The position numbers were made by a program, and so were the translations under genes. Shown piece after piece: positions 1 to 64,000 of a stretch of 64,000 nt of DNA (its first letter is position 1; each line of letters starts with the position of its first letter). The notes under the pieces are model-generated. The model did no database searches, was not told where the DNA came from, and worked only from the letters and a program-made list of their open reading frames with translations. Source of the stretch: Gluconacetobacter diazotrophicus PA1 5 (lineage in GTDB: Bacteria > Pseudomonadota > Alphaproteobacteria > Acetobacterales > Acetobacteraceae); NCBI RefSeq assembly GCF_000021325.1, contig NC_011365.1, positions 3,376,001 through 3,440,000 on the forward strand, given 5' to 3'.

Positions 1-1
1 C

Positions 2-181
2 GAGCGGATCGAGAATATCGGCGCGCGGCGCCTGGCGACGGTGCTGGAGCGGCTGCTGGAAGAGGTCTCGTTCACGGCGTCCGACCGTTCGGGCCAGGCG
101 GTGCGCATCACCGCCGCCGACGTGCAGGACAAGGTGGCGCCGCTGGCGCGCAAGGGCGACCTCAGCCGCTTTATTCTTTAA
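2..181 (+). CDS. hslU: ATP-dependent protease ATPase subunit HslU, C-terminal end (partial)
   Basis: Only the last 59 codons are in the window; the gene runs in from the left edge and ends with TAA. The translation holds [15 protein letters not shown] and the terminal DLSRFIL, which match the C-terminus of HslU, the AAA+ unfoldase that feeds substrates to the HslV peptidase in the cytoplasm. In this family the C-terminal tail docks into HslV and activates it, and the Arg-Phe-Ile-Leu end is intact here. hslV is expected just outside the window. The next gene, sufE, follows after 22 bases and may be cotranscribed. Confidence 0.9.
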
Positions 182-203
182 ATTACGTGGATCAGATAGC
201 CTT

Positions 204-656
204 ATGACCGAGCCGTTCGTCAGGCCCGAGGACGACACCGCCGCCGAGGCGGTTGCCGTCATCGGCGAGGAACTCGACCTGTTCGATGACTGGATGCAGC
301 GCTACCAGTACATCATCGAACTGGGCCGCAAGCTGCCGCCTTTCCCCCCCGAATGGATGGATGACGCCCATCGCGTACCCGGCTGCCAGAGCCAGGTGTG
401 GCTGGAGGCCAGCAGCCGCGACGGGAAGCTGTTCTTCGCCGGCGCGTCGGATGCTGCCATCGTCTCCGGCCTGGTGGCGCTGCTGCTGCGGGTCTATTCG
501 GGCCGGTCGGCGGAGGAGATCCTGTCGACCGAGCCGGGCTTCCTGCGCGATCTCGGACTGGTGCAGGCGCTGTCCACCAACCGGGGAAACGGGGTGGAGG
601 CGATGGCGCGCGCCATCCGGCACGCGGCGTCCCAGATATCAGGAAGCGGTGCGTAG
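204..656 (+). CDS. sufE: SufE family cysteine desulfuration protein
   Basis: A 150-residue SufE-type sulfur acceptor. It takes persulfide sulfur from the SufS cysteine desulfurase and hands it to the SufBCD scaffold for Fe-S cluster assembly in the cytoplasm. The sequence has the family core, with Cys61 in GCQSQVW as the expected persulfide-carrying residue and Asp/Leu-rich helices before it. Length is typical (about 140-150). It lies 22 bases after hslU on the same strand and no other suf gene is near, so it looks detached from a suf operon. Its last 18 bases overlap the end of the convergent MFS gene. Fe-S demand in this window is high (AldG, CysH, CysI). Confidence 0.9.
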   Translation: MTEPFVRPEDDTAAEAVAVIGEELDLFDDWMQRYQYIIELGRKLPPFPPEWMDDAHRVPGCQSQVWLEASSRDGKLFFAGASDAAIVSGLVALLLRVYSGRSAEEILSTEPGFLRDLGLVQALSTNRGNGVEAMARAIRHAASQISGSGA

Positions 657-2021
657 CGCCGCACCGGCCGTGCGGTCCATGCGCAGGTAGCGCGGGATCG
701 ACAGGGCCAGCGGGATGGCGACGATCAGGAACGCCCAGTGGAAATCGGCTGGGACGAAGGCGTCGGTGGCCGGGTGTTCGCCCCGCAGGGTGGCGACGGC
801 GCGCAGCGTCAGCGCCGCGAAGGCCACGCCCAGCCCGATGCAGATCTGCCGGGTGACGCTGAGCAGCGTGCTGGCCGCGCCTTTTTCACGATTGCCGATA
901 TCGGCGTAGCCCAGCGTGGCCAGCAGCGTGTACTGCATGGACCGTGTGACCCCGCAGCCCAGCAGCACCAGCAGCAGGATCGCGACCGGCGTCGCCGGGA
1001 CCATCGCCCCCGCCAGCAGGACGAACAGCACACTCAGCCCCGCGTTCACCGCCGCCGTGGTGCGGAAGCCGAAGCGGTCCAGGATGCGCGTCGTGAACAT
1101 CTTCATGCCCAGGTTGCCGAAGGCGAAGGCCAGCATCAGCGACCCGGCGTGAAAGGCCGTCAGCCCGAACCCTACCTGCAACAGCAGCGGCACCAGATAG
1201 GGGATGGCGTCGATGGTGAAGCGGCTGAGCGTGCCGGCCAGCACGGTGACGGCGAAGGTCGGATGCCGCATCAGCCGGAAATCCAGCAGCGGATGGTCCT
1301 GCCCCGCCGCGTGGCGCAGCGTGGCCGCGCCCAGCAGCAGGCCGGCCACGAACAGCGCCCCCGCCAGGACCAGGCTGGCCTGGGTGTTGCTGGCCAGTTC
1401 CGTGCCCAGCAGGATCGCGGTCAGCGACAGGCCGCCCAGCACGAAGCCGCCCCAGTCCATCGGCCGGCGCTCGCCGAACTGCTGGGGCACCACGGCGAAG
1501 ATGACGCCCAGCACCACCAGCCCCAGCGGCACGTTGATGAAGAAGATCCAGTGCCAGGTGGCGAACGTCACGATCATGCCGCCGACCGTCGGCCCCACCA
1601 CCGGGGCCACCACCGCCGGCCAGGTGATGGTGGAAATCGCCTGGATCATCCGGCTGGTTTCGGTGTTGCGCACCACGATGAACCGGCCGACCGGCACCAT
1701 CATCGCCCCGCCCAGGCCCTGCAGCACGCGGGCGGCGACGAACTGGTCCACGCTGCCCGCGAACCCGCACAGGACCGAGGCCGCGGTGAAGACCACGACC
1801 GCGCTGGCGAAGACCGTGCGCGACCCGAACCGGTCGGCCGCCCAGCCGCTGATCGGGATGAAGACCGCCAGCGTCAGCATATAGGCGGTCATGCCCAGGC
1901 TGATTTCGTTCGGCCCCACATGGAAGGACCGCGCCATGGACGGTAGCGCCGTCGCGATGATCGTGGAGTCCAGATACTCCATGAAGAACGTGGCGGCGAC
2001 GATATAGGGCAGCAGGGTCAT
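639..2021 (-). CDS. MFS transporter, DHA2 (EmrB/QacA) type
   Basis: A 460-residue inner-membrane permease with many hydrophobic segments, the MFS loop 2-3 motif (GWAADRFGSR) and the motif C region of drug:H+ antiporters (AVVAPVVGPTVGG). I start it at MTLLPYIVAATFF rather than 20 codons upstream, because the upstream part is Cys/Pro-rich and runs into the previous gene. It sits 13 bases after aldH on the same strand, so it is probably the fourth gene of the ald operon. That suggests, as inference only, export of an acid or aldehyde linked to aldehyde oxidation. Substrate cannot be read from sequence; generic multidrug efflux is equally possible. Confidence 0.85.
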   Translation of the reverse strand: MTLLPYIVAATFFMEYLDSTIIATALPSMARSFHVGPNEISLGMTAYMLTLAVFIPISGWAADRFGSRTVFASAVVVFTAASVLCGFAGSVDQFVAARVLQGLGGAMMVPVGRFIVVRNTETSRMIQAISTITWPAVVAPVVGPTVGGMIVTFATWHWIFFINVPLGLVVLGVIFAVVPQQFGERRPMDWGGFVLGGLSLTAILLGTELASNTQASLVLAGALFVAGLLLGAATLRHAAGQDHPLLDFRLMRHPTFAVTVLAGTLSRFTIDAIPYLVPLLLQVGFGLTAFHAGSLMLAFAFGNLGMKMFTTRILDRFGFRTTAAVNAGLSVLFVLLAGAMVPATPVAILLLVLLGCGVTRSMQYTLLATLGYADIGNREKGAASTLLSVTRQICIGLGVAFAALTLRAVATLRGEHPATDAFVPADFHWAFLIVAIPLALSIPRYLRMDRTAGAALRTAS

Positions 2022-2034
2022 GGCGCGGCCGGTT

Positions 2035-4359
2035 TCAGGTTGATGCGGTGCCGTTCCTGCTCCGCAGGGCATGCAGCACATCCGCCGGACGGATGGGCAG
2101 GTGGCGCATCCGCACCCCGACGGCGTTGAAGATAGCGTTCCCGATGGCCGGGGCCACGACCGTGGTGCCGGGCTCGCCCAGGCCCGTCGGCTTTTCGGTG
2201 CTGGGCAGGAATTCGATATCCATCTCCGGCACGTCGGCGATGCGCAGGGGGGTATAGGTGTCCAGGTTGCGGTCGCGGGGCAGGCCGTTGACGATTTCCG
2301 ATCCCTCGAACAGCGCCATGCTCAGCCCCCACAGGGCCGCGCCCTCGGTCTGTGCCCGCGCGCCGTCGGGATCGACGATGGTGCCGGCATCGACGACGAT
2401 GGTCAGCTTCTGGCAGCGTACGATCCCCGTCGCGCGGTCCACATGGACCTGCGCGCAGCAGGCGATCCAGGTCGGCATGCCGCGTTCCTGGCCGAATGTC
2501 GTGGCGATGCCCAGGCCGGTATCGGCGGGCAGGGCACGCCCCCAGCCGGCCTTTTCGGCCACGCGGCGGACCACGGCGGCCTGGCGCAGCGCGCCGCCGG
2601 TGGAATCCGGCGCCTGGCCCTTGTTGCGGCCGGCGCCCGTCAGATGGTCCAGCCGGAACTGGACGGCGTCACGGCCCTGGGCGTGCGCGATTTCGTCCCA
2701 GCTGGATTCCAGTCCCCAACTGGTCCAGCCCGGGCTGACCGATCGCAGCCAGCCGGGGCGGAAGGTCCGGTTGGCCAGGTCGTTGGACAGGGCGCGGACG
2801 CGGAAGGCGCCGACCTCGTACCAATGGTCGCCGCCGGCGATGGCGAACGGGTCGTACTTCTTGCCGTCCACGCCCTTGGACATGAAGGCGGCGGCCATGA
2901 CCTGCGTCGGCCAGCCGGCCGAGGCGTGGTACTCCATCGCCGTGATGGCGTGCTTGCCGTTGAAGGCCACCCGCACGCGCTGGATGGAGGGCGAGCGGAA
3001 GGAATCGAACTGCATGTCGTCCGACCGGGTCAGGATCAGCTTGACCGGCTTGCCGCCCAGCGCCTTCGACGCCAGGGCGGCGGGGATCATGTAGTCGCCG
3101 TTCAGGCGGCGGCCGAACCCGCCGCCCAGCAGGTAGCTGCGCAGGACGATCTTGTCCTCCGGTCGCTCCAGGGCCTTGGCCAGGGTCGGCAGGATCAGCG
3201 ACTGCCACTGGTTGCCGGCATGGATCTCGAAGATGCCGTCCTTCTCGAACGCCAGGGCGTTGGTGGGTTCCAGCTGGTAATGCAGCACCGAGGCGCAGGT
3301 GTAGTCCTGCGCGAAGGTCGTGGCGGCGGCGGCGAAGGCGGCATCGACGCCGGGATCGTCGAACACCATCACGCCGCCATCCTTGCGGTCGATCTGCGCG
3401 CGCCCGTGATCGATGACGTCCTGTTCCGAGACATGGACGGCATCGCCCGGTGCCCAGTCGACCTTCAGCAGGTCGGCGGCACGGATCGCGGCGGTATAGG
3501 TGCTGGCGACGGCGACGACCCAGCCCTGCACGACGCCGGACGGGTCATCGAGTTCGATGTAGCGCTGATAGCCCTTGACCGTCCGCGCGGCGCTGTCATC
3601 GACCGAACGGACGCGGGAACCGTAACGGGTGGGCGGCATTTTCGGCCGGGCATAGACCATCCCCTCGACCCGCGCGTCGATGCCGTAGATCGCCGTGCCG
3701 TTGGTCTTGGGCGGAATGTCCAGCGCCTTCAGCGTGTCGTTGCCGACCAGGCGCCGTTCGGACGCCGGCTTCAGCGGCAGCTTGGCCATTTCGTCGGGCG
3801 TGAAGCTGTGCGACGGATGGGCGCGCGCCACGATGTCGCCGTAGCTGATGCTGCGGCTGCCGGCCACGACCATGCCGTCGCGGGTGATGCACTGGCCGGG
3901 CGCCACGCCCAGCAGGCCGGCCCCGGCCTCGGTCAGCGCGATGCGGGCCGCGGCGCCCGCCTGGCGGAAGACGTCCCATGTCATCCAGACCGACCAGCTT
4001 CCGCCCGTGACCATCAGGCCCCATTTCGGGTCGCTGTCGACATAGTTGATGCGCACGCGGTTCCAGTCCGCGTCCATCTCGTCCGCGATGATCCGCGCCA
4101 GGGCGGAACCGATATGCTGGCCCATCTCGGCCCGGATGATGTTGACGGTCACGGTGCCGTCCGGGGCGATGGCGCACCAGATCGTGGGTTCGAACGCGCC
4201 GTTGCCGGGAAGGCCGGCAGCGGGGAACTGTTCCGCCGCGCGCGCCGCCGGGAAGCCGAACAGGGCGCCCGCGCCGCCCGCCGCGATCATCAGGAAGCCC
4301 CGGCGCGACATCTGCCCCGTCGCGCCGCCGCGCTTGTCCATCTGGCTCAGCCTACCCAT
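2035..4359 (-). CDS. aldH: Membrane-bound aldehyde dehydrogenase, molybdopterin large subunit
   Basis: A 774-residue catalytic subunit of the acetic acid bacterial aldehyde dehydrogenase, which oxidises acetaldehyde and other aldehydes to acids on the periplasmic side. It belongs to the molybdopterin (xanthine oxidase) superfamily. A twin-arginine signal (SRRGFLMIAAGG, about residues 19-30) precedes a long body with cofactor-contact segments such as GGGFGRRLNGD and GEPGTTVV. Long stretches match the remembered Gluconacetobacter/Komagataeibacter large subunit (MGQHIG, KWGLMVTGGSWS, SVSPGWTSWG). It overlaps aldG by 8 bases and follows it, as in the known three-gene operons. The isoquinoline oxidoreductase IorB-type annotation is the usual generic name for such proteins, but the tri-haem cytochrome partner argues for aldehyde dehydrogenase. 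Confidence 0.9.
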   Translation of the reverse strand: MGRLSQMDKRGGATGQMSRRGFLMIAAGGAGALFGFPAARAAEQFPAAGLPGNGAFEPTIWCAIAPDGTVTVNIIRAEMGQHIGSALARIIADEMDADWNRVRINYVDSDPKWGLMVTGGSWSVWMTWDVFRQAGAAARIALTEAGAGLLGVAPGQCITRDGMVVAGSRSISYGDIVARAHPSHSFTPDEMAKLPLKPASERRLVGNDTLKALDIPPKTNGTAIYGIDARVEGMVYARPKMPPTRYGSRVRSVDDSAARTVKGYQRYIELDDPSGVVQGWVVAVASTYTAAIRAADLLKVDWAPGDAVHVSEQDVIDHGRAQIDRKDGGVMVFDDPGVDAAFAAAATTFAQDYTCASVLHYQLEPTNALAFEKDGIFEIHAGNQWQSLILPTLAKALERPEDKIVLRSYLLGGGFGRRLNGDYMIPAALASKALGGKPVKLILTRSDDMQFDSFRSPSIQRVRVAFNGKHAITAMEYHASAGWPTQVMAAAFMSKGVDGKKYDPFAIAGGDHWYEVGAFRVRALSNDLANRTFRPGWLRSVSPGWTSWGLESSWDEIAHAQGRDAVQFRLDHLTGAGRNKGQAPDSTGGALRQAAVVRRVAEKAGWGRALPADTGLGIATTFGQERGMPTWIACCAQVHVDRATGIVRCQKLTIVVDAGTIVDPDGARAQTEGAALWGLSMALFEGSEIVNGLPRDRNLDTYTPLRIADVPEMDIEFLPSTEKPTGLGEPGTTVVAPAIGNAIFNAVGVRMRHLPIRPADVLHALRSRNGTAST

Positions 4360-4825
4360 TGGACGGTTCCTCCCGCATGGCCAGGGCGGCCTTCTTGATG
4401 GCGTCGCGAATGCGGATATAGGTCATGCAGCGGCAGAGCGAGCCGCCCATGACCGCGTCGATGTCCTCGTCCGTCGGGTTCGGGTAGTCGCGCAGCAGGC
4501 TCGCGGCCTGCATGATCTGTCCCGACTGGCAGTAGCCGCATTGCGGGACCTGCAGGTCCTTCCATGCCTCCTGCAGCGGATGGGCGCCCGCCGGGTCCAG
4601 CCCTTCGATGGTCGTGATGTCCGCCCCCTGCACGGCGACGACCGGCGTGATGCAGGACCGGGTGGCGCGGCCGCCGACATGGACGGTGCAGGCACCGCAC
4701 ATGCCGATGCCGCAGCCGAACTTGGTGCCGGTCAGTCCGATTTCATCGCGGATGACCCACAGCAGCGGGGTGTCATCCGGCACGTCGACGGACACGTCAT
4801 GGCCGTTGAGGCGAAAAGTCGTCAT
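4352..4825 (-). CDS. aldG: Aldehyde dehydrogenase, 2Fe-2S small subunit
   Basis: A 157-residue iron-sulfur subunit. It carries the two [2Fe-2S] cluster motifs of the xanthine oxidase family: a plant-ferredoxin-type set (CGIGMCGAC followed by a Cys some 13 residues later) and the C-terminal pair CGYC and CRC. It relays electrons from the molybdopterin in AldH to the haems of AldF. No signal peptide is visible, so it presumably rides out of the cell with AldH, whose Tat signal fits export of a folded complex. It starts 21 bases after aldF and overlaps aldH by 8 bases, so translation is likely coupled. Confidence 0.92.
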   Translation of the reverse strand: MTTFRLNGHDVSVDVPDDTPLLWVIRDEIGLTGTKFGCGIGMCGACTVHVGGRATRSCITPVVAVQGADITTIEGLDPAGAHPLQEAWKDLQVPQCGYCQSGQIMQAASLLRDYPNPTDEDIDAVMGGSLCRCMTYIRIRDAIKKAALAMREEPSNG

Positions 4826-4846
4826 GTCGGGGCTCCGTCTGTCATC

Positions 4847-6175
4847 TCAATGAGAGGCCGCGACCGGTGGCGCGGGCAATGTCGAGCGTACGGCGGCAGC
4901 CTTCTTCTCCAGGTCGGTCCAGGGGGGCAGCGTGGTGCGCGTGCGCCGCAGATAGGCGGCCAGCCGCGCCAGGTCGGCGTCGGTCAGGGAATGGTAGAAG
5001 CTGGGCATGGTGATCCCGGCCTGTCCTTCCGCGGTGCCGATGCCGCGCAGGACGACCTGGTACAGGTTGGTCGGTTCCGACAGCCACAGCGCGTTGTTCA
5101 GCGCCAGGTCCGGGCGTCCCGGCACCGGCTGTGCGCCGGTATTGGCATGGCAGGCGGCGCAGGCGCCGGCATACAGCCTGGCGTCCGGATCGGTCTGCGG
5201 CCCGGTCAGGTCGCGGGTCGAACTGGCCATCGCGGCGGTCAGGCGCGCGCTATCGCCGCCCTGCCGGCTGGCAGCGTGGTCCAGGTCGGCCAGATAGACC
5301 GCGATGGCCCGCACGTCGGATTCCGGCATCTCGCTCAGCCCGCCATGCACGACGGGGGACATCGGTCCGGCCGCGCTGCCGTGCAGCGGGGCGACGCCGT
5401 AGCGCAGGTAGCTGAAGAACTCGTTCTCGGTCCACGTGACCGGGGTGGGGTTGGTCGCGTTCAGCGGCGGGGCGATCCAGTTATCGACCGGCGCGCCGTC
5501 ATAGGCGGCGTCCGACTTCTCGGCCCCCAGCATGTTGCGCGGCGTGTGGCACGCGCCGCAGTGGCTCAGCCCCTCGGCCAGGTAGGCGCCGCGATTCCAT
5601 TGCGCGTCATGTGCCGGATCAGGCCGGTAGACGCCCGGATGCAGGAACAGCAGTTTCCACCCGCCCTGGAACAGGCGGATGTTGGCGGGGAAGGGAACCG
5701 TGTTCTCGCGCTTTTGCGCATGGACCGGCGGCCGCGTCATCAGGAACGCGTACACGTCGGCGATGTCGCCGTCGGTCATGTGCGTGAAATGGTCGAACGG
5801 GAAGGCGGGGAACAGGTTCGCGCCGTCGCGCGATACGCCGTGGCGCATGGCGCGGGTGAAGGCCGCCAGCGACCAGCGTCCGATACCGGTTTCGGGGTCG
5901 GGGGTGATGTTGCTGGAATGGATGGTGCCGAACGGCGTGGCCATGGCGTAGTCGCCGGCCAGGGGCGCGCCCTGCTGGCCGTCGCGGCGGGTATGGCATT
6001 CCGCGCAGTAACCCCCGGCCGCCAGCACGCGGCCCCGTTCGATGCTGGCGGTGTCGAAACTGCCGGCCGTGGGGGGAGCGACCGGGGCGATGGCGGGATG
6101 CCAGGCAATGGCCAGGAAACCCGCGCCCGCGACGACCCCGATACCGGTAAGTGCCGCGACGATGCGTCCGATCAC
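4847..6175 (-). CDS. aldF: Aldehyde dehydrogenase, tri-haem cytochrome c subunit
   Basis: A 442-residue membrane-anchored cytochrome with three CxxCH haem c motifs (CAECH, CGACH, CAACH), the number expected for the Ald and Adh cytochrome subunits of acetic acid bacteria. An N-terminal hydrophobic segment (IVAALTGIGVVAGAGFLAIAW) acts as signal or anchor. It accepts electrons from AldG and passes them to ubiquinone. The start codon is GTG. It is the first gene of aldF-aldG-aldH-MFS and lies about 180 bases downstream of gcd on the same strand. Adh-type alcohol dehydrogenase cytochrome subunits look similar; the adjacent molybdopterin and 2Fe-2S genes settle it as Ald. Confidence 0.9.
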   Translation of the reverse strand: MIGRIVAALTGIGVVAGAGFLAIAWHPAIAPVAPPTAGSFDTASIERGRVLAAGGYCAECHTRRDGQQGAPLAGDYAMATPFGTIHSSNITPDPETGIGRWSLAAFTRAMRHGVSRDGANLFPAFPFDHFTHMTDGDIADVYAFLMTRPPVHAQKRENTVPFPANIRLFQGGWKLLFLHPGVYRPDPAHDAQWNRGAYLAEGLSHCGACHTPRNMLGAEKSDAAYDGAPVDNWIAPPLNATNPTPVTWTENEFFSYLRYGVAPLHGSAAGPMSPVVHGGLSEMPESDVRAIAVYLADLDHAASRQGGDSARLTAAMASSTRDLTGPQTDPDARLYAGACAACHANTGAQPVPGRPDLALNNALWLSEPTNLYQVVLRGIGTAEGQAGITMPSFYHSLTDADLARLAAYLRRTRTTLPPWTDLEKKAAAVRSTLPAPPVAASH

Positions 6176-6319
6176 GATTGTCCTGCGGACGGGAAAAGCA
6201 TGCCGTCACCCTTCTGTCGTTGTGCTGTCAGGCAGGTCCGCCCTGTTTCATGTACCGGACCGAAGGGGGGAAAGCATCACCCGTCCGGGATGAATGTCTT
6301 CACATATCCGATAGATAGG

Positions 6320-6350
6320 CCCGCCCGCAATCCGGGGGATCGCGGGCGGG
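6320..6350 (-). terminator. GC-rich hairpin just after gcd
   Basis: A perfect 9-bp inverted repeat (CCCGCCCGC / GCGGGCGGG) with a 13-base loop lies 8 bases beyond the gcd stop codon. There is no clean U run after it on the minus strand, so it may be a weak intrinsic terminator or an mRNA 3' stabiliser between gcd and the ald operon. Confidence 0.45.
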
Positions 6351-6357
6351 GTATGCG

Positions 6358-8760
6358 TCAGTGGGCTTCGGGCAGGGCGTAGGCCACCACGTAATCGCCC
6401 AGCTTGGTGCCGAACGACCCGTGACCGCCATCGGCCGTCACGATGAACTGGCGGCCACCCACGGCGTAGGTCATCGGCGTGGACTGGCCACCCGCCGGCA
6501 GGCGGTCCTGCCAGAGCTGGCGGCCCGTGGTGACGTCATACGCGCGGATATAGAAATCCGCCGTCGAGGTCAGGAAGGCCACGCCACCCGCCGTCGTCAG
6601 CGGTCCGCCCAGGCTGGGCACGCCCAGCTTGAAGGGGATCGGCAGCGGCGCGCTGTCGCGGATCGTGCCGTTGCGGTGCATCCACACGATGGTGTTGGTC
6701 TTCAGGTCGATCCCGGCCATGAAGCCCCAGGCCGGCTTCTTGCACGGCAGGCCCAGCGGCGACAGGAACGGGCTGAGCGTCACGCCGTACGGCACGCCGA
6801 ACATCGGCTGCACCCCCGTTTCCGAGCCCGAGGGCTGCGAGGCGTCGGGCGACGCCGGGTTGTTCGGGCCGCGCGGGATCAGGCGCGAGACGAACGGGAT
6901 CGCGATCGGGTTGGCGATGGCGATCTGGCGCACCGGATCGACGGCCAGCCCGCCCCATTCGAACATGCCCAGGTTGCCCGGGAACACCAGCGTGCCCTGC
7001 AGCGACGGCGGGGTGAACGGCCCGTCATAGCGAAGCTGGTGGAACATGATCCGGCACATCAGCTGGTCGAACATGGTGCCGCCCCACATGTCCGCGCCCG
7101 TCAGGTTGTTCTTGGGGCGGAAGGTCAGCTCCGAGAAGGGCTGCGTGGGCGAAAGGTGGTCGCCCGGGGCCGGGCCCTGGGGCACCCGCGTTTCGGGCGC
7201 CGGCACGATCGGGGTGCCGGTGCGGCGGTCCAGGACGAAGATGTTGCCGGTCTTGGCCGGGGCGTACAGCGCGGGGACGATGTCGCCGCCGGCGGTGCGG
7301 ACGTCCACCAGGCTGGGCTGGGCCGGGATGTCCATGTCCCAAAGGTCATGGTGCACGGTCTGGTACGACCAGGCCAGCTTGCCGGTATCGGCGTTCAGCG
7401 CCAGGATCGAGCTGGCATAGCGTTCGGCGTCCGCCCCGCGATTGCCGCCCCAGATGTCCGGCGTCTGCACGCCCATCGGGATGAAGATCAGGTTCAGCTT
7501 GGGGTCGTAGGACGACACGATCCACGAATTGGGCGAATTGCCGACGAAATGGTGGGTGTCGGACGGCATTTCGTTCGGGTCCGGATTGCCCGCGTCGAAC
7601 ACCCAGACCAGCCGGCCGGTATAGACGTCGAAGCCGCGCGTGACGCCCGAGGGTTCGTGCGTCGAGTAATTGTCCATCACCGCGCCGGAGACGATCACCA
7701 TCTTGTCGGTGACGACCGGCGGCGAGGTCGCTTCGAAGAAGCCGGCCGTCTTGACGACTTCGCCGGCCTTCAGGTCCACCATGCCGTCATCGCCGAAATT
7801 GTGGCAGCGTTCGCCGGTTTCGGCGTCCAGGGCGAACAGGCGCCCGTCATTGGTGGGCAGGAAGATGCGGTGCCCGCAATCGACCGGCGCCTGCGCCCCG
7901 TCGATCGTCTCGGCCCCCTGCGCGGTCTCGTGGTACGATACGCCGCGGCAGGTCATGTGCTGGAAGGTGGAGTTATAGGTCAGCTTGGGGTCGAACTTCC
8001 ACTTCAGCTTGCCCGTCGCGGCGTCCAGCGCGAACAGGATCTGGTGCGGCGAGCACAGGTACACTGTGTCGCGGATCTTGATCGGCGTCGTTTCGTCCGT
8101 GAACTCGCCCGGATCGTGCGGGCCCTTCACATCGCCGGTGCGGAAGGTCCAGGCCACCTTCAGGTTATGCACGTTGTCCGGCGTGATCTGCTTCAGCGGG
8201 CTGAACCGGTCGCCGAAGCCGGTGCGGCCGTAGGCCTGCCAGTCCTCGTCCGGGATTTCGCCGGCATCGCCCGGGGTGGGGGCGTTCTGCGCGACCTGGG
8301 GCAGGCTGCCCGCGATATCCTGCGGGTCCTGCGTCAGGGCGGCGACGACCACGACCACGGCCGCGCCCACGGCCAGGCCTAGCGGCACCTGGGCGGCCCG
8401 GCTGGGCGGCGCCAGGTCGCGCGTGCCCAGGTTGCGGGTGATGGGCGGCAGCATCAGCCAGATGCCCAGCGGAACCAGGATGTCGCCGCGCGGTGCCAGC
8501 GCCCAGAAATCGAGCCCGACCTCACCCACGGCCCAGACCATGGTGCCGATCAGCAGGGCCGCGTAGACCCATAGGGCCTCCTGCCGGCGGCGCAGCAGCA
8601 GTACTGCCGTCACCAGCAGTAGAGCGCCGGCAATGAGGTAGTAGAGCGATCCGCCCAGAGCGGTCAGCCAGATGCCCCCCGCCAGCAGATACAGCCCGAC
8701 CAAGGCATAGACTACAGCGGTGATCGCGAGCACGGGCCGCAACCCTTGTTTAATATTCAT
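6358..8760 (-). CDS. gcd: Membrane-bound PQQ-dependent glucose dehydrogenase
   Basis: An 800-residue quinoprotein that oxidises D-glucose to glucono-lactone at the outer face of the inner membrane and feeds electrons to ubiquinone. About 150 N-terminal residues form some five membrane segments, followed by a large PQQ beta-propeller with repeated GxxxW-type turns (TGKLKWKFD, TGKLAWSYQ, TGRQLWQDR) and the HDLWDMD and GGTMFD motifs of the Gcd family. Length matches the family. The ATG is preceded by AGGA at good spacing. Gluconate made by this enzyme would be the substrate of the GntP permease encoded at 26.4 kb. A 10-bp inverted repeat lies upstream (8814-8848). Confidence 0.95.
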   Translation of the reverse strand: MNIKQGLRPVLAITAVVYALVGLYLLAGGIWLTALGGSLYYLIAGALLLVTAVLLLRRRQEALWVYAALLIGTMVWAVGEVGLDFWALAPRGDILVPLGIWLMLPPITRNLGTRDLAPPSRAAQVPLGLAVGAAVVVVVAALTQDPQDIAGSLPQVAQNAPTPGDAGEIPDEDWQAYGRTGFGDRFSPLKQITPDNVHNLKVAWTFRTGDVKGPHDPGEFTDETTPIKIRDTVYLCSPHQILFALDAATGKLKWKFDPKLTYNSTFQHMTCRGVSYHETAQGAETIDGAQAPVDCGHRIFLPTNDGRLFALDAETGERCHNFGDDGMVDLKAGEVVKTAGFFEATSPPVVTDKMVIVSGAVMDNYSTHEPSGVTRGFDVYTGRLVWVFDAGNPDPNEMPSDTHHFVGNSPNSWIVSSYDPKLNLIFIPMGVQTPDIWGGNRGADAERYASSILALNADTGKLAWSYQTVHHDLWDMDIPAQPSLVDVRTAGGDIVPALYAPAKTGNIFVLDRRTGTPIVPAPETRVPQGPAPGDHLSPTQPFSELTFRPKNNLTGADMWGGTMFDQLMCRIMFHQLRYDGPFTPPSLQGTLVFPGNLGMFEWGGLAVDPVRQIAIANPIAIPFVSRLIPRGPNNPASPDASQPSGSETGVQPMFGVPYGVTLSPFLSPLGLPCKKPAWGFMAGIDLKTNTIVWMHRNGTIRDSAPLPIPFKLGVPSLGGPLTTAGGVAFLTSTADFYIRAYDVTTGRQLWQDRLPAGGQSTPMTYAVGGRQFIVTADGGHGSFGTKLGDYVVAYALPEAH

Positions 8761-8813
8761 AGATGTCCTGAATAAATGTTGGGGGCAAATGCAAACTCGT
8801 TGACAAGACCATT

Positions 8814-8848
8814 CCGCCTTGGCGGGTCAAGCTGATGAGCCAAGGCGG
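8814..8848. promoter_or_regulatory. Perfect 10-bp inverted repeat upstream of gcd
   Basis: CCGCCTTGGC and GCCAAGGCGG flank a 15-base spacer, about 54 bases upstream of the gcd ATG. It could be an operator for gcd or a transcript-end hairpin of the gene to its right, but no U tract follows on the minus strand, which favours an operator or mRNA leader structure. Confidence 0.4.
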
Positions 8849-8880
8849 CGACGCACCCGGCCCGCCGGCCGGACCGGCGG

Positions 8881-8911
8881 CCGGCAAGGACGCGTTTTGC
8901 ATCCTTGCCGG
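8881..8911. other. Hairpin between polyol dehydrogenase and gcd
   Basis: A perfect 10-bp stem (CCGGCAAGGA / TCCTTGCCGG) with an 11-base loop, preceded by a second, imperfect GC-rich repeat at about 8858-8882. It lies 113 bases past the stop of the polyol dehydrogenase gene on the minus strand. It may end that transcript, though no U run is present. Together with the 8814 repeat it accounts for most of the 263-base gap 8761-9023, which otherwise shows no gene. Confidence 0.4.
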
Positions 8912-9023
8912 TCATGGCTGCCGGAACGCGGAACGGACCCTTTGGCGGGCAGAACGATTTTCTCGACCTGAACTCGTATTCACATTTTGGTGATATTGGG
9001 ATCGGCCCCCGCTCGATCCCCGG

Positions 9024-10544
9024 TCAGGCGGCCTTGTCCGCCTCCGTCACAAGTGTGTGTAGGGTCGCGCGGGTGCCCCCGGCGCGGATCGCGGCGCGCG
9101 TGCGGACGAACAGGGCGACGAAATCGGGGTGGTCGCGCAACCCCCATCCGGCAAAGACCGACATGTCCAGCGCCCGTGCCGAATCGGCGTCGCCGGCCAG
9201 GGTCAGGTCGTCGGGGCCCAGATGCGGTTCGGTGACGGAATAGGCGGCGCCGTTGTCGTCGCGGCCGCGCAGGTATTCGGCAAAGCAGGCCAGCAGGAAG
9301 GCGATGCGCGCGGCGTCACCGCCCCGGGCCAGCGTGCCCTCGGCGGTGTCGCGGACGAAGACCGGCAGTTTCGACGCACTGTCCGACGCGATGCGCAGCA
9401 ACTGGTCGCTGATCGCCTGGTTGCGGAACCGGCGCAGCAGCAGCGCGCCGTACTCGTGCAGTTCCATCCCCGGCGGGGCCTGCAGCAGCGGTTCGGCGTC
9501 GAGGCCCAGATAGCGTTCCAGCAGTTCGATGACATCGGGGTTGTGCATGATGTCGCTGACGATGCGGTATCCCATCAGCACGCCCGGCAGCCCCAGCATG
9601 GAATGCGAGGCATTGAGCATGCGCAGCTTGACCCGCTCGTAGGGGGCGACGTCGCCGGTGAACAGCACGCCCACCTGTTCCAGCGGCGGGCGGCCGGCGC
9701 AGAACGTGTCCTCGACCACCCACTGGATGAAATCCTCGCAGAAGACCGGGGCGCGGTCCGCGATGCCGCTGGCGGCGTCCAGGCGCGCGATGTCGGGGTC
9801 GCGCACCGCGGGGGTGATACGGTCCACCATCGTGCAGGGAAAGGTGACGTGGGCCTCGACCCAGGCGGCCAGGTCCGCGTCGCGGGCGCGGGCCCAGGAC
9901 AGGAAGGCGGTGCGCGCCACATGGCCGTTATGCGGCAGGTTGTCGCAGGACAGGATGGTGAACGGGCCGGCACCGGAATCGCGGCGCAGGCGCAGCGCCT
10001 CGGTCGCCAGGCCGAAGACGGTGTGCGGCACGTCGCGGGCCAGGTCCTCGGCGATCGTGGGGTGGTCGATCTGGAACTGCCCGGATTCGTCCACGTAATA
10101 CCCGCCTTCGGTCACGGTCAGGCTGACGATGCGGATGGCCGGGTCGGCCAGGCGGCGGATGGCGGCCGCCCGGTCGTCTGGGGCGTGCAGGTATTCGACG
10201 ATCGAGCCGATGACGCGGACGGTGTCCGGCGCGTCCGCCGGGCATTCGGTCAGGGTGTAAAGGCCGTCCTGCGCCCGCAGGGACTCGGCCTTGGCGCGTT
10301 CGCGCGCGTCGTCCATCACGCCGACGCCCAGGATGCCCCATCCCGCATTGTCCTGCTGCCCCAGGACGCGGTCGATATAGACGGCCTGGTGCGCGCGGTG
10401 GAAATTGCCGACGCTGAGATGGGCGATACCCGGGCGCACCGCGCCCCGGTCGTAGGACGGGACGATGATGGCGGGCGGCAGGTGGCCGAGGGTGGAAGAG
10501 TCGAGGGGTTTGGTATCGGGGGCCATGGTGTCGGGGGCCGGCAT
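9024..10544 (-). CDS. Mannitol dehydrogenase family protein (mannitol 2-dehydrogenase / fructuronate reductase type)
   Basis: A 506-residue cytoplasmic polyol-specific long-chain dehydrogenase. The N-terminal Rossmann part has HLSVGNFHRAHQ, the family's nucleotide-binding segment. The C-terminal half has the catalytic region ERVKLRMLNASHS with the conserved Lys and the Asn/His that follow. The family interconverts mannitol and fructose, arabitol and xylulose, or tagaturonate/fructuronate and their alcohols with NAD(P)H; which one cannot be told here. In an acetic acid bacterium mannitol-fructose turnover is a reasonable guess. It is alone between gcd (same strand) and the divergent rpmI. A start at the Met six codons in is possible. 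Confidence 0.85.
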   Translation of the reverse strand: MPAPDTMAPDTKPLDSSTLGHLPPAIIVPSYDRGAVRPGIAHLSVGNFHRAHQAVYIDRVLGQQDNAGWGILGVGVMDDARERAKAESLRAQDGLYTLTECPADAPDTVRVIGSIVEYLHAPDDRAAAIRRLADPAIRIVSLTVTEGGYYVDESGQFQIDHPTIAEDLARDVPHTVFGLATEALRLRRDSGAGPFTILSCDNLPHNGHVARTAFLSWARARDADLAAWVEAHVTFPCTMVDRITPAVRDPDIARLDAASGIADRAPVFCEDFIQWVVEDTFCAGRPPLEQVGVLFTGDVAPYERVKLRMLNASHSMLGLPGVLMGYRIVSDIMHNPDVIELLERYLGLDAEPLLQAPPGMELHEYGALLLRRFRNQAISDQLLRIASDSASKLPVFVRDTAEGTLARGGDAARIAFLLACFAEYLRGRDDNGAAYSVTEPHLGPDDLTLAGDADSARALDMSVFAGWGLRDHPDFVALFVRTRAAIRAGGTRATLHTLVTEADKAA

Positions 10545-10676
10545 GGGCGTGATCCTGGATGGGGGGAATATGATTCCTCTATCGCGTTCCGGGCCGGGGG
10601 TTCAGGGGTCTTTTCGTCACATATGCGTCGTACGGCCCGGGCGAGGCGGGGAAATCGCGCATCGGGCCGGTGGGGC

Positions 10677-10705
10677 TTGATTGGCGCGCGCGGCTTGTTT
10701 ATAGG
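10677..10705 (+). promoter_or_regulatory. Predicted sigma-70 promoter of rpmI-rplT
   Basis: TTGATT (10677-10682) and TATAGG (10700-10705) are separated by 17 bases. Transcription from here would give a leader of roughly 95 bases containing a CCGGGC/GCCCGG hairpin (10725-10749) before the rpmI ribosome-binding site AAGGAG (10796-10801). Confidence 0.55.
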
Positions 10706-10807
10706 CAGCCCCCTGTTCGCGCGTCCGGGCCTGGAATGGGCATGCCCGGCCGTGACTGCTGTCTGAGTGCCGTTCGCGGCCGCAGCCTGACAACGAAGGA
10801 GATGAAA

Positions 10808-11011
10808 ATGCCCAAGATGAAGACCAAGTCGTCGGTCAAGAAGCGGTTCAAGATCACCGCGACCGGCAAGGTGCTGGCCGGGCCGGGCAACAAGCGCCAC
10901 GGCCTGATCAACCGCTCGCAGAAGATGAAGCGCACGAACCGCGGTTCGCAGACCCTGACCGAAATGGACGGTCGGACTGTGAAGCAGTGGGCCCCCTACG
11001 GGCTGGCATAA
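10808..11011 (+). CDS. rpmI: 50S ribosomal protein L35
   Basis: A 67-residue, very basic ribosomal protein of the large subunit. It starts [14 protein letters not shown] and has KRHGLINRS and KRTNRG, as expected for L35. An in-frame ATG six bases upstream also exists, but the AAGGAG six bases before position 10808 and the usual L35 N-terminus favour this one. It is followed 14 bases later by rplT. infC, which commonly precedes this pair, is not here, so the pair has its own promoter. Confidence 0.97.
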
Positions 11012-11025
11012 GGAGCACCTGAGAC

Positions 11026-11385
11026 ATGGCACGTGTTAAGCGGGGTGTGACCACCCACGCCCGTCACAAGAAGGTTCTCGAGCAGTCCAAGGGCTTCCGC
11101 GGCCGCTCCTCGACCAATTATCGCATTGCGCTGGAGCGCCTGGAAAAGGCCCTGCGCTATGCCTATCGCGACCGTCGCAACAAGAAGCGCGATTTCCGCG
11201 CGCTGTGGATCCAGCGTATCAACGCCGCGGTCCGCGAGCACGGGCTGACCTACAGCAAGTTCATCTTCGGCCTGGACAAGGCCGGGATCGAAATCGACCG
11301 CAAGGTGCTGGCCGCCATCGCGTTCGACGATGCCGCGACCTTCGCCGAGATCGTGAAGAAGGCCCAGGCCGCCCTGGCCGCCTGA
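11026..11385 (+). CDS. rplT: 50S ribosomal protein L20
   Basis: A 119-residue L20, which binds 23S rRNA early in large-subunit assembly and in several bacteria represses its own operon. The sequence [20 protein letters not shown] and the core [21 protein letters not shown] are the standard family signature. It follows rpmI in a two-gene operon closed by the terminator at 11410-11439. Whether L20 binds the rpmI leader here is unknown. Confidence 0.98.
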
Positions 11386-11409
11386 TCCTTTCCTTCGATC
11401 GCATGCCGG

Positions 11410-11439
11410 AACGGGCCGCCCCCAGGGGCGGCCCGTTTT
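11410..11439 (+). terminator. Intrinsic terminator of rpmI-rplT
   Basis: A perfect 13-bp stem (AACGGGCCGCCCC / GGGGCGGCCCGTT) with a two-base spacer is followed by further T residues (GTTTTG). It lies 24 bases after the rplT stop and separates the ribosomal pair from pheST. Confidence 0.88.
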
Positions 11440-11514
11440 GCATTTCTGGGGTTTATTCCGAAAGGCGGAGCCTGTATCCGCCAAGTCCATAATGTCCGTT
11501 CCCAGCGAGGTGCC

Positions 11515-12585
11515 ATGAGCGACGATCTCGAAACCCTGCGGCAGGAGACGCTGGCCGCGCTGGCCGCCGCCACCGACCGGCGGGAATGGGACGCGGTGCG
11601 TGTCGGCACGCTGGGCAAGTCCGGGCGGCTGACCGCGCTGCTGAAGGAACTGGGCCGGATGACGCCCGAGGCGCGCAAGCTGCGCGGCGCCGCGGTCAAC
11701 CGGCTGCGCGACGACCTGACGCGCGAGATCGAGGCCCGCGGGGCGGAGATCGAAAGCGCGATCCTGAATGCGCGCCTGGCGGCCGAACGGGTGGACGTCA
11801 CCCTGCCGGTCCGCCCCGAATCTTCGGGCGCGATCCATCCGATCAGCCGGACGATGGAGGAAATGGCCGCCATTTTCGGCGCCATGGGCTTCAAGGTGGC
11901 CGAAGGGCCGGATATCGAGACCGACTGGCACAATTTCTCGGCCCTGAATACGCCCGACCACCATCCGGCCCGCACCGACCAGGACACGTTCTACCTGCCC
12001 GCCCGGGAAGGGACGTCGCAGGAGCGCGTGCTGCGTACCCAGACCTCGGGCGTGCAGATCCGCACCATGCTGGGCGAGGAGCCGCCGATCCGCATCATCG
12101 CGCCCGGCCGGACCTATCGCGCCGACCATGACGCCACCCATTCGCCGATGTTCCACCAGTGCGAGGGGCTGGTCATCGACCGGGGCATCACGCTGGCGCA
12201 CCTGAAAGGGTGCCTGACCGACTTCCTGCGCGCCTATTTCGGCAATCCCGACCTGCTGGTGCGCTTCCGGGCGTCGTATTTCCCCTTCACCGAGCCGTCG
12301 ATGGAGGTCGATATCGGCTGGTCGCGCAAGAGCGGCGAGATCGGCGGCGGCGGCGACTGGCTGGAGGTCCTGGGCTCGGGCATGGTGCATCCGCGCGTGC
12401 TGGCCAATTGCGGCCTGGACCCGCGCGAATGGCAGGGCTTCGCCTTCGGGATGGGGATCGAGCGCCTGACGATGCTGCGCCACGGGATACCCGACCTGCG
12501 TTCGTTCTACGAAAGCGATGTGCGCTGGCTGCGCCATTACGGCGCCAGCCCGCTGTCGCCGGCCCTGCTGCATGAAGGTCTGTGA
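11515..12585 (+). CDS. pheS: Phenylalanyl-tRNA synthetase alpha subunit
   Basis: A 356-residue class II aminoacyl-tRNA synthetase subunit holding the catalytic core that charges tRNA-Phe. An N-terminal helical arm (residues 1-90) precedes motif 2 (FHQCEGLVID), the FRASYFPFTEPSMEVD segment and motif 3 (GFAFGMGIERL). Length and order match bacterial PheS. pheT starts 3 bases after its stop, so both are made from one mRNA to form the alpha2-beta2 enzyme. Confidence 0.98.
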   Translation: MSDDLETLRQETLAALAAATDRREWDAVRVGTLGKSGRLTALLKELGRMTPEARKLRGAAVNRLRDDLTREIEARGAEIESAILNARLAAERVDVTLPVRPESSGAIHPISRTMEEMAAIFGAMGFKVAEGPDIETDWHNFSALNTPDHHPARTDQDTFYLPAREGTSQERVLRTQTSGVQIRTMLGEEPPIRIIAPGRTYRADHDATHSPMFHQCEGLVIDRGITLAHLKGCLTDFLRAYFGNPDLLVRFRASYFPFTEPSMEVDIGWSRKSGEIGGGGDWLEVLGSGMVHPRVLANCGLDPREWQGFAFGMGIERLTMLRHGIPDLRSFYESDVRWLRHYGASPLSPALLHEGL

Positions 12586-12588
12586 TCG

Positions 12589-15051
12589 ATGAAGTTCACC
12601 CTGTCCTGGCTGCGCGACCATCTGGACACCACCGCCACGACCGACGAGATCTGCGCCAAGCTGAACACGATCGGGCTGGAGGTCGAGGGCGTCGAGGACC
12701 CGGGGGCGGCGCTGGCGCCCTTCCGCACCGCCCGCATCGTCGAGGCGGTGCAGCACCCCAATGCCGACCGCCTGCGCGTCTGCCGCGTCGATGCGGGGCC
12801 GGGGTTCGACCCGGTGCAGGTGGTCTGCGGCGCGCCCAATGCCCGCACCGGCCTGTCGGTCATCTTCGCCCCGCCGGGCACGTACATCCCCGGCCTGGAC
12901 ATCACCATCAAGGCCGGCGCGATCCGGGGCGAGACCAGCGGCGGCATGCTGTGCTCGCTGCGCGAACTGGGGCTGGGCGAGGCGCATGACGGCATCGCCG
13001 AACTGCCCGACGGCACCGCGCCCGGCCAGTCCTATGCCGATTTCGCCGGACTGGACGACCCGGTGATCGAAATCGCCGTGACCCCGAACCGGGGCGACGC
13101 GCTGGCGGTGCGCGGGATCGCCCGCGACCTGGCGGCGGCCGGCATCGGGCATCTGCGTCCCTGGCTGGCCGAGACGGTCGAGGGCACGTTCGACTCCCCC
13201 CTGGCGTGGGCCAACGACTTTCCCGAGGCCTGTCCCTGGGTGCTGGGGCGCGCCATTCGCGGCGTGCGCAACGGCCCCAGCCCCGAATGGCTGCAGAACC
13301 GGCTGCGGGCGATCGGCCTGCGTCCGATCTCGGCCCTGGTGGACATCACCAATTTCTTCGCCTTCGACCTGGGCCGTCCGCTGCATGTGTTCGACGTGGA
13401 TCGCGTGACCGGCGACCGGCTGACGATCTGCCGCGGCGCGGGCGAGACCTTCCGCGCGCTGGACGGACGCGACGTCGTGGTGTCGCCCGAGGATTGCGTG
13501 ATCGCCGATGCCGCCGGGGTGCAGTCCCTGGCCGGCATCATGGGCGGCGAGGGGACCGGCGTGACCGAGGCGACGACCACCGTCTTCGTCGAATGCGCGC
13601 TGTTCGACCCGGTGCGCATCGCGCTCAGCGGCCGCCGGCTGGGCCTGCATTCCGACGCGCGCCACCGGTTCGAGCGCGGGGTGGACCAGGCGCTGCCGGT
13701 CGCGGCGCTGGAAGCCGCCACGCGCATGATCGTCGATCTGTGCGGCGGCGAGGCGAGCGAGGTCGTCTCGGCCGGTACGCCGCCGGCCTGGCAGCGCGAG
13801 GCCCGGCTGCGCTTCGCCCGCATCGCCGGGCTGGGGGGCGTGGACGTGCCCCCCGATGCGGTGGTGGCGTCGCTGGAGGCCCTGGGCTTCGCGGTGCGGA
13901 TGCGGGATGAAGACGGCGTGGTGGTGGATGTGCCGTCCTGGCGCAACGACGTCGCCATGCCCATGGTCCTGGACCAGGGGCCGGACCTGTCGCCCGAACG
14001 GGCGCGGATCGCGGCCGAGGGCGCCATCGCCGTCGATTCCGAATGCGACCTGATCGAGGAGATCCTGCGTCTGCGCGGGCTGGATTCGATCCCGCCCGTG
14101 TCGCTGCCGGCGCTTTCCGCGGTGCCGCTGCCGGCGCTGGTCCCGCGCCAGGTGCGCGCGGCCACCGCGCGGCGGGTGCTGGCCGCGCGCGGCATGCTGG
14201 AAACCGTGGGCTATTCCTTCGCCGCCCACGGGGCCAGCGCGCAGTTCGGCGCGGTGCCGGAAAGCCTGCGCCTGCTGAACCCGATCGCCGCAGACCTGGA
14301 CCAGATGCGCCCCACGCCGATGGTCAACCTGCTGTCCGCCGTCGAGCGGAACAGCGTGCGCGGCTATCCCGACCTGGGCCTGTTCGAGGTGGGGCCAGGC
14401 TTTTCCGCCGACGGGCAGACGCTGATCGCCGCCGGCCTGCGCAGCGGCCATGCCCCGCGCGTGCCGGGCGGCGGCGCCGATCCGGTCAGCCTGTGGGACG
14501 TCAAGGCCGATGCCATGGCGGTGCTGGCGGCCCTGGGGGCGCCGGTCGAGGGCGTGAGTGTGACGGCCGACGCGCCGGGCCATTATCACCCGGGCCGGTC
14601 GGGCGTCATCCGGCAGGGGCCGCGCATCGTCCTGGGCTGGTTCGGCCAGTTGCATCCCGCACTGCTGGCCGGGCGCGGCCTGGACCAGCCGGTGGTCGGG
14701 TTCGAACTGTTCCTGGATGCGATCGCCGAGCCCAAGCGCCGGCGCCGGTCGCCGCCCGAGCTGTCGCCGTTCCAGCCGGTGCATCGCGACTTCGCCTTCC
14801 TCGTCGCGCGGGACGTGGCGGCCGAATCCGTGCTGCGCGCGGCGCGCGGGGCGGAGCGGACGCTGATTTCCGCCGTGCGCCTGTTCGACGTGTACGAGGG
14901 CGACAAGGTGCCCGAGGGCCATAAATCCCTGGGCGTCGAGGTGACGCTGCAACCCGTCGCGCGCAGCCTGACCGATGCCGAGATCGATGCGGTGTCGGAC
15001 AAGGTCGTGGCCGCCGTGACGCGGGCCTGCGGCGCCACGCTGCGGGGATGA
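12589..15051 (+). CDS. pheT: Phenylalanyl-tRNA synthetase beta subunit
   Basis: An 820-residue subunit. It has the N-terminal MKFTLSWLRDHLD, a tRNA-binding EMAP-like domain (about 40-150), the B3/B4 editing region in the middle, a catalytic-like domain (about 480-680) and a C-terminal anticodon-binding FDX-ACB domain (about 727-820, from SPFQPVHRDFAF). It partners PheS and carries the editing site that clears mischarged Tyr-tRNA-Phe. It overlaps lpxB by 4 bases (ATGA), so lpxB translation is probably coupled. Confidence 0.97.
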   Translation: MKFTLSWLRDHLDTTATTDEICAKLNTIGLEVEGVEDPGAALAPFRTARIVEAVQHPNADRLRVCRVDAGPGFDPVQVVCGAPNARTGLSVIFAPPGTYIPGLDITIKAGAIRGETSGGMLCSLRELGLGEAHDGIAELPDGTAPGQSYADFAGLDDPVIEIAVTPNRGDALAVRGIARDLAAAGIGHLRPWLAETVEGTFDSPLAWANDFPEACPWVLGRAIRGVRNGPSPEWLQNRLRAIGLRPISALVDITNFFAFDLGRPLHVFDVDRVTGDRLTICRGAGETFRALDGRDVVVSPEDCVIADAAGVQSLAGIMGGEGTGVTEATTTVFVECALFDPVRIALSGRRLGLHSDARHRFERGVDQALPVAALEAATRMIVDLCGGEASEVVSAGTPPAWQREARLRFARIAGLGGVDVPPDAVVASLEALGFAVRMRDEDGVVVDVPSWRNDVAMPMVLDQGPDLSPERARIAAEGAIAVDSECDLIEEILRLRGLDSIPPVSLPALSAVPLPALVPRQVRAATARRVLAARGMLETVGYSFAAHGASAQFGAVPESLRLLNPIAADLDQMRPTPMVNLLSAVERNSVRGYPDLGLFEVGPGFSADGQTLIAAGLRSGHAPRVPGGGADPVSLWDVKADAMAVLAALGAPVEGVSVTADAPGHYHPGRSGVIRQGPRIVLGWFGQLHPALLAGRGLDQPVVGFELFLDAIAEPKRRRRSPPELSPFQPVHRDFAFLVARDVAAESVLRAARGAERTLISAVRLFDVYEGDKVPEGHKSLGVEVTLQPVARSLTDAEIDAVSDKVVAAVTRACGATLRG

Positions 15052-16214
15052 ACGCTGCGGCCGGGCGGACGGTCTGGCTTCTGGCGGGCGAGGCCAGCGG
15101 CGATGTGCTGGGCGCGCGCCTGATGGCGGCGCTGCGCCGCCGCGATCCGACCCTGCGCTTCGCCGGTGTCGGCGGCGCGCGGATGGAGGAAGCCGGCCTG
15201 CGCAGCCTGTTCCCGCTGCGCGACTTGGCGGTGATGGGCCTGGTCGAGGTGCTGCCGCGCATCCGGCATCTGTCCCGCCGGCTGGACCAGGCGGTGGAGC
15301 ATATTCGCCAGACCCGGCCCGACCTGGTGGTGACGATCGACAGTCCCGGCTTCACGCTGCGGCTGCTGCGCCGGATCGAGGGCGAGGGGATTCCCCGGGT
15401 TCATTATGTCGCGCCGCAGGTCTGGGCGTGGCGCGAGCATCGGGTGCGCGAATTTCCCGGCCTGTGGGACCGCCTGCTGTGCCTGCTGCCGTTCGAACCC
15501 GCCTTCTTCGGCCGTCACGGGCTGGAGGCCCGGTTCGTCGGCCATCCGGTCCTGCAATCCGGGGCGGGGCGGGGCGACGGCGCGGCGTTTCGCGCCCGGC
15601 ATGGCATTGCGCCCGGCACGCCGATCCTGATCCTGATGCCCGGCAGCCGCCGGTCCGAGGCCCCGCGCCTGCTGCCGGTGCTGGGGCGGACGCTGCGCAT
15701 CCTGGCCGCGACCTGCCCCGGAATCGTGCCGGTGGTGCCGGTCTCGGCCGTGGTGGCCGAGACCGTGCGGCGCGGCGTGGCCGACTGGCCCATGAAGCCG
15801 ATCATCGTGACCGACCTGGACGAGAAGCATGATGCCTTCGCCGCCGCCGGCGCGGCGCTGACCAAGTCGGGCACCTCAACCCTGGAACTGGCGCTGGCCG
15901 GCGTGCCGATGGCCGTGACCTATCGCGTCAATCCGCTGACGGCGGCGATGGCGCGGCGGCTGATCCGCGTGCCTTATGTCGCCATGGTCAACCTGCTGGC
16001 CGGGCACCGGCTGGTGCCGGAACTGCTGCAGGATCGCTGCCGCCCCGACCTGCTGGCCGCCACCGTGCTGCGCCTGCTGACCGACGAACGCAGCGCCGCC
16101 CTGCAACGGGCCGGCTTCCGCGCCGTGGCGGCCGCCCTGGCCGCCCCGCAGGGCGACCCGGACGACGCGGCGGCGGCCGAACTGATGGCGGTGCTGGACG
16201 GCGGGAAACGTTAA
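15048..16214 (+). CDS. lpxB: Lipid-A-disaccharide synthase
   Basis: A 388-residue family 19 glycosyltransferase. It condenses UDP-2,3-diacylglucosamine with lipid X to give the lipid A disaccharide at the inner membrane. The sequence has GEASGD near the N-terminus, the YVAPQVWAWRE motif, MPGSRRSE and the C-terminal KSGTSTLELAL region, all typical. It is linked to pheT by a 4-base overlap rather than to lpxA/lpxD, so the usual lpx cluster is split; other lipid A genes lie at 40.8-44.6 kb. Its stop overlaps the end of the convergent SDR gene by 4 bases. Confidence 0.96.
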   Translation: MNAAAGRTVWLLAGEASGDVLGARLMAALRRRDPTLRFAGVGGARMEEAGLRSLFPLRDLAVMGLVEVLPRIRHLSRRLDQAVEHIRQTRPDLVVTIDSPGFTLRLLRRIEGEGIPRVHYVAPQVWAWREHRVREFPGLWDRLLCLLPFEPAFFGRHGLEARFVGHPVLQSGAGRGDGAAFRARHGIAPGTPILILMPGSRRSEAPRLLPVLGRTLRILAATCPGIVPVVPVSAVVAETVRRGVADWPMKPIIVTDLDEKHDAFAAAGAALTKSGTSTLELALAGVPMAVTYRVNPLTAAMARRLIRVPYVAMVNLLAGHRLVPELLQDRCRPDLLAATVLRLLTDERSAALQRAGFRAVAAALAAPQGDPDDAAAAELMAVLDGGKR

Positions 16215-17011
16215 AGAATGCCGCCTGCGATCGGCAGGTTCACGCCCGTCATGTAGCTGGAATCATCGCCCAGCAGGAATTCCACGACCCCGGGAATTTC
16301 CGTGATGTCGCCGTACCGGCGCATCGGGACCGAATTGATCATCTGTTCCGCCACCACCTTCGGGTCGCTGGAAAAATACTGGCTTCCGGCCTTCGCCTGA
16401 AGCTCGACCTGCCGGTCCCACATGAAGCCGGGGCCCATGAAGGCCGGGCTGATCGCGTTCACGCGGATATTGTAGGGCGCCAGGTCCTTGGACGCCGTCT
16501 GGGTCAGTCCGACGATCGCGAATTTCGACGCGGCATAGCCCGCCATGTTCGGTGGCCCCCCGACGCCGGCCATGCTCGCCGTGTTCACGATCCGCCCGAA
16601 ATTCCGGCCGACCATGTGCCGGGCCACTGCCTGCAGGACGTGAAACGCCCCGCACACATTGATGGTCATGACCCGGGAGAAATCCTCCGTCGGATACGCG
16701 TGGACCGGTGCGAAAGCCCCCTGGTAGCCCGCGTTGTTGAACAGGAAGTCGATCCGGCCGAAATCAGCGACCACCCTGTCCACGATCTCCTGAACCTGTG
16801 CGGCGTCCGTCACGTCGCAGGCATAGCCGCGCGCCGTGACGCCGGCGCGCGCAACCTTGGCGACCGCATCGTCCAGTTTGGCGCCGCCAAGGTCCAGCAG
16901 CGCAATGGCCGAACCGGACGCGGCCAGGCGTTCCGCCGTGGCCAGACCGATATTCCCCGCCGCGCCGGTCACCAGGGTGACCTTTCCGTCAAACCGCTTC
17001 GTATCCGTCAT
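16211..17011 (-). CDS. SDR family NAD-dependent xylitol dehydrogenase-like protein
   Basis: A 266-residue classical short-chain dehydrogenase. The cofactor loop is TGAAGNIG (15-22), and Asp40 at the end of strand 2 favours NAD over NADP. The active site is Ser146, Tyr159 and Lys163. Long segments, including NNAGYQGAFAPV, GPGFMWDRQVELQAK and SVPMRRYGDI, match the Gluconobacter oxydans xylitol dehydrogenase as I remember it, so oxidation of xylitol to D-xylulose (or reduction in reverse) is the best call. It stands alone, convergent with lpxB; the polyol-type transporter at 61.5 kb could supply substrate. Other polyol SDR activities cannot be excluded. Confidence 0.82.
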   Translation of the reverse strand: MTDTKRFDGKVTLVTGAAGNIGLATAERLAASGSAIALLDLGGAKLDDAVAKVARAGVTARGYACDVTDAAQVQEIVDRVVADFGRIDFLFNNAGYQGAFAPVHAYPTEDFSRVMTINVCGAFHVLQAVARHMVGRNFGRIVNTASMAGVGGPPNMAGYAASKFAIVGLTQTASKDLAPYNIRVNAISPAFMGPGFMWDRQVELQAKAGSQYFSSDPKVVAEQMINSVPMRRYGDITEIPGVVEFLLGDDSSYMTGVNLPIAGGIL

Positions 17012-17119
17012 CGTCGCTATTCTTTCTCTTCCCGTATCCGGGCCGCCGCAGCGGGCCGATGACCTGAAAGACGCCTGCGCTTCCGAAGCGTTCCCCTTCG
17101 AAGGCGCGCGGAACAGCCC

Positions 17120-17287
17120 CTAGCCGTGCGGCTGCGCCGATTGCGGGGCCGGAACCGGAGGACCGCCGGCGGAGCGGATGGAGGTGAATTCGGAGTGCAG
17201 GAGGGAGATGCCCATCCCGATCGTCATCAGGATAAGCAGGGTGAGGAAGACCAGTTTGCCGACGGGCGGCTTTTCGGAAGCAGGCAT
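17120..17287 (-). CDS. Small single-span membrane protein of unknown function
   Basis: A 55-residue protein starting MPASEKPPVGK, then one strong hydrophobic segment (LVFLTLLILMTIGMGISLL, about 12-30), then a short Pro/Ala-rich tail. It begins 14 bases after the hisI stop on the same strand, with an AGGA 12 bases before the ATG. I do not recognise the family. The clean Lys-flanked transmembrane helix and the close spacing suggest it is a real gene and not a shadow. It could be an accessory peptide of a larger membrane complex. Confidence 0.55.
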   Translation of the reverse strand: MPASEKPPVGKLVFLTLLILMTIGMGISLLHSEFTSIRSAGGPPVPAPQSAQPHG

Positions 17288-17301
17288 GACGGGTGTTGGT
17301 C

Positions 17302-17718
17302 CTAGTTCTTGCCGTAGAGGGCGTCGGCCGACACCAGGGGCGCGCTGATCTCGATCAGGCCCAGGGGGCGCATGGCGTTGTAGAAGCAGCTCCGCCGCCC
17401 GGTGTGACAGGCCACCCCGCTCTGTTCGACCAGCAGCAGGACGGCATCGCGGTCGCAATCCAGGCGGGCATCGACCAGGGTCTGCACCTGGCCCGAGGTC
17501 TCGCCCTTGCGCCACAGCGCGCCGCGGCTGCGCGAATAATAGCAGACCCGGCCGGTGCGCAGCGTCTCGTCCAGCGCCGCGCGGTTCATCCAGGCCAGCA
17601 TCAGCACCTCGCCCGTGTCGTGCTGCTGCGCCACGGCGGCGATCAGCCCGGCATCGTCGAAATGGACCTGGTCGAGCAGGCGGGCCCGTGTGGCGTCGTC
17701 GGGGGGAAGGTAGGTCAT
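17302..17718 (-). CDS. hisI: Phosphoribosyl-AMP cyclohydrolase
   Basis: A 138-residue histidine biosynthesis enzyme that opens the purine ring of phosphoribosyl-AMP in step three of the pathway. It has the signature LMLAWMN, the metal-binding Asp/Cys set ([11 protein letters not shown]) and [10 protein letters not shown] place the start at MTYLPPDD because AAGGA lies five bases before that ATG; the same frame stays open 13 codons upstream to a GTG. It is separate from other his genes here. The HisE pyrophosphohydrolase domain sometimes fused to HisI is absent, as is usual in alphaproteobacteria. Confidence 0.95.
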
Positions 17719-17763
17719 GGTCATCCTTGGGCGGTCGTTCGGCGTGTCGCCGGCCACGCCGGG

Positions 17764-18588
17764 TCAGCCTTCGGCTTCGGTCTTGAGCGTCAGCCAGGAA
17801 GGAATGTGGACCTGGACCGAATGGCCCTCGGCCGTCAGCTCGGCGCTGCGATGGTCCAGTCGCAGCATCGCCAGCCCCCGCCCGTCGCGGGACGAGGCCA
17901 TGATTCCGGCCTCCTTCTCGCCATGCATCAGCGGGGTGCCGGGCGGCGGCAGGGCCGCGCCGGACACGGGCAGCAGCTTGCGCCTGACCAGGCCGCGATA
18001 CCGGGTGCGGGCCGTCAGTTCCTGGCCCATATAGCAGCCCTTGGTCCAGGAGATGCCGTTCAGGGCCTCGAAATTCGCTTCCAGAAGCAGGGTCTTGCCT
18101 TCCTCGCAGTCGCGCGATCCGTCCGGCAGGCCCAGCGCCAGCCGATGGGCGTCATAGGCCGCGTGGTCGGCCGCGTCGGGGGTGGGGCGGGGCAGGATCA
18201 GGCGCCAGCCGGCCTCGGCCAGGCGCGGATCGGGGGCGCCGATGGCCGAATCCAGCATGGGCGGCACCGCGCCCCACGCGGCATGGACGGCAAAGCCGGT
18301 CGGGTCGATCGACACGTCGGAGCGCAGGCGGTAGCGCGCCAGGCGCTGGCGCAGCATGTCGGCCTGCGCGGCCTCGCAATCCAGCAGCAGGCGTTCGCCG
18401 TCCGCTTCGGCGAACAGGAAGAAATCGGCCTGCCATTTCCCCTGCGGCGTCAGGAACGCGGTCCAGACCGCCTGGCCGGGTGCGACGGCGGCAACGTCGT
18501 TCGATACCAGGCCCTGGAGGAAGGACACCCGGTCGGCGCCGGAGATGGCCAGCACGGCACGGTCCGGCAGAAAGGCGAAATGTGTCAT
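17764..18588 (-). CDS. ygfZ: Folate-binding protein YgfZ/Iba57 family
   Basis: A 274-residue aminomethyltransferase-fold (GcvT-like) protein. It carries the family signature KGCYMGQE, whose Cys is the hallmark of YgfZ. Members bind tetrahydrofolate and help mature or repair certain [4Fe-4S] enzymes. The frame runs upstream another 65 codons, but homology (FLPDRAVLAISGADRVSFLQ) begins at the Met chosen here. It is followed by hisI with 45 bases between. It diverges from the glycosyltransferase gene at 18731; the 142-base gap should hold both promoters. Confidence 0.88.
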   Translation of the reverse strand: MTHFAFLPDRAVLAISGADRVSFLQGLVSNDVAAVAPGQAVWTAFLTPQGKWQADFFLFAEADGERLLLDCEAAQADMLRQRLARYRLRSDVSIDPTGFAVHAAWGAVPPMLDSAIGAPDPRLAEAGWRLILPRPTPDAADHAAYDAHRLALGLPDGSRDCEEGKTLLLEANFEALNGISWTKGCYMGQELTARTRYRGLVRRKLLPVSGAALPPPGTPLMHGEKEAGIMASSRDGRGLAMLRLDHRSAELTAEGHSVQVHIPSWLTLKTEAEG

Positions 18589-18730
18589 GGCGGTATGGAT
18601 GTTGGTCGCATGCGCCCCCGGCGACAAGGGGAAAGCCACGGGAGAATCCCTCCGGGGACCATATATCGGGCATGCGCCGGCCCCATGGACCGATTTCACC
18701 CGCCCGGGCAATGGGCTAGTGTCGCGGGAT

Positions 18731-19705
18731 ATGCGGATTCTGTTCATCACCTCCACCCGGCTGGGGGACGCGGTCCTGTCCACCGGGTTGCTGGATGTCC
18801 TGCTGGCGCGTCATCCGGGCGCGCGCGTCACCATTGCCTGTGGGCCGGTGGCGGCCTCGCTGTTCGATGCCATGCCCGGGCGCGAGCGGACGATCGTCGT
18901 GACCAAGCGGCGCCATGACCTGCACTGGCTGTCGCTGTGGCGCGACTGCGTCGGGACCCGATGGGATCTGTGCGTGGATTTGCGCGGTTCGGCGATCACA
19001 CTGTTCCTGTCCGCCCGGCGGCGGCTGATCATGCGGGGCGGGCGGCGGCAGGGCGCGCGGGTGGCCCATCTGGGCGCGCTGCTGGGCCTGTCGCCGCCGC
19101 CCCTGCCGGTGGTGTGGACCGCGCCGGCGGACCGCGAGCGGGCGCGGGCGATCCTGCCCGACGGCACGCGCTGGCTGGCCCTGGCGCCGACCGCCAACTG
19201 GGTGGGGAAGATCTGGCCGGCGGACCGCTTCGTCGCGCTGGCCCAGGCCTTGCAGGCCCATGCGGTGCAGGCCGGGCATGGCCCGCTGCGCCCGGTCGTC
19301 CTGTACGGCCCCGGCGAGGCCGAGCGCCGGATGGCGGCCCCGGTGCTGGCCGCCCTGCCGGATGCCGTCGATGCCGGGGGGGATCATGCGCTGCCCCAGG
19401 TGGCGGCGCTGCTGGCGCGCTGCCAGGGGTTCGTCGGCAACGATTCGGGCCTGATGCATCTGTCGGCGGCGGCCGGCACGCCGACGCTGGGGCTGTTCGG
19501 GCCCAGCCGGATGACCGAATACGGGCCGGCCGGCCGCTGTGCCCGGGGCATCGCGGCGCCGGGACCGGAGGGCCACGCGCCCATCGCGGGGCTGGAGGTC
19601 GCAACGGTGCTGCGGGCCGCGATCGACCTGCTGGACGCGGCTGGGCCGGCGGCGGGCGATATCCCGGGCGACGCCCCGGGCGACGCAATGTCCGTGGTCG
19701 CGTGA
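18731..19705 (+). CDS. Family 9 glycosyltransferase (heptosyltransferase-like)
   Basis: A 324-residue GT9-type protein of the ADP-heptose:LPS heptosyltransferase superfamily. It starts MRILFITSTRLGDAVLSTGLL, the usual N-terminal nucleotide-sugar fold. It has LAPTANWVGKIWPADRF at the second domain and GNDSGLMHLSAAAGTPTLGLFGPS, the donor-binding signature. It probably adds a sugar to the LPS core in the cytoplasm. The donor is unknown, since acetic acid bacterial LPS cores vary. It overlaps the next glycosyltransferase by 4 bases (GTGA), so the pair is coupled. Confidence 0.87.
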   Translation: MRILFITSTRLGDAVLSTGLLDVLLARHPGARVTIACGPVAASLFDAMPGRERTIVVTKRRHDLHWLSLWRDCVGTRWDLCVDLRGSAITLFLSARRRLIMRGGRRQGARVAHLGALLGLSPPPLPVVWTAPADRERARAILPDGTRWLALAPTANWVGKIWPADRFVALAQALQAHAVQAGHGPLRPVVLYGPGEAERRMAAPVLAALPDAVDAGGDHALPQVAALLARCQGFVGNDSGLMHLSAAAGTPTLGLFGPSRMTEYGPAGRCARGIAAPGPEGHAPIAGLEVATVLRAAIDLLDAAGPAAGDIPGDAPGDAMSVVA

Positions 19706-20811
19706 AGACCGTCCTCGTCTATCGCGATCGGCTGCTGCCGCCCTCGGAACAGGCCTTCATGCGGCGGCAATATATGGGGTTTCGCACTCTCCGGCCCTGC
19801 TGGGTCGGGTGCCGGCGCGATGCCCCCGCGCCCGACTTGCCGGGTGATGTGCGTTTCCTCGGCGGCAGCGGGCCCCTGCGGCCGCTGCGCCAGATGGCGT
19901 TCCGGCAGTTCGGCTGGGGCGCGGCGCGCGAGGTCGCGGACCTGGCGCCCGTGCTGGTGCATGCCCAGTTCGGGCGCGGGGGCGCGCTGGCCCTGTCGAT
20001 CGCCCGGGCACTGGGCGTGCCGCTGGTGGTGACGTTCCATGGCGGCGACGCGTTCAAGGACCGGCATTACGCGGGCGGCTTTCCGCCATCGGTGTTCCAG
20101 CGGCGCTGGCAGGCGCTGCAATCCCATGCCGCGCTGTTCGTCTGCGTGTCCGAGGGCGTGCGCGACCGGTTGCTGGAACGCGGGGTGCCGGCCCGACTGC
20201 TGGAGGTGATTCCCATCGGGGCGGAGCCCGCCCCCCTGGCCGCCGGCCCCGCCGACCGCTTCGTCTTCGCCGGGCGCTTCGTGGACAAGAAGGGGGTGCC
20301 GGTGCTGATCGACGCGGTGCGGATTCTGGCCGGGCGCGGGGTGACGCCCCCGGTCGTTCTGGCGGGGGACGGGCCGCTGCTGCCGGCGATGCGCGACCGT
20401 GCGGCGGGCCTGGCCAACCTGCGCTTCGCCGGCTGGCTGGGGGCGGCGGACCTGGCGGCGGAGATGGACCGGGCGATCGCGCTGCTGGTGCCCAGCGTGG
20501 TGCCGCCCGGCGGCGACCGCGAGGGCCTGCCCAGCGTCGCGGTGGAGGCCATGGCGCGCGGCGTGCCGGTCGTCGCCTCCAGCCAGTCGGGGCTGGAGGG
20601 CGCGGTGGGGCATGCGGGGGCCGGGATCGTGGTGCCGGCCGGCGATCCGATGGCGCTGGCGGATGCGATGCAGGCGATGCTGGTCCCCCGGACCCGCGAT
20701 GCGATGGCGGGCGCGGCGGCGGCGACGGCGCGGGAGTCGTTCTGCGCGCCCGTCCAGTCCGCCCGGCTGGAGGCACGGCTGCTGTCGCTGCTGCCAGGGG
20801 CGACGGGATGA
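19702..20811 (+). CDS. Family 4 (group 1) glycosyltransferase
   Basis: A 369-residue GT-B enzyme with a GTG start overlapping the stop of the GT9 gene. The N-terminal half has VTFHGGDAFKD. The C-terminal half has FAGRFVDKKGVPVLIDA, LAGDGPLL and PSVVPPGGDREGLPSVAVEAMARGVPVVAS, the EX7E-type nucleotide-sugar site. It is likely to act after its GT9 partner in LPS core or capsule assembly. A 15-bp tandem duplication spans its stop codon. Confidence 0.87.
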   Translation: MKTVLVYRDRLLPPSEQAFMRRQYMGFRTLRPCWVGCRRDAPAPDLPGDVRFLGGSGPLRPLRQMAFRQFGWGAAREVADLAPVLVHAQFGRGGALALSIARALGVPLVVTFHGGDAFKDRHYAGGFPPSVFQRRWQALQSHAALFVCVSEGVRDRLLERGVPARLLEVIPIGAEPAPLAAGPADRFVFAGRFVDKKGVPVLIDAVRILAGRGVTPPVVLAGDGPLLPAMRDRAAGLANLRFAGWLGAADLAAEMDRAIALLVPSVVPPGGDREGLPSVAVEAMARGVPVVASSQSGLEGAVGHAGAGIVVPAGDPMALADAMQAMLVPRTRDAMAGAAAATARESFCAPVQSARLEARLLSLLPGATG

Positions 20812-20826
20812 GGGGCGACGGGATGA
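20797..20826 (+). repeat. 15-bp tandem duplication across a stop codon
   Basis: GGGGCGACGGGATGA occurs twice in perfect tandem (20797-20811 and 20812-20826). The TGA of copy 1 ends the glycosyltransferase; copy 2 duplicates it in frame. A slippage event would therefore leave the protein unchanged. Confidence 0.9.
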
Positions 20827-20896
20827 GGGGACGCGAACCTTGCCGTGTGCCCGTTGTGGGGATACGTCGGAGGCACCGACAGGCTGCGAGGAACCG

Positions 20897-22216
20897 ATGC
20901 ATTACGACCTGATCATCCGCAATGGCGTCTGCCTTCTGCCCTGGGGCGAGGCCCGTACCGACATCGGCGTGCGCTCGGGCCGGATCGCCAGCCTGACGGC
21001 GGGTGTGGCGGACGAGGCCGATACGGTCATCGACGCGTCCGGCCTGCATGTGCTGCCCGGGCTGATCGACCCGCACGTGCATCTGCGCGACCCGGGCGAC
21101 GCCGCGGTCGAGAGCATTCCCACCGGCACGCGCGCGGCGGCCCTGGGCGGGGTGACGACGGTGTTCGACATGCCCAACACCGCGCCATCGGTGACCGACG
21201 CCGAGATGCTGCGCTGGAAGCAGGAATACGCGTCGCGCGAAAGCTGGGTGGATTTCGCGCTGTATGTCGGCGCCACGCGCGGCAATACGCCGCGCCTGGG
21301 CGAGTACGAGTGTTTCGACGGGGTCTGCGCCATCAAGGTCTTTGCCGGATCGTCGACCGGCGACCTGATGATCGAGGATGACGAGGGCATCCGGCAGGTG
21401 CTGGAGAACGGCCACCGCCGCGTCGCCTTCCATTCCGAGGACGAATACCGCCTGCAGGACCGCAAGAAGCTGCTGACCGAGGGCATGTCCTACGACAGCC
21501 ATCCCTTCTGGCGGGACGAGGAATGCGCCTTCCTGGGCACGCGGCGTATCGTGGATCTGGCGCGGCGGGCGGGGCGGCCGGTCCATATCCTGCATACCTC
21601 GACCGCCGAGGAACTGGACTGGCTGCCGGCGCATCGCGACGTCGCGACCGTCGAGGTGCTGGTGAACCATCTGACCCAGGTCGCCCCCGAATGCTATGAG
21701 ACGCTGGGCCCGCTTGCGATCATGAACCCGCCGATCCGCGACCGCCGGCATTACGAGGCCAGTTGGGAGGCCGTGCGCAACGGCACCGTGGACACGATCG
21801 GGTCGGACCACGCGCCCCATTCCCTGGCGGCGAAGGCGCGGCCCTGGCCCGCCACCCCGGCGGGGCTGACGGGGGTGCAGACGCTGGTTCCCGTCATGCT
21901 GGACCACGTCAATGCCGGGCGTCTGTCGCTGGGCCGGATGGTGGACCTGATGGCGGCAGGGCCGGCGCGGGTCTATGGCCTGCAGGCCAAGGGGCGGATC
22001 GCCATGGGCTATGACGCCGATTTCACCCTGGTGGACATGAAGGCGCGGCGCCGTATCACCAATGACTGGATCGCCACCCCGGCGGGCTGGACGCCGTTCG
22101 ACGGGATGGAGGTGACGGGCTGGCCGATGGCGACGATCGTGCGGGGCCACGCCGTCATGCGCGAGGATACGATCCTGGGCGCGCCGGCCGGCAGGCTTGC
22201 GCATTTCGCACCCTGA
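20897..22216 (+). CDS. pyrC: Dihydroorotase (class I, amidohydrolase)
   Basis: A 439-residue amidohydrolase that closes carbamoyl-aspartate to dihydroorotate in pyrimidine synthesis. Metal ligands are visible: His60 and His62 in DPHVHLRD, Lys147 in AIKVFAG (expected to be carboxylated), LHTST, and Asp in TIGSDHAPHS. The adjacent NTAPS substrate motif fits dihydroorotase over hydantoinase or allantoinase, though those are close relatives. pyrB is not nearby. The gap from the glycosyltransferase is 85 bases. Confidence 0.85.
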   Translation: MHYDLIIRNGVCLLPWGEARTDIGVRSGRIASLTAGVADEADTVIDASGLHVLPGLIDPHVHLRDPGDAAVESIPTGTRAAALGGVTTVFDMPNTAPSVTDAEMLRWKQEYASRESWVDFALYVGATRGNTPRLGEYECFDGVCAIKVFAGSSTGDLMIEDDEGIRQVLENGHRRVAFHSEDEYRLQDRKKLLTEGMSYDSHPFWRDEECAFLGTRRIVDLARRAGRPVHILHTSTAEELDWLPAHRDVATVEVLVNHLTQVAPECYETLGPLAIMNPPIRDRRHYEASWEAVRNGTVDTIGSDHAPHSLAAKARPWPATPAGLTGVQTLVPVMLDHVNAGRLSLGRMVDLMAAGPARVYGLQAKGRIAMGYDADFTLVDMKARRRITNDWIATPAGWTPFDGMEVTGWPMATIVRGHAVMREDTILGAPAGRLAHFAP

Positions 22217-22283
22217 TTTCGCCATGGTCTTCGAATATATCTGAAGATCGCTGAAGAAGCGGATCGAAGAAGGAAGACATCCC

Positions 22284-22703
22284 TTGCGTGCTCCAGTATC
22301 GGGCCTGTTCCTGGCCTGTGCCGTGTCCCTGTGTGTGATGACGTCCCTGGGCATGACGTCCGTGGGCATGGTGGCGGCCGCCCGCGCCGCCGATGCCCCG
22401 TGGTCCGCCCCCGCCGCCTGCGGGCAGGAACCCAGGCCCCCGGTGGTCGATTACACGACCGCCGCGCACTATAACGCCAGCGTGGATGCCGTGACGGCGT
22501 ACGAGAAGGCGGCCCGGCTCTATAATGGCTGCGTCGCCAGCGCCGCCGGCCGGGAAGAGGGCGCGATCAGCGCCGAGGCGCGGGCCCGGATGGACAGGGT
22601 CCATCAGGGCAGCCTGGTGGTGCAGCAGCGGATCGCCGGCAATTTCACCCGCCTGAGCACCGAATTGCGGGACGGGGCCGCGCATTTCGCGCACAAGCAT
22701 TGA
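22284..22703 (+). CDS. Secreted protein of unknown function, TTG start
   Basis: A 139-residue protein that I do not recognise. A TTG start is supported by AAGGAAG seven bases upstream; no ATG gives the signal peptide intact. The first 35 residues are a signal sequence ending near ARA-AD. The mature part has two Cys (in PAACGQEP and YNGCVAS, possibly a disulfide) and ends in an amphipathic helical stretch and a His-rich tail (HFAHKH). The signal region contains a 15-base near-perfect tandem repeat (22338-22352 and 22353-22367) encoding MTSLG and MTSVG. It lies between dihydroorotase and yfgM. Periplasmic location is inferred. Confidence 0.6.
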   Translation: MRAPVSGLFLACAVSLCVMTSLGMTSVGMVAAARAADAPWSAPAACGQEPRPPVVDYTTAAHYNASVDAVTAYEKAARLYNGCVASAAGREEGAISAEARARMDRVHQGSLVVQQRIAGNFTRLSTELRDGAAHFAHKH

Positions 22704-22813
22704 CGGCGGATCACGGGGGTTTGTTGCCCCTGTGCGCCGACCCCGCTATGGTCCGGCCTTTGGCTGGGCGGGGCGTGACCCGTCTGCCTGCGTATGCGGA
22801 GAGCGGTTGAGAC

Positions 22814-23503
22814 GTGGCTGACGACATCTTCAGGGAAGTCGACGACGATTTGCGGGCGGAACGCCTGCGCGCGCTGGCCCGGCGCTATGTCGCGGCAGCG
22901 GTGGCCGTGGTGGCGGTGGCCGGCGCGGGCGTCGGCGGATGGCAGTACCACGCATGGCGTGGCCGGCAGGCCGACCGTGCCTGGGCGGCGACCTATTTCA
23001 CGGCGCTGCATGCGGCCGACAGCAGCCAGATCGTCCCGGGCGAGACGGCGCGACTGACCCCGCAGCAGCAGGACGCGCTGAAGCGCTTCGCCACGCTGGA
23101 CACGGCACCACCGGGCCTGCGGACCCTGGCGCGGCTGGAGCGCGCGGCGCTGCTGGCGTCGAGCGGCGATACGCGCGGCGCGCTGTCGCTGTGGACCCAG
23201 GTGGCCGATGACGGGGCGGCGGACCCGCAATTGCGGTCCCTGGCCAGCCTGCTGTGGGTCCAGCGCCAGATCGACGACGGTGATCCGGCGACCTTGCGGT
23301 CCCGCCTGACGACGCTGGACGGCGTGGGCAAGCCCTGGCGGGCGCTGGCCATCGAGTGCGAGGCGATGCTGGACCTGCGGCAGGGACGCACCGCCGACGC
23401 ACGCCGGCGCTTCGCGCAGCTCAGCGCCGAGGCCGATGTCCCGGACGGGTTGCGCAGCCGGGCCGGCGGCCTGCTGCAGACCCTGAATGCCAGCCCGTCG
23501 TAA
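22814..23503 (+). CDS. YfgM-like tetratricopeptide membrane protein
   Basis: A 229-residue protein with a short charged cytoplasmic N-terminus (DDIFREVDDDLRAERL), one membrane span (about 27-43, YVAAAVAVVAVAGAGVG) and a periplasmic TPR-type helical domain. This is the layout of YfgM, an ancillary subunit of the Sec translocon that interacts with periplasmic chaperones in E. coli. Start codon is GTG. The order yfgM-bamB-der is the conserved neighbourhood seen in many proteobacteria and supports the call even though sequence identity in this family is low. Confidence 0.8.
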   Translation: MADDIFREVDDDLRAERLRALARRYVAAAVAVVAVAGAGVGGWQYHAWRGRQADRAWAATYFTALHAADSSQIVPGETARLTPQQQDALKRFATLDTAPPGLRTLARLERAALLASSGDTRGALSLWTQVADDGAADPQLRSLASLLWVQRQIDDGDPATLRSRLTTLDGVGKPWRALAIECEAMLDLRQGRTADARRRFAQLSAEADVPDGLRSRAGGLLQTLNASPS

Positions 23504-23564
23504 TCGTCGCCGTTGGGGCCGCGCCGGTCCGGGGCCTTTCTTCCTTTTGCAGCGCAGGATTGAC

Positions 23565-24926
23565 ATGAACAAAGTTCTGACCCGCCGGCATGCGCTTCTT
23601 GGTGGAGCGATGTTGCCGGTTCTGGCCGGATGCGATGATGACGAAAAGCCGCTGCTGGCCGGCAAGCGCGTCGACGTGCTGGGCACCGGCGCGGGTCTGA
23701 TGGTCGATCCCGACGATCACATGCCGATTGTCCTGCCGCCCCAGACGACGGTCGCGGAATGGCCGCAGCCGGGTCGCGTGCCCAGCCATGCGGGCATCAA
23801 CATGGCCTGGGGCGGTGCGATGCGCCGCGAATGGACGAAGAGCATCGGCGCCGGCGTGTCCGAACCCGAGCTTCTGTCGTACGCCGCGCTGGGCAATACC
23901 GGGCGTGGCGTGTTGCAGGCGACGCCGATCGTGGCCGGCGGCCGGATCTTCGTCAGCGACGCGCAGGGGGTGATCCGGGCGTTCGAATGGCCGCGCATGC
24001 GCGAAGCGTGGCACTTCGTCCCCAAGCCGAAGAAGATGAAGTCCAGCAACCTGGGCGGCGGGTTCAGCGTCGCGGGCGACACGCTGTACATCGTCGACGG
24101 CGTGGCGCAGACCGTGGCGGTCGATGTCGCGACCGGCCGGGTGAAATGGCGGATCGACACCGGAACGCCGGGCCGCTCGGCGCCCACGATCGCGGACGGG
24201 CGCCTGTTCTTCGGGACGATCGACGAAAGGCTGTTCGCCGTCGATGCCGCGACGGGCAACGTGCTGTGGACCTATGCCTCGACGGCGGTGGACACCGTCA
24301 TCTTCGGCCAGCCCGCGCCCGCCGTGGTGGGGGATGTGGTGGTGGCCGGGTTCGGGTCGGGCGACCTGGTCGCGCTGCGGGCGGAAAGCGGCGAGGTGGT
24401 CTGGAGCGACACGCTGGGCAGCACCAACGGCCAGGAAACGACGGTCGATTTTTCCTGCGTGCGGGGCATGCCGGTGGTGGTGGACGGCACGGTCTATGCC
24501 ATCAGCGCCGCTTCGGTCCTTGTCGCGCTGGATGTGCGCTCGGGGCGGCGCCTGTGGGAACGCGCCGTCGCAGGGCAGGACAGCCTGCTGGTCGTCGACA
24601 ACTGGCTGTACGTGCTGTCGCTGGACCAGCAACTGGCCTGCATCGACCGGTTGAGCGGCCACGTGCGCTGGATCACCCAGCTCCGCCGCTATCGCAGGGT
24701 CGACGTGCAGAAGGATGGCGTGACCTGGACCGGCCCGATCCTGGCGGGGGGCAAGCTGGTCTGCGTCAGCACCCTGCCCGAGACCGGATATGCGACGATC
24801 GATCCGGTGACCGGCGCGTTACTGTCCATCGGCAAGCTGCCGGGGGTGGCCACCGTGGCGCCGATCGTGGTCGATGGACGGCTGCTGATCGTGACCGACG
24901 ACGGTCACCTGATTGCCTATAGCTAA
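23565..24926 (+). CDS. bamB: Outer membrane assembly lipoprotein BamB (PQQ-like beta-propeller)
   Basis: A 453-residue lipoprotein. A signal peptide ends in the lipobox LAGC (Cys23) after an Arg-Arg n-region. The rest is an eight-bladed PQQ-like propeller with repeated blade motifs such as TGRVKWRIDTG, TGNVLWTY and SGRRLWERAV. It is a peripheral subunit of the Bam complex that inserts beta-barrel proteins. PQQ-binding residues of true quinoproteins are not evident, and the position between yfgM and der supports BamB over a dehydrogenase. der starts 15 bases later. Confidence 0.9.
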   Translation: MNKVLTRRHALLGGAMLPVLAGCDDDEKPLLAGKRVDVLGTGAGLMVDPDDHMPIVLPPQTTVAEWPQPGRVPSHAGINMAWGGAMRREWTKSIGAGVSEPELLSYAALGNTGRGVLQATPIVAGGRIFVSDAQGVIRAFEWPRMREAWHFVPKPKKMKSSNLGGGFSVAGDTLYIVDGVAQTVAVDVATGRVKWRIDTGTPGRSAPTIADGRLFFGTIDERLFAVDAATGNVLWTYASTAVDTVIFGQPAPAVVGDVVVAGFGSGDLVALRAESGEVVWSDTLGSTNGQETTVDFSCVRGMPVVVDGTVYAISAASVLVALDVRSGRRLWERAVAGQDSLLVVDNWLYVLSLDQQLACIDRLSGHVRWITQLRRYRRVDVQKDGVTWTGPILAGGKLVCVSTLPETGYATIDPVTGALLSIGKLPGVATVAPIVVDGRLLIVTDDGHLIAYS

Positions 24927-24941
24927 GGATATCGTTGAAAA

Positions 24942-26381
24942 TTGGCCAAGCTTCCTTCCGTTCCGACCGGGGACGACCTGCCGGTGGTGGTCATCGCCGG
25001 TCGTCCGAATGTCGGTAAATCGACCCTGTTCAACCGCCTTGTGGGGCGGCGGCAGGCGCTGGTTGCCGATACCCCCGGCGTGACCCGCGACCGCAAGGAA
25101 GCCGAGACCGTGATGCGCGGCCGCCGGGTGCGCCTGGTCGATACGGCGGGGCTGGAGGAAGCGGCGGCCGATACGCTGTACGGCCGCATGCGGGCATCGT
25201 CGGAATCGGCGGTGGCGCAGGCGGACCTGGTCCTGTTCTGCATCGACACCCGCGCGGGCATCACCCCGGCCGACGAGCATTTCGCGGCATGGCTGCGCCG
25301 CCAGGGGCGCCCCGTGCTGCTGATCGCCAACAAGGCTGAGGGACGGCAGGGGGCGGCGGCGGCGATGGAGGCCTTCGCCCTGGGGCTGGGCACGCCGCTG
25401 GCCATTTCCGCCGAACATGGCGAAGGCCTGTCGGACCTGATGGGCGAGATCGCGGACCGCCTGCCGCCGCAGGCTCCGGTCCCTGTCGCCGGGGGCATGG
25501 CGGACGCGGCGTTCGAAGACGATGACGCGGAAGCGGGCGAGGCTGAGGAAGACGACCGTCCCGTCGGTCCGCTGCGCCTGGCCATCGTCGGGCGGCCGAA
25601 TGCCGGAAAATCGACCCTGCTGAACCGCCTGCTGGGCGAGGAGCGGATGATCACCGGGCCCGAGCCGGGCCTGACCCGCGATTCGGTGACGGTGCTGCTG
25701 CATGACGAGCACGGGCCGATTCAACTGGTCGATACGGCGGGGCTGCGCCGCCGGGCCCGGATCGAGGAATCGCTGGAGAAGATGTCGGTTTCCGCCACCA
25801 TCGAGGCGCTGAAGATGGCCGAGGTGGTGGTCCTGACGCTGGACGCGACCCTGGGCGTGCATGAACAGGACCTGCAGATCGCCCGCCTGATCGAGCGTGA
25901 GGGCCGGTGCTGCGTCCTGGCGCTGAACAAGTGGGACGCGGTCGAGGACCGGATCGCGACACGGCAGGCGATCTCCGACCGGATCGAGACGTCGCTGGCG
26001 CAGATGCGCGGCATTCCGGTCGTTTCGTTCTCGGCGCTGACCGGGGCCGGGGTAAACAAGCTGCTGCCTGTGGTGCGCCGGGCCCATGCGACCTGGAACA
26101 AGCGGGTTCCGACCGGGGCGCTGAACCGCTGGTTCGAGGCGATGCTGGAACGGCACAGCCCGCCGCTGGTCAGCGGGCGGCGGCTGAAGCTGCGCTACAT
26201 GACGCAGGCCAAGGCCCGGCCGCCGACCTTCATCCTGTTCGGCACCCGGGCCGAGCAACTGCCCGAGGATTACCAGCGCTACCTGGTCAACGGCCTGCGC
26301 GAGACGTTCGACCTGCCCGGCACGCCGATCCGGCTGCTGCTGCGCGGGACCAAGAACCCCTACGCCGAAGGGCAGGGGTAA
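24942..26381 (+). CDS. der: Ribosome biogenesis GTPase Der (EngA)
   Basis: A 479-residue double GTPase needed for 50S subunit maturation. Domain 1 has GRPNVGKST, DTAG and NKAEG. Domain 2 has GRPNAGKST, DTAGLRRR and NKWD. A C-terminal KH-like domain (from about 365) binds rRNA. A Asp/Glu-rich linker (about 185-200) separates the two G domains. Its N-terminus is a TTG start 15 bases after bamB. It ends at a hairpin shared with the convergent gntP. Confidence 0.96.
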   Translation: MAKLPSVPTGDDLPVVVIAGRPNVGKSTLFNRLVGRRQALVADTPGVTRDRKEAETVMRGRRVRLVDTAGLEEAAADTLYGRMRASSESAVAQADLVLFCIDTRAGITPADEHFAAWLRRQGRPVLLIANKAEGRQGAAAAMEAFALGLGTPLAISAEHGEGLSDLMGEIADRLPPQAPVPVAGGMADAAFEDDDAEAGEAEEDDRPVGPLRLAIVGRPNAGKSTLLNRLLGEERMITGPEPGLTRDSVTVLLHDEHGPIQLVDTAGLRRRARIEESLEKMSVSATIEALKMAEVVVLTLDATLGVHEQDLQIARLIEREGRCCVLALNKWDAVEDRIATRQAISDRIETSLAQMRGIPVVSFSALTGAGVNKLLPVVRRAHATWNKRVPTGALNRWFEAMLERHSPPLVSGRRLKLRYMTQAKARPPTFILFGTRAEQLPEDYQRYLVNGLRETFDLPGTPIRLLLRGTKNPYAEGQG

Positions 26382-26395
26382 CAGGCAGGGGTTAC

Positions 26396-26415
26396 GAGGG
26401 GGCAGGCGCCCCCTC
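26396..26415. terminator. Hairpin between convergent der and gntP
   Basis: An 8-bp perfect stem (GAGGGGGC / GCCCCCTC) with a 4-base loop lies between the stop codons of der and gntP and overlaps the latter. Neither side has a U run, so it is at best a weak bidirectional terminator. Confidence 0.45.
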
Positions 26416-27757
26416 AGTGGATCACCAGCGACAGCAGCAGGCAGAACACCAGCCCCAGGACGGCGATCAGGGTTTCGATGACCGACCAGGTCTTGATCGT
26501 CTGCCCTACGCTCAGGCCCAGATATTCCTTGATCTGCCAGAACCCGGCGTCGTTCATCGGCCCCAGCGCCACCGATCCGGCCCCGGTGACCAGCACCATC
26601 AGTTCCGGCGACGTGCCGTGGCTGTGCAGCAGGATCGGCCCGACGATGCCGGACGCCGTGCTCATGGCCACGGTGGCGGACCCGGCGGCCACGCGCACCA
26701 CCACCGCCAGCAGCCAGGCCAGCACCAGCAGCGGCACATGCGCCCCCAGCGCCAGGTCTGTGATGGCCTTCGACACCCCGCTATCGACCAGTTCGCGGCC
26801 GAAGCCGCCGCCCGCGCCCACCAGCAGCATGATCAGCGCGGTGGGCCCCAGGCATTCGTTGGTGAAGCGCAGGATCGTCTCGCGCGAGAAGCCGCGGGCC
26901 AGGCCCAGCACGTAGAAGGACAGGATCGTCGCCAGCAGCAGGGCGATGTCGGTATTGCCGATGAAATGCAGGATGGTGTTCGCCGTGCTGCCGGGTTGCG
27001 AGACCAGGTCGGCGACCGAACCCAGCAGCATCAGCAGGACCGGCGAGAGGATCGTCAGCACCGTGATGCTGAACGGCGGCAGGTTCTCGTGGACGTCCTT
27101 GCTCGCGAACTGGTCTTCCAGCCCGGCATGGCCGGCGATCTGGATGCGCGGCGTGATGAATTTCGCATAGATCGGGCCGGCCAGGGCCGCGATCGGCGTA
27201 CCGATGATGACCCCCCAGAAGATCGTCCGCCCGGTATCGGCGTGATAGGCCGACAGCGCCAGCAGGGTGGCCGGATGGGGCGGGATCATCGCGTGGGTGA
27301 CCGACAGGGCGGCGCCCATCGGCAGCGCCAGCAGCAGCATGGGGGTCGATGTCCGCCGCGCCAGGGTGAAGACCAGCGGAATCAGCAGCACGAAGCCGAC
27401 CTCGAAGAACACCGGCAGGCCGATCAGCAGGCCGATGACCATCATGGCCCAACTGATCCGGCCCTTGCCCGCGACGCGGGTGATCGTCAGCGCGATCTGG
27501 TCCGCGCCGCCGGATTCGGCCAGCATCTTGCCCAGCATCGTCCCCAGCGCGATCACGGTGGCGATATGGCCCAGCACGTGGCCGGCGCCGGCCTCGAACG
27601 ACGTGACGGCCTTCTGCGGCGGCATGCCGGCGCACAGGGCCAGCAGCAGCGACACGCACAGCAGCACGATGAAGGGGTTGAGTTTATAGCGCCCGATCAG
27701 GAGCACGACGGCCACGATGGCGGCGGTCGCCAGGGAAACGGCAAGAAGTGAGGACAT
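26414..27757 (-). CDS. Gluconate:H+ symporter, GntP family
   Basis: A 447-residue inner-membrane permease with about 12-14 hydrophobic spans. Family segments visible include GLPVFFEVGFVLLIPLVF, THAMIPPHP and the repeated hydrophobic PILLHS region. GntP proteins import gluconate and related sugar acids with protons. That fits a cell whose Gcd makes gluconate outside the membrane and may later reabsorb it. A gluconokinase gene is not in the window. It is divergent from the sugar transporter at 28070; upstream, TTGACA (complement 27812-27817) and a TATCA-like -10 lie at a long 20-base spacing. Confidence 0.88.
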   Translation of the reverse strand: MSSLLAVSLATAAIVAVVLLIGRYKLNPFIVLLCVSLLLALCAGMPPQKAVTSFEAGAGHVLGHIATVIALGTMLGKMLAESGGADQIALTITRVAGKGRISWAMMVIGLLIGLPVFFEVGFVLLIPLVFTLARRTSTPMLLLALPMGAALSVTHAMIPPHPATLLALSAYHADTGRTIFWGVIIGTPIAALAGPIYAKFITPRIQIAGHAGLEDQFASKDVHENLPPFSITVLTILSPVLLMLLGSVADLVSQPGSTANTILHFIGNTDIALLLATILSFYVLGLARGFSRETILRFTNECLGPTALIMLLVGAGGGFGRELVDSGVSKAITDLALGAHVPLLVLAWLLAVVVRVAAGSATVAMSTASGIVGPILLHSHGTSPELMVLVTGAGSVALGPMNDAGFWQIKEYLGLSVGQTIKTWSVIETLIAVLGLVFCLLLSLVIH

Positions 27758-28069
27758 GGAACCACGTCTGCTGGAAAAAGAGCGCGTATCACGGCGTCAC
27801 GGGCCGCAGGATGTCAATGCCCGCGGCCTCATATCCCGGAGAGGACGAAGAGTTCACGACCCGTGTGTTTTTTCCTGCCACCGCGGGGGTACTGCGGGAT
27901 GCGTCTGGCCACGGGGATGTATTTCGTATCATAAGGACTGTCCGGCGGCCCCGGTTTGACGCAGATTGACCGGGATTCCGGCCGAACTGTGGCCTGACAG
28001 GATCAAGAATGGCGGCGCGCGGTCCAGGCGTTTCGCCCACGACACAAGAACAGAACCGGGAAGGATTCC
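27758..28069. other. Divergent intergenic region between gntP and the sugar transporter operon
   Basis: 312 bases with no credible gene. It must carry promoters for both directions. A consensus -35 TTGACA toward gntP is present at 27812-27817 on the minus strand; its best -10 (GTATCA read on plus, 27786-27791) is 20 bases away, so strength is doubtful. Toward the sugar transporter only an AAGGA ribosome site before 28070 is clear. No obvious operator repeat was seen. Confidence 0.5.
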
Positions 28070-29515
28070 ATGATGTCACCAGACCAGGGACCGGCAGGAA
28101 CGATGCCCGTTAACGGCTCGGTGCCGTCCTCCGGGGCCCGGGCGATCGTCGTCGGCATTCTCGCGGCCATGGCGGGGCTGATGTTCGGCCTGGATACCGG
28201 CGTCATCGCCGGGGCGCTGGGGTTCATCGGCGACGAATTCCATGCGGCCGCCCGCATGCAGGAATGGATCGTGTCCTCGATGATGGTGGCCGCCACCGTC
28301 GGATCGGTCGTCGCCGGCCGGATTTCCTTCCGGTTCGGCCGGCGGCGGGCGCTGCTGGGCGCGTCGCTGCTGTTCCTGGCCGGGTCGATGATCTGCGCCC
28401 TGGCGCCGTCCATCACGGTGCTGATCGTGGGGCGCGTCCTGCTGGGCCTGGCGGTGGGAATCGCCGCCTTCGCCGCCCCGCTCTATATTTCCGAAGTCAC
28501 GGCCGAGGCCGTGCGCGGCGCCATGATCTCGTTCTACCAGCTGATGGTGACGCTGGGCATCTTCCTGGCCTATGTCACCGACAGCGTGCTGGCCTATGGC
28601 GGGCACTGGCGCTGGATGCTGGGGTTGATGGCGGTGCCTGCGGCGCTGTTCTGCGCCGCCTGCCTGTTCCTGCCCGACAGCCCGCGCTGGCTGATGATGC
28701 GGGGCGAGCGCAGCCGGGCCAGCCAGGTCATGCGCTACCTGCGGCCCGACCCGGCCGAGGCCGATGCCGAAATCCGCGATATCGCGCAGGAACTGCGCAA
28801 GGAAAGCGGCAGCGGCTTCGCGCTGTTCCGCAGCAACGCGAATTTCCGCCGGTCGGTCCTGCTGGGGGTCATGCTGCAGGTCATGCAGCAGCTCACCGGG
28901 ATCAACGTCCTGATGTACTACGCGCCGAAGGTATTCCAGGCCGCGCATTTCGGCGTGTCGGCCGCGACCTGGGCCACGGCGCTGATCGGCCTGATCAACG
29001 TGCTGTCGACCGGCTTCGCCATCGCCTTCATCGACCGTTGGGGGCGGCGGCCGCTGCTGATCCTCAGCTGCGCGATCATGACCTTCGCCATGCTGGGCGC
29101 GGGCGGACTGATCGCGTTCGGCGGCGATTCCCTGCCGCAGGAAATCGGCATGGTCGGGGCACTGCTGCTGTTCGTCGCGGGCTTCGCGATCGGCGCCGGG
29201 CCGCTGGTCTGGACCCTGTGTTCCGAAATCCAGCCGCTGCGCGGGCGCGATTTCGGCATCGCGTGCTCGACCTTCACCAACTGGGCGGCGAACTCGCTGG
29301 TCAGCAACGTGTTCCTGACCGTGATGGCCGCCCTGGGCGAAGCGCGCACCTTCTGGCTGTTCGCGCTGATGAACGGCCTGTTCATCATCATCACCCTGGC
29401 CTACGTGCCCGAGACGCGCGGCGTCTCGCTGGAAGAGATCGAGGCGCGTCTGATGGCCGGCCGCCGGCTGCGTGACCTGGGGCAGGACACGACAGGACGG
29501 GGAGCGGAAGCATGA
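28070..29515 (+). CDS. Sugar:H+ symporter, MFS sugar porter family (GalP/XylE-like)
   Basis: A 481-residue MFS permease with 12 spans. It has the sugar porter hallmarks: GLDTGVIAGAL in the first span, the R-GRR motif after span 2 (FRFGRRRALL), PDSPRWL at the end of the first half, QQLTGINVLMYYAP in span 7, the second RWGRR, and the C-terminal PETRG. It imports a hexose or pentose with protons; glucose, galactose, xylose or arabinose are all possible. It overlaps the dienelactone hydrolase gene by 4 bases (ATGA), giving a three-gene operon 28070-31674. Confidence 0.92.
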   Translation: MMSPDQGPAGTMPVNGSVPSSGARAIVVGILAAMAGLMFGLDTGVIAGALGFIGDEFHAAARMQEWIVSSMMVAATVGSVVAGRISFRFGRRRALLGASLLFLAGSMICALAPSITVLIVGRVLLGLAVGIAAFAAPLYISEVTAEAVRGAMISFYQLMVTLGIFLAYVTDSVLAYGGHWRWMLGLMAVPAALFCAACLFLPDSPRWLMMRGERSRASQVMRYLRPDPAEADAEIRDIAQELRKESGSGFALFRSNANFRRSVLLGVMLQVMQQLTGINVLMYYAPKVFQAAHFGVSAATWATALIGLINVLSTGFAIAFIDRWGRRPLLILSCAIMTFAMLGAGGLIAFGGDSLPQEIGMVGALLLFVAGFAIGAGPLVWTLCSEIQPLRGRDFGIACSTFTNWAANSLVSNVFLTVMAALGEARTFWLFALMNGLFIIITLAYVPETRGVSLEEIEARLMAGRRLRDLGQDTTGRGAEA

Positions 29516-30258
29516 TCCTCCACGGGGACGAAACCGCCGATATCGCGACCGCCAGCGGCCCGATGCGGCTGCATGTGCTGCGTCCGGCGGCGGACGGGGC
29601 CTTTCCCGGCGTGGTGCTGTTCTCCGAGATCTACCAGGTGACGGCCCCGATCCGCCGGCTGGCCGCCATGGTCGCGGGGCTGGGCCACGTGGTGGCGGTG
29701 CCGGAGGTCTATCACGAATACGAACCCGCGGGCACCGTGCTGGCCTACGACAAGCCGGGCACCGACCGGGGCAACGAACTGAAATACGCCAAGCCCCTGG
29801 CGTCGTACGACGACGATGCCCGGGCGGCGGTGGCGTGGCTGGCGGCGCATCCGGCCTGCACCGGGCGGATCGGCACCATGGGGGTCTGCCTGGGCGGGCA
29901 CCTGGCCTTTCGGGCGGCGATGAACCCGGCGGTGTCGGCGGCGGCGTGCTTCTATGCCACCGACATCCATTCGGCGTCCCTGGGGCAGGGACGGCACGAC
30001 GACACGCTGCAGCGGCTGGGCGAGATTCCGGGCGAGGTGATGATGACCTGGGGCCGGCAGGACCCGCATGTCCCCTTCGCCGGGCGGCAGATGATCCGCG
30101 AGGCGCTGGAGGCTGCGGGCGTCCGCTACGAATGGCACGAACTCAACGCCCAGCATGCGTTCCTGCGGGACGAGGGGCCGCGCTACGACCCGGCGCTGTT
30201 CCTTCAGGCCATGGGATGGGTCCAGGCGCTGTTCGGCCGCGCGCTGCGCGCGGGCTGA
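29512..30258 (+). CDS. Dienelactone hydrolase family protein
   Basis: A 248-residue alpha/beta hydrolase. The nucleophile elbow is GVCLGG with Cys126, as in true dienelactone hydrolases, with a later Asp (GRQDPHVPF) and His (NAQHAF) completing a Cys-Asp-His triad. The family opens lactones and small esters. Lying in an operon with a sugar transporter, a sugar-lactone or acyl-sugar substrate is an attractive inference, but a chlorocatechol role would be unlikely here. Coupled to its upstream neighbour by an ATGA overlap, and followed 6 bases later by another MFS gene. Confidence 0.85.
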   Translation: MILHGDETADIATASGPMRLHVLRPAADGAFPGVVLFSEIYQVTAPIRRLAAMVAGLGHVVAVPEVYHEYEPAGTVLAYDKPGTDRGNELKYAKPLASYDDDARAAVAWLAAHPACTGRIGTMGVCLGGHLAFRAAMNPAVSAAACFYATDIHSASLGQGRHDDTLQRLGEIPGEVMMTWGRQDPHVPFAGRQMIREALEAAGVRYEWHELNAQHAFLRDEGPRYDPALFLQAMGWVQALFGRALRAG

Positions 30259-30264
30259 GCGGCC

Positions 30265-31674
30265 ATGGCGCTGCGGTCCGTGCCCGATACGTCCGCGCCC
30301 GATGCCCCGGCGCGCCGAACGCTGGCGGAGGGTGAAGGCCTGCACGGCACGGCGCGGGCGATGGCGATGTTCGCCGTGGCGCTGTCGGTGCTGCTGTCGG
30401 TGCTGGACTATGCCATCGCCAATGTGGCGCTGCCCACCATCGCGCACGACATCCATGCCAGCGCGTCATCGTCCATCTGGGTGATCAACGCCTACCAACT
30501 TGCCAGCGTGTCCACACTGCTGCCGCTGGCGTCGCTGGGCGCGCGGGTGGGATTCGCGCGGCTGTGCCGGATCGGGCTGGGCACCTTCGTGGTCGCGTCC
30601 CTGCTGTGCGCGATGTCGCACACGCTGCTGGAACTGGCCCTGGCCCGCGCGCTGCAGGGCGTGGGCGGGGCGTGCATCATGAGCGTCAATATCGCGTTGG
30701 TCCGCTTCATCTATCCGCATTCCCAGATCGGCAAGGGGATCTCGCTGAACGGCATGGTGGTGGCGACCGGCGTGGCGCTGGGGCCCACCATCGCCTCGGC
30801 GGTGCTGTCGGTGGCCGACTGGCCGTGGATCTTCCTGATCAACCTGCCGCTGGGCGGGGCGGCGATGGTGGCGGCCGCGTTCTATCTGCCGCGCACGCCG
30901 CGCAGCCCGTCCTCGTTCGACCTGGCCAGCGCGGTGCTGAACGTCGTGGCGTTCGGGGGCGTGATCGTCGGGCTGGACAGCCTGGTGCATCGTAGCGGGC
31001 CCGCGCTGGCGGTGTGGCTGCTGGCGGGCGGGGCGGGGGCGTTCGTCCAGCTGGCCCGGCGCCAGGCCGGGCGGTCCGACCCGATGCTGCCGATCGACCT
31101 GCTGGCGGTGCCGGATTTCCTGGTCGCGTTCGGCGTGGGGTTCGGGGCGTTCGTCGCGTCGAACTTCTTCATCATTTCCATGCCGTTCGCGCTGCAATCG
31201 GTGCTGCATCGCTCGGCGGTGGCCACCGGCCTGCTGATCACACCCTGGCCGGTCGGGATCGTCGCCATCTCGCTGTTCGTCGGGCGGGTGGCGGACCGGG
31301 TGCCGGCGGCCATCCTGTCCTCGATCGGCCTGTGCGTGACGGGCACGGGCTTCGTCCTGCTGTGCCTGCTGCCGCCCGATGCCGGGAACCTGGACATTGC
31401 CTGGCGTATCGGCCTGGCCGGGGTCGGGTTCGGGATTTTCCAGCCGCCGAACAATCGCGCGATGATGGTGTCCGCCCCGCGCGGCCGGTCGGGCAGCGCC
31501 AGCGGCATGGTGTCGGTCGCGCGCCTGTCGGGCCAGACCATGGGGGCGATCTTCGTGGCGCTGACCTTCGGTTTCGTCACCCATGACCCCACCCTGCGCT
31601 GCATGGAACTGGCGGCGGCGTGTGCCTTCCTGTCGGCGCTGCTCAGCGCCAGCCGGCTGCGGGCCCTGCGGTGA
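30265..31674 (+). CDS. MFS transporter, DHA2 (EmrB/QacA) type
   Basis: A 469-residue permease of the 14-span DHA2 class. It shows DYAIANVALPTIAHDI in the first span, the WVINAYQLA segment, and motif C (GVALGPTIASAV), which mark proton-coupled efflux pumps. It is the third gene of the sugar transporter / hydrolase operon. The pairing of an importer, a hydrolase and an exporter suggests uptake, cleavage and release of a product, though this is inference. No TetR or MarR regulator accompanies it. Confidence 0.85.
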   Translation: MALRSVPDTSAPDAPARRTLAEGEGLHGTARAMAMFAVALSVLLSVLDYAIANVALPTIAHDIHASASSSIWVINAYQLASVSTLLPLASLGARVGFARLCRIGLGTFVVASLLCAMSHTLLELALARALQGVGGACIMSVNIALVRFIYPHSQIGKGISLNGMVVATGVALGPTIASAVLSVADWPWIFLINLPLGGAAMVAAAFYLPRTPRSPSSFDLASAVLNVVAFGGVIVGLDSLVHRSGPALAVWLLAGGAGAFVQLARRQAGRSDPMLPIDLLAVPDFLVAFGVGFGAFVASNFFIISMPFALQSVLHRSAVATGLLITPWPVGIVAISLFVGRVADRVPAAILSSIGLCVTGTGFVLLCLLPPDAGNLDIAWRIGLAGVGFGIFQPPNNRAMMVSAPRGRSGSASGMVSVARLSGQTMGAIFVALTFGFVTHDPTLRCMELAAACAFLSALLSASRLRALR

Positions 31675-31717
31675 CGGAACAGCCGGCGGTTCCTGCATAC
31701 GGCCGGATCCGCCTGCG

Positions 31718-32365
31718 TTACGTCACCCGGTAAAGCGTCGTACGGCGGGCCGTACGGTCCTCAAGCTCCATCGTGGTGGCGATGTCGCGCGTCATGATGA
31801 CCTCCAGCCCCGCGCGGGGCAGGTAGGCCCGGCCGGGGTCGGCGATCCAGACCTCCGCCGTGCGCGCGGCGGTGCGCAGCCAGGGCAGGATGTGCTCGGT
31901 CATCGGGTTTTCGTAGCAGATGTCGCCGCACAGGATCAGGTCCCAGCGCGGCGGGGCGCCGACCAGGTCGGCTTCGGTGACGGTCAGGGTGACGCCGTTC
32001 GCGTCCGCGTTCAGGGCGATGGCGGCGGTGGCCAGGGGGTCGATCTCGGCCGCTTCGACCGACAGGGCGCCGGCGCGGGCGCAGGCGATGGCGGCGATGC
32101 CGCATCCGGCCGCGAAATCCAGCACCCGGCGGCCGGCCACCAGTGACGGATTGTCCAGGACATGGCGTGCCAGCAACTGGCCGCCCGGCCAGGCGAAGGC
32201 CCAGAAGGGCGGTTCGATATCATGCTGCGCCAGCCAGCTTTCCGACGCCTGCCAGATCGGCGTGATCTCGGTGGCCAGGTGCAGGGCGATCTCCGGCACC
32301 AGGGGGGCGTGGGACAGGGTGGTGTGGGCCGCGACGAAGGCGCGGGCATCGGCGGGCGCCGTCAT
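31718..32365 (-). CDS. Class I SAM-dependent methyltransferase (EtfB lysine methyltransferase / nicotinamide N-methyltransferase-like)
   Basis: A 215-residue Rossmann methyltransferase. It has the SAM motif I region VLDFAAGCGIAAIACARAGA, an acidic end of strand 2 (EAAEIDPLA) and DLILCGDICYE, near the motif that in METTL20-type enzymes is D-x-x-Y. WAFAWPGGQLLARHVLD at the N-terminus is shared with the bacterial EtfB lysine methyltransferases. Target is therefore probably the beta subunit of electron-transfer flavoprotein, but NNMT-like small-molecule activity cannot be excluded. Its ATG overlaps the ubiA stop by 4 bases. Confidence 0.72.
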   Translation of the reverse strand: MTAPADARAFVAAHTTLSHAPLVPEIALHLATEITPIWQASESWLAQHDIEPPFWAFAWPGGQLLARHVLDNPSLVAGRRVLDFAAGCGIAAIACARAGALSVEAAEIDPLATAAIALNADANGVTLTVTEADLVGAPPRWDLILCGDICYENPMTEHILPWLRTAARTAEVWIADPGRAYLPRAGLEVIMTRDIATTMELEDRTARRTTLYRVT

Positions 32366-33279
32366 TGCCCGGCCAGTCCGGCCAGGATGGCCAGCGCGAT
32401 CGCCAGGCCGGTTTCGCGGTTGAAGCGGAACAGGCTCAGGCAGCGGGCGGGGTCGGTGCTGTCCAGTTGCGCGACCTGCCAGGCCAGGGCGATGGTGGGC
32501 AGCGCCATCGCGATCCAGAAGCCCGCGCCGCATCCGGCCAGCCATCCCGCCAGCAGCAGCGCGGCCACGGCCAGGGCATAGCAGGCGCCGACGAAGAGGC
32601 GCGGCTGCCCCGCCCACAGGCGCGACGTGGATTTGACCCCGATGCGGGCGTCGTCCTCCATGTCCTGGAAGCCGTAGATCGTATCGAACCCCAGTTGCCA
32701 CAGGATGGTGGCGGCGTAGAGCGCGCCCCAGGCGGCATCGACGCGGCCGGTCGCGGCGGCATAGCCCAGCGGCGCGCCGAAGCCGAACGTGAAGCCCATC
32801 ACCAGTTGCGGCCACCAGGTGAAGCGCTTGGCCAGGGGATACAGCCCCACCAGGATCAGTGACGAGGCCCCCAGGACCCGGGCCAGCGGATTGAGCTGCA
32901 GCAGGATGACCAGCCCGATCGCCAGCAGCCCCGCCAGGAACAGGGCCGCCTGGCGCATGCGCAGGGCGCCCGAGGCCAGCGGGCGCCCGGCGGTCCGCGC
33001 CACCAGCCGGTCGATGTCGCGATCCCACATGTCGTTGACCACGCAGCCCGCCGAACGCATCACCACGCTGCCGATGCCGAACAGCACGATCAGCCGCAGG
33101 CGCGTGCGGGCATCGACGCCGGATGCCAGCAGGATGCCCCACATGCCGGGCAGGAACAGCAGCCACGTGCCGATGGGACGATCCAGCCGCGCCAGCAGCG
33201 CGTAGGGGCGCAGCGGCACGGGCAGCCGGGCGATCCATCCTCCGGTCCGGATATCGGTATGGGGCAGGGATCGATTCAC
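32362..33279 (-). CDS. ubiA: 4-hydroxybenzoate polyprenyltransferase
   Basis: A 305-residue integral membrane prenyltransferase that attaches the polyprenyl tail to 4-hydroxybenzoate in ubiquinone synthesis. Both Asp-rich motifs are present, NDMWDRDIDR (about residue 83) and YGFQDMEDDARIGVKS (about 200), with seven to nine hydrophobic spans. The start is GTG; the frame stays open far upstream, but homology begins at NRSLPHTDI. Ubiquinone is the electron acceptor of Gcd and Ald elsewhere in this window. It is divergent from rsmE with 147 bases between. Confidence 0.93.
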   Translation of the reverse strand: MNRSLPHTDIRTGGWIARLPVPLRPYALLARLDRPIGTWLLFLPGMWGILLASGVDARTRLRLIVLFGIGSVVMRSAGCVVNDMWDRDIDRLVARTAGRPLASGALRMRQAALFLAGLLAIGLVILLQLNPLARVLGASSLILVGLYPLAKRFTWWPQLVMGFTFGFGAPLGYAAATGRVDAAWGALYAATILWQLGFDTIYGFQDMEDDARIGVKSTSRLWAGQPRLFVGACYALAVAALLLAGWLAGCGAGFWIAMALPTIALAWQVAQLDSTDPARCLSLFRFNRETGLAIALAILAGLAGQ

Positions 33280-33426
33280 GCTCGTCTCTCCAGCTTGGGC
33301 CGTCCGGCCATGACGCCGGCGCGCGGGGCTGCTATGCCCGCGTGTGATGGGGCGCCGGGGGGACGCGGTCAAGAGCCGAGGTCCCGCTGCGGCCCCGGGT
33401 TGTGTGTCGCGTGGAGTGGTGCCGTC

Positions 33427-34179
33427 ATGAAGGATTGTCCCCGTCTGTTCGCCGATCCGGCGACGCAGCCGCCGATGGAGGCGGACGCGGTGCGGGACCT
33501 GACGCCGGGACAGGCGCATTATCTGGGAACGGTGCTGCGTCTGGGGGTGGGGGACGAGGTCGCCCTGTTCAACCCGCGCGACGGGGAATGGCTGGCGCGC
33601 ATCGAGGCGATGCGCCGCGACCGGGGGCAGGTGCGCCTGCTGCGGCAGCGGCGCGCGGCGGAGCCCGTTGCGGGGCCGGTCCTGCTGTTCGCGCCGCTGA
33701 AGCGCGATGCGACGGACATGGTGGTGCGCATGGGTACCGAACTGGGGGTCACACGATTCCTGCCCGTCCTGACCGAACGGACCAACACCCACCGGGTCAA
33801 CGAAGCACGCCTGGAAACCATTGCCGGCGAGGCGGCGGAGCAGTGCGAGCGCCTGGACGTGCCCGCGATCGACGCCCCCCGGCGCCTGGCCGACCGGCTG
33901 GGGGAGTGGCCGCCCGAACGGCGTCTGTTCGTGGCGGCCGAACGCGCCGACCGGCGCGGCGGCGCGGGGGGGATCGAGGATGTCGCCGATGGCGACGGAC
34001 TGCTGGTCGGACCGGAGGGCGGGTTTTCCGATGTCGAGGTCAACATGTTGCGCGCACGGCCATTTGTCAGGATGATCTCGCTGGGCGGGCTGATCCTGCG
34101 GGCCGATACGGCCGTGGCCTGTGGCCTGTCCCTGATGGGGGCTGGCCTGCGGCGCGTGTCTGGTGCAGGGTCGCGCTGA
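33427..34179 (+). CDS. rsmE: 16S rRNA m3U1498 methyltransferase
   Basis: A 250-residue SPOUT-class methyltransferase that modifies U1498 of 16S rRNA in assembled small subunits. It has an N-terminal PUA-like part (HYLGTVLRL...GDEVALFN), PLKRDATDMVVRMGTELGV, TERTNTHRVN, GPEGGF and the trefoil-knot end LGGLILRADTAV. All are standard for RsmE. gshA follows on the same strand after 85 bases, a neighbourhood seen in other alphaproteobacteria. Confidence 0.94.
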   Translation: MKDCPRLFADPATQPPMEADAVRDLTPGQAHYLGTVLRLGVGDEVALFNPRDGEWLARIEAMRRDRGQVRLLRQRRAAEPVAGPVLLFAPLKRDATDMVVRMGTELGVTRFLPVLTERTNTHRVNEARLETIAGEAAEQCERLDVPAIDAPRRLADRLGEWPPERRLFVAAERADRRGGAGGIEDVADGDGLLVGPEGGFSDVEVNMLRARPFVRMISLGGLILRADTAVACGLSLMGAGLRRVSGAGSR

Positions 34180-34264
34180 GAGCGCAGCCTCAAAAGCCTT
34201 GATGCTTACGACCCGCACGGCCTCTGACCGATCCGTTGCGTTTTTTAGGATTTTTGCAGAAACG

Positions 34265-35677
34265 ATGTCGAACCCCGGCGAGCAAGATACGACCCCCATT
34301 GAATCGGTCAGCCAACTGGCCCGCCTGCTGGCGGACGGGGGCAAGCCGCGCGGCCTGTGGCGGATCGGCACCGAGCACGAGAAATTCGGCTTCGTCCTGC
34401 CCGCCGCCGCCGGCCCGGCGCGCCCGGCCTGGATGCCGCCGCCCTACGCCCCCGACGGCATCTCCGAAATCCTGACCGACCTGAACCGCCAGGATGGCGG
34501 CACGCGGTGGGAGGCGATCCATGATGCGGGCAACCTGATCGGGCTGAAGGGCATCGGGCCCGAGCGCGGCGGGTCGGTGTCGCTGGAGCCGGCGGGGCAG
34601 TTCGAACTGTCGGGCGCGCCGCTGGCCAGCCTGCACGATACGGGGCACGAGATGGCCCGGCATTTCGAGGCGATCCGTCCGATTTCCCGGTCGCTGGGGG
34701 TCGGCTTCGCCCCGCTGGGCTTCCACCCGCTGGCGCGGCGCGCCGACATGCCGTGGATGCCCAAGAGCCGCTACGCCATCATGCGGAACTACATGCCCAA
34801 GGTCGGCACGCTGGGCCTGGACATGATGCAGCGGACCTGCACCGTGCAGGTCAACCTGGATTTCGCATCCGAAGCCGACATGCTGCGCAAGCTGCGCGTG
34901 TCGCTGGCGCTGCAGCCGGTGACGACGGCGCTGTTCGCCAATTCCCCGTTCTACGAGGGCCGGCCGAACGGGTTCATGTCCAACCGTGCCCGGATCTGGA
35001 CCGATACCGACACTGCGCGGTCGGGCATGCCGGACCTGTTCTTCTCGCCCTCCTTCGGGTTCGAGCCCTATGTCGAATGGCTGCTGGACGTGCCGATGTA
35101 TTTCGTCGTGCGCGACGGGCGCATCCTGGACGTGGCGGGGCGGTCGTTCCGGGCGTGGATGAAGGGCGAGCGCCAGGACGGGCTGGAGGGCCTGACCCCC
35201 ACCGTGGGCGATTTCGAGGACCACATGACGACGGCCTTCACTGACGTGCGGCTGAAGCGGTTCCTGGAAATGCGCGGGGCGGATGCCGGGTCGCCCGAGA
35301 TGATGCTGGCCATGTCCGCCCTGTGGGTGGGGCTGCTGTATGACGACGCGGCGCTGGCCGCCGCCGACGCGCTGGTGCGCGAGCAGGATTGGGCGCACTA
35401 CGTCGCCCTGCGCGCCGCCGTGCCACGGGCGGGGCTGGACGCGCCGTGGGTGGGCGGCACGCTGCGCGAACTGACGGCGCGGATGGTCGAGATCGCGGTG
35501 CAGGGGCTGCGCGCGCGCGCGGTGACGGACGGGACCGGACGTGACGAGAGCCATCTGCTGGCCCCGCTGCAGGAGATCGCGGCCGGCGGCCCGACGCAGG
35601 CCGAACGGTGGCTGGAACGCTATCACGGGGCCTGGAAAGGCGACGTCACGCATATCTTCAGCGAAGCGGCGGTTTAA
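34265..35677 (+). CDS. gshA: Glutamate-cysteine ligase (plant/alphaproteobacterial type)
   Basis: A 470-residue enzyme for the first step of glutathione synthesis. It is of the class shared by plants and alphaproteobacteria, with GTEHEKFGF near the N-terminus, GGSVSLEPAGQFELSG, MMQRTCTVQVNLDFASE and the Cys-bearing segments around it. In plants, redox control uses extra Cys pairs that I do not see here. Start is taken at MSNPGEQ; an in-frame ATG 21 codons upstream is possible. It consumes cysteine from the cys genes at 44.7-50.9 kb. Confidence 0.93.
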   Translation: MSNPGEQDTTPIESVSQLARLLADGGKPRGLWRIGTEHEKFGFVLPAAAGPARPAWMPPPYAPDGISEILTDLNRQDGGTRWEAIHDAGNLIGLKGIGPERGGSVSLEPAGQFELSGAPLASLHDTGHEMARHFEAIRPISRSLGVGFAPLGFHPLARRADMPWMPKSRYAIMRNYMPKVGTLGLDMMQRTCTVQVNLDFASEADMLRKLRVSLALQPVTTALFANSPFYEGRPNGFMSNRARIWTDTDTARSGMPDLFFSPSFGFEPYVEWLLDVPMYFVVRDGRILDVAGRSFRAWMKGERQDGLEGLTPTVGDFEDHMTTAFTDVRLKRFLEMRGADAGSPEMMLAMSALWVGLLYDDAALAAADALVREQDWAHYVALRAAVPRAGLDAPWVGGTLRELTARMVEIAVQGLRARAVTDGTGRDESHLLAPLQEIAAGGPTQAERWLERYHGAWKGDVTHIFSEAAV

Positions 35678-35703
35678 GAGTATCGGGCCTTCGTTTCGTT
35701 GAA

Positions 35704-35736
35704 TTCGATAACGCGAATAATTCGCACGATATCGAA
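35704..35736 (+). promoter_or_regulatory. Extended dyad upstream of mbfA, probable Fur/Irr-type operator
   Basis: The core GCGAATAATTCGC (35713-35725) is a perfect 13-bp palindrome fitting the alphaproteobacterial Fur-type pattern GCnAATnATTnGC. Outer arms TTCGATA (35704-35710) and TATCGAA (35730-35736) repeat inversely around it. It ends 40 bases before the mbfA ATG and contains a -10-like AATAAT, so a bound protein would block transcription. MbfA genes are known iron/Irr targets in rhizobia. Confidence 0.6.
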
Positions 35737-35776
35737 ATGACTTGTGCGCATCAGCGATGTTCGACATACAGGCTGG

Positions 35777-36736
35777 ATGCGCAAGTTCGCGACGCTGAGT
35801 GATCAGGAAATCCTTGCTCTCGCCATTTCGAACGAGGAGGAGGACGCGCGGATCTATGCCGACTTCGCGTACGCGCTGCGCGAGAACTATCCCGACACCG
35901 CGCGCATCTTCACCGACATGGTGCACGAGGAGAACGAGCACAGGCGCGGCCTGATCGACTTGTACGTCCGTCGCTTCGGGTCGCATATTCCGCTGATCCG
36001 CCGGCAGGATATCGCGGGGTTCCCGGCGCGGCGTCCGGCCTGGCAGGTGCAGGGGATGGGGATCGAGGCCGTGCGCGGCCATGCCCGGCAGATGGAGCTG
36101 GAGGCGGCCCGGTTCTACCGGCAGGCCGCGCTAGGCACGAACGAAGCCGCGACGCGCAAGCTTCTGGGCGACCTGGCGGTGGCCGAGGACCAGCACGAGC
36201 AGGCGGCCGGAGCCATCGAACGCGTTCGCCTGCCTGCCACCAAGCGCGAGGGCGAGGACGAGAACGCCCGCCGCCGCTTCGTGCTGCAGGTGATCCAGCC
36301 CGGGCTGGTGGGGTTGATGGACGGGTCGGTGTCCACGCTGGCCCCGGTCTTCGCGGCGGCCTTCGCCACCCATCGCCCGTGGGAGGCATTTCTGGTCGGC
36401 ATTGCGGCCTCGGTCGGGGCCGGGATTTCCATGGGGTTCGCGGAAGCCCTGTCGGATGACGGCAAGCTGTCCGGGCGCGGCGCGCCGGTGCTGCGCGGGG
36501 CGATCTGCGGGCTGATGACGACGGCGGGGGGCATCGGCCATACCGTGCCGTTCCTGATCGACCGGTTTTCGGCCGCCATGACGGTGGCCGTCGCGGTCGT
36601 GGTGGTGGAACTGGTCCTGATCTCGTGGGTGCGCTGGCGCTACCAGGATACGCCGTTCGGCTCGGCGGTGGTGCAGATCGTCCTTGGCGGGGCGCTGGTC
36701 TTCGCGACCGGCATCCTGATCGGTTCGGCGGGGTAG
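35777..36736 (+). CDS. mbfA: Membrane-bound ferritin MbfA (ferritin-like + VIT1 domains)
   Basis: A 319-residue fusion. Residues 1-150 are an erythrin/ferritin-like di-iron domain with the E-x-x-D and E-x-x-H style ligands (NEEEDARIY, VHEENEHRR, EAARFYRQA, EDQHEQAA). Residues about 165-319 are a VIT1/CCC1-type membrane domain with some five spans (LVGLMDGSVSTLAP, GISMGFAEALSDDG). MbfA exports iron and protects against iron and peroxide stress in Bradyrhizobium and Agrobacterium. I use the ATG at MRKFATLSDQE, matching known N-termini; a GTG 11 codons upstream is open. The palindrome just upstream fits iron-responsive control. In an Fe-S- and haem-rich acid producer this is a plausible iron safety valve. 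Confidence 0.9.
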   Translation: MRKFATLSDQEILALAISNEEEDARIYADFAYALRENYPDTARIFTDMVHEENEHRRGLIDLYVRRFGSHIPLIRRQDIAGFPARRPAWQVQGMGIEAVRGHARQMELEAARFYRQAALGTNEAATRKLLGDLAVAEDQHEQAAGAIERVRLPATKREGEDENARRRFVLQVIQPGLVGLMDGSVSTLAPVFAAAFATHRPWEAFLVGIAASVGAGISMGFAEALSDDGKLSGRGAPVLRGAICGLMTTAGGIGHTVPFLIDRFSAAMTVAVAVVVVELVLISWVRWRYQDTPFGSAVVQIVLGGALVFATGILIGSAG

Positions 36737-36811
36737 GGGCTGCGCCTTGATCTTGCCCGGATGATCGGGCAACGAGATCGGGAACGATTCCGCTGCGACC
36801 GATCGGACCCC

Positions 36812-37483
36812 ATGACCCGCCCCAACTGCCTGTTTCCCCTGCCGACCGGTGTCGCATGCGCCCTGCTGGCGGGGCTTGCCTGTCTGCCGGCTTCCCTCCA
36901 TGCCCAGACGGTGACGACTCCCGCGCCCACGGCCATGACGCTGGCCCTGGCCCCGGCCGACCGGGCCTGGGTCCAGCGCGTCCAGGACTACCTGAACGGC
37001 GTGACGACGCTGGAGGCGCAGTTCCAGCAACTGGCCCCCGACGGCAAGCGCACGACCGGAACGGCGTGGCTGAGCCGTCCGGGGCGGATGCGCTTCGAAT
37101 ATGACAAGCCCAGCCCGCTGCTTCTGGTGGCCAATCACGGCCAGGTCGTCTTCAACGACAGCCAGTTGGGCCAGACCACGACGCTGCCGCTGGACAAGAC
37201 GCCGCTGGGGCTGCTGCTGCGGCCCGGGCTGCAACTCTCGGGGGATGTGACCGTTACGGGGTTCACACATTCCAACGGGTTGGTGCAGGTCACGCTGGTG
37301 CGGACGGCCTCGCCGGCGGACGGGAGCCTGACGCTGGTGTTTCATGACAGCCCGATGTCCCTTCGGTCCTGGAGCGTCGTCGATGCCCAGGGGCAGGAAA
37401 CCAGGGTCGATCTGTACAATATCCGCCTGGGCGGCGGCCCCTTGCCGGACGGGCTGTTCGATACGGAAATTGGCGAGCAATAA
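36812..37483 (+). CDS. lolA: Outer membrane lipoprotein carrier protein LolA
   Basis: A 223-residue periplasmic chaperone that shuttles lipoproteins from LolCDE to the outer membrane. A signal peptide ends at SLHA-QT (about residue 31). The mature domain has VQRVQDYLNGVTTLEAQFQQ, RPGRMRFEYDKPSPLLLVANHGQVVF and LYNIRLGGGPLPDGLF, which match the LolA half-barrel. The frame is open 17 codons upstream, but the signal peptide begins at MTRPN. It is convergent with rsmI with a 7-base gap. Clients in this window include BamB and the LpoA-like protein. Confidence 0.9.
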   Translation: MTRPNCLFPLPTGVACALLAGLACLPASLHAQTVTTPAPTAMTLALAPADRAWVQRVQDYLNGVTTLEAQFQQLAPDGKRTTGTAWLSRPGRMRFEYDKPSPLLLVANHGQVVFNDSQLGQTTTLPLDKTPLGLLLRPGLQLSGDVTVTGFTHSNGLVQVTLVRTASPADGSLTLVFHDSPMSLRSWSVVDAQGQETRVDLYNIRLGGGPLPDGLFDTEIGEQ

Positions 37484-37490
37484 TAATATC

Positions 37491-38510
37491 CTAGGGCTGG
37501 TCCCTTTCCCGGGCGAGTTCCAGCGCGCGGGCATAGACCGTGCGGCGGGGCAGGTTGACGGCGCCGGCGACCAGCGCGGCCGCGTCCTTGACCGACAGGC
37601 TGGCCAGCGCCGCGCGCAGCCGGCTGTCCAGGTCGTCCGCCCCGCTGTCGTCCTCGGCCGGCGGGCCCAGCAGGACCGTGATTTCCCCCCGTGCCGCATT
37701 CTGCGCGTACCAGGCGGCCAGCGTGCCGGCGGGGCCGCGCCGGACTTCCTCGAACCGCTTGGTCAGTTCGCGCGCCACGGCGGCGGGCCGGTCCGCGCCG
37801 AAGATGTCGGCCAGGTCCGCCAGCATGGCGTCCAGCCGGTGCGGGGCCTCGTGCCAGATCAGGGTGGCGGACAGGCCGGCCTGTTCGGCCGCGCGCAGGC
37901 GCCCCAGCGCCTCGCGCCGCGCCGCCGTGCGCGGGGGCAGGAAGCCCGAGAACAGGAACGGATGCGGCGGCAGGCCCGACAGGGTCAGAGCGGTGATCGC
38001 GGCGTTGGGGCCGGGGACGGCCGTGACCGGAATATCGGCCGCGATCGCCGCCCGCACCAGGCGAAAGCCCGGATCGGACAGCAGGGGCGTGCCGGCATCC
38101 GACACGATGGCGATGCGCCGCCCGCGTTCCAACTGGGCGATCAGGGCGGGAATCCGCTGCTGCTCGTTATGGTCGTGCAGGGGTTCGGTGCGGACGGTGA
38201 TGGCGCGCGAGGCCAGCAGGCGCGCGGTGACGCGCGTGTCCTCGCACAGCACGAGGTCCGTCCCGGACAGGGTCGCGACGGCCCGGTCGCTGAAATCGCC
38301 CAGGTTGCCGATGGGGGTGGAGACCAGCGCCAGCCCCCCCTGGCCTGGGCGGGCGGGCGTTTCGTCATCGGATGTCACGTCATCGGATGTCACGTCATCG
38401 GGCGCCATGTCCCCGGGTGTCGTATCGTCCGGGGCATGACGGGCGGGTTCCGCTCCGCTATGGGGAGAGGGCGCTTGGAAAGGCAGGGACGAGGAAGATG
38501 AGTCGGTCAT
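37491..38510 (-). CDS. rsmI: 16S rRNA (cytidine-1402-2'-O)-methyltransferase
   Basis: A tetrapyrrole-methylase-fold enzyme that 2'-O-methylates C1402 in the decoding centre. Core motifs are STPIGNLGD, LCEDTRVTARLL, SDAGTPLLSDPG and PGPNAAITAL. It is 339 residues from the ATG used here, which overlaps the start of the divergent LpoA-like gene. About 55 residues precede the core, low-complexity and Ser/Asp-rich, built partly from a 15-bp repeat (38363-38401). A start at the internal ATG (38408) would remove part of this and the overlap, so the true N-terminus is uncertain. The rsmI/lpoA divergent pair is the same as in E. coli (yraL/yraM). Confidence 0.9.
   Translation of the reverse strand: MTDSSSSSLPFQAPSPHSGAEPARHAPDDTTPGDMAPDDVTSDDVTSDDETPARPGQGGLALVSTPIGNLGDFSDRAVATLSGTDLVLCEDTRVTARLLASRAITVRTEPLHDHNEQQRIPALIAQLERGRRIAIVSDAGTPLLSDPGFRLVRAAIAADIPVTAVPGPNAAITALTLSGLPPHPFLFSGFLPPRTAARREALGRLRAAEQAGLSATLIWHEAPHRLDAMLADLADIFGADRPAAVARELTKRFEEVRRGPAGTLAAWYAQNAARGEITVLLGPPAEDDSGADDLDSRLRAALASLSVKDAAALVAGAVNLPRRTVYARALELARERDQP
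38363..38401. repeat. 15-bp tandem repeat in the rsmI N-terminal region
   Basis: CGTCATCGGATGTCA is present 2.6 times (38363-38377, 38378-38392, then nine more bases). On the minus strand it encodes repeated Asp-Asp-Val-Thr-Ser units. The unit is a multiple of three, so copy changes would keep the frame. Confidence 0.85.
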
Positions 38511-40066
38511 TCGCAATCCGGACACAGAAACGGCGTGCAGAGTCAGCCCGTCCCGGCCCGTCTGGCAAGGCCGGACTGCTGATGGCGGCCTCGCTGGCCG
38601 GGCTTGCGGCCTGTGCCGGTCCCGCGGCGGGTCCCGCCGGCCCCGTGACCGCAGGCCCGCCGGCACCCGCCCCCACGGTTCCCGCCGGGCGGACGGTCGG
38701 CGTGCTGCTGCCGCTGAGCGGGGGCAATGCGCGGCTGGGGCAGGAAATGCTGGCCTCGACACGGCTGGCACTGGGCGCGCCCACCGCGCCGCCGCTGGAT
38801 ATCCGCGATACCGAAGCCGCCGGGGGCGCGGGGGCCGCGGCCCAGGCGGCGGTGGCCGCCGGCGACGGCGTGATCCTGGGGCCGCTGACGGCGGCCGAGA
38901 CCACGCAGGCGGCCGCGGTCACGGCTTCGACGTCCATCCCGATGCTGGCCTATACCAGCGACCTGTCGCTGGGGCGCCCCGGCGTGTGGGCGCTGGGCAT
39001 CGCGCCGGAACAGCAGGTCGAACGGCTGGTGACGGCCGCGCGGGCCGAGGGACGGCAGCATTTTGCCGCCTTCCTGCCCGACACGGCGCTGGGCCGGGCG
39101 ATGGGCAAGGCCCTGACGGAGGTCTGTGCCGCGCAGGGGCTGGCGACGCCGGACGTCGTCTATCATACCACCAGCCCGGCCAGCATCACCCAGGGGCTGA
39201 AGACGCTGTCCGCCTACGACACGCGCCTGGCCGCCGCCCAGCCCGGTGCCCAGGCGCCGGTGCCGCCCGACATGTCGGCGGTCGACCCGCTGGGGGCCGG
39301 GGCGCCCGCTGTTCCGGCGCCCGCGACAGGGCAGGGGACGGCCCCCGCCGCCCCGGCCGTGCCCAAACTGGGGGCGCCGCCGTTCGATGCGCTGCTGCTG
39401 GCCGATACCGGGCTGCAACTGGCCAGCGTGATCGATGCGTTGCAGGCGGTGCAGGCGATCGGCCCGGCCGCGACCGGCACCGCGGCAGCGGCGCAGGCCC
39501 CGGCCATCACCGTGGACACGCCCCCGGCGGCGGCCCCGGTGGCGGGCGCGGCGGTGACCGGGGTCCCGGCCCATACGCCGGTCGGCGCCCTGACCGTGCC
39601 CCCGACCGTCAGCACCCAGCCGGCCGTCGCCCCCCCGTCGCCGCCGCAGCAGGCGTCGGTGCCGGTGCGCATCCTGGGTACCGGGTTGTGGGGGGCGTTC
39701 GCCGGCAAGCTGGGGCGCCTGGAAGGGGCGTGGTATGCGGCGCCGGACCCGGGCGCGCGCCAGCGGTTCATCCAGATCTTCATGGCGCGGTATCATCACA
39801 TGCCCACGCCGCTGAGCGACCTGTCCTATGATTCGGCGGCGCTGGTCGGTGCGCTGGACCGCGCGCGGCCGCCGGGACAGCCGAACGGATACGCGATCGC
39901 GGCGTTGACGCGACCGGATGGATTTTCAGGGGTGGACGGAGTGTTCGGATTGACGCCCGATGGCCAGACACTGCGTGACCTGGCGATTTTCCAGATCCAG
40001 CCCGGCGGGGGCGGCCGGATCGTCAGTCCGGCGGCGGGGCGTCTGGTGCGGGACCAGCGAAGCTAA
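38498..40066 (+). CDS. Penicillin-binding protein activator, LpoA-like lipoprotein
   Basis: A 522-residue lipoprotein. The signal peptide has a long basic n-region and ends in the lipobox AGLAAC (Cys39). The body is a type 1 periplasmic-binding-protein fold: VGVLLPLSGGNARLGQEML, VILGPLTAAETTQAAAV, and a later RYHHMPTPLSDLSYDSAALV. In the middle (about 250-390) is a long Ala/Pro/Val-rich, low-complexity insert. LpoA in E. coli activates PBP1a from the outer membrane; alphaproteobacterial relatives carry the same domain next to rsmI, as here. The insert is unusual and may be a flexible reach across the periplasm. Function as a PBP activator is by family and context. Confidence 0.78.
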   Translation: MSRSFAIRTQKRRAESARPGPSGKAGLLMAASLAGLAACAGPAAGPAGPVTAGPPAPAPTVPAGRTVGVLLPLSGGNARLGQEMLASTRLALGAPTAPPLDIRDTEAAGGAGAAAQAAVAAGDGVILGPLTAAETTQAAAVTASTSIPMLAYTSDLSLGRPGVWALGIAPEQQVERLVTAARAEGRQHFAAFLPDTALGRAMGKALTEVCAAQGLATPDVVYHTTSPASITQGLKTLSAYDTRLAAAQPGAQAPVPPDMSAVDPLGAGAPAVPAPATGQGTAPAAPAVPKLGAPPFDALLLADTGLQLASVIDALQAVQAIGPAATGTAAAAQAPAITVDTPPAAAPVAGAAVTGVPAHTPVGALTVPPTVSTQPAVAPPSPPQQASVPVRILGTGLWGAFAGKLGRLEGAWYAAPDPGARQRFIQIFMARYHHMPTPLSDLSYDSAALVGALDRARPPGQPNGYAIAALTRPDGFSGVDGVFGLTPDGQTLRDLAIFQIQPGGGGRIVSPAAGRLVRDQRS

Positions 40067-40078
40067 GGAAAAGAGGGG

Positions 40079-40097
40079 GGCGGCCGATCAGGCCGCC
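40079..40097 (-). terminator. Probable terminator of the 40.1 kb unknown gene
   Basis: A perfect 7-bp stem (GGCGGCC / GGCCGCC) with 5-base loop overlaps the stop codon of the minus-strand gene and is followed on that strand by CCCCTCTTTTCC. It also separates this gene from the convergent LpoA-like gene. Confidence 0.5.
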
Positions 40098-40456
40098 GCC
40101 GTCGCACCGCAGGCCAGGACAGGACGAATGGCGTACAACGCGGCTTCGAACCGGTGAAAGGTGCCCAGCCGATGATCGCGCAGATTGTCGATCAGGACCC
40201 AGTTCATGCCTTCGGGCCGCAGCAGGTAAGCCGGATCGGCGTTTTCGCGGACCCAGACAAGGACGTGTTCGATCGGTCCGTCTTCGGACCGGGAGGAGAC
40301 ATCGGCATCACACAGGCCCATGCAGGCCCCTGCATCCAGCCAGCGCATCAGATATTCCCGATGGCGCGGCAGGAAGCTGGCGCGCAACGGAATGACGTTG
40401 GCAGGGGCCGGGCCCGGGGTCGGGACGTTCGCCTTCAGGGTCATGTTTCTGGCCAT
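40088..40456 (-). CDS. Protein of unknown function
   Basis: A 122-residue soluble protein I do not recognise. Features are a Pro-rich start, a Arg-rich stretch (ASFLPRHREYLMRWLD), Cys residues (GACMGLCDAD), and a compact C-terminal half with HVLVWVRENADPAYLLRPEGMNWVLIDNLR. No signal peptide or span. The start MARNMTLK is chosen because AAGGA lies nine bases upstream; the frame is open for 29 more codons. It is convergent with the LpoA-like gene and isolated from lpxL by an A+T-rich gap. The regular codon use and the hairpin at its end suggest a real gene. Confidence 0.6.
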   Translation of the reverse strand: MARNMTLKANVPTPGPAPANVIPLRASFLPRHREYLMRWLDAGACMGLCDADVSSRSEDGPIEHVLVWVRENADPAYLLRPEGMNWVLIDNLRDHRLGTFHRFEAALYAIRPVLACGATAAA

Positions 40457-40758
40457 CTGAATGTCCTTGGATGAGGGGGCGAAGCAGACGCTAAAGGTCC
40501 ACGCCGGGCATTGCCAAATTGAATCTGAGCGCCGCCGCCGCACAAACAGGCAGATCTTTACAGATGTGGCAAAAAAGCAATGATCCGTTGCGCAAAGGCC
40601 TTAATTATGGGCACGGAATGGTGCAATTGCTTCAGAATTAGCGCTGGAATTGTAACAGCAGGGTATCGTGGCCCGTCGCCGCGCCCGTGAATGCCTGTTT
40701 TTGATGCGTCGCCGACATGAACCCCGTGCCGCGAGGCCCCATGCCCGCCGGGTGGGCG
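40457..40758. other. A+T-rich intergenic region
   Basis: 302 bases with no credible gene, richer in A+T than its surroundings (notably 40540-40660, with runs such as AAAAAAG and TTAATTATG). It should carry the promoter of the minus-strand unknown gene; I could not pick a convincing -35/-10 pair. A short GCAATTGC palindrome lies near 40623. Confidence 0.5.
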
Positions 40759-41679
40759 TCAGGGCCGCAGGTGTTTCGGCCAGCGCCGGTGCAGCCACAG
40801 CCAACTGCCCGGGCGGGCGCGGATCCAGCTTTCCAGCCGGTCGTTGACGGCCTGGGTCAGGGCCAGGATGTCGGCCTGGCGGTCGCCGCTGTCCGGCAGG
40901 TCCATCGGCGGCTCGACATGGATGCGCAGCCGCGCCGGGCCCAGCCGTTCGACATAGCCTGGGATGACCGGGCAGCGATAGCGCAGGGCCATGGCGGCCA
41001 GCGCGGGGGCGGTCATGGCGGGGTGGCCGAACAGCCGGGCCTCGATCCCGTCATTCATCTTCTGGTCCACCAGCATGCCCAGCCGCCCGCCGCGCGCGAT
41101 ATGGGCCAGCGCGCCGCGCGCGCCGCGCGCGCCCTTGGCGAACATGGGCACCGACTGCCCCATCGCGGCGTCGCGCAGGCCGCGGATCATCGCATCGACC
41201 AGCGGGTTGCCCGCCGCGCGGTAGAACGAGGCGAACGGCAGGCCGTGATGCGCTACCCCGGGGGGCAGCATCTCCCAGTTTCCGATATGGCCGGACATGA
41301 AGACCACCGGGCCGCCGCGCGCCGCCTGGGCGGCCAGGTGTTCGGCCCCCACGACATCCCACCCCGGCCCCGAGGCGGTATCGCGGGGCAGGGCCGCCAG
41401 GTGGGGGAATTCCCCCACCGTGCGACCCAGATTGTCCCAGACATCCCGGATCACCGCACGCCGTGCCGCCTGGTCCAGTTCCGGCATCGCCAGGCGCAGG
41501 TTGGCATCGGCGACGCGCGAGACCGGCAGCCGCGGGCCAATAATGCGGCAGACCGCCCCCCCGACATTCGATGCCCGCACCGGTCCCAGCCGGCGCAGCA
41601 GGGCCAGCGCGCCACGCGCGGCCAGGGCCTCGGCGCGCATCAGCAGGGTGACGCGTGGCGTCTTGTCCGTGTCCGTCAT
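40759..41679 (-). CDS. lpxL: Lipid A acyltransferase, LpxL/LpxM (HtrB/MsbB) family
   Basis: A 306-residue inner-membrane acyltransferase that adds a secondary fatty acyl chain to Kdo-lipid A. The catalytic HX4(D/E) motif is visible at SGHIGNWE (His131, Glu136), with FYRAAGNPLVDAMI and the LGMLVDQKMNDGIEARLFG substrate segment following. No long N-terminal span is obvious. It overlaps lpxK by 4 bases and closes the waaA-lpxK-lpxL block. LpxL versus LpxM specificity cannot be told. Confidence 0.9.
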   Translation of the reverse strand: MTDTDKTPRVTLLMRAEALAARGALALLRRLGPVRASNVGGAVCRIIGPRLPVSRVADANLRLAMPELDQAARRAVIRDVWDNLGRTVGEFPHLAALPRDTASGPGWDVVGAEHLAAQAARGGPVVFMSGHIGNWEMLPPGVAHHGLPFASFYRAAGNPLVDAMIRGLRDAAMGQSVPMFAKGARGARGALAHIARGGRLGMLVDQKMNDGIEARLFGHPAMTAPALAAMALRYRCPVIPGYVERLGPARLRIHVEPPMDLPDSGDRQADILALTQAVNDRLESWIRARPGSWLWLHRRWPKHLRP

Positions 41680-42659
41680 GATGATGCTTTATCCAGCCAC
41701 ATATCCAGCAGCCGCTCCGGCGCCATGGGATCGGCCCATGCCAGCGTGACGTCCACGCTGCGGACCTGCGCCCGGATGGCGGGGGGCAGGCGTACCGCGT
41801 CCTTGGGCGTCGTCAGCAGCACGGCGCCCTGTACCGCGGCCATGGCTGACAGGCGGCGCACGTCCCGGGGGCGATAGGCATGATGGTCGGGAAAGGGCAG
41901 GCAGGCCGCAAGCCGGATGCCCTGCGCGCGCAGCCCGTCGAAGAACTTGTCGGGCCGCCCGATCCCCGCGAAGGCGATGGCGGGCCGCCCGGCCAGCATC
42001 GGGGCAGCCTCCTGCATCGCCAGGTCGGCACGCAGGACCGGCAGGGCGGGGGGCAGGTGCGCCAGCGCCCCGGTCCGGTCCCCGCCGATCAGGATGGCGG
42101 CGCGTGCGCGCCGGCAGCCCTGCGCCACCGGTTCGCGCAGCGGCCCGGCGGGCAGGACATGCCCGTTGCCGAAGCCGCTGCCGCCGTCGATGACCAGCAG
42201 GCCCATATCCTGGCGCAGGCCGGGATTCTGGAACCCGTCATCCATCACCAGGCAATCCGCCCCGGCGGCCACCGCCGCGCGCGCGCCGGCCGCGCGGTCG
42301 GCCGACACATGGCAGGGGGCGACCCGGGCCAGCAGCAGGGCCTCGTCCCCGACCTCGGCGGCGCTATGGCGGGCAGGGTCCACCAGCAGGGGGCCGCGCG
42401 CGCGGCCGCCATAGCCGCGGGTCAGGATATGCACATGGCGCCCGCGCGCGACCAGGCGCGCCGCCAGGTCCAGCGCCACGGTCGTCTTGCCCGCGCCGCC
42501 CGCCGTCAGGTTACCGCAGCACAGGACGGGAACCGGCGCGCGCCAGCCTGTCCCGCGCATGCGCCGCGCCGTGGCCAGCGTGTAGAGTGCTGCGGCCGGC
42601 GCCAGCAGGCGCGCGGGCCAGCCGCCATCGCCCCCGGACCAGAAGCGGGGCGCGTGCAT
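41676..42659 (-). CDS. lpxK: Tetraacyldisaccharide 4'-kinase
   Basis: A 327-residue membrane-associated kinase that phosphorylates the 4' position of the lipid A disaccharide made by LpxB. It has the P-loop GNLTAGGAGKTT, LTRGYGGRARGP, the VMDDGFQNPGL Walker B-like segment and FPDHHAYRP, all typical of LpxK. The start MHAPRFWSGG overlaps the upstream stop by one base (TGATG). It sits between the Kdo transferase fusion and lpxL, giving three successive lipid A steps on one transcript. Confidence 0.95.
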   Translation of the reverse strand: MHAPRFWSGGDGGWPARLLAPAAALYTLATARRMRGTGWRAPVPVLCCGNLTAGGAGKTTVALDLAARLVARGRHVHILTRGYGGRARGPLLVDPARHSAAEVGDEALLLARVAPCHVSADRAAGARAAVAAGADCLVMDDGFQNPGLRQDMGLLVIDGGSGFGNGHVLPAGPLREPVAQGCRRARAAILIGGDRTGALAHLPPALPVLRADLAMQEAAPMLAGRPAIAFAGIGRPDKFFDGLRAQGIRLAACLPFPDHHAYRPRDVRRLSAMAAVQGAVLLTTPKDAVRLPPAIRAQVRSVDVTLAWADPMAPERLLDMWLDKASS

Positions 42660-44626
42660 CACGTCTCCATCAGCGCCAGCAGACGCGCGGCGATGCGGCC
42701 TGGCAGGCCCTGGTCCTGGCTGGCGACCTGGGCCGCGCGGCATCCGGCATCGTGCGCGCGCGCCGGGTCGGCCAGCGTGCCGTCCACCCAGTCCGCCAGC
42801 GCGGCGGCGTCCGGCACGATGGCGACGGCGTCCCGCAGCCGGGCGAAGGCGCCGGTAAAATTCGCGATCAGCGGCCCGGACGCCAGGGCGGCGCCGAACC
42901 GCGCCGGCTCCAGCGGGTTGTGTCCGCCCCGTTCGTCCCGTCCCCCCGGGGCCGACAGGCTGTTGCCCAGGAAGACGATCGGCACCACCCGGTAGAACAG
43001 GCCCAGTTCGCCCAGCGTGTCGCAGATCCAGAACCGGTCGGCGGGGCCGGGCTCGGCCCCCGCCGCACGGCGGGGGGCACCATCCAGCAGCTCGGCGATC
43101 TCCACCCCGCGTTCGGGGTGGCGGGGTACGATGATCGTCAGCAGGTCCGGGTGGCGGTCGCGCAGCAGCCGGTCGGCCTGGGCGATCAGGTCTTCCTCCC
43201 CCTCATGGGTCGAGGCGGCCAGCCAGACCGGGCGCCCGGCGATGACGGCGCGCAGGCGGTCGATCTCCGCGGGATCGGCCGGCAGGGGCGGGGCGGCGTC
43301 CTTCAGGTCGCCGGGGACGTCCACCCGCGTGGCGCCGAGGGCGTGCAGCCGCGCCGCGTCCTCGTCCGATCGTGCGGCGATCCAGGCGAAGCGGCCGAGC
43401 ATGCGTTCCGCCAGGCCCCGCAGACGGCTCCATCCCGCGCGCGAGCGGTCCGACAGCCGCGCGTTCAGCAGCACGATGGGGACGCCGGCCCGATGGCAGG
43501 ATTCCAGCAGGTTGGGCCATAGCTCGCTTTCGGTCAGCGCCGCCGCATCGGGGCGCCAGTGGCGCAGGAAGCGGTCCATCCAGCCCGGCACGTCCAGCGG
43601 CACGAACTGATGGATCACCCGCGCGCCCCACGCGGCCTGGGCCCGGCGGCGGTCCAGCAGTTCGCCGGCGGTGACGGTCGCCGTGGTGAACAGCACATGC
43701 AGCGTGGCGTCCCGCCGCGTCAGTTCGGCGACGACGGGCAGGACCGACAGGGTCTCGCCCACGCTGGCGGCGTGCAGCCACAGGACGCGCCCGGGCGGGC
43801 GGGGGCGTGCGGACCGGCCCCTGCGTTCGTTCAGCCGTCCCCGGACTTCCTTGCCCCGCCGCAGGCGCCGGCGCAGCAGCAGGGTCAGCGCCGGAGCCAG
43901 CGCGGTGGCAAGGCCGGCCCACAGGCCCGACAGGAACCGGGCCGGGGCGGGGCAGGCGGCGCGCATCGCCTGGTCGATGGCATCGCCCAGCCGCGTCGCG
44001 GCGTCTTCATGATCATGCGGGGTGACGATGATGGGCGCCCCGCAGACGAAGCGCCCGCGCCCGAAGGGCAGCGGCACCATCATCCGGTCCCAGGTGTCCA
44101 GCCGCCAGGCGGAACAGCACGCCCCGACCGGGACGATCGGCGCGGCAGACAGGCGGGCCAGGCCGACCACCCCCTGCTGGACCTGGCGGCGGGGGCCGCG
44201 CGGGCCGTCCGGGGTGATGACGATCAGGCTGTCATTGCGCACCTGGTCCAGCATGCGGCGCAGCGCCCGGGCGCCGCCCTTGCTCTTGCCCTTGCGGTCG
44301 GTCGATCCGGCGATGGCCTTGATCTTCCAGGGGGCGACGATGTCGGTGACCAGGCGGCCATCGCGGTTGCGGCTGATCAGGACATGCAGGCGCAGGGCGG
44401 GATTCTGCGGCGTTGCCCACCACCACAGGGCGGGGGTCAGGACCAGCGCCTCGTGCCAGAAGGCCACCAGGGCCGAATGCTCGCCCCGCCCGGTCAGCAG
44501 GGGATGGGCGTCGGGATGGATGTCGAACGTCCAGCGCGTGGTGCGCAGCGCCAGGCGCAGATAGGCGCGCAACAGGACGATGGCCAGCGCGCGCGCGCCA
44601 CCCGTTCCCGGCAGGCGCCTCAGCAT
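42659..44626 (-). CDS. waaA: Fused DUF374 acyltransferase-like domain and Kdo transferase (WaaA/KdtA)
   Basis: One uninterrupted 655-residue frame holding two enzymes usually separate. Residues about 20-235 are a DUF374 (lysophospholipid acyltransferase-like) domain with FWHEALVLTPAL, GSTDRKGKSKGGARAL and ITPDGPRGPRRQVQQG. Residues about 240-655 are a complete 3-deoxy-D-manno-octulosonic acid transferase, starting at its normal N-terminal basic segment (LTLLLRRRLRRGKEVRGRLNE) and showing LWLHAASVGETLS, TESELWPNLL, ASTHEGEED and GGHNPLEPA. WaaA adds Kdo to lipid IVA, after LpxK. The DUF374 part may acylate or bind the same lipid. Start is set at MLRRLPG; the frame is open upstream but Arg/Pro-rich and shadow-like. 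Confidence 0.88.
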   Translation of the reverse strand: MLRRLPGTGGARALAIVLLRAYLRLALRTTRWTFDIHPDAHPLLTGRGEHSALVAFWHEALVLTPALWWWATPQNPALRLHVLISRNRDGRLVTDIVAPWKIKAIAGSTDRKGKSKGGARALRRMLDQVRNDSLIVITPDGPRGPRRQVQQGVVGLARLSAAPIVPVGACCSAWRLDTWDRMMVPLPFGRGRFVCGAPIIVTPHDHEDAATRLGDAIDQAMRAACPAPARFLSGLWAGLATALAPALTLLLRRRLRRGKEVRGRLNERRGRSARPRPPGRVLWLHAASVGETLSVLPVVAELTRRDATLHVLFTTATVTAGELLDRRRAQAAWGARVIHQFVPLDVPGWMDRFLRHWRPDAAALTESELWPNLLESCHRAGVPIVLLNARLSDRSRAGWSRLRGLAERMLGRFAWIAARSDEDAARLHALGATRVDVPGDLKDAAPPLPADPAEIDRLRAVIAGRPVWLAASTHEGEEDLIAQADRLLRDRHPDLLTIIVPRHPERGVEIAELLDGAPRRAAGAEPGPADRFWICDTLGELGLFYRVVPIVFLGNSLSAPGGRDERGGHNPLEPARFGAALASGPLIANFTGAFARLRDAVAIVPDAAALADWVDGTLADPARAHDAGCRAAQVASQDQGLPGRIAARLLALMET

Positions 44627-44724
44627 GGGCCGTGAAGGACGGGGCGGCGTGTCATGTATCCGGCGGTAGCATGCACGACCGCCCGGCGAAAGGGCCCGCG
44701 AAAGCGGGGCGAGCGGGTGAAGCG

Positions 44725-45219
44725 TCAGACCCTTAGCAGGCGGCGCAGGCCAAATCCCTCGGCCAGCTCGCCGCGCACGGCGGGCTGGTAGGCGGTGTGG
44801 AAGCGGGCATGGGCGAGGGCCCAGACGGCGGGATCGGCGTCGTCGGGCAGTTCGACCGTGGTGGCGCCGCACCGCAGCAGGAACTCATACTGGTCGGGCA
44901 GGGGGCGGCCGGTCACGCGGATGTCGCCGGCAAAGCCCAGATGTTCGCGCAGGGCCCGGGCCTGACTGAAGGCGCGGCCGTCGCGAAAGCTGGGGAAGGT
45001 CACGGCGACCAGCGACAGGCGCGGCAGGGCGGTGCGCAGCACGGCGATTTCGGCGTCCGGCGGGATCGCGACGCCCAGCTCTTCGTTGCTGTTGCGTGCC
45101 AGCCCGTCCCCGATCCGCGCCAGGGGCACGATCACGGGGCCGGTCGCGGGCAGGGCGTCGTCGGGGCCGATGGCGGTCCAGCGATCCGCGACGAGTCGTC
45201 CGTCTTCAAGCAGTGGCAT
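44725..45219 (-). CDS. DUF934 family protein linked to sulfite reductase
   Basis: A 164-residue protein of the DUF934 family, which is found beside assimilatory sulfite reductases. Visible features are PVIVPLARI, VAVTFPSFRDGRAFSQARALRE (the most conserved segment) and PDQYEFLLRCGATTVEL. No catalytic motif is known; a role in electron supply or in cofactor handling for CysI has been suggested only from context. It overlaps the cysI gene by 14 bases and is the last gene of DUF2849-cysI-DUF934. Confidence 0.85.
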   Translation of the reverse strand: MPLLEDGRLVADRWTAIGPDDALPATGPVIVPLARIGDGLARNSNEELGVAIPPDAEIAVLRTALPRLSLVAVTFPSFRDGRAFSQARALREHLGFAGDIRVTGRPLPDQYEFLLRCGATTVELPDDADPAVWALAHARFHTAYQPAVRGELAEGFGLRRLLRV

Positions 45220-46909
45220 AAACGGCGTCCTTGAACAGCGCGGCACCCAGCCGCCGATAGGTATCGAGGAAGCGTTCCTCACCGGTGCGATGGACCAGAT
45301 AGGCGTCCACCAGCCGGGCGATGGCGTCCACCGTCGCGTCCTCGGGCAGGGCCGGGCCCAGGATCTCGCCGATCGCGGCGTCGCTGCCGGCCGAGCCGCC
45401 CAGGGTGAGCTGGAAGAACTCCTCGCCCTTCTTGTCCACGCCCAGGATGCCGATATGGCCGGCATGGTGGTGGCCGCAGGCATTGATGCAGCCCGAAATC
45501 TTGATCTGCAGGTCGCCGATGCTTTCCTGCAGTTCCGGGTTGGCGAAGCGGGCGCTGAGCTTCTGCGCGATCGGGATCGACCGTGCATTGGCCAGCGAGC
45601 AGTAATCCAGCCCGGGGCAGGCGATGATGTCGCCGATCAGCCCGATATTGGCGGTGGCCAGCCCGGCGGCGCGCAGGGCCTGCCACAGCGCGTGAAGCGC
45701 GTCCTGGCGGACATGGCCCAGTACCAGGTTCTGCATGTGGGTGATGCGGATTTCGCCGAAGGCGTAGCGGTCGGCCAGGTCCGCGATGACGTCCATCTGG
45801 GCCGAGGTCGCGTCGCCCGGAATGCCGCCATCGGGCTTCAGCGAGATGACGGCCGAGATATATCCCGCCGTGCGGTGGGGGTGGGTGTTGGTGCGGACCC
45901 AGCGGTCGAAGGCCGGATCGGCGCGCCGGGCGCGGTCCAGATGCCCGGCCGCGTCGGCGGGCGCATCCAGGTCGGGCGTGCCGAAGCGCGCGCGGATGGC
46001 GGCCACCGTTTCGGGCGGCAGGCGATAGCGCGCGCGGTCCATGGCGGCGAATTCGGCGTCCACCCGGGCGCGATAGCCCTCGACCCCCAGCGCCTGGACC
46101 AGGATCTTGATGCGTGCCTTGTAGATGTTGTCGCGGCGGCCGTACTCGTTATAGACGCGGATGATCGCTTCCAGATAGGCCAGCAGGTCTTCCTCGGGCA
46201 GGTCGTCGCGCAGATGCACGCCGATGATCGGCGTCCGGCCCATCCCGCCGCCGACGAAGACGTCGAACACCGTCCGCCCGTCCGGCCCCGGCTTGGCCAC
46301 CAGCCCGATATCGTGGAAGCGGGCGGCCACGCGGTCGTTCGGGCTGCCGCTGATCGCGATCTTGAACTTGCGCGGCAGGAACGAGAATTCGGGATGCAGC
46401 GTCGACCACTGGCGCAGGATTTCGGCATGCACGCGCGGGTCGACCAGTTCGTCCACGGCGGCACCGGCGAACTGGTCGCAGGTCACGTTGCGGATGCAGT
46501 TGCCGCTGGTCTGGATGGCATGCATGTCCACCCCGGCCAGCCGACCCAGGATATCGGGCGTGTCTTCCAGCCTGATCCAGTTGAACTGCAGGTTCTGCCG
46601 CGTGGTGAAATGGCCGTAATCGCGGTCATAGGTCCGCGCGATATGGGCCAGTTCGCGCATCTGGCGGGAATCCAGCATCCCGTACGGGATCGCGATCCGC
46701 AGCATGTAGGCGTGCAGTTGCAGATACAGGCCGTTCATCAGGCGTAGCGGCTTGAATTCATCCTCGGACAGGGCGCCGGACAGGCGGCGGGCCACCTGGT
46801 CGCGGAACTGCTCCACCCGGTCGGCGAGGAAGGCGCGGTCCACCTGGTCGTAGGCGTAATGCCCGACCGGCAGCGTGGGGGCTGTGGTGTCAGCTTGCAT
46901 GGGCGGCAC
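45206..46909 (-). CDS. cysI: Sulfite reductase, sirohaem/4Fe-4S haemoprotein (nitrite/sulfite reductase family)
   Basis: A 567-residue cytoplasmic haemoprotein that reduces sulfite to sulfide with six electrons. The two halves each carry the ferredoxin-like NTR domain. The cluster/sirohaem Cys set is present as CPGLDYC and CINAC, with the HHHAGHIG stretch after it. Other conserved segments are TTRQNLQFNWI and CIRNVTCD. No NADPH flavoprotein partner (CysJ) is nearby, so a ferredoxin is the likely donor. Being flanked by DUF2849 and DUF934 argues for sulfite over nitrite. The 21-base repeat at 47338-47358 lies upstream of its operon. Confidence 0.9.
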   Translation of the reverse strand: MPPMQADTTAPTLPVGHYAYDQVDRAFLADRVEQFRDQVARRLSGALSEDEFKPLRLMNGLYLQLHAYMLRIAIPYGMLDSRQMRELAHIARTYDRDYGHFTTRQNLQFNWIRLEDTPDILGRLAGVDMHAIQTSGNCIRNVTCDQFAGAAVDELVDPRVHAEILRQWSTLHPEFSFLPRKFKIAISGSPNDRVAARFHDIGLVAKPGPDGRTVFDVFVGGGMGRTPIIGVHLRDDLPEEDLLAYLEAIIRVYNEYGRRDNIYKARIKILVQALGVEGYRARVDAEFAAMDRARYRLPPETVAAIRARFGTPDLDAPADAAGHLDRARRADPAFDRWVRTNTHPHRTAGYISAVISLKPDGGIPGDATSAQMDVIADLADRYAFGEIRITHMQNLVLGHVRQDALHALWQALRAAGLATANIGLIGDIIACPGLDYCSLANARSIPIAQKLSARFANPELQESIGDLQIKISGCINACGHHHAGHIGILGVDKKGEEFFQLTLGGSAGSDAAIGEILGPALPEDATVDAIARLVDAYLVHRTGEERFLDTYRRLGAALFKDAVYATA

Positions 46910-47228
46910 TCCCGGCGGGGGTGGCGAAATCGGGATGGACGGTCGGGCCGAAGGCGCGGATCCGTTCGCGGACCGTGACCGGGACGGGGGTCGCGGCCTC
47001 GGGATTGATCTGCACGCCGTAGACGCCGACCACGCCGTCCTGCTGCTGACGGCCGGCGGTCTCGGCGATCGCGGCTTCGACGGCGTCGTTGGAGATAACC
47101 CGCGCGGCGTCGATCCGTTCGGACCACAGGCCGTCCGCCGCCAGCCAGACGATGCGCCCGTCCAGCAGCCGGTTGGCGGTCACCACGCTCGAACCGCCCG
47201 CTTCGCGGCGGTTGCTCCTGACATCCAT
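46890..47228 (-). CDS. DUF2849 family protein
   Basis: A 112-residue protein of DUF2849, a family of unknown function almost always placed just before sulfite reductase genes in alphaproteobacteria. The core SSVVTANRLLDGRIVWL and a following GVYGVQINPE fit the family. It is first in the operon and overlaps cysI by 20 bases. Suggested roles (chaperone, electron transfer adaptor, regulator) are unproven. Confidence 0.82.
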   Translation of the reverse strand: MDVRSNRREAGGSSVVTANRLLDGRIVWLAADGLWSERIDAARVISNDAVEAAIAETAGRQQQDGVVGVYGVQINPEAATPVPVTVRERIRAFGPTVHPDFATPAGSAAHAS

Positions 47229-47337
47229 GCTCTGATCAGTCCTTTTTCAGCCGGCCCGGTCCAAGCGGCATCGTCCAGGCGGCATCCCCTGTTTCACAGG
47301 GTCATTAGGGGGAGTCATCGGGCGTATACAAGGGTAA

Positions 47338-47358
47338 TGCACGATTCATTATCGTGCA
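47338..47358. promoter_or_regulatory. Inverted repeat upstream of the DUF2849-cysI-DUF934 operon (sulfur operator, copy A)
   Basis: TGCACGAT-TCATT-ATCGTGCA, an 8-bp perfect inverted repeat with 5-base spacer, lies about 110 bases before the DUF2849 start. The same GCACGAT-N5-ATCGTGC element, with a shared AAT on its left, occurs upstream of cysH (50874-50892). Two copies before two sulfur operons make this a good candidate regulator site. Confidence 0.7.
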
Positions 47359-47422
47359 ATAAGCGTCGTGCACAGGCCCGGGGCACCTGCTCGGGTGCGG
47401 GATACGCACCCGGGCGGCGGGA

Positions 47423-49330
47423 TCAGGACCGGCGGCGCGCGGTATCGCCCAGCGCGACGCTGTCGGTCACGTAGGCGGCCAGCCGTCCCGCGACGTCCGC
47501 GACGCTGTCCAGGCCGGTCGCCAGGCGCAGGTCGGGCGTGGCCGGGACATCGTACGGGGCGTCGATGCCGGTGAAGCCGCTGATCCGCCCGGCGCGGGCT
47601 GCCGCGTACAGGCCCTTGGGGTCCCGGGCCTCGCAGGTTTCCTGGTCGGCGTCGATGAAGATTTCCCGGAACCCGTCGCCCACGATCTGGCGGGCCAGGT
47701 CGCGGTCGGCGGTGCGCGGCGAGATCAGCGCGACCAGCACCACCTGGCCGGTTTCGGCCAGGATGCGCGCCACGGCGGCGGCACGGCGCACGTTCTCGGT
47801 CCGATCGGCCTCCGAGAATCCCAGATCGGCGCACAGGCCGGCCCGCAGCGTGTCGCCGTCCAGGACCGAGATGTCGATTCCCTGGGCGAACAGGCGGCTT
47901 TCGGCGGCGCGGGCGATCGTGCTCTTGCCCGCGCCGGGCAGGCCGGTCATCCAGAAGACGCCGCCGCGATGGCCGCGCGCCTGCGCCCGGTCCCACAGCG
48001 ACACCGTGCTGCCGGTCGGGTGAATCGCCTTCGTGCCGCTGGCAATCGCGGCGGGGCCGATCAGCGGCGCGCCGGCCACGATGCGCTGGTGCAGATCGAC
48101 CAGCACGCCCCGCCCGTCCGTGGTGCCGGGGGCGAACGGATCGAACAGGATGCTTTCGGACGCCGCCAGGGTGATTTCGGCAAAGCCCTCGGGCGGGACG
48201 TGGTCGGCCGCATGTTCGGTCAGGTCATCCAGCCGCACGACGGAATCGATCGAGGCCACGGTGACCTGATGTTCGGCGGTGCCCAGGCGCAGGCGGAAGC
48301 TTTCGCCCACCCGCAGCGGTTCCTGCCGCAGCCAGAACAGGCGCGAACGGATGCGCGCGGCGCGCACCGGGGCCTCGTCCGCGCGATGCAGCAGGTCGCC
48401 CCGGTCCGGGATCACGTCGGGTTCCAGCGTGATCGCCACCGACTGGCCGGCGACGGCGGAAATCTGCGGCGCGGTATGCCAGCTTTCGATCGACGCGACG
48501 CGGGCCGTGGTGCCGTGGGTGCCGATCACCAGATGGTCGCCCACGCTGACGCGGCCGCGTTCGATCCGCCCGGCGACGACGCGCTTGGAATCGAAGCGGT
48601 AGACATCCTGCACCGGCAGGCGCAGCGGCAGGTCGGCGCGGCCCGCCGGGGCCGGCACCAGCATCAGCGCGTCGGTCAGGGTCGGGCCCTTGTACCAGGG
48701 CATGTTGGGCGAACGACTGGCGATATTGTCGCCTTCGCGGGCCGAGGCGGGGACGAACAGGCTGGGTTCGATCTCAAGCTGCTTCAGCAGGGCGGCGACC
48801 GCGCGCTCGGATTCCGCGATCCGCGCCTGGTCGTATCCCAGCAGGTCCACCTTGTTCATCAGGACGATGACATGGCGGATGCCGATCAGGCGCAGCAGCA
48901 TGGCGTGGCGGCGCGTCTGCTCCTGCGCGCCTTCGGCGGCGTCCACGACCAGCACGGCGGCCTCGGCGTCGGCGGCGCCGGTGATCATGTTGCGCAGGAA
49001 CTGCCGGTGGCCCGGCGCATCCACGATCACGAACTGGCGGTTGCCCAGCAGGAACGGGATGCGCGTCGAATCGACCGTCACGCCCTGATCGCGCTCGATC
49101 TGCAGGCTGTCGAGCAGGAAGCTCCATTCGACGGCCAGCCCGCGCTTCCGGCTGGATTCGATGATCTGCGCGACGCGGCCCTCGGGCAGGTTGTCGGTGT
49201 CATGCAGCAGACGGCCGATCAGCGTGGATTTGCCGTGGTCGACATGGCCGACGATGACGATGGGGGTGGCCGCGTCCTGACGGGCGGCGGAATCATAAGT
49301 CATGGCGGGTCTCGATCCGTCCGGGGTCAC
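47423..49330 (-). CDS. cysNC: Bifunctional sulfate adenylyltransferase large subunit / APS kinase (CysN-CysC, NodQ-type)
   Basis: A 635-residue fusion. Residues about 20-440 are the CysN GTPase with [14 protein letters not shown] and NKVDLLGYD, which with CysD makes APS from sulfate and ATP. Residues about 450-635 are APS kinase (CysC) with [11 protein letters not shown] and LDGDTLR, making PAPS. The frame opens at a GTG overlapping the cysD stop (GTGA); an in-frame ATG nine codons later (49303) is an alternative start. It is the last gene of cysH-cysD-cysNC. Same fusion as rhizobial NodQ. Confidence 0.94.
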
Positions 49331-50121
49331 AGATAGCCGGCGACGCGCAGCCGCTCGAACGCGTCTTCGGATTCATGGTCCATGGCGCGGCCGGCGCGCT
49401 CGGACGTGCGGGTGGTCTGCAGTTCCGCGATCACCTCGGCCACCGTGGCGGCCTCGCTTTCGATCGGGCTGGTGATGTCCTGGTCGCCCAGCGAGCGATA
49501 GCGCTTGCCGTTCTTCGAGAAATACAAATCCACCAGCGGAATGCCCTCGCGCTCGATATAGCGCCAGATATCGATCTCGCGCCATGACAGCAGGGGATGG
49601 ACGCGGATATGCACGCCTTCCTCATGCGGGGTGGCGTACTGGTCCCAGAATTCCGGCGGCTGGTTGCGGACATCCCACTTGTGGCTGGACCCGCGGGGGC
49701 TGAAGACGCGCTCCTTGGCGCGGGTCGCCTGTTCGTCGCGGCGGATGCCGGCGATCACCCCTTCCAGCTTGTATTTCTCGATCATCGTGGCCAGGCCGGC
49801 GGTCTTGCGCGCGGCGGAGCGGGCGGCCGGCGGCAGGGTCGGGTCGATCTCCTCGACCGGCGGGCAGTCGCCCAGCAGCAGTTCCAGGTTCCATTTGCGG
49901 ACATATTCGTCGCGGAACCGGTACATCTCGGGGAATTTCTTGCCGGTATCGACATGCATCACCGGGAACGGCACGCGGCCCAGGAACGCCTTGCGCGCCA
50001 GCCACAGCATGACGTTGGAATCCTTGCCCAGCGACCACAGCATCGCCAGCGGCTTCAGCTTCCGGTACGCTTCGCGCAGGATATACACGCTCTGGGCTTC
50101 GAGTTGGTCGAGATCGTCCAT
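49327..50121 (-). CDS. cysD: Sulfate adenylyltransferase small subunit
   Basis: A 264-residue PP-loop (adenine nucleotide alpha-hydrolase) enzyme, the catalytic subunit for APS formation. The P-loop is [10 protein letters not shown], followed by [37 protein letters not shown] and [18 protein letters not shown]. All are standard. It couples to the GTPase CysN encoded next. Its gene follows cysH after 45 bases and overlaps cysNC by 4. Confidence 0.96.
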
Positions 50122-50166
50122 GACGGGGGCGCTACCTTACAGGGTTTCGGGCTCTACGGGGTGGGT

Positions 50167-50850
50167 TCAGACGTGGATGCCGCATTCGGTCTTCGACAGG
50201 CCGGCCCAGCGTCCGGCGCGCGGGTCCTCGCCTTCCGCCACCGGACGGGTGCAGGGGGCGCAGCCGATCGACTTGTAGCCCCGCAGGGCCAGCGGATGGC
50301 GCGGCAGGTCGCGGCGCGTCATTTCCGCGTCCAGTTCGGCCGGCGTCCAGCGCGCCAGGGGATTGATCTTGATGCGGCCGTCGGCGGCGTCCTCGACGAC
50401 CGGCAACTGGGCGCGCGTCGCGGCCTGCGAACGCTTGCGGCCCGTCATCCAGGCGTCGAAGGGAATGATCGCCTCGTCCAGCGGCTCGACCTTGCGCAGC
50501 GCGCAGCAGGCATCGGGATCGAAGGCCCAGAGTTGCCCGTCGGGGTCGCGCTCGCGGATCTGCCGGGGCTGCGGCTGGATGCTGCGCACGTCGGTCAGGC
50601 CCAGGCGGGCGGCCAGCCGGTCACGATAGGCCAGGGTTTCAGGGAAATGCTGCCCGGTCTCCAGGAACAGGACCGGAATGGCGGGATCGACCTCGGCCGC
50701 CAGCGCCAGCAGCACCGCCGATTCCGAGCCGAAAGACGACACGATGCCGACCCGGCCATGCAGCCCGCCGGTCATCACGGCGCGCAGGATGGCCGGCGCG
50801 GACTCACCGGCGGTCTCGATGGATTGCCTGATCGCTGGGTCTATGCGCAC
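50167..50850 (-). CDS. cysH: Phosphoadenylyl/adenylyl-sulfate reductase, 4Fe-4S type
   Basis: A 227-residue reductase that makes sulfite from APS or PAPS with thioredoxin. SSFGSESAVLLALAAE is the nucleotide loop. Cys115-Cys116 (CCALRKVEPL) and Cys197/Cys200 (CAPC) are the [4Fe-4S] ligands found in APS-type enzymes, and Cys223 in ECGIH is the catalytic Cys. E. coli-type PAPS reductases lack the first four. It opens the cysH-cysD-cysNC operon. The start is GTG. Its operon also encodes an APS kinase, so which substrate it uses is an open point. The 19-base repeat sits 24 bases upstream. Confidence 0.93.
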   Translation of the reverse strand: MRIDPAIRQSIETAGESAPAILRAVMTGGLHGRVGIVSSFGSESAVLLALAAEVDPAIPVLFLETGQHFPETLAYRDRLAARLGLTDVRSIQPQPRQIRERDPDGQLWAFDPDACCALRKVEPLDEAIIPFDAWMTGRKRSQAATRAQLPVVEDAADGRIKINPLARWTPAELDAEMTRRDLPRHPLALRGYKSIGCAPCTRPVAEGEDPRAGRWAGLSKTECGIHV

Positions 50851-50873
50851 GGTTCAGATCCACATCCCTCAAT

Positions 50874-50892
50874 GCACGATCGATGATCGTGC
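50874..50892. promoter_or_regulatory. Inverted repeat upstream of cysH-cysD-cysNC (sulfur operator, copy B)
   Basis: GCACGAT-CGATG-ATCGTGC, a 7-bp inverted repeat with 5-base spacer, is the same element as at 47338-47358. It lies 23 bases before the cysH start and just downstream of a predicted promoter, a position that suits a repressor. Confidence 0.7.
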
Positions 50893-50903
50893 TTTGAAGA
50901 GGG

Positions 50904-50931
50904 ACTTAATCATTTCCGGCGCGAGGTTCAA
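50904..50931 (-). promoter_or_regulatory. Predicted promoter of cysH operon
   Basis: On the minus strand TTGAAC (50926-50931) and TTAAGT (50904-50909) are separated by 16 bases. Transcription would begin near 50897, placing the inverted repeat at 50874-50892 immediately after the start point. Confidence 0.45.
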
Positions 50932-51000
50932 GCGAAATATACGCAAAGGTAATGTAGTATATTCGCATGCCACCCATGACGGGCTGGATTATGGGCGGTA

Positions 51001-51885
51001 TTAACGGCTCATCAACACCGGCAGTTCGGCATTTTCCAGCACGTGGCGCGTCACGCCGCCCAGGATCAGCTGGCGCAGCCGGGAATGGGAATAGGCGCCC
51101 ATGGCCAGCATGTCGGCGTTGAACTCGCGGCAGGCGGACAGCAGGGAGGCACCCACGGTTTCCCCGGTATTGCCGAATTCCAGCAGGTCGGCATGAATGC
51201 CGTGGATGGCCAGGTAGTCGGCGGCGTGGCGGGCCTCGGGGCCCCGGCGCTGGTAGTCGCCGGAATACAGGATGCGCACGGCCTCGGCCTCGGCCGCCCA
51301 GGGCAGGATATGGTGCAGCGCCGCCGTGGCCTCGGCCGTGCCGTTCCAGGCGATGCAGATCCGCCGTCCGGCGGTGGCGGGCGCCCGGCGCGGGGCGATG
51401 ACCACGGGCCGGCCGCTGTCAAACAGGATGGCGTGCAGGGTTTCGGACGACGACACTTCATCGCCGGAATCGGGGTGCGGGACCACCGTGACGTCGCACA
51501 GCCGGGCGCGGAAGGTAATGACCTCGTGCTCGCGGCCCGTCATGGTGACGAAGCTGGCGGTGGCGCTGCCTACCGGGTTGGTGTGGAAGGGCGGAATGGG
51601 GCCGGTGACGGTGACCTCGTTCCCGGCGGTGAAATGGTCGAACAGTTCGCGGACGGCCAGCGACCGGCGCGCGCCCTCGCGCTCGGCCGCCGACATCATT
51701 TCCTCGACCATCGCGCCGGACAGGCCCTCGCCCGCCAGGGGGGCCACGTCGCGGCTGTCGGCGCGGACATGCAGCGCCGCGACATGGCCGCCGAACTGAC
51801 GGGCGAACAGCAGGCCGGTGGCCAGCGCGGCCTCGGCATTGGACGTTCCACTCAGCGGCAGGAGGACTTTCTGTATGTTTTTCAA
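51001..51885 (-). CDS. Universal stress protein (two UspA domains)
   Basis: A 294-residue tandem UspA protein. The N-terminal domain begins NIQKVLLPLSGTSNAEAAL; the second has RICIAWNGTAEATAAL and ends with the nucleotide-binding loop GAYSHSRLRQLILGGVTRHVL. Such tandem Usps act in stress tolerance; the ATP-binding type carries G2xG9GS/T, which is near-complete here. A TTG start is chosen: GGAG lies seven bases upstream and the domain begins right after. The frame also opens 39 codons earlier. No partner is obvious; pdxH ends upstream. Confidence 0.85.
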   Translation of the reverse strand: MKNIQKVLLPLSGTSNAEAALATGLLFARQFGGHVAALHVRADSRDVAPLAGEGLSGAMVEEMMSAAEREGARRSLAVRELFDHFTAGNEVTVTGPIPPFHTNPVGSATASFVTMTGREHEVITFRARLCDVTVVPHPDSGDEVSSSETLHAILFDSGRPVVIAPRRAPATAGRRICIAWNGTAEATAALHHILPWAAEAEAVRILYSGDYQRRGPEARHAADYLAIHGIHADLLEFGNTGETVGASLLSACREFNADMLAMGAYSHSRLRQLILGGVTRHVLENAELPVLMSR

Positions 51886-51974
51886 ATTCTTTTCTCCAGA
51901 CTCCGAAGAACGTCGCCGTTCGATGGTGCAATTCGCGAGGATCGGGCCGTCTCTCCCGCCCAACCAGGGCCCAA

Positions 51975-52631
51975 CTAGGGATAGAGACGCGTCGTCTCCC
52001 ATCCCGTTTCGGCGCGGCGCCAGACGGCCCGATCATGCAACCGATGCGGGCGGTTCTGCCAGAACTCGATTCGGTCCGGAACCAGCCGGAAACCCGACCA
52101 GTTCGCCGGGCGCGGAATGGCGCCGTCCCCGTCGGGGTAGCGCTCTTCCAGGTCCGCCAGGCGATGTTCGAAGATCGCGCGGTCGGGTAGGGGGCGCGAC
52201 TGGTCGGATGCGATGGCGCCCAGTCGGGACATGCGCGAACGGCTGGCGAAATAGGCATCGGCCTCGGCGTCGCTGACGCGTTCGACCGATCCCTCGATGC
52301 GGATCTGGCGCGCCACGCTCTTCCAGTGGAACAGCAACGCGGCGTGCGGGTTTTCCGTCAGTTCCCCGGCCTTGCGGCTTTCGAGGTTGGTATAGAAGAC
52401 GAAGCCCCGCCGGTCCGCGCCCTTCAGCAGGATCATCCGCACCGAGGGGCGGCCGTCCGGCGTGGCGGTGGCCAGGGCCATCGCGTTGGGATCGACCGGT
52501 TCCGCGGCCTCGGCGTCGCGCATCCATGCCGCGAACAGGGCGAAGGGGTCCGCGCCCAGATCGATCAGCGGCCCCAGATGGGCCTGCGGGCCGAGGTCGC
52601 TTTGCCCAGGGTCGCCGTGCGGGGTCGTCAT
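51975..52631 (-). CDS. pdxH: Pyridoxamine 5'-phosphate oxidase
   Basis: A 218-residue FMN flavoenzyme that oxidises pyridoxine or pyridoxamine phosphate to pyridoxal phosphate. FMN-contact segments include PSVRMILLKGADRRGFVFYTN and SRKAGELTENPHAALLFHW; the C-terminus WSGFRLVPDRIEFWQ and RLHDR completes the family pattern. I start at MTTPHGDPG; an ATG 12 codons upstream is possible. Divergent from fabI with 147 bases between. Confidence 0.95.
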   Translation of the reverse strand: MTTPHGDPGQSDLGPQAHLGPLIDLGADPFALFAAWMRDAEAAEPVDPNAMALATATPDGRPSVRMILLKGADRRGFVFYTNLESRKAGELTENPHAALLFHWKSVARQIRIEGSVERVSDAEADAYFASRSRMSRLGAIASDQSRPLPDRAIFEHRLADLEERYPDGDGAIPRPANWSGFRLVPDRIEFWQNRPHRLHDRAVWRRAETGWETTRLYP

Positions 52632-52778
52632 GCCATCCGTTCCATTCCTGCCTGGCCCGCTTGCCACGATGCCCGCGAAACAGGGTACCTAGTCATGCTC
52701 GGATCTTGTCCCACGCGCCTGCTTGTGCAACCACGGCGCCAATCCGATCATGCCATATTCCATTCTGAGGATCCTATC

Positions 52779-53618
52779 ATGTCAGACGGCACGCCCAAAG
52801 CCCCGCTCACCGGCACCCTCATGAAGGGCAAGCGCGGGCTTGTGATGGGTGTCGCCAATGACCATTCGATCGCCTGGGGGATCGCCAGCGCGGTTGCGGC
52901 ACAGGGCGGGGAACTGGCCTTCACCTATCAGGGCGAGGCGCTGGGCAAGCGGGTCCGCCCGCTGGCCGAACGCGTGGGATCGTCGCTGGTGCTGCCCTGC
53001 GACGTGGGCGACGACACCGCGATCGATGCGACCTTCGCCCGGATCGAGGAAGAGTGGGGGGGGCTGGACTTCCTGGTCCACGCCATCGGCTGGGCGGACA
53101 AGCAGTATCTGCGCGGGCGCTATGTCGATACCCCGCGCGATGCCTTCCTGACGGCGCTGGACATCTCCTGCTATTCCTTCACCGCCGTGGCGCAGCGGGC
53201 GGCGCGGCTGATGAAGGCGGGCGGATCGATGCTGACCCTGTCCTATCTGGGGGCGGAACGGGTCATGCCGCACTACAACGTCATGGGCGTGGCCAAGGCG
53301 GCGCTGGAGGCCTCGGTGCGCTACATGGCCGCCGACCTGGGCCGCGACGGGATTCGCGTGAACGGCATTTCGGCCGGACCGATGAAGACGCTGGCCGCCA
53401 ACGGGATCGGCGATTTCCGCTACATCCTGAGGTGGAACCAGTACAACTCGCCGCTGGAACGTAACGTGGCGCTGGACGAGGTCGGGGGCGCGGGGCTGTA
53501 TATGCTGTCCGACCTGTCGGGCGGCGTGACCGGCGAAATCCACCACGTCGATTCCGGCTACCATATCGTGGGCATGAAGAACCCCACGGCGCCCGACATC
53601 AGCGTTTCGGGCGACTGA
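52779..53618 (+). CDS. fabI: Enoyl-ACP reductase I (NADH)
   Basis: A 279-residue SDR-like enzyme that does the last reduction of each fatty-acid elongation cycle. The cofactor segment is [13 protein letters not shown]. The active site is Tyr166 and Lys173, spaced by six residues (YNVMGVAK) as in FabI and not by three as in ordinary SDRs. The GGXXGX3-type loop is replaced, as usual, by the DHSIAWG form. aroC follows 43 bases later on the same strand. This is the target class of triclosan and isoniazid-like inhibitors. Confidence 0.95.
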
Positions 53619-53661
53619 GAAGGCACCCGGGGCGCCGGGGAAAAGCGGGGAGCGTCGGGTC

Positions 53662-54735
53662 ATGTCGCACAATAGTTTCGGCCATCTGTTTCGCGTCACG
53701 ACCTGGGGCGAGAGCCACGGCCCCGCGATCGGCTGCGTCGTCGACGGCTGTCCGCCGCGCTTGCCCCTGTCCGAGGCCGACATCCAGCCCTGGCTGGACC
53801 GCCGCCGCCCCGGCCAGTCGAAATTCACCACCCAGCGCCAGGAACCCGACGCGGTGGAAATCCTGTCGGGGGTGTTCGAGGGGCAGACCACCGGCACCCC
53901 GATTTCCCTGCTGATCCGCAATACCGACCAGCGCTCGCGCGATTACGGCGACATTGCCGAACGCTACCGGCCGGGCCATGCCGACGTGGCCTATGACCTG
54001 AAATACGGCATTCGCGACTATCGCGGGGGCGGCCGGTCCTCGGCGCGGGAAACCGCGATGCGGGTGGCGGCGGGCGCCGTCGCGCGCCGTGTCCTGGGCG
54101 AGGGCGTACGGATTCGCGGCGCGCTGACGCAGATCGGGGCCCATCGGGTCGATCGTGCGCGCTGGGACTGGGACGCGGTGGACACCAACCCGTTCTTCTG
54201 TCCCGATCCGGCGATGGTGCCGGTGTGGGAAGAATATCTGGGCGCCGTGCGCAAGGCCGGGTCGTCGATCGGCGCGGTGATCGAAATCGTGGCCGAGGGC
54301 GTGCCGGCCGGGTGGGGGGCGCCGGTCTACGGCAAGCTCGATTCCGACCTGGCCATGGCGCTGATGAGCATCAATGCCGTCAAGGGCATCGAGATCGGCG
54401 ACGGGTTCGCCGCCGCCGAACTGACGGGCGAGGAGAATGCCGACCCGATGCGCATGGTGGACGGTCGCCTGACCTTCGGCGCGAACCACGCGGGCGGCGT
54501 GCTGGGTGGCATTTCCACCGGCCAGCCGCTGGTGGCGCGGTTCGCGGTCAAGCCGACCAGTTCGATCCTGGCCCCGGTCGACTCGGTGACGCGTGGCGGG
54601 GAGAATGTCGAGGTCTCGACCCGGGGCCGGCACGATCCCTGCGTGGGCATCCGCGCGGTACCGGTGGGCGAGGCGATGATGGCGTGCGTGCTCGCCGACC
54701 ATTTCCTCCGCCATCGCGCGCAGGTCGGTCCGTAA
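53662..54735 (+). CDS. aroC: Chorismate synthase
   Basis: A 357-residue FMN-dependent lyase that converts EPSP to chorismate, the last step of the shikimate pathway. Family signatures visible are [20 protein letters not shown] at the start, the flavin-region [14 protein letters not shown] and the C-terminal [17 protein letters not shown]. Length is typical. Expressed downstream of fabI, an arrangement also seen in other alphaproteobacteria. Confidence 0.97.
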
Positions 54736-54769
54736 ACGCGCGCCGGAGGCGACGCGCGGAAGGCCGGAT

Positions 54770-55201
54770 TCAGGATTTCAGCGTCGCTTCCAGCGTGATT
54801 TCGGCCTTCAGCAGCTTGGAAATCGGGCAGCCGGCCTTGGCCTTGGCGGCCAGTTCCTGGAACTGGGCGTCGGTCGTGCCGGGGATCGTCGCCGTCAGCG
54901 TCAGGTGCGCCGCCGTGACCGCGAAGCCGTTGGGCTGCTTGTCCAGGGAAACGACCGATTTGGCGTCCAGCGCGCTGGCGGTCAGCCCGGCCTCGCCCAG
55001 GATGTTGGACAGCGCCATGGCGAAGCAGGCGGCATGGGCGGCGCCGACCAGTTCCTCGGGGTTCGTGCCCTTGACGTCCCCGAAGCGGGTGTTGAAGCCG
55101 TACGGGTGGGCCGACAGCGCGCCGCTTTCGGTCGAAACGGTGCCCTTGCCGTCCTTCAGTCCGCCCTGCCACTGGGCGGTGCCGTATTTCTTGATGGTCA
55201 T
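54770..55201 (-). CDS. osmC: OsmC family peroxiredoxin
   Basis: A 143-residue thiol peroxidase that reduces organic hydroperoxides. Active-site Cys59 (AACFAMAL) and Cys125 (AGCPISKL) are both present, with the family NPEELVGAAHAACF. OsmC rather than Ohr is favoured by length and by the N-terminus IKKYGTAQW. It stands alone, convergent with aroC and divergent from metX. Confidence 0.92.
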   Translation of the reverse strand: MTIKKYGTAQWQGGLKDGKGTVSTESGALSAHPYGFNTRFGDVKGTNPEELVGAAHAACFAMALSNILGEAGLTASALDAKSVVSLDKQPNGFAVTAAHLTLTATIPGTTDAQFQELAAKAKAGCPISKLLKAEITLEATLKS

Positions 55202-55438
55202 GGTCTGGAATCCTTCATGGTTGCCGCTTGCGCGTCAGACCATAACGCCCCGCCGTGCGGGGTGATGCGGGCGGGCCGCACACGATCCGGTGAAGCGCCG
55301 CGGCCGGGATGCCGATCCAACTGTTGCGTGCGGCGGGCGCTGGTGCCATAGGACGAGCCAATCGTGACAGGGACATTGCCTGCGCCGCCGGCCTGTCCGT
55401 GCCCTGCAATCGTTCGCGACGGAATGCCGGCCCACGCA

Positions 55439-56602
55439 ATGGATCAGACCCTTCCCACCCCGCTGGAACACGACCATCTGCTGTTTCCCGAAGGTTTGGC
55501 GCTGGAATGCGGATTCCGCCTGGCGCCGGTGCGGGTCGCCTACCGGACCTACGGCACCCTGTCGGCGGCGCGCGATAACGCGATCGTCGTCTGCCATGCC
55601 CTGACGGGCGACCAGTACCTGGCCGATACCCAGCCCCTGACCGGCAAGCCCGGCTGGTGGAGCCGCATGGTGGGGCCCGGGTTGCCGATCGACACCGACC
55701 GGTTCTTCGTCATCTGCATGAACGTGCTGGGCGGGTGCATGGGCTCGACCGGGCCGCGGTCCTCGCGCACCGGAATGGAAGGCGAGGGGGCGGAGCCGTG
55801 GGGCACCGATTTTCCGCCGATTACCATCCGCGACATGGTCCGCGCGCAGAAGCTGGTCGTCGACCATCTGGGCATCCGGCGGCTGTTCGCCGTCGTCGGC
55901 GGGTCGATGGGCGGGATGCAGGTGCTGGAATGGGCCGCGACCTTCCCCGACATGGTGTTCGCGGCGATGCCGATCGCGACCTCGCCGTTCCATTCGGCCC
56001 AGAACATCGCGTTCAACGAGGTCAGCCGCCAGGCCATCTTCGCCGATCCCGACTGGCATGGTGGCCGCTACTGGGAACGCGAGGCCGTCCCGGCGCGGGG
56101 GCTGGCGGTCGCGCGGATGATGGCGCACATCACCTATCTGTCCGAAGAGGCGCTGACGCGGAAATTCGGCCGGCGGGTGCGGCGCGACCCGTACGGTCCG
56201 GCCAACCCGCTGTCCCTGTTCGGCGAGATGTTCGAGGTCGAGAGCTATCTGCGGCACCAGGGCTCGTCCTTCGTGCGGCGCTTCGACGCCAATTCCTACC
56301 TGACCATCACGCGGGCCATGGATTATTTCGACCTGGGAGCCGATCATGACGGCGACCTGTCGCGGCCGTTCCAGGGAACGCGCACGCGTTTCTGCATCGT
56401 CTCGTTCTCGTCCGACTGGCTGTTCCCGACCTCGCAGGCGCGGCTGCTGGCGCGCGCGCTGAACCGCGCCGCCGCCAACGTGTCGTTCGTCGAGATCGAG
56501 AGCGACAAGGGCCATGACGCCTTCCTGCTGGACGAGCCGGATTTCGATCGCACGGTGCGCGGCTTCCTGTCCGGCGCCGCCGAACATGCGCGGATCGGCT
56601 GA
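55439..56602 (+). CDS. metX: Homoserine O-acetyltransferase/succinyltransferase, MetX family
   Basis: A 387-residue alpha/beta hydrolase-fold acyltransferase that activates homoserine for sulfide or cysteine addition. The nucleophile is Ser156 in GGSMGGMQ, with Asp in SSDWLFP and His in [16 protein letters not shown] and FSSDWLFPT are typical of MetX. Acetyl- versus succinyl-CoA preference cannot be settled by eye. The frame is open upstream to a GTG at 55364 with another Met between; I take MDQTLPTP as the start. metW follows 3 bases after it. It would draw sulfide from the cys genes. Confidence 0.9.
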
Positions 56603-56605
56603 ACC

Positions 56606-57211
56606 ATGCGTCTCGACCAGCGGCTGATCGCCGACATGATCCAGCCCGGCACCCGGGTTCTCGATATCGGCAGCGGTGACGGCGCGCTGCTGGATTACCT
56701 GTTCCGCACCCGCCGCTGCGACGCGCAGGGCATCGAGATCGACATGCAGGAGGTCACGCGGTCGGTCGCGCACGGCCTGCCGGTGATGCACGGCGACGCC
56801 GACCACGACCTGGCGCACTATCCCGACCATGCCTTCGACTACGTCGTCCTGCAGCGCACGCTGCAGGCCGTCGAACGCCCGCGCGAGGTGCTGCGCCAGA
56901 TGCTGCGCATCGGACGGCACGCCATCGTGTCCTTTCCCAATTTCGGTCACTGGCAGTTGCGGCTGAAATTGCTGACCACCGGGCGGATGCCGATGACCAC
57001 GGTCTGGAGCACGCCGTGGTACAAGACGCCCAACATCCATCCCTGCACCATCCTCGATTTCCTGATGCTGTGCCGTGAGGAAGGATACGTGGTCGAGGAA
57101 TGGATGGCGGTGGACGAGGACGGCGAGCGCGCCCCCTGGCGCCGGTCGATCCGCCTGGCCAACATCTTCGGCGAACAGGCGCTGTTCCTGCTGCGGCGCC
57201 AGGGAGGCTGA
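56606..57211 (+). CDS. metW: Methionine biosynthesis protein MetW
   Basis: A 201-residue SAM-methyltransferase-like protein that accompanies metX in many proteobacteria and assists homoserine acylation. VLDIGSGDGALLDYL is the motif I segment; LQAVERPREVLRQMLRIGRHAIVSFPNFGHW and TPWYKTPNIHPCTI are characteristic of MetW. Separated from metX by 3 bases and from the kinase by 4, so all three are likely cotranscribed. Confidence 0.94.
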   Translation: MRLDQRLIADMIQPGTRVLDIGSGDGALLDYLFRTRRCDAQGIEIDMQEVTRSVAHGLPVMHGDADHDLAHYPDHAFDYVVLQRTLQAVERPREVLRQMLRIGRHAIVSFPNFGHWQLRLKLLTTGRMPMTTVWSTPWYKTPNIHPCTILDFLMLCREEGYVVEEWMAVDEDGERAPWRRSIRLANIFGEQALFLLRRQGG

Positions 57212-57215
57212 CGCG

Positions 57216-58142
57216 GTGGAGCGTGCCGGCGGGGCGGTGCCCCGCGTCGTCCTGGCCGGGATCGACGGCGGGGGCACGCGGACGCGCCTGCGCCTGACCA
57301 CGCCCCACGGGGTCGTCCTGGGGGAAGGGGACGGCGGCCCGGCCAATATCGCGACCGATGCCGAACAGGGCTGGCGGTCGGTGCGCGACGCGCTGGACCA
57401 GGCGATGGTCCGGGCCGGACTGCCGCCGTCATCCTGCCATCTGGTGGCGGGGGCGGGCCTGGCGGGGGCCGAGGTCGCGGGGGCGGTCGCGCGCTTCCTG
57501 GCCCTGCCGGCGCTGTTCGCACGGATCGACATCGTGACCGATGCCTATACCTCGTGCCTGGGGGCCCATGGCGGCGATGACGGCGCCATCATTGCCGCCG
57601 GCACCGGGACGGTGGGATTCGCCGTCGCCGGCGGGCGGACGCGCCGGGTCGGCGGCTGGGGGTTCCCGCAGGGCGACGAGGGTGGCGGCGCCTGGATCGG
57701 GCTGGAGGCGGTGCGCCTGATGCTGCGCGCCGGGGACGGACGCGCGCCGCGCACGGCCCTGACCGACGCCATTCATGCGCGGCTGGTGCAGGAGGGCACG
57801 GCCGAACGGGGCACGGACCCGATGGTCTGGGCGGTCGGTGCCCGTCCCGCCGACTTCGCCCGCCTGACGCCGCTGGTCGTGGCCATGGCGGCCGAAGGCG
57901 ACGCGCAGGCGCGCACCCTGCTGGCCCGGGCCGGGGCGGAACTGGGCGACCTGCTGGCCGCGCTGCGGGATGCCGAGGGCTTCCGGACCCTGTCGTGCTG
58001 CCTGCTGGGCGGGCTGGCGCCGGTCCTGCTGCCTTATCTGCCGCCGCCCGGCCGGGCCTGCCTGGCGGCGGCGCGGGGGGATGCCGTCGCGGGTGCGCTG
58101 GCGCTGGCCCGTCGCCTGCATGGGGAAAAGGCTTGCGGATGA
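57216..58142 (+). CDS. BadF/BadG/BcrA/BcrD ATPase family kinase (N-acetylglucosamine/glucosamine kinase-like)
   Basis: A 308-residue ASKHA-fold kinase. Phosphate 1 is GIDGGGTRTRLRL; later segments are the connecting region with TDAYTSCLGAHGGDDGAIIAAGTGTVGF and GWGFPQGDEGGGAWIGLEAVR. The last two match bacterial glucosamine and N-acetylglucosamine kinases of this family, so amino-sugar phosphorylation for recycling is the best guess. It starts with GTG, with AGGGAGG eight bases upstream inside metW. A link to methionine synthesis is not obvious. Confidence 0.8.
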   Translation: MERAGGAVPRVVLAGIDGGGTRTRLRLTTPHGVVLGEGDGGPANIATDAEQGWRSVRDALDQAMVRAGLPPSSCHLVAGAGLAGAEVAGAVARFLALPALFARIDIVTDAYTSCLGAHGGDDGAIIAAGTGTVGFAVAGGRTRRVGGWGFPQGDEGGGAWIGLEAVRLMLRAGDGRAPRTALTDAIHARLVQEGTAERGTDPMVWAVGARPADFARLTPLVVAMAAEGDAQARTLLARAGAELGDLLAALRDAEGFRTLSCCLLGGLAPVLLPYLPPPGRACLAAARGDAVAGALALARRLHGEKACG

Positions 58143-58400
58143 GGCGACAAGCGGGTAGAAGGCCGCCGGTGGACGGACCCCGCCTGTCCCGCATGCTGAC
58201 TTGTACGCACGTGCCTTTTGATGCGGGGGGCACGGATTGGACGGACAAGACATCCCTTCTGACCCGCTTTCCACGGTGAATGACAGCGCGACCTGCGATG
58301 CGGGATTGCGAGCCGTGATTCGTATTTTCTTTCAAGTCTGTTCCGGATGCTCATCCTGTCGTGGGGAATCCGGCCATTTTCAGGTGCCCGGAGGCGCTTC

Positions 58401-59672
58401 ATGACCACATTTGCCGACCTTCAGCTTGCCGAACCGTTGCTGCGTGCGCTGAATGAGGAAGGGTACACCACCCCCACCCCCATTCAGGCCGGTGCCATCC
58501 CGCACCTGCTGGCCGGTCGTGACCTGCTGGGCCTGGCGCAGACCGGAACCGGCAAGACGGCGGCCTTCGCCCTGCCGATCCTGCAGCGGCTGCTGACCCA
58601 TCATCGCCGCGCCAACCCCAAGGGCGCGCGCGTCCTGGTCCTGGCGCCGACGCGCGAACTGGCGTCGCAGATCGACGAGAGCTTCAAATCCTACGCCCGC
58701 CATATGCGCCTGAGCCATACGGTGATCTTCGGCGGCGTCGGCCAGGGGCGGCAGGTCGAGGCCATGCGCCGCGGCGTCGACGTGCTGGTCGCGGCCCCGG
58801 GCCGCCTGCTGGACCTGATGGGCCAGGGGCATATCGACCTGTCGGGCCTGGAAGTGCTGGTGCTGGACGAGGCCGACCGGATGCTGGACATGGGTTTCGT
58901 CCGCGACATCCGCCGCATCGTCGCGGAACTGCCGCGCGACCGGCAGACGCTGCTGTTCTCCGCCACCATGCCCAAGAGCATCGCCGACCTGGCCCACGGC
59001 CTGCTGCGCGATCCGGCGACCGTCCAGGTCACGCCGCCGTCCAGCACGGTCGATCGTATCCGCCAGGCGGTGATGTTCGTCGATACCGACAACAAGCGCG
59101 CGGCGCTGCAACTGCTGGTGGACTCGCCCAAGGTCGAGCGCGCCGTGGTGTTCACCCTGATGAAGCATGAGGCGAACAAGGTCGCTGCATTCCTGAACGA
59201 CCACGGCATCATCGCCGAGGCGATTCACGGCAACAAGTCGCAGGGCGCGCGCGAACGCGCGATGGCGGGCTTCCGCTCCGGCGCGGTCAAGGTGCTGGTG
59301 GCGACCGACATCGCGGCGCGCGGCATCGACGTCGACGACGTGACGCATGTCTTCAACTACGACCTGCCGAACGTCCCGGAAAGCTATGTGCACCGCATCG
59401 GCCGCACGGCGCGCGCCGGGCGCGACGGCTGGGCGGTGTCGCTGTGCGATGCCGAGCAGCGGGCGTGGCTGCGCGACATCGAAAAGGCGATCGGCAAGAA
59501 GATTCCGGTGGTGCAGGAACATCCCTACCACTCCGAAGCCGCCGAGAATTCCACCCTGCGCCCGCCGGTGCTGGGCGGCGGTGGCGGCCGTGGCCGGGGC
59601 GGCGGCGGTGGCGGACGCCACCAGCAGCGCCAGGGTGGCGGTCATCGCGGCGGGGCACGCCGCGTCGCCTGA
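58401..59672 (+). CDS. DEAD-box RNA helicase (RhlE-like)
   Basis: A 423-residue superfamily 2 helicase. Motifs in order are the Q motif (FADLQLAEPLLRAL...TPTPIQAGAIP), I (AQTGTGKT), Ia (PTRELA), II (DEADRMLDMGF), III (SAT), and VI (HRIGRTARAGRDG). The C-terminal 40 residues are Gly/Arg-rich (GGGGRGRGGGGGGR), which commonly aids RNA binding in RhlE-type proteins. It starts at the ATG with GGAGG before it. Role in rRNA processing, mRNA turnover or cold adaptation is by family only. A 258-base gap upstream holds its promoter and leader. Confidence 0.92.
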   Translation: MTTFADLQLAEPLLRALNEEGYTTPTPIQAGAIPHLLAGRDLLGLAQTGTGKTAAFALPILQRLLTHHRRANPKGARVLVLAPTRELASQIDESFKSYARHMRLSHTVIFGGVGQGRQVEAMRRGVDVLVAAPGRLLDLMGQGHIDLSGLEVLVLDEADRMLDMGFVRDIRRIVAELPRDRQTLLFSATMPKSIADLAHGLLRDPATVQVTPPSSTVDRIRQAVMFVDTDNKRAALQLLVDSPKVERAVVFTLMKHEANKVAAFLNDHGIIAEAIHGNKSQGARERAMAGFRSGAVKVLVATDIAARGIDVDDVTHVFNYDLPNVPESYVHRIGRTARAGRDGWAVSLCDAEQRAWLRDIEKAIGKKIPVVQEHPYHSEAAENSTLRPPVLGGGGGRGRGGGGGGRHQQRQGGGHRGGARRVA

Positions 59673-59681
59673 CGGACCGGC

Positions 59682-59707
59682 GTGACCGGGCCCTCGGGCC
59701 CGGTCAC
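59682..59707. terminator. Hairpin between convergent helicase and ABC exporter genes
   Basis: A perfect 12-bp stem (GTGACCGGGCCC / GGGCCCGGTCAC) with a 2-base spacer lies between the two stop codons. No U run on either strand; a bidirectional stop is likely but may need Rho. Confidence 0.6.
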
Positions 59708-59714
59708 GCCCCCT

Positions 59715-60461
59715 TCAGTCCGGCGCGTGGGCGCGCGCCAGGATGTCTTCCAGCGGGCCGTCCGCGACGATGCGGCCCTCCTGGAGCCATACCGCCCGGT
59801 CGCAATATTCCCGCAGCGTCTCGGAATGGTGCGAGGCGATGACCAGGATCCGCGCCTGTTCCATCAGCTTCTGCAGCCGGGCCTTCGCCTTGGCGGCGAA
59901 GCGGACGTCGCCGACCGATATCATTTCATCCATCAGCAGGATGTCGGGCTGGATCGCCGTCGACACCCCGAACCCCAGCCGCATGGCCATGCCGCTGGAA
60001 TAGGTCCGCATCGGCAGGTCCAGATAGGGACCCAATTCCGAAAATTCAGCGATTTCAGGGACCAGCGCCTTGGCCTGGGTGAAGGTCATGCCCAGGAAGA
60101 CCGCGCGCAGGATGATGTTGTCGCGCCCGGTCTGCTCGACGTCCATGCCCATCGACAGGTCCAGCAGCGACGACACCTTCCCCGTGATGACGGCCCGCCC
60201 GGCCGAGGGCTCGTACACGCCGCTGAGCAGGCGCAGCATGGTCGATTTGCCCGCGCCGTTATGCCCGACAAGGGCCAGGCGCGTTCCGGCCTGCAGATGC
60301 AGGTTGATGTCGCGCAGGGCGTGGACCACGACCCGGTCATCCTTGGGGGACCCGCCGAGATGGCCGCCCACCCGCTTCATCAGGTCGTTGCGCAGGGAGC
60401 GGCTGCGTGCGTTGTAGATCGAAAATTCGACACACGCGTGGTCCAGTATGATTTCAGCCAT
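59715..60461 (-). CDS. Polysaccharide ABC exporter, ATP-binding subunit (Wzt/KpsT-like)
   Basis: A 248-residue ABC ATPase with Walker A GHNGAGKST, signature YSSGMAMRLGF and Walker B ILLMDEMISVGD. The N-terminal VEFSIYNARSRSLRND is typical of O-antigen/capsule exporters. It lacks the extra C-terminal carbohydrate-binding domain of O9a-type Wzt, so it resembles KpsT. It pairs with the permease gene 9 bases upstream. No other surface-polysaccharide genes are adjacent in the window. Confidence 0.87.
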   Translation of the reverse strand: MAEIILDHACVEFSIYNARSRSLRNDLMKRVGGHLGGSPKDDRVVVHALRDINLHLQAGTRLALVGHNGAGKSTMLRLLSGVYEPSAGRAVITGKVSSLLDLSMGMDVEQTGRDNIILRAVFLGMTFTQAKALVPEIAEFSELGPYLDLPMRTYSSGMAMRLGFGVSTAIQPDILLMDEMISVGDVRFAAKAKARLQKLMEQARILVIASHHSETLREYCDRAVWLQEGRIVADGPLEDILARAHAPD

Positions 60462-60470
60462 CGATCACCG

Positions 60471-61271
60471 TTACAGCCAGTAGACGATCCGCGCCCGGAA
60501 GCGGGCGAAAATGCAAAGACCCCCGACCATCAGAAGAAGGAAGGCCAGGGTGGCGACCATGTACTCCTGCAGGCTCGGCACGGTTCCCAGCAGGGGCTCG
60601 GTCGCCATGTGCATGATCGCCGTGAACGGATTGTAGGCCATCATGGCCCGCACCTGCGGCGCGAGCGAGCTTTCCGGCCACATCACCGGGGTCACGAACA
60701 TCAGCAACTGCATCAGGCTCTGGACGATCTGGGGCAGATCGCGGAAGCGCGTGCAGATCACGCCGATGGAAAGACAGGTGAAAAATCCGCACCCCATGAT
60801 GAACATCACACCGGGGATCGCCAGCAGGACAGTCCAGGAAACAGGATGCATCATGACAATAAAAACGACGGGAATGATCAGGAAATTATGCAGGAAGAAT
60901 ATGCAATTCCTGACCAATACCCGTAACGCGAAAACGGAGCGGGGGATCTTCGTCTGCCGGATATAATCCTGCGCCTGCACGAAGGCGGTCGAACTGTCCA
61001 TCACCCCGCCCGAAATCAGGTTCCAGACGACGTAATTGCAGGCCACGTAAGGCAGGAAGTCGTGGATCGACTGATGGAACAGGAAGCTGTAGACGACGCC
61101 GATCGCAACAATAAAGACCACCATGCTCATGGTGATCCAGAACTGCCCCAGCTTGGAGCGCGAATAACGCTGCTTGATGTCGCCGATGCCGAGAAGCCAG
61201 GATATCTGCCATTGGGAAAGGCTGTGAACAATATCTGTCAGCGCAGGACGTAAATAGACATTATTGGGCAT
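60471..61271 (-). CDS. Polysaccharide ABC exporter, permease subunit (Wzm/KpsM-like)
   Basis: A 266-residue ABC-2 type permease with six predicted spans. IKQRYSRSKLGQFWITMSM is the classic N-terminal cytoplasmic segment of Wzm/KpsM proteins; GFFTCLSIGVICTRFRDLPQIVQ and the MQLLMFVTPVMWPES segment follow. It moves undecaprenyl- or lipid-linked glycans across the inner membrane together with the ATPase. G+C in this gene looks a little lower than its neighbours. Starts 60 bases before the tRNA-Ser gene. Confidence 0.87.
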   Translation of the reverse strand: MPNNVYLRPALTDIVHSLSQWQISWLLGIGDIKQRYSRSKLGQFWITMSMVVFIVAIGVVYSFLFHQSIHDFLPYVACNYVVWNLISGGVMDSSTAFVQAQDYIRQTKIPRSVFALRVLVRNCIFFLHNFLIIPVVFIVMMHPVSWTVLLAIPGVMFIMGCGFFTCLSIGVICTRFRDLPQIVQSLMQLLMFVTPVMWPESSLAPQVRAMMAYNPFTAIMHMATEPLLGTVPSLQEYMVATLAFLLLMVGGLCIFARFRARIVYWL

Positions 61272-61331
61272 AGACTGTCCTGGGGCGGATTGAAAACCGG
61301 ATGTTCTCAGGAAGCGGCTGGAGCCATTTCA

Positions 61332-61421
<90 letters not shown>

Positions 61422-61486
61422 TTCGGATCGGGATTATCGTGGTTTCCCGCGGGTGTCCAGAGGTGGCGGGGGGCGGGGGCGCACGT

Positions 61487-61520
61487 GAAAAGGGCCCGGC
61501 CCCCGTGGGGGACCGGGCCC
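61487..61520 (-). terminator. Intrinsic terminator of the polyol-type MFS gene
   Basis: On the minus strand GGGCCCGGTCCCCC pairs with GGGGGCCGGGCCC, a long GC stem with a 2-3 base loop, followed by TTTT. It lies 22 bases beyond the MFS stop codon and keeps that transcript from running into tRNA-Ser. Confidence 0.85.
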
Positions 61521-61542
61521 TGTTTCCGGCCGGGGGTGGCGG

Positions 61543-62883
61543 TCAGTGCAGCGCCGGGCGGCCTTCGTAGATGTCCTGGCCATGCGCGCGCTGGGCCTTG
61601 GCCTTGGCGGCGGCCTTGCGGGCGTAGTCGCGGGCGTGTTCCGGGATCGACAGGTACAGGGTCAGCAGGCCGGCGAAGGCGTACAGGCCCGAGAAGATCC
61701 AGATGATGCCTTCCAGCCCGTGCCAGGATTCGAACCAGGTCACGATGGCCGGACCGACCCAGGTGCTGGCGCCGGCACCCAGTCCCAGCGCCGACAGGGC
61801 CGCCGCCTTTTCCTGCGGGCAGATCTGCGGCACCAGGCCCGACAGCGGCACGAAGGCCGCGACGGTCGCGCCGTAGAAGATGCCGGCCAGGGCGGCCAGC
61901 AGGAAGTCGCCGTGATGGGCCAGCGGCACGTAGTAGAACACCGGCACCGAAACCGCGGCCCCCAGGCAGCCCGCGATGGAAACCACGGTGCGGTGGCCCA
62001 GCCGGTCCGCCAGCATGCCGGACGCCAGGTTGAACAGGATGTTGCTGAGGAACACGATGGACAGCAATTGCAGCCATTGCGACAGCGTGAAGCCCACGAC
62101 CTTGGTGAAGAAGCTGGGCATGATCACCAGGAAGGCATATTCCGACGCCGTGTCGATGGTGCGCACGACCATGGCCACGAACGTCTTGGGCTCGCGCCAC
62201 AGGATGCTGATCGACCCGAAGAAGATGCCGCGCACCGAAACGTCGCGCGGCGCCAGGCGCGCCGAACCCCGCTTTTCATGCGTCAGCAGCAGCGCCACCA
62301 GTCCGCCGGCGACGACCAGCCCCAGCGAGGACCAGAAGGTGGCCATTTCGCCGATCACCGGGATGGTGAAGCTGGCGAACAGCGAACCCAGGGTCGGAAG
62401 GCCGCCCGAAAATGCGAACCAGAACCAGCCCGCCGCCGATCCCAGTTGCCGGGGCGGGGTGGCGGCGGCGATCCAGACCAGGAAGCCGTAGGCGAACAGC
62501 GGATAGCCCAGGCCGCGCAGCGTATAGGCGATCAGCATCATCCGGTAGGAATTGACCTGCACGCCCAGCAGCAGGAACACCACCTCGAAGACGCTCCAGA
62601 TCGCCAGGCCGATCCACATGACCCGCTTGGGGCCCCACAGGTCGGACAGCGGGCCGGACAGCCACGAGGAGAGCGAGACCGCGACGCCATAGACGGTAAA
62701 GAGGAACGCGACGTCGCGCGACGACATGCCGTGGTTTTCAAGATAGGGGGCCAGATAGCCGGCCTCGACCCCATCGCCGACCATGAACAGCAGCAATCCC
62801 ACGAACCCCCACAGGAGCGGTCGCGGAATGCCGAGCTTCTCGGCAAAGGAGGGGCGGGCGGACAGAACGTCTGTCTGCGTCAA
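61543..62883 (-). CDS. MFS transporter, RbtT/DalT/CsbX-like (polyol) type
   Basis: A 446-residue permease with 12 spans. GDGVEAGYLAPYLENHGM at the start, LSGPLSDLWGPKRVMWIGL, RGLGYPLFAYGFLVWIAAATP and TIDTASEYAFLVIMPSFFT are as in ribitol/arabitol-type carriers (RbtT, DalT) and CsbX. A polyol substrate such as arabitol, ribitol or xylitol is therefore likely. I choose a TTG start (LTQTDVLSARPSF) because AGAGGAG lies nine bases upstream; the frame is open a further 93 codons, but that part has no family match. It is flanked by two tRNA genes and preceded by a long A+T-rich leader with several dyads. Confidence 0.82.
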   Translation of the reverse strand: MTQTDVLSARPSFAEKLGIPRPLLWGFVGLLLFMVGDGVEAGYLAPYLENHGMSSRDVAFLFTVYGVAVSLSSWLSGPLSDLWGPKRVMWIGLAIWSVFEVVFLLLGVQVNSYRMMLIAYTLRGLGYPLFAYGFLVWIAAATPPRQLGSAAGWFWFAFSGGLPTLGSLFASFTIPVIGEMATFWSSLGLVVAGGLVALLLTHEKRGSARLAPRDVSVRGIFFGSISILWREPKTFVAMVVRTIDTASEYAFLVIMPSFFTKVVGFTLSQWLQLLSIVFLSNILFNLASGMLADRLGHRTVVSIAGCLGAAVSVPVFYYVPLAHHGDFLLAALAGIFYGATVAAFVPLSGLVPQICPQEKAAALSALGLGAGASTWVGPAIVTWFESWHGLEGIIWIFSGLYAFAGLLTLYLSIPEHARDYARKAAAKAKAQRAHGQDIYEGRPALH

Positions 62884-63227
62884 GGGGAGATACTCCTCTT
62901 TAACAGGCAGCCAACATAACGGTGAGGGGCTTCGCCTCATTACGAAGCATCGATGCAAGCTGCGTTCGATGATGCGGTCTGGCGAGACGTGACATCTCGA
63001 AATCATCATGTAGGGATGCGCGCCGATGGCGCTGAAGCGGGTCCCGTGCCCTGACGACCCCGTCAGAACAGGTATAGGCACAGGAACGGCCATCCATGTA
63101 TCGAACACGAATGGAAATCCGGAATCAGGGACCCCGATCCGGAAGAGAACGCGTCGAGCCACGCGGAATATCGCGTGAATAGACGGAGGTATGGAGCGAA
63201 ACTCCTTTCATTCCTGTGCGGTTGTTG

Positions 63228-63253
63228 ATCACAATATATGAAAATATCGTGAT
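63228..63253. promoter_or_regulatory. 26-bp dyad in the transporter leader
   Basis: ATCACAATAT-ATGAAA-ATATCGTGAT; the arms pair at nine of ten positions. TCAC/GTGA ends are typical of activator or repressor sites of several families. It lies 345 bases upstream of the transporter start. Confidence 0.5.
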
Positions 63254-63345
63254 TGGGTAGAAAAAATGCCACGATTTCCGACGAAACTCAGAACGGCTGC
63301 GTGCAATTTTATTTGATGTGCACAAATAAATATCAATTAAAAATC

Positions 63346-63357
63346 GGAAGCGCTTTC
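63346..63357. promoter_or_regulatory. LacI-type operator-like palindrome
   Basis: GGAAGCGCTTTC, a near-perfect palindrome with a central GCGC and AA/TT wings, as in operators of LacI-family sugar regulators. No LacI-family gene is in the window. Confidence 0.5.
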
Positions 63358-63365
63358 TTGTATTG

Positions 63366-63391
63366 ATATATTATTTACTGTAAAAATATAT
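63366..63391. promoter_or_regulatory. A+T-rich stem-loop
   Basis: ATATATTATTTA and TAAAAATATAT pair over 11 bp with one bulged A and a 3-base loop (CTG). Either a DNA-bending/operator site or an accident of base composition. Confidence 0.35.
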
Positions 63392-63424
63392 TTTCTATCT
63401 TAATCGTGAATTTTGTCGCCATTT

Positions 63425-63463
63425 CTTTCTTTATTTCGCGAAGTATTCACGAAATAAAGAAAG
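63425..63463. repeat. Perfect 14-bp inverted repeat
   Basis: CTTTCTTTATTTCG and CGAAATAAAGAAAG flank an 11-base loop. The stem is A+T-rich, unlike the GC stems elsewhere, and is directly followed by three copies of GGCGCCCC. Confidence 0.75.
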
Positions 63464-63487
63464 GCGCCCCGGCGCCCCGGCGCCCCG
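63463..63487. repeat. Triple GGCGCCCC tandem repeat
   Basis: GGCGCCCC repeated three times head to tail immediately after the 14-bp inverted repeat, marking a sharp change from about 26% G+C sequence to GC-only sequence. Confidence 0.8.
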
Positions 63488-63616
63488 GTGACGCGTGCGC
63501 GTGGGTCCGCCGGCATGGCCGTGGCGGAACAAGGCGGGGTGACATTGGGGGGAAACCACCGGGGCAGGGGCATTTGCCGCCCGTCGAAGTCTGCCGTTGC
63601 CGCTGGTCGCCGGCTC

Positions 63617-63693
63617 TGGCGCGCCCTGCTGGATTCGAACCAGCGACCCACAGCTTAGAAGGCTGTTGCTCTATCCAACTGAGCTAAGGGCGC
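63617..63693 (-). tRNA. tRNA-Arg (UCU)
   Basis: A 77-base tRNA with encoded CCA. The acceptor stem is GCGCCCT / AGGGCGC, the anticodon loop CTTCTAA gives UCU (complement of 63657-63659), and the T-arm GCTGGTTCGAATCCAGC is intact. It reads AGA (and possibly AGG) codons, rare in this G+C-rich genome. Confidence 0.97.
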
Positions 63694-63754
63694 GCGAGAC
63701 GGAAGGCAGGTGCCAAAGGGGCCGGTGCCAGGGGGGTCTTGTGCCAGAGCGGAC

Positions 63755-64000
63755 TCAGTGCGTCCAGTTCTGGACCCGGTCGTACCGAAAATTGTCGGCA
63801 TAGAGTTTGGGCTTGCGGACGCGTGCAACCGGCAGTTCCAGGTCGTAGGGCACGGCGTGGCGTTCGGCGTAGGCGACCGCGGTTTCGCGATTCGGAAAAC
63901 GCAGGCGGACCTGCGAGCGCGTGTCGCGGCTGCCGGTCCAGCCCATCAGCGGGTCCTGCTGGCGCGGCTGCGTCTGGCCGTATTCCAGGACCCATTCGTG
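63755..64000 (-). CDS. NADH dehydrogenase (complex I) NDUFS4-like subunit, C-terminal part (partial)
   Basis: The last 81 codons of a gene cut by the right window edge. The frame is open to the edge and reads DPLMGWTGSRDTRSQVRLRF, ETAVAYAERHAVPYDL, YADNFRYDR and ends QNWTH. This matches the ETC complex I subunit conserved region, the alphaproteobacterial homologue of mitochondrial NDUFS4 (18 kDa/AQDQ), an accessory subunit that stabilises complex I near the NADH-oxidising module. It ends about 60 bases upstream of tRNA-Arg on the same strand. Confidence 0.9.
   Translation of the reverse strand, partial: HEWVLEYGQTQPRQQDPLMGWTGSRDTRSQVRLRFPNRETAVAYAERHAVPYDLELPVARVRKPKLYADNFRYDRVQNWTH

Follow-up and report, generated by a model that had tools for sequence, protein, structure and literature searches.

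A gene on the minus strand of Gluconacetobacter diazotrophicus PAl 5 joins an LpxJ-type (DUF374) acyltransferase domain to WaaA, the Kdo transferase, in one reading frame of 655 codons. The fused frame is real, old and conserved. The best explanation for its function is that it encodes a bifunctional, membrane-bound LpxJ-WaaA lipid A enzyme. A probability of about 0.77 is given to this reading, for which we infer the activity of both domains, the position that is acylated and the order of the reactions from sequence, predicted structure and analogy with characterised enzymes. The features discussed are collected in Table 1. The window referred to throughout is the whole stretch of DNA that was analysed, 64,000 nucleotides in length.

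Table 1. Positions in the window of the fusion gene, its parts and the two genes that follow it
Feature	Position	Strand	Basis
lpxJ-waaA fusion gene	42659..44626	minus	655 codons plus TGA; ATG start, no internal stop
DUF374/LpxJ acyltransferase domain, residues 1-230	43937..44626	minus	PF04028, predicted fold, invariant residues
Last DUF374 helix (residues 206-224) and junction	43939..44011	minus	model; ends of split genes; RioGene extra base at helix start (~44010)
WaaA (Kdo transferase) domain, residues 231-655, including its own membrane-proximal N-terminal helices	42662..43936	minus	PF04413, fold match
lpxK (lipid A 4'-kinase)	41676..42659	minus	PF02606, E 1.1e-87
LpxL-type secondary acyltransferase	40759..41679	minus	PF03279, E 1.3e-44

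The two domains of the fusion protein

The frame runs from an ATG at 44626 to a TGA at 42661-42659 and encodes a protein of 655 amino acids. Coding on the plus strand of the same interval was rejected, as a stop is present there. The whole protein was modelled with AlphaFold2 from 59 aligned proteins of the window and the loci, with a mean pLDDT of 93 and a pTM of 0.79. The preliminary description had read the sequence as two complete domains in a single frame with no stop between them, and the open reading frame, the Pfam matches and the predicted folds all agree with it. The frame is not a product of chance, because it recurs in relatives and both of its domains are similarly constrained. 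An assembly artefact limited to the genome of the window was also considered and rejected, since 13 genera share the fused frame. No published LpxJ-WaaA fusion was found in the open-access literature, subscription papers lying outside the search; protein databases may well show the architecture already.

Judged from sequence and predicted fold, residues 231-655 are a complete WaaA that includes its own N-terminal membrane-proximal helices, as had been claimed. The Glycos_transf_N family (PF04413) matches residues 264-442 with E values of 2.3e-57 to 4.4e-57, and the NCBIfam models for lipid IV(A) Kdo transferase match approximately residues 234-653, with scores under their equivalog cut-offs. 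In the predicted structure residues 258-655 have a GT-B fold and match Aquifex aeolicus WaaA (2xci) with a Z score of 32.2 over 347 residues. The CMP-Kdo domain of the Acinetobacter baumannii enzyme (4bfc) is matched with a Z score of 25.6 and an rmsd of 1.8. Glu291 aligns with the GE motif of 2xci, and the likeness to the Aquifex and Acinetobacter WaaA/KdtA proteins extends over the whole domain in both sequence and fold, including the GE, PRH and GGHN..E motifs. Unlike these proteins, however, the WaaA of the window bears an N-terminal acyltransferase domain. A WaaA query found a single matching place in the genome, and the domain presumably transfers Kdo.

The fold search with the whole protein tested only the WaaA half, so the N-terminal domain was modelled and searched separately. 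DUF374 (PF04028) matches residues 77-146 with E values of 5.5e-22 to 2.4e-21 and 77.6 bits against a cut-off of 26.8. The AlphaFold2 model of this half alone has a pLDDT of 90, and its fold matches are PatA (Z 13.7), plastid GPAT (13.2), PlsC (13.2) and LpxM (11.1). Unrelated entries begin at a Z score of approximately 6.5 and lower; one chain of a complex I assembly intermediate was listed at 10.5. According to the model, a complete DUF374 domain with the acyltransferase fold of PlsC, PatA and LpxM spans residues 1-230. The earlier label "lysophospholipid acyltransferase-like" is therefore correct for the fold but does not hold beyond it.

The "domain of unknown function" label is itself outdated. 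Studies done by Guillotte et al. (2018, PMC6148475) identified the DUF374 proteins of Rickettsia as LpxJ. These late acyltransferases place a secondary chain on the primary acyl chain at the 3' position of lipid A. The same paper cites an LpxJ role for the proteins of Helicobacter, Campylobacter and Wolinella, which do not depend on Kdo being present on their substrate. Mutagenesis of R. typhi LpxJ determined that W60, H61, D86, D132, W172 and D173 are essential and that H84 is dispensable (PMC6148475). The counterparts of the six essential residues in the window protein are W57, H58, D89, D140, W179 and D180, an equivalence made by motif and spacing (31/51/40 versus 25/46/41 residues) rather than by direct alignment, and they are invariant in all 24 fused genes and all 29 split relatives examined. 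The N-terminal domain thus has in common with the LpxJ proteins of Rickettsia, Helicobacter, Campylobacter and Wolinella both the Pfam family and the W, H, D, D, W, D residues, and PatA is the best structural match for the R. typhi LpxJ model as it is for the window domain. It differs in that the known LpxJ enzymes are stand-alone proteins, while here LpxJ is joined to WaaA and has an asparagine at the position of the dispensable second histidine.

What does this asparagine mean? The position of R. typhi H84 is occupied by Asn in 22 of 24 fused genes and by His in 28 of 29 split genes. Together with the dispensability of DUF374 across the Acetobacteraceae, the substitution could be taken to indicate that the N-terminal domain has lost its acyltransferase activity and does no more than tether WaaA to the membrane or to its substrate. 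This is improbable, as H84 can be lost from R. typhi LpxJ, the six essential residues are invariant and the constraint on the DUF374 domain is similar to that on WaaA. The asparagine thus marks the fused lineage, at a position where substitution is known to be tolerated.

Gene context and proposed function

The TGA of the fusion gene shares one base with the ATG of lpxK at 42659 (TGATG), and lpxK in turn overlaps the LpxL-type gene by ATGA. The latter gives the only PF03279 match in the genome. Completion of the lipid A precursor, Kdo addition and both presumed secondary acylations would therefore be encoded in one overlapping cluster. Because the genes overlap, the cluster is probably one transcription unit; simple scans of the minus strand in this region found neither a promoter nor a terminator. 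Upstream, at 44725-46909 on the minus strand, there are a DUF934 gene and a nitrite/sulphite reductase gene, which are probably involved in sulphur assimilation and have no relation to lipid A.

The context bears on the substrate of the acyltransferase. PlsC, GPAT and PatA share its fold, which does not reveal the substrate, and the domain might acylate another lipid, such as a phospholipid or an aminolipid, instead of lipid A. This is no more probable than a tether, since all of the gene context (lpxK, the LpxL-type gene and waaA) belongs to lipid A. Outside the family, moreover, a DUF374 gene is adjacent to waaA in 18 of 20 alphaproteobacterial loci, most of which were sampled for an unusually long WaaA frame or a match spanning both domains with one stop; the other two have no recognisable DUF374 neighbour. 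Furthermore, the DUF374 proteins whose activity is reported in PMC6148475 are lipid A acyltransferases. By analogy, these characterised LpxJ enzymes lend weight to the suggestion in the preliminary description that both domains share one lipid A intermediate as substrate.

For the bifunctional LpxJ-WaaA enzyme the following mechanism is proposed. LpxK, encoded next to the fusion, would supply the precursor. The LpxJ-type domain would transfer a second fatty acyl chain to a primary 3-hydroxyacyl chain of this precursor, the 3' chain by analogy, with H58 acting as the base together with D140. On the cytoplasmic side, the WaaA domain would take Kdo, or a Kdo-derived octulosonic acid, from its CMP form and attach it to the same precursor, and the single LpxL-type enzyme encoded after lpxK would add the other secondary chain. 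The characterised LpxJ enzymes do not require a substrate that carries Kdo, and so the two domains may be able to act on one precursor in either order. The fusion may also bring a gain in efficiency. In E. coli, Kdo is required before late acylation. It is conceivable, though unlikely, that the fusion channels the precursor between the two active sites and that Kdo transfer is gated by a secondary acylation which precedes it, the reverse of the E. coli order. With LpxJ and WaaA in one protein, the order and the coupling of Kdo addition and late acylation become directly testable, and this in bacteria that are harmless. The bifunctional enzyme would also give a simple account of the place of the second secondary acyltransferase in acetic acid bacteria that have one LpxL-type gene.

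The lipid A of A. pasteurianus is hexa-acylated and that of Granulibacter is penta-acylated with one secondary chain (PMC8036547). The acylation reported for the Acetobacteraceae fits a bifunctional LpxJ-WaaA in outline, which is suggestive only. The fusion had also been offered as an explanation for the unusual lipid A of acetic acid bacteria. This does not follow, as the oddities lie mainly in the sugars, namely Ko, mannose, glucuronic acid and GlcN3N (PMC8036547), and the fusion concerns at most the sixth acyl chain.

Evidence for a single polypeptide

In the predicted structure the last DUF374 helix (residues 206-224) is followed directly by the first WaaA helix (residues 230-242). In split relatives the DUF374 gene ends at the equivalent of residues 226-245, with a median of 230. 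The distance from the last conserved proline of DUF374 to the first conserved tryptophan of WaaA is 33-38 residues in 21 of the 24 fused genes. Neither in Gluconacetobacter nor in most of the other fused genes was an in-frame start with a Shine-Dalgarno sequence found within 20 codons of the junction, and in a few fused loci a start codon near the junction is missing altogether. Three fused genes, all from genera other than Gluconacetobacter, have a GTG with an upstream GGAG near the junction. Split loci have a waaA start codon in this region, some with a Shine-Dalgarno-like sequence. An internal start that would give a separate WaaA was considered for Gluconacetobacter and rejected, there being no clear candidate backed by a Shine-Dalgarno sequence. 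Among five Gluconacetobacter sequences the dN/dS ratio is 0.17-0.53 for the LpxJ part and 0.26-0.45 for the WaaA part, and is somewhat higher at the junction. The lack of a clear restart, the nearly fixed length of the linker and the like dN/dS values of the two domains indicate, at the level of sequence, that the product is a single constrained polypeptide.

Conflict with a second sequence of the same strain

Two genome records exist for G. diazotrophicus PAl 5, that of JGI (CP001189), from which the window is taken, and that of RioGene (AM889285, G602). The RioGene record has one extra base at approximately 44010 (codon ~206), which produces a TGA after codon 206 and places WaaA in another frame, with an ATG in that frame just upstream of the new stop. 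A stop or frameshift near codon 235 had been named in advance as a finding that would speak against the fusion. The two records do not differ there, at about 43.9 kb; the discrepancy is approximately 30 codons upstream. The extra base is formally a break of the kind envisaged, but the relatives argue strongly against its being the true or ancestral state.

Should RioGene have the correct sequence, the living strain would carry a broken frame and make LpxJ and WaaA separately, with the WaaA ATG overlapping the new stop. Over the 64 kb there are also 187 mismatches between the records that look like real substitutions, so JGI and RioGene may represent different clones. Nonetheless, a broken frame is very improbable, the least probable of the alternatives to the fusion enzyme. 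The break would strip the last helix from DUF374 and hand it to WaaA, and split relatives keep this helix with DUF374. The frame is intact in the five other Gluconacetobacter sequences, although these are not all independent, as G123 and the record named G. johannae may be one genome. Over the 64 kb, the RioGene record also has 22 indels relative to the window, and most are one or two bases long. Optical mapping determined that the JGI sequence matches the strain better than that of RioGene (PMC3035290), which is a test of structure and not of single bases. The frame break precedes the last DUF374 helix, unlike all true splits, and occurs in a record rich in single-base indels, and it is therefore most likely an error or a private mutation.

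When the two PAl 5 genomes were compared in 2010, "Protein of unknown function DUF374" was entered among the roles found only in RioGene, the position of the gene not being given (PMC3035290). As the JGI sequence has DUF374 inside the WaaA protein, this entry probably reflects the one-base discrepancy and not a difference in gene content. Other differences between the records include a dense run of one- to three-base RioGene insertions at 61840-61999, which resembles low-quality sequence, and differences of exactly 15 bases each at 38363-38401 and at approximately 8440, the one at 38363 being a perfect 15-base tandem array.

Distribution and origin of the fusion

The idea that the fusion is specific to the strain is contradicted by its distribution. 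The fused frame is present in 23 of 200 sampled Acetobacteraceae genomes from 13 genera, nearly all of them in one lineage of acetic acid bacteria, and in every member of the genus of the window sampled in this family-level search. In an order-level sample it was present in 40 of 100 genomes. The fusion is thus an old, clade-wide state. The preliminary description was correct that DUF374 and WaaA are usually encoded by separate genes. In the split Acetobacteraceae that were examined, the DUF374 gene is directly upstream of waaA, usually overlapping it or a few bases away and commonly in another frame. Split pairs in other Acetobacteraceae and Alphaproteobacteria have the same order and orientation as the fusion, commonly with lpxK and the LpxL-type gene next; however, they are two genes, usually overlapping or almost in contact and mostly in different frames, where the fusion is one frame. 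Fusions were found in none of the 20 loci outside the family, all of which are split; they come from a list of the best matches, and rare fusions in distant Alphaproteobacteria beyond that list are possible.

A tree of either domain requires two changes between the fused and split labels, compared with approximately 18 when the labels are shuffled. There is one main fused lineage and one separate case (genus code g43), and the position of g71 differs between the two domain trees. The simplest history, as read from the sequences, is that two overlapping genes fused once in acetic acid bacteria, with perhaps one or two further fusions. The fused gene would then have been fixed as the sole source of WaaA. 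Fusion of operon neighbours is an ordinary kind of event; it is the partners that are of interest. Many split genomes have the genes adjacent, which suggests that co-production of LpxJ and WaaA was favoured before the fusion.

Of the 200 Acetobacteraceae genomes, 168 gave a DUF374 match and 32, some of which are incomplete, did not. Several of these 32 genomes are about 2 Mb in size; an LpxL-type gene was found in 193 of the 200. Loss of LpxJ should result in fewer lipid A acyl chains. Since DUF374 was not found in these 32 genomes, and since one species of a fused genus (L089, genome G599) has kept WaaA without DUF374, WaaA does not require the acyl step. A second member of that genus (L090, genome G583) has a genome of 1.7 Mb with stops in the waaA region, and the two cases suggest secondary loss or decay.
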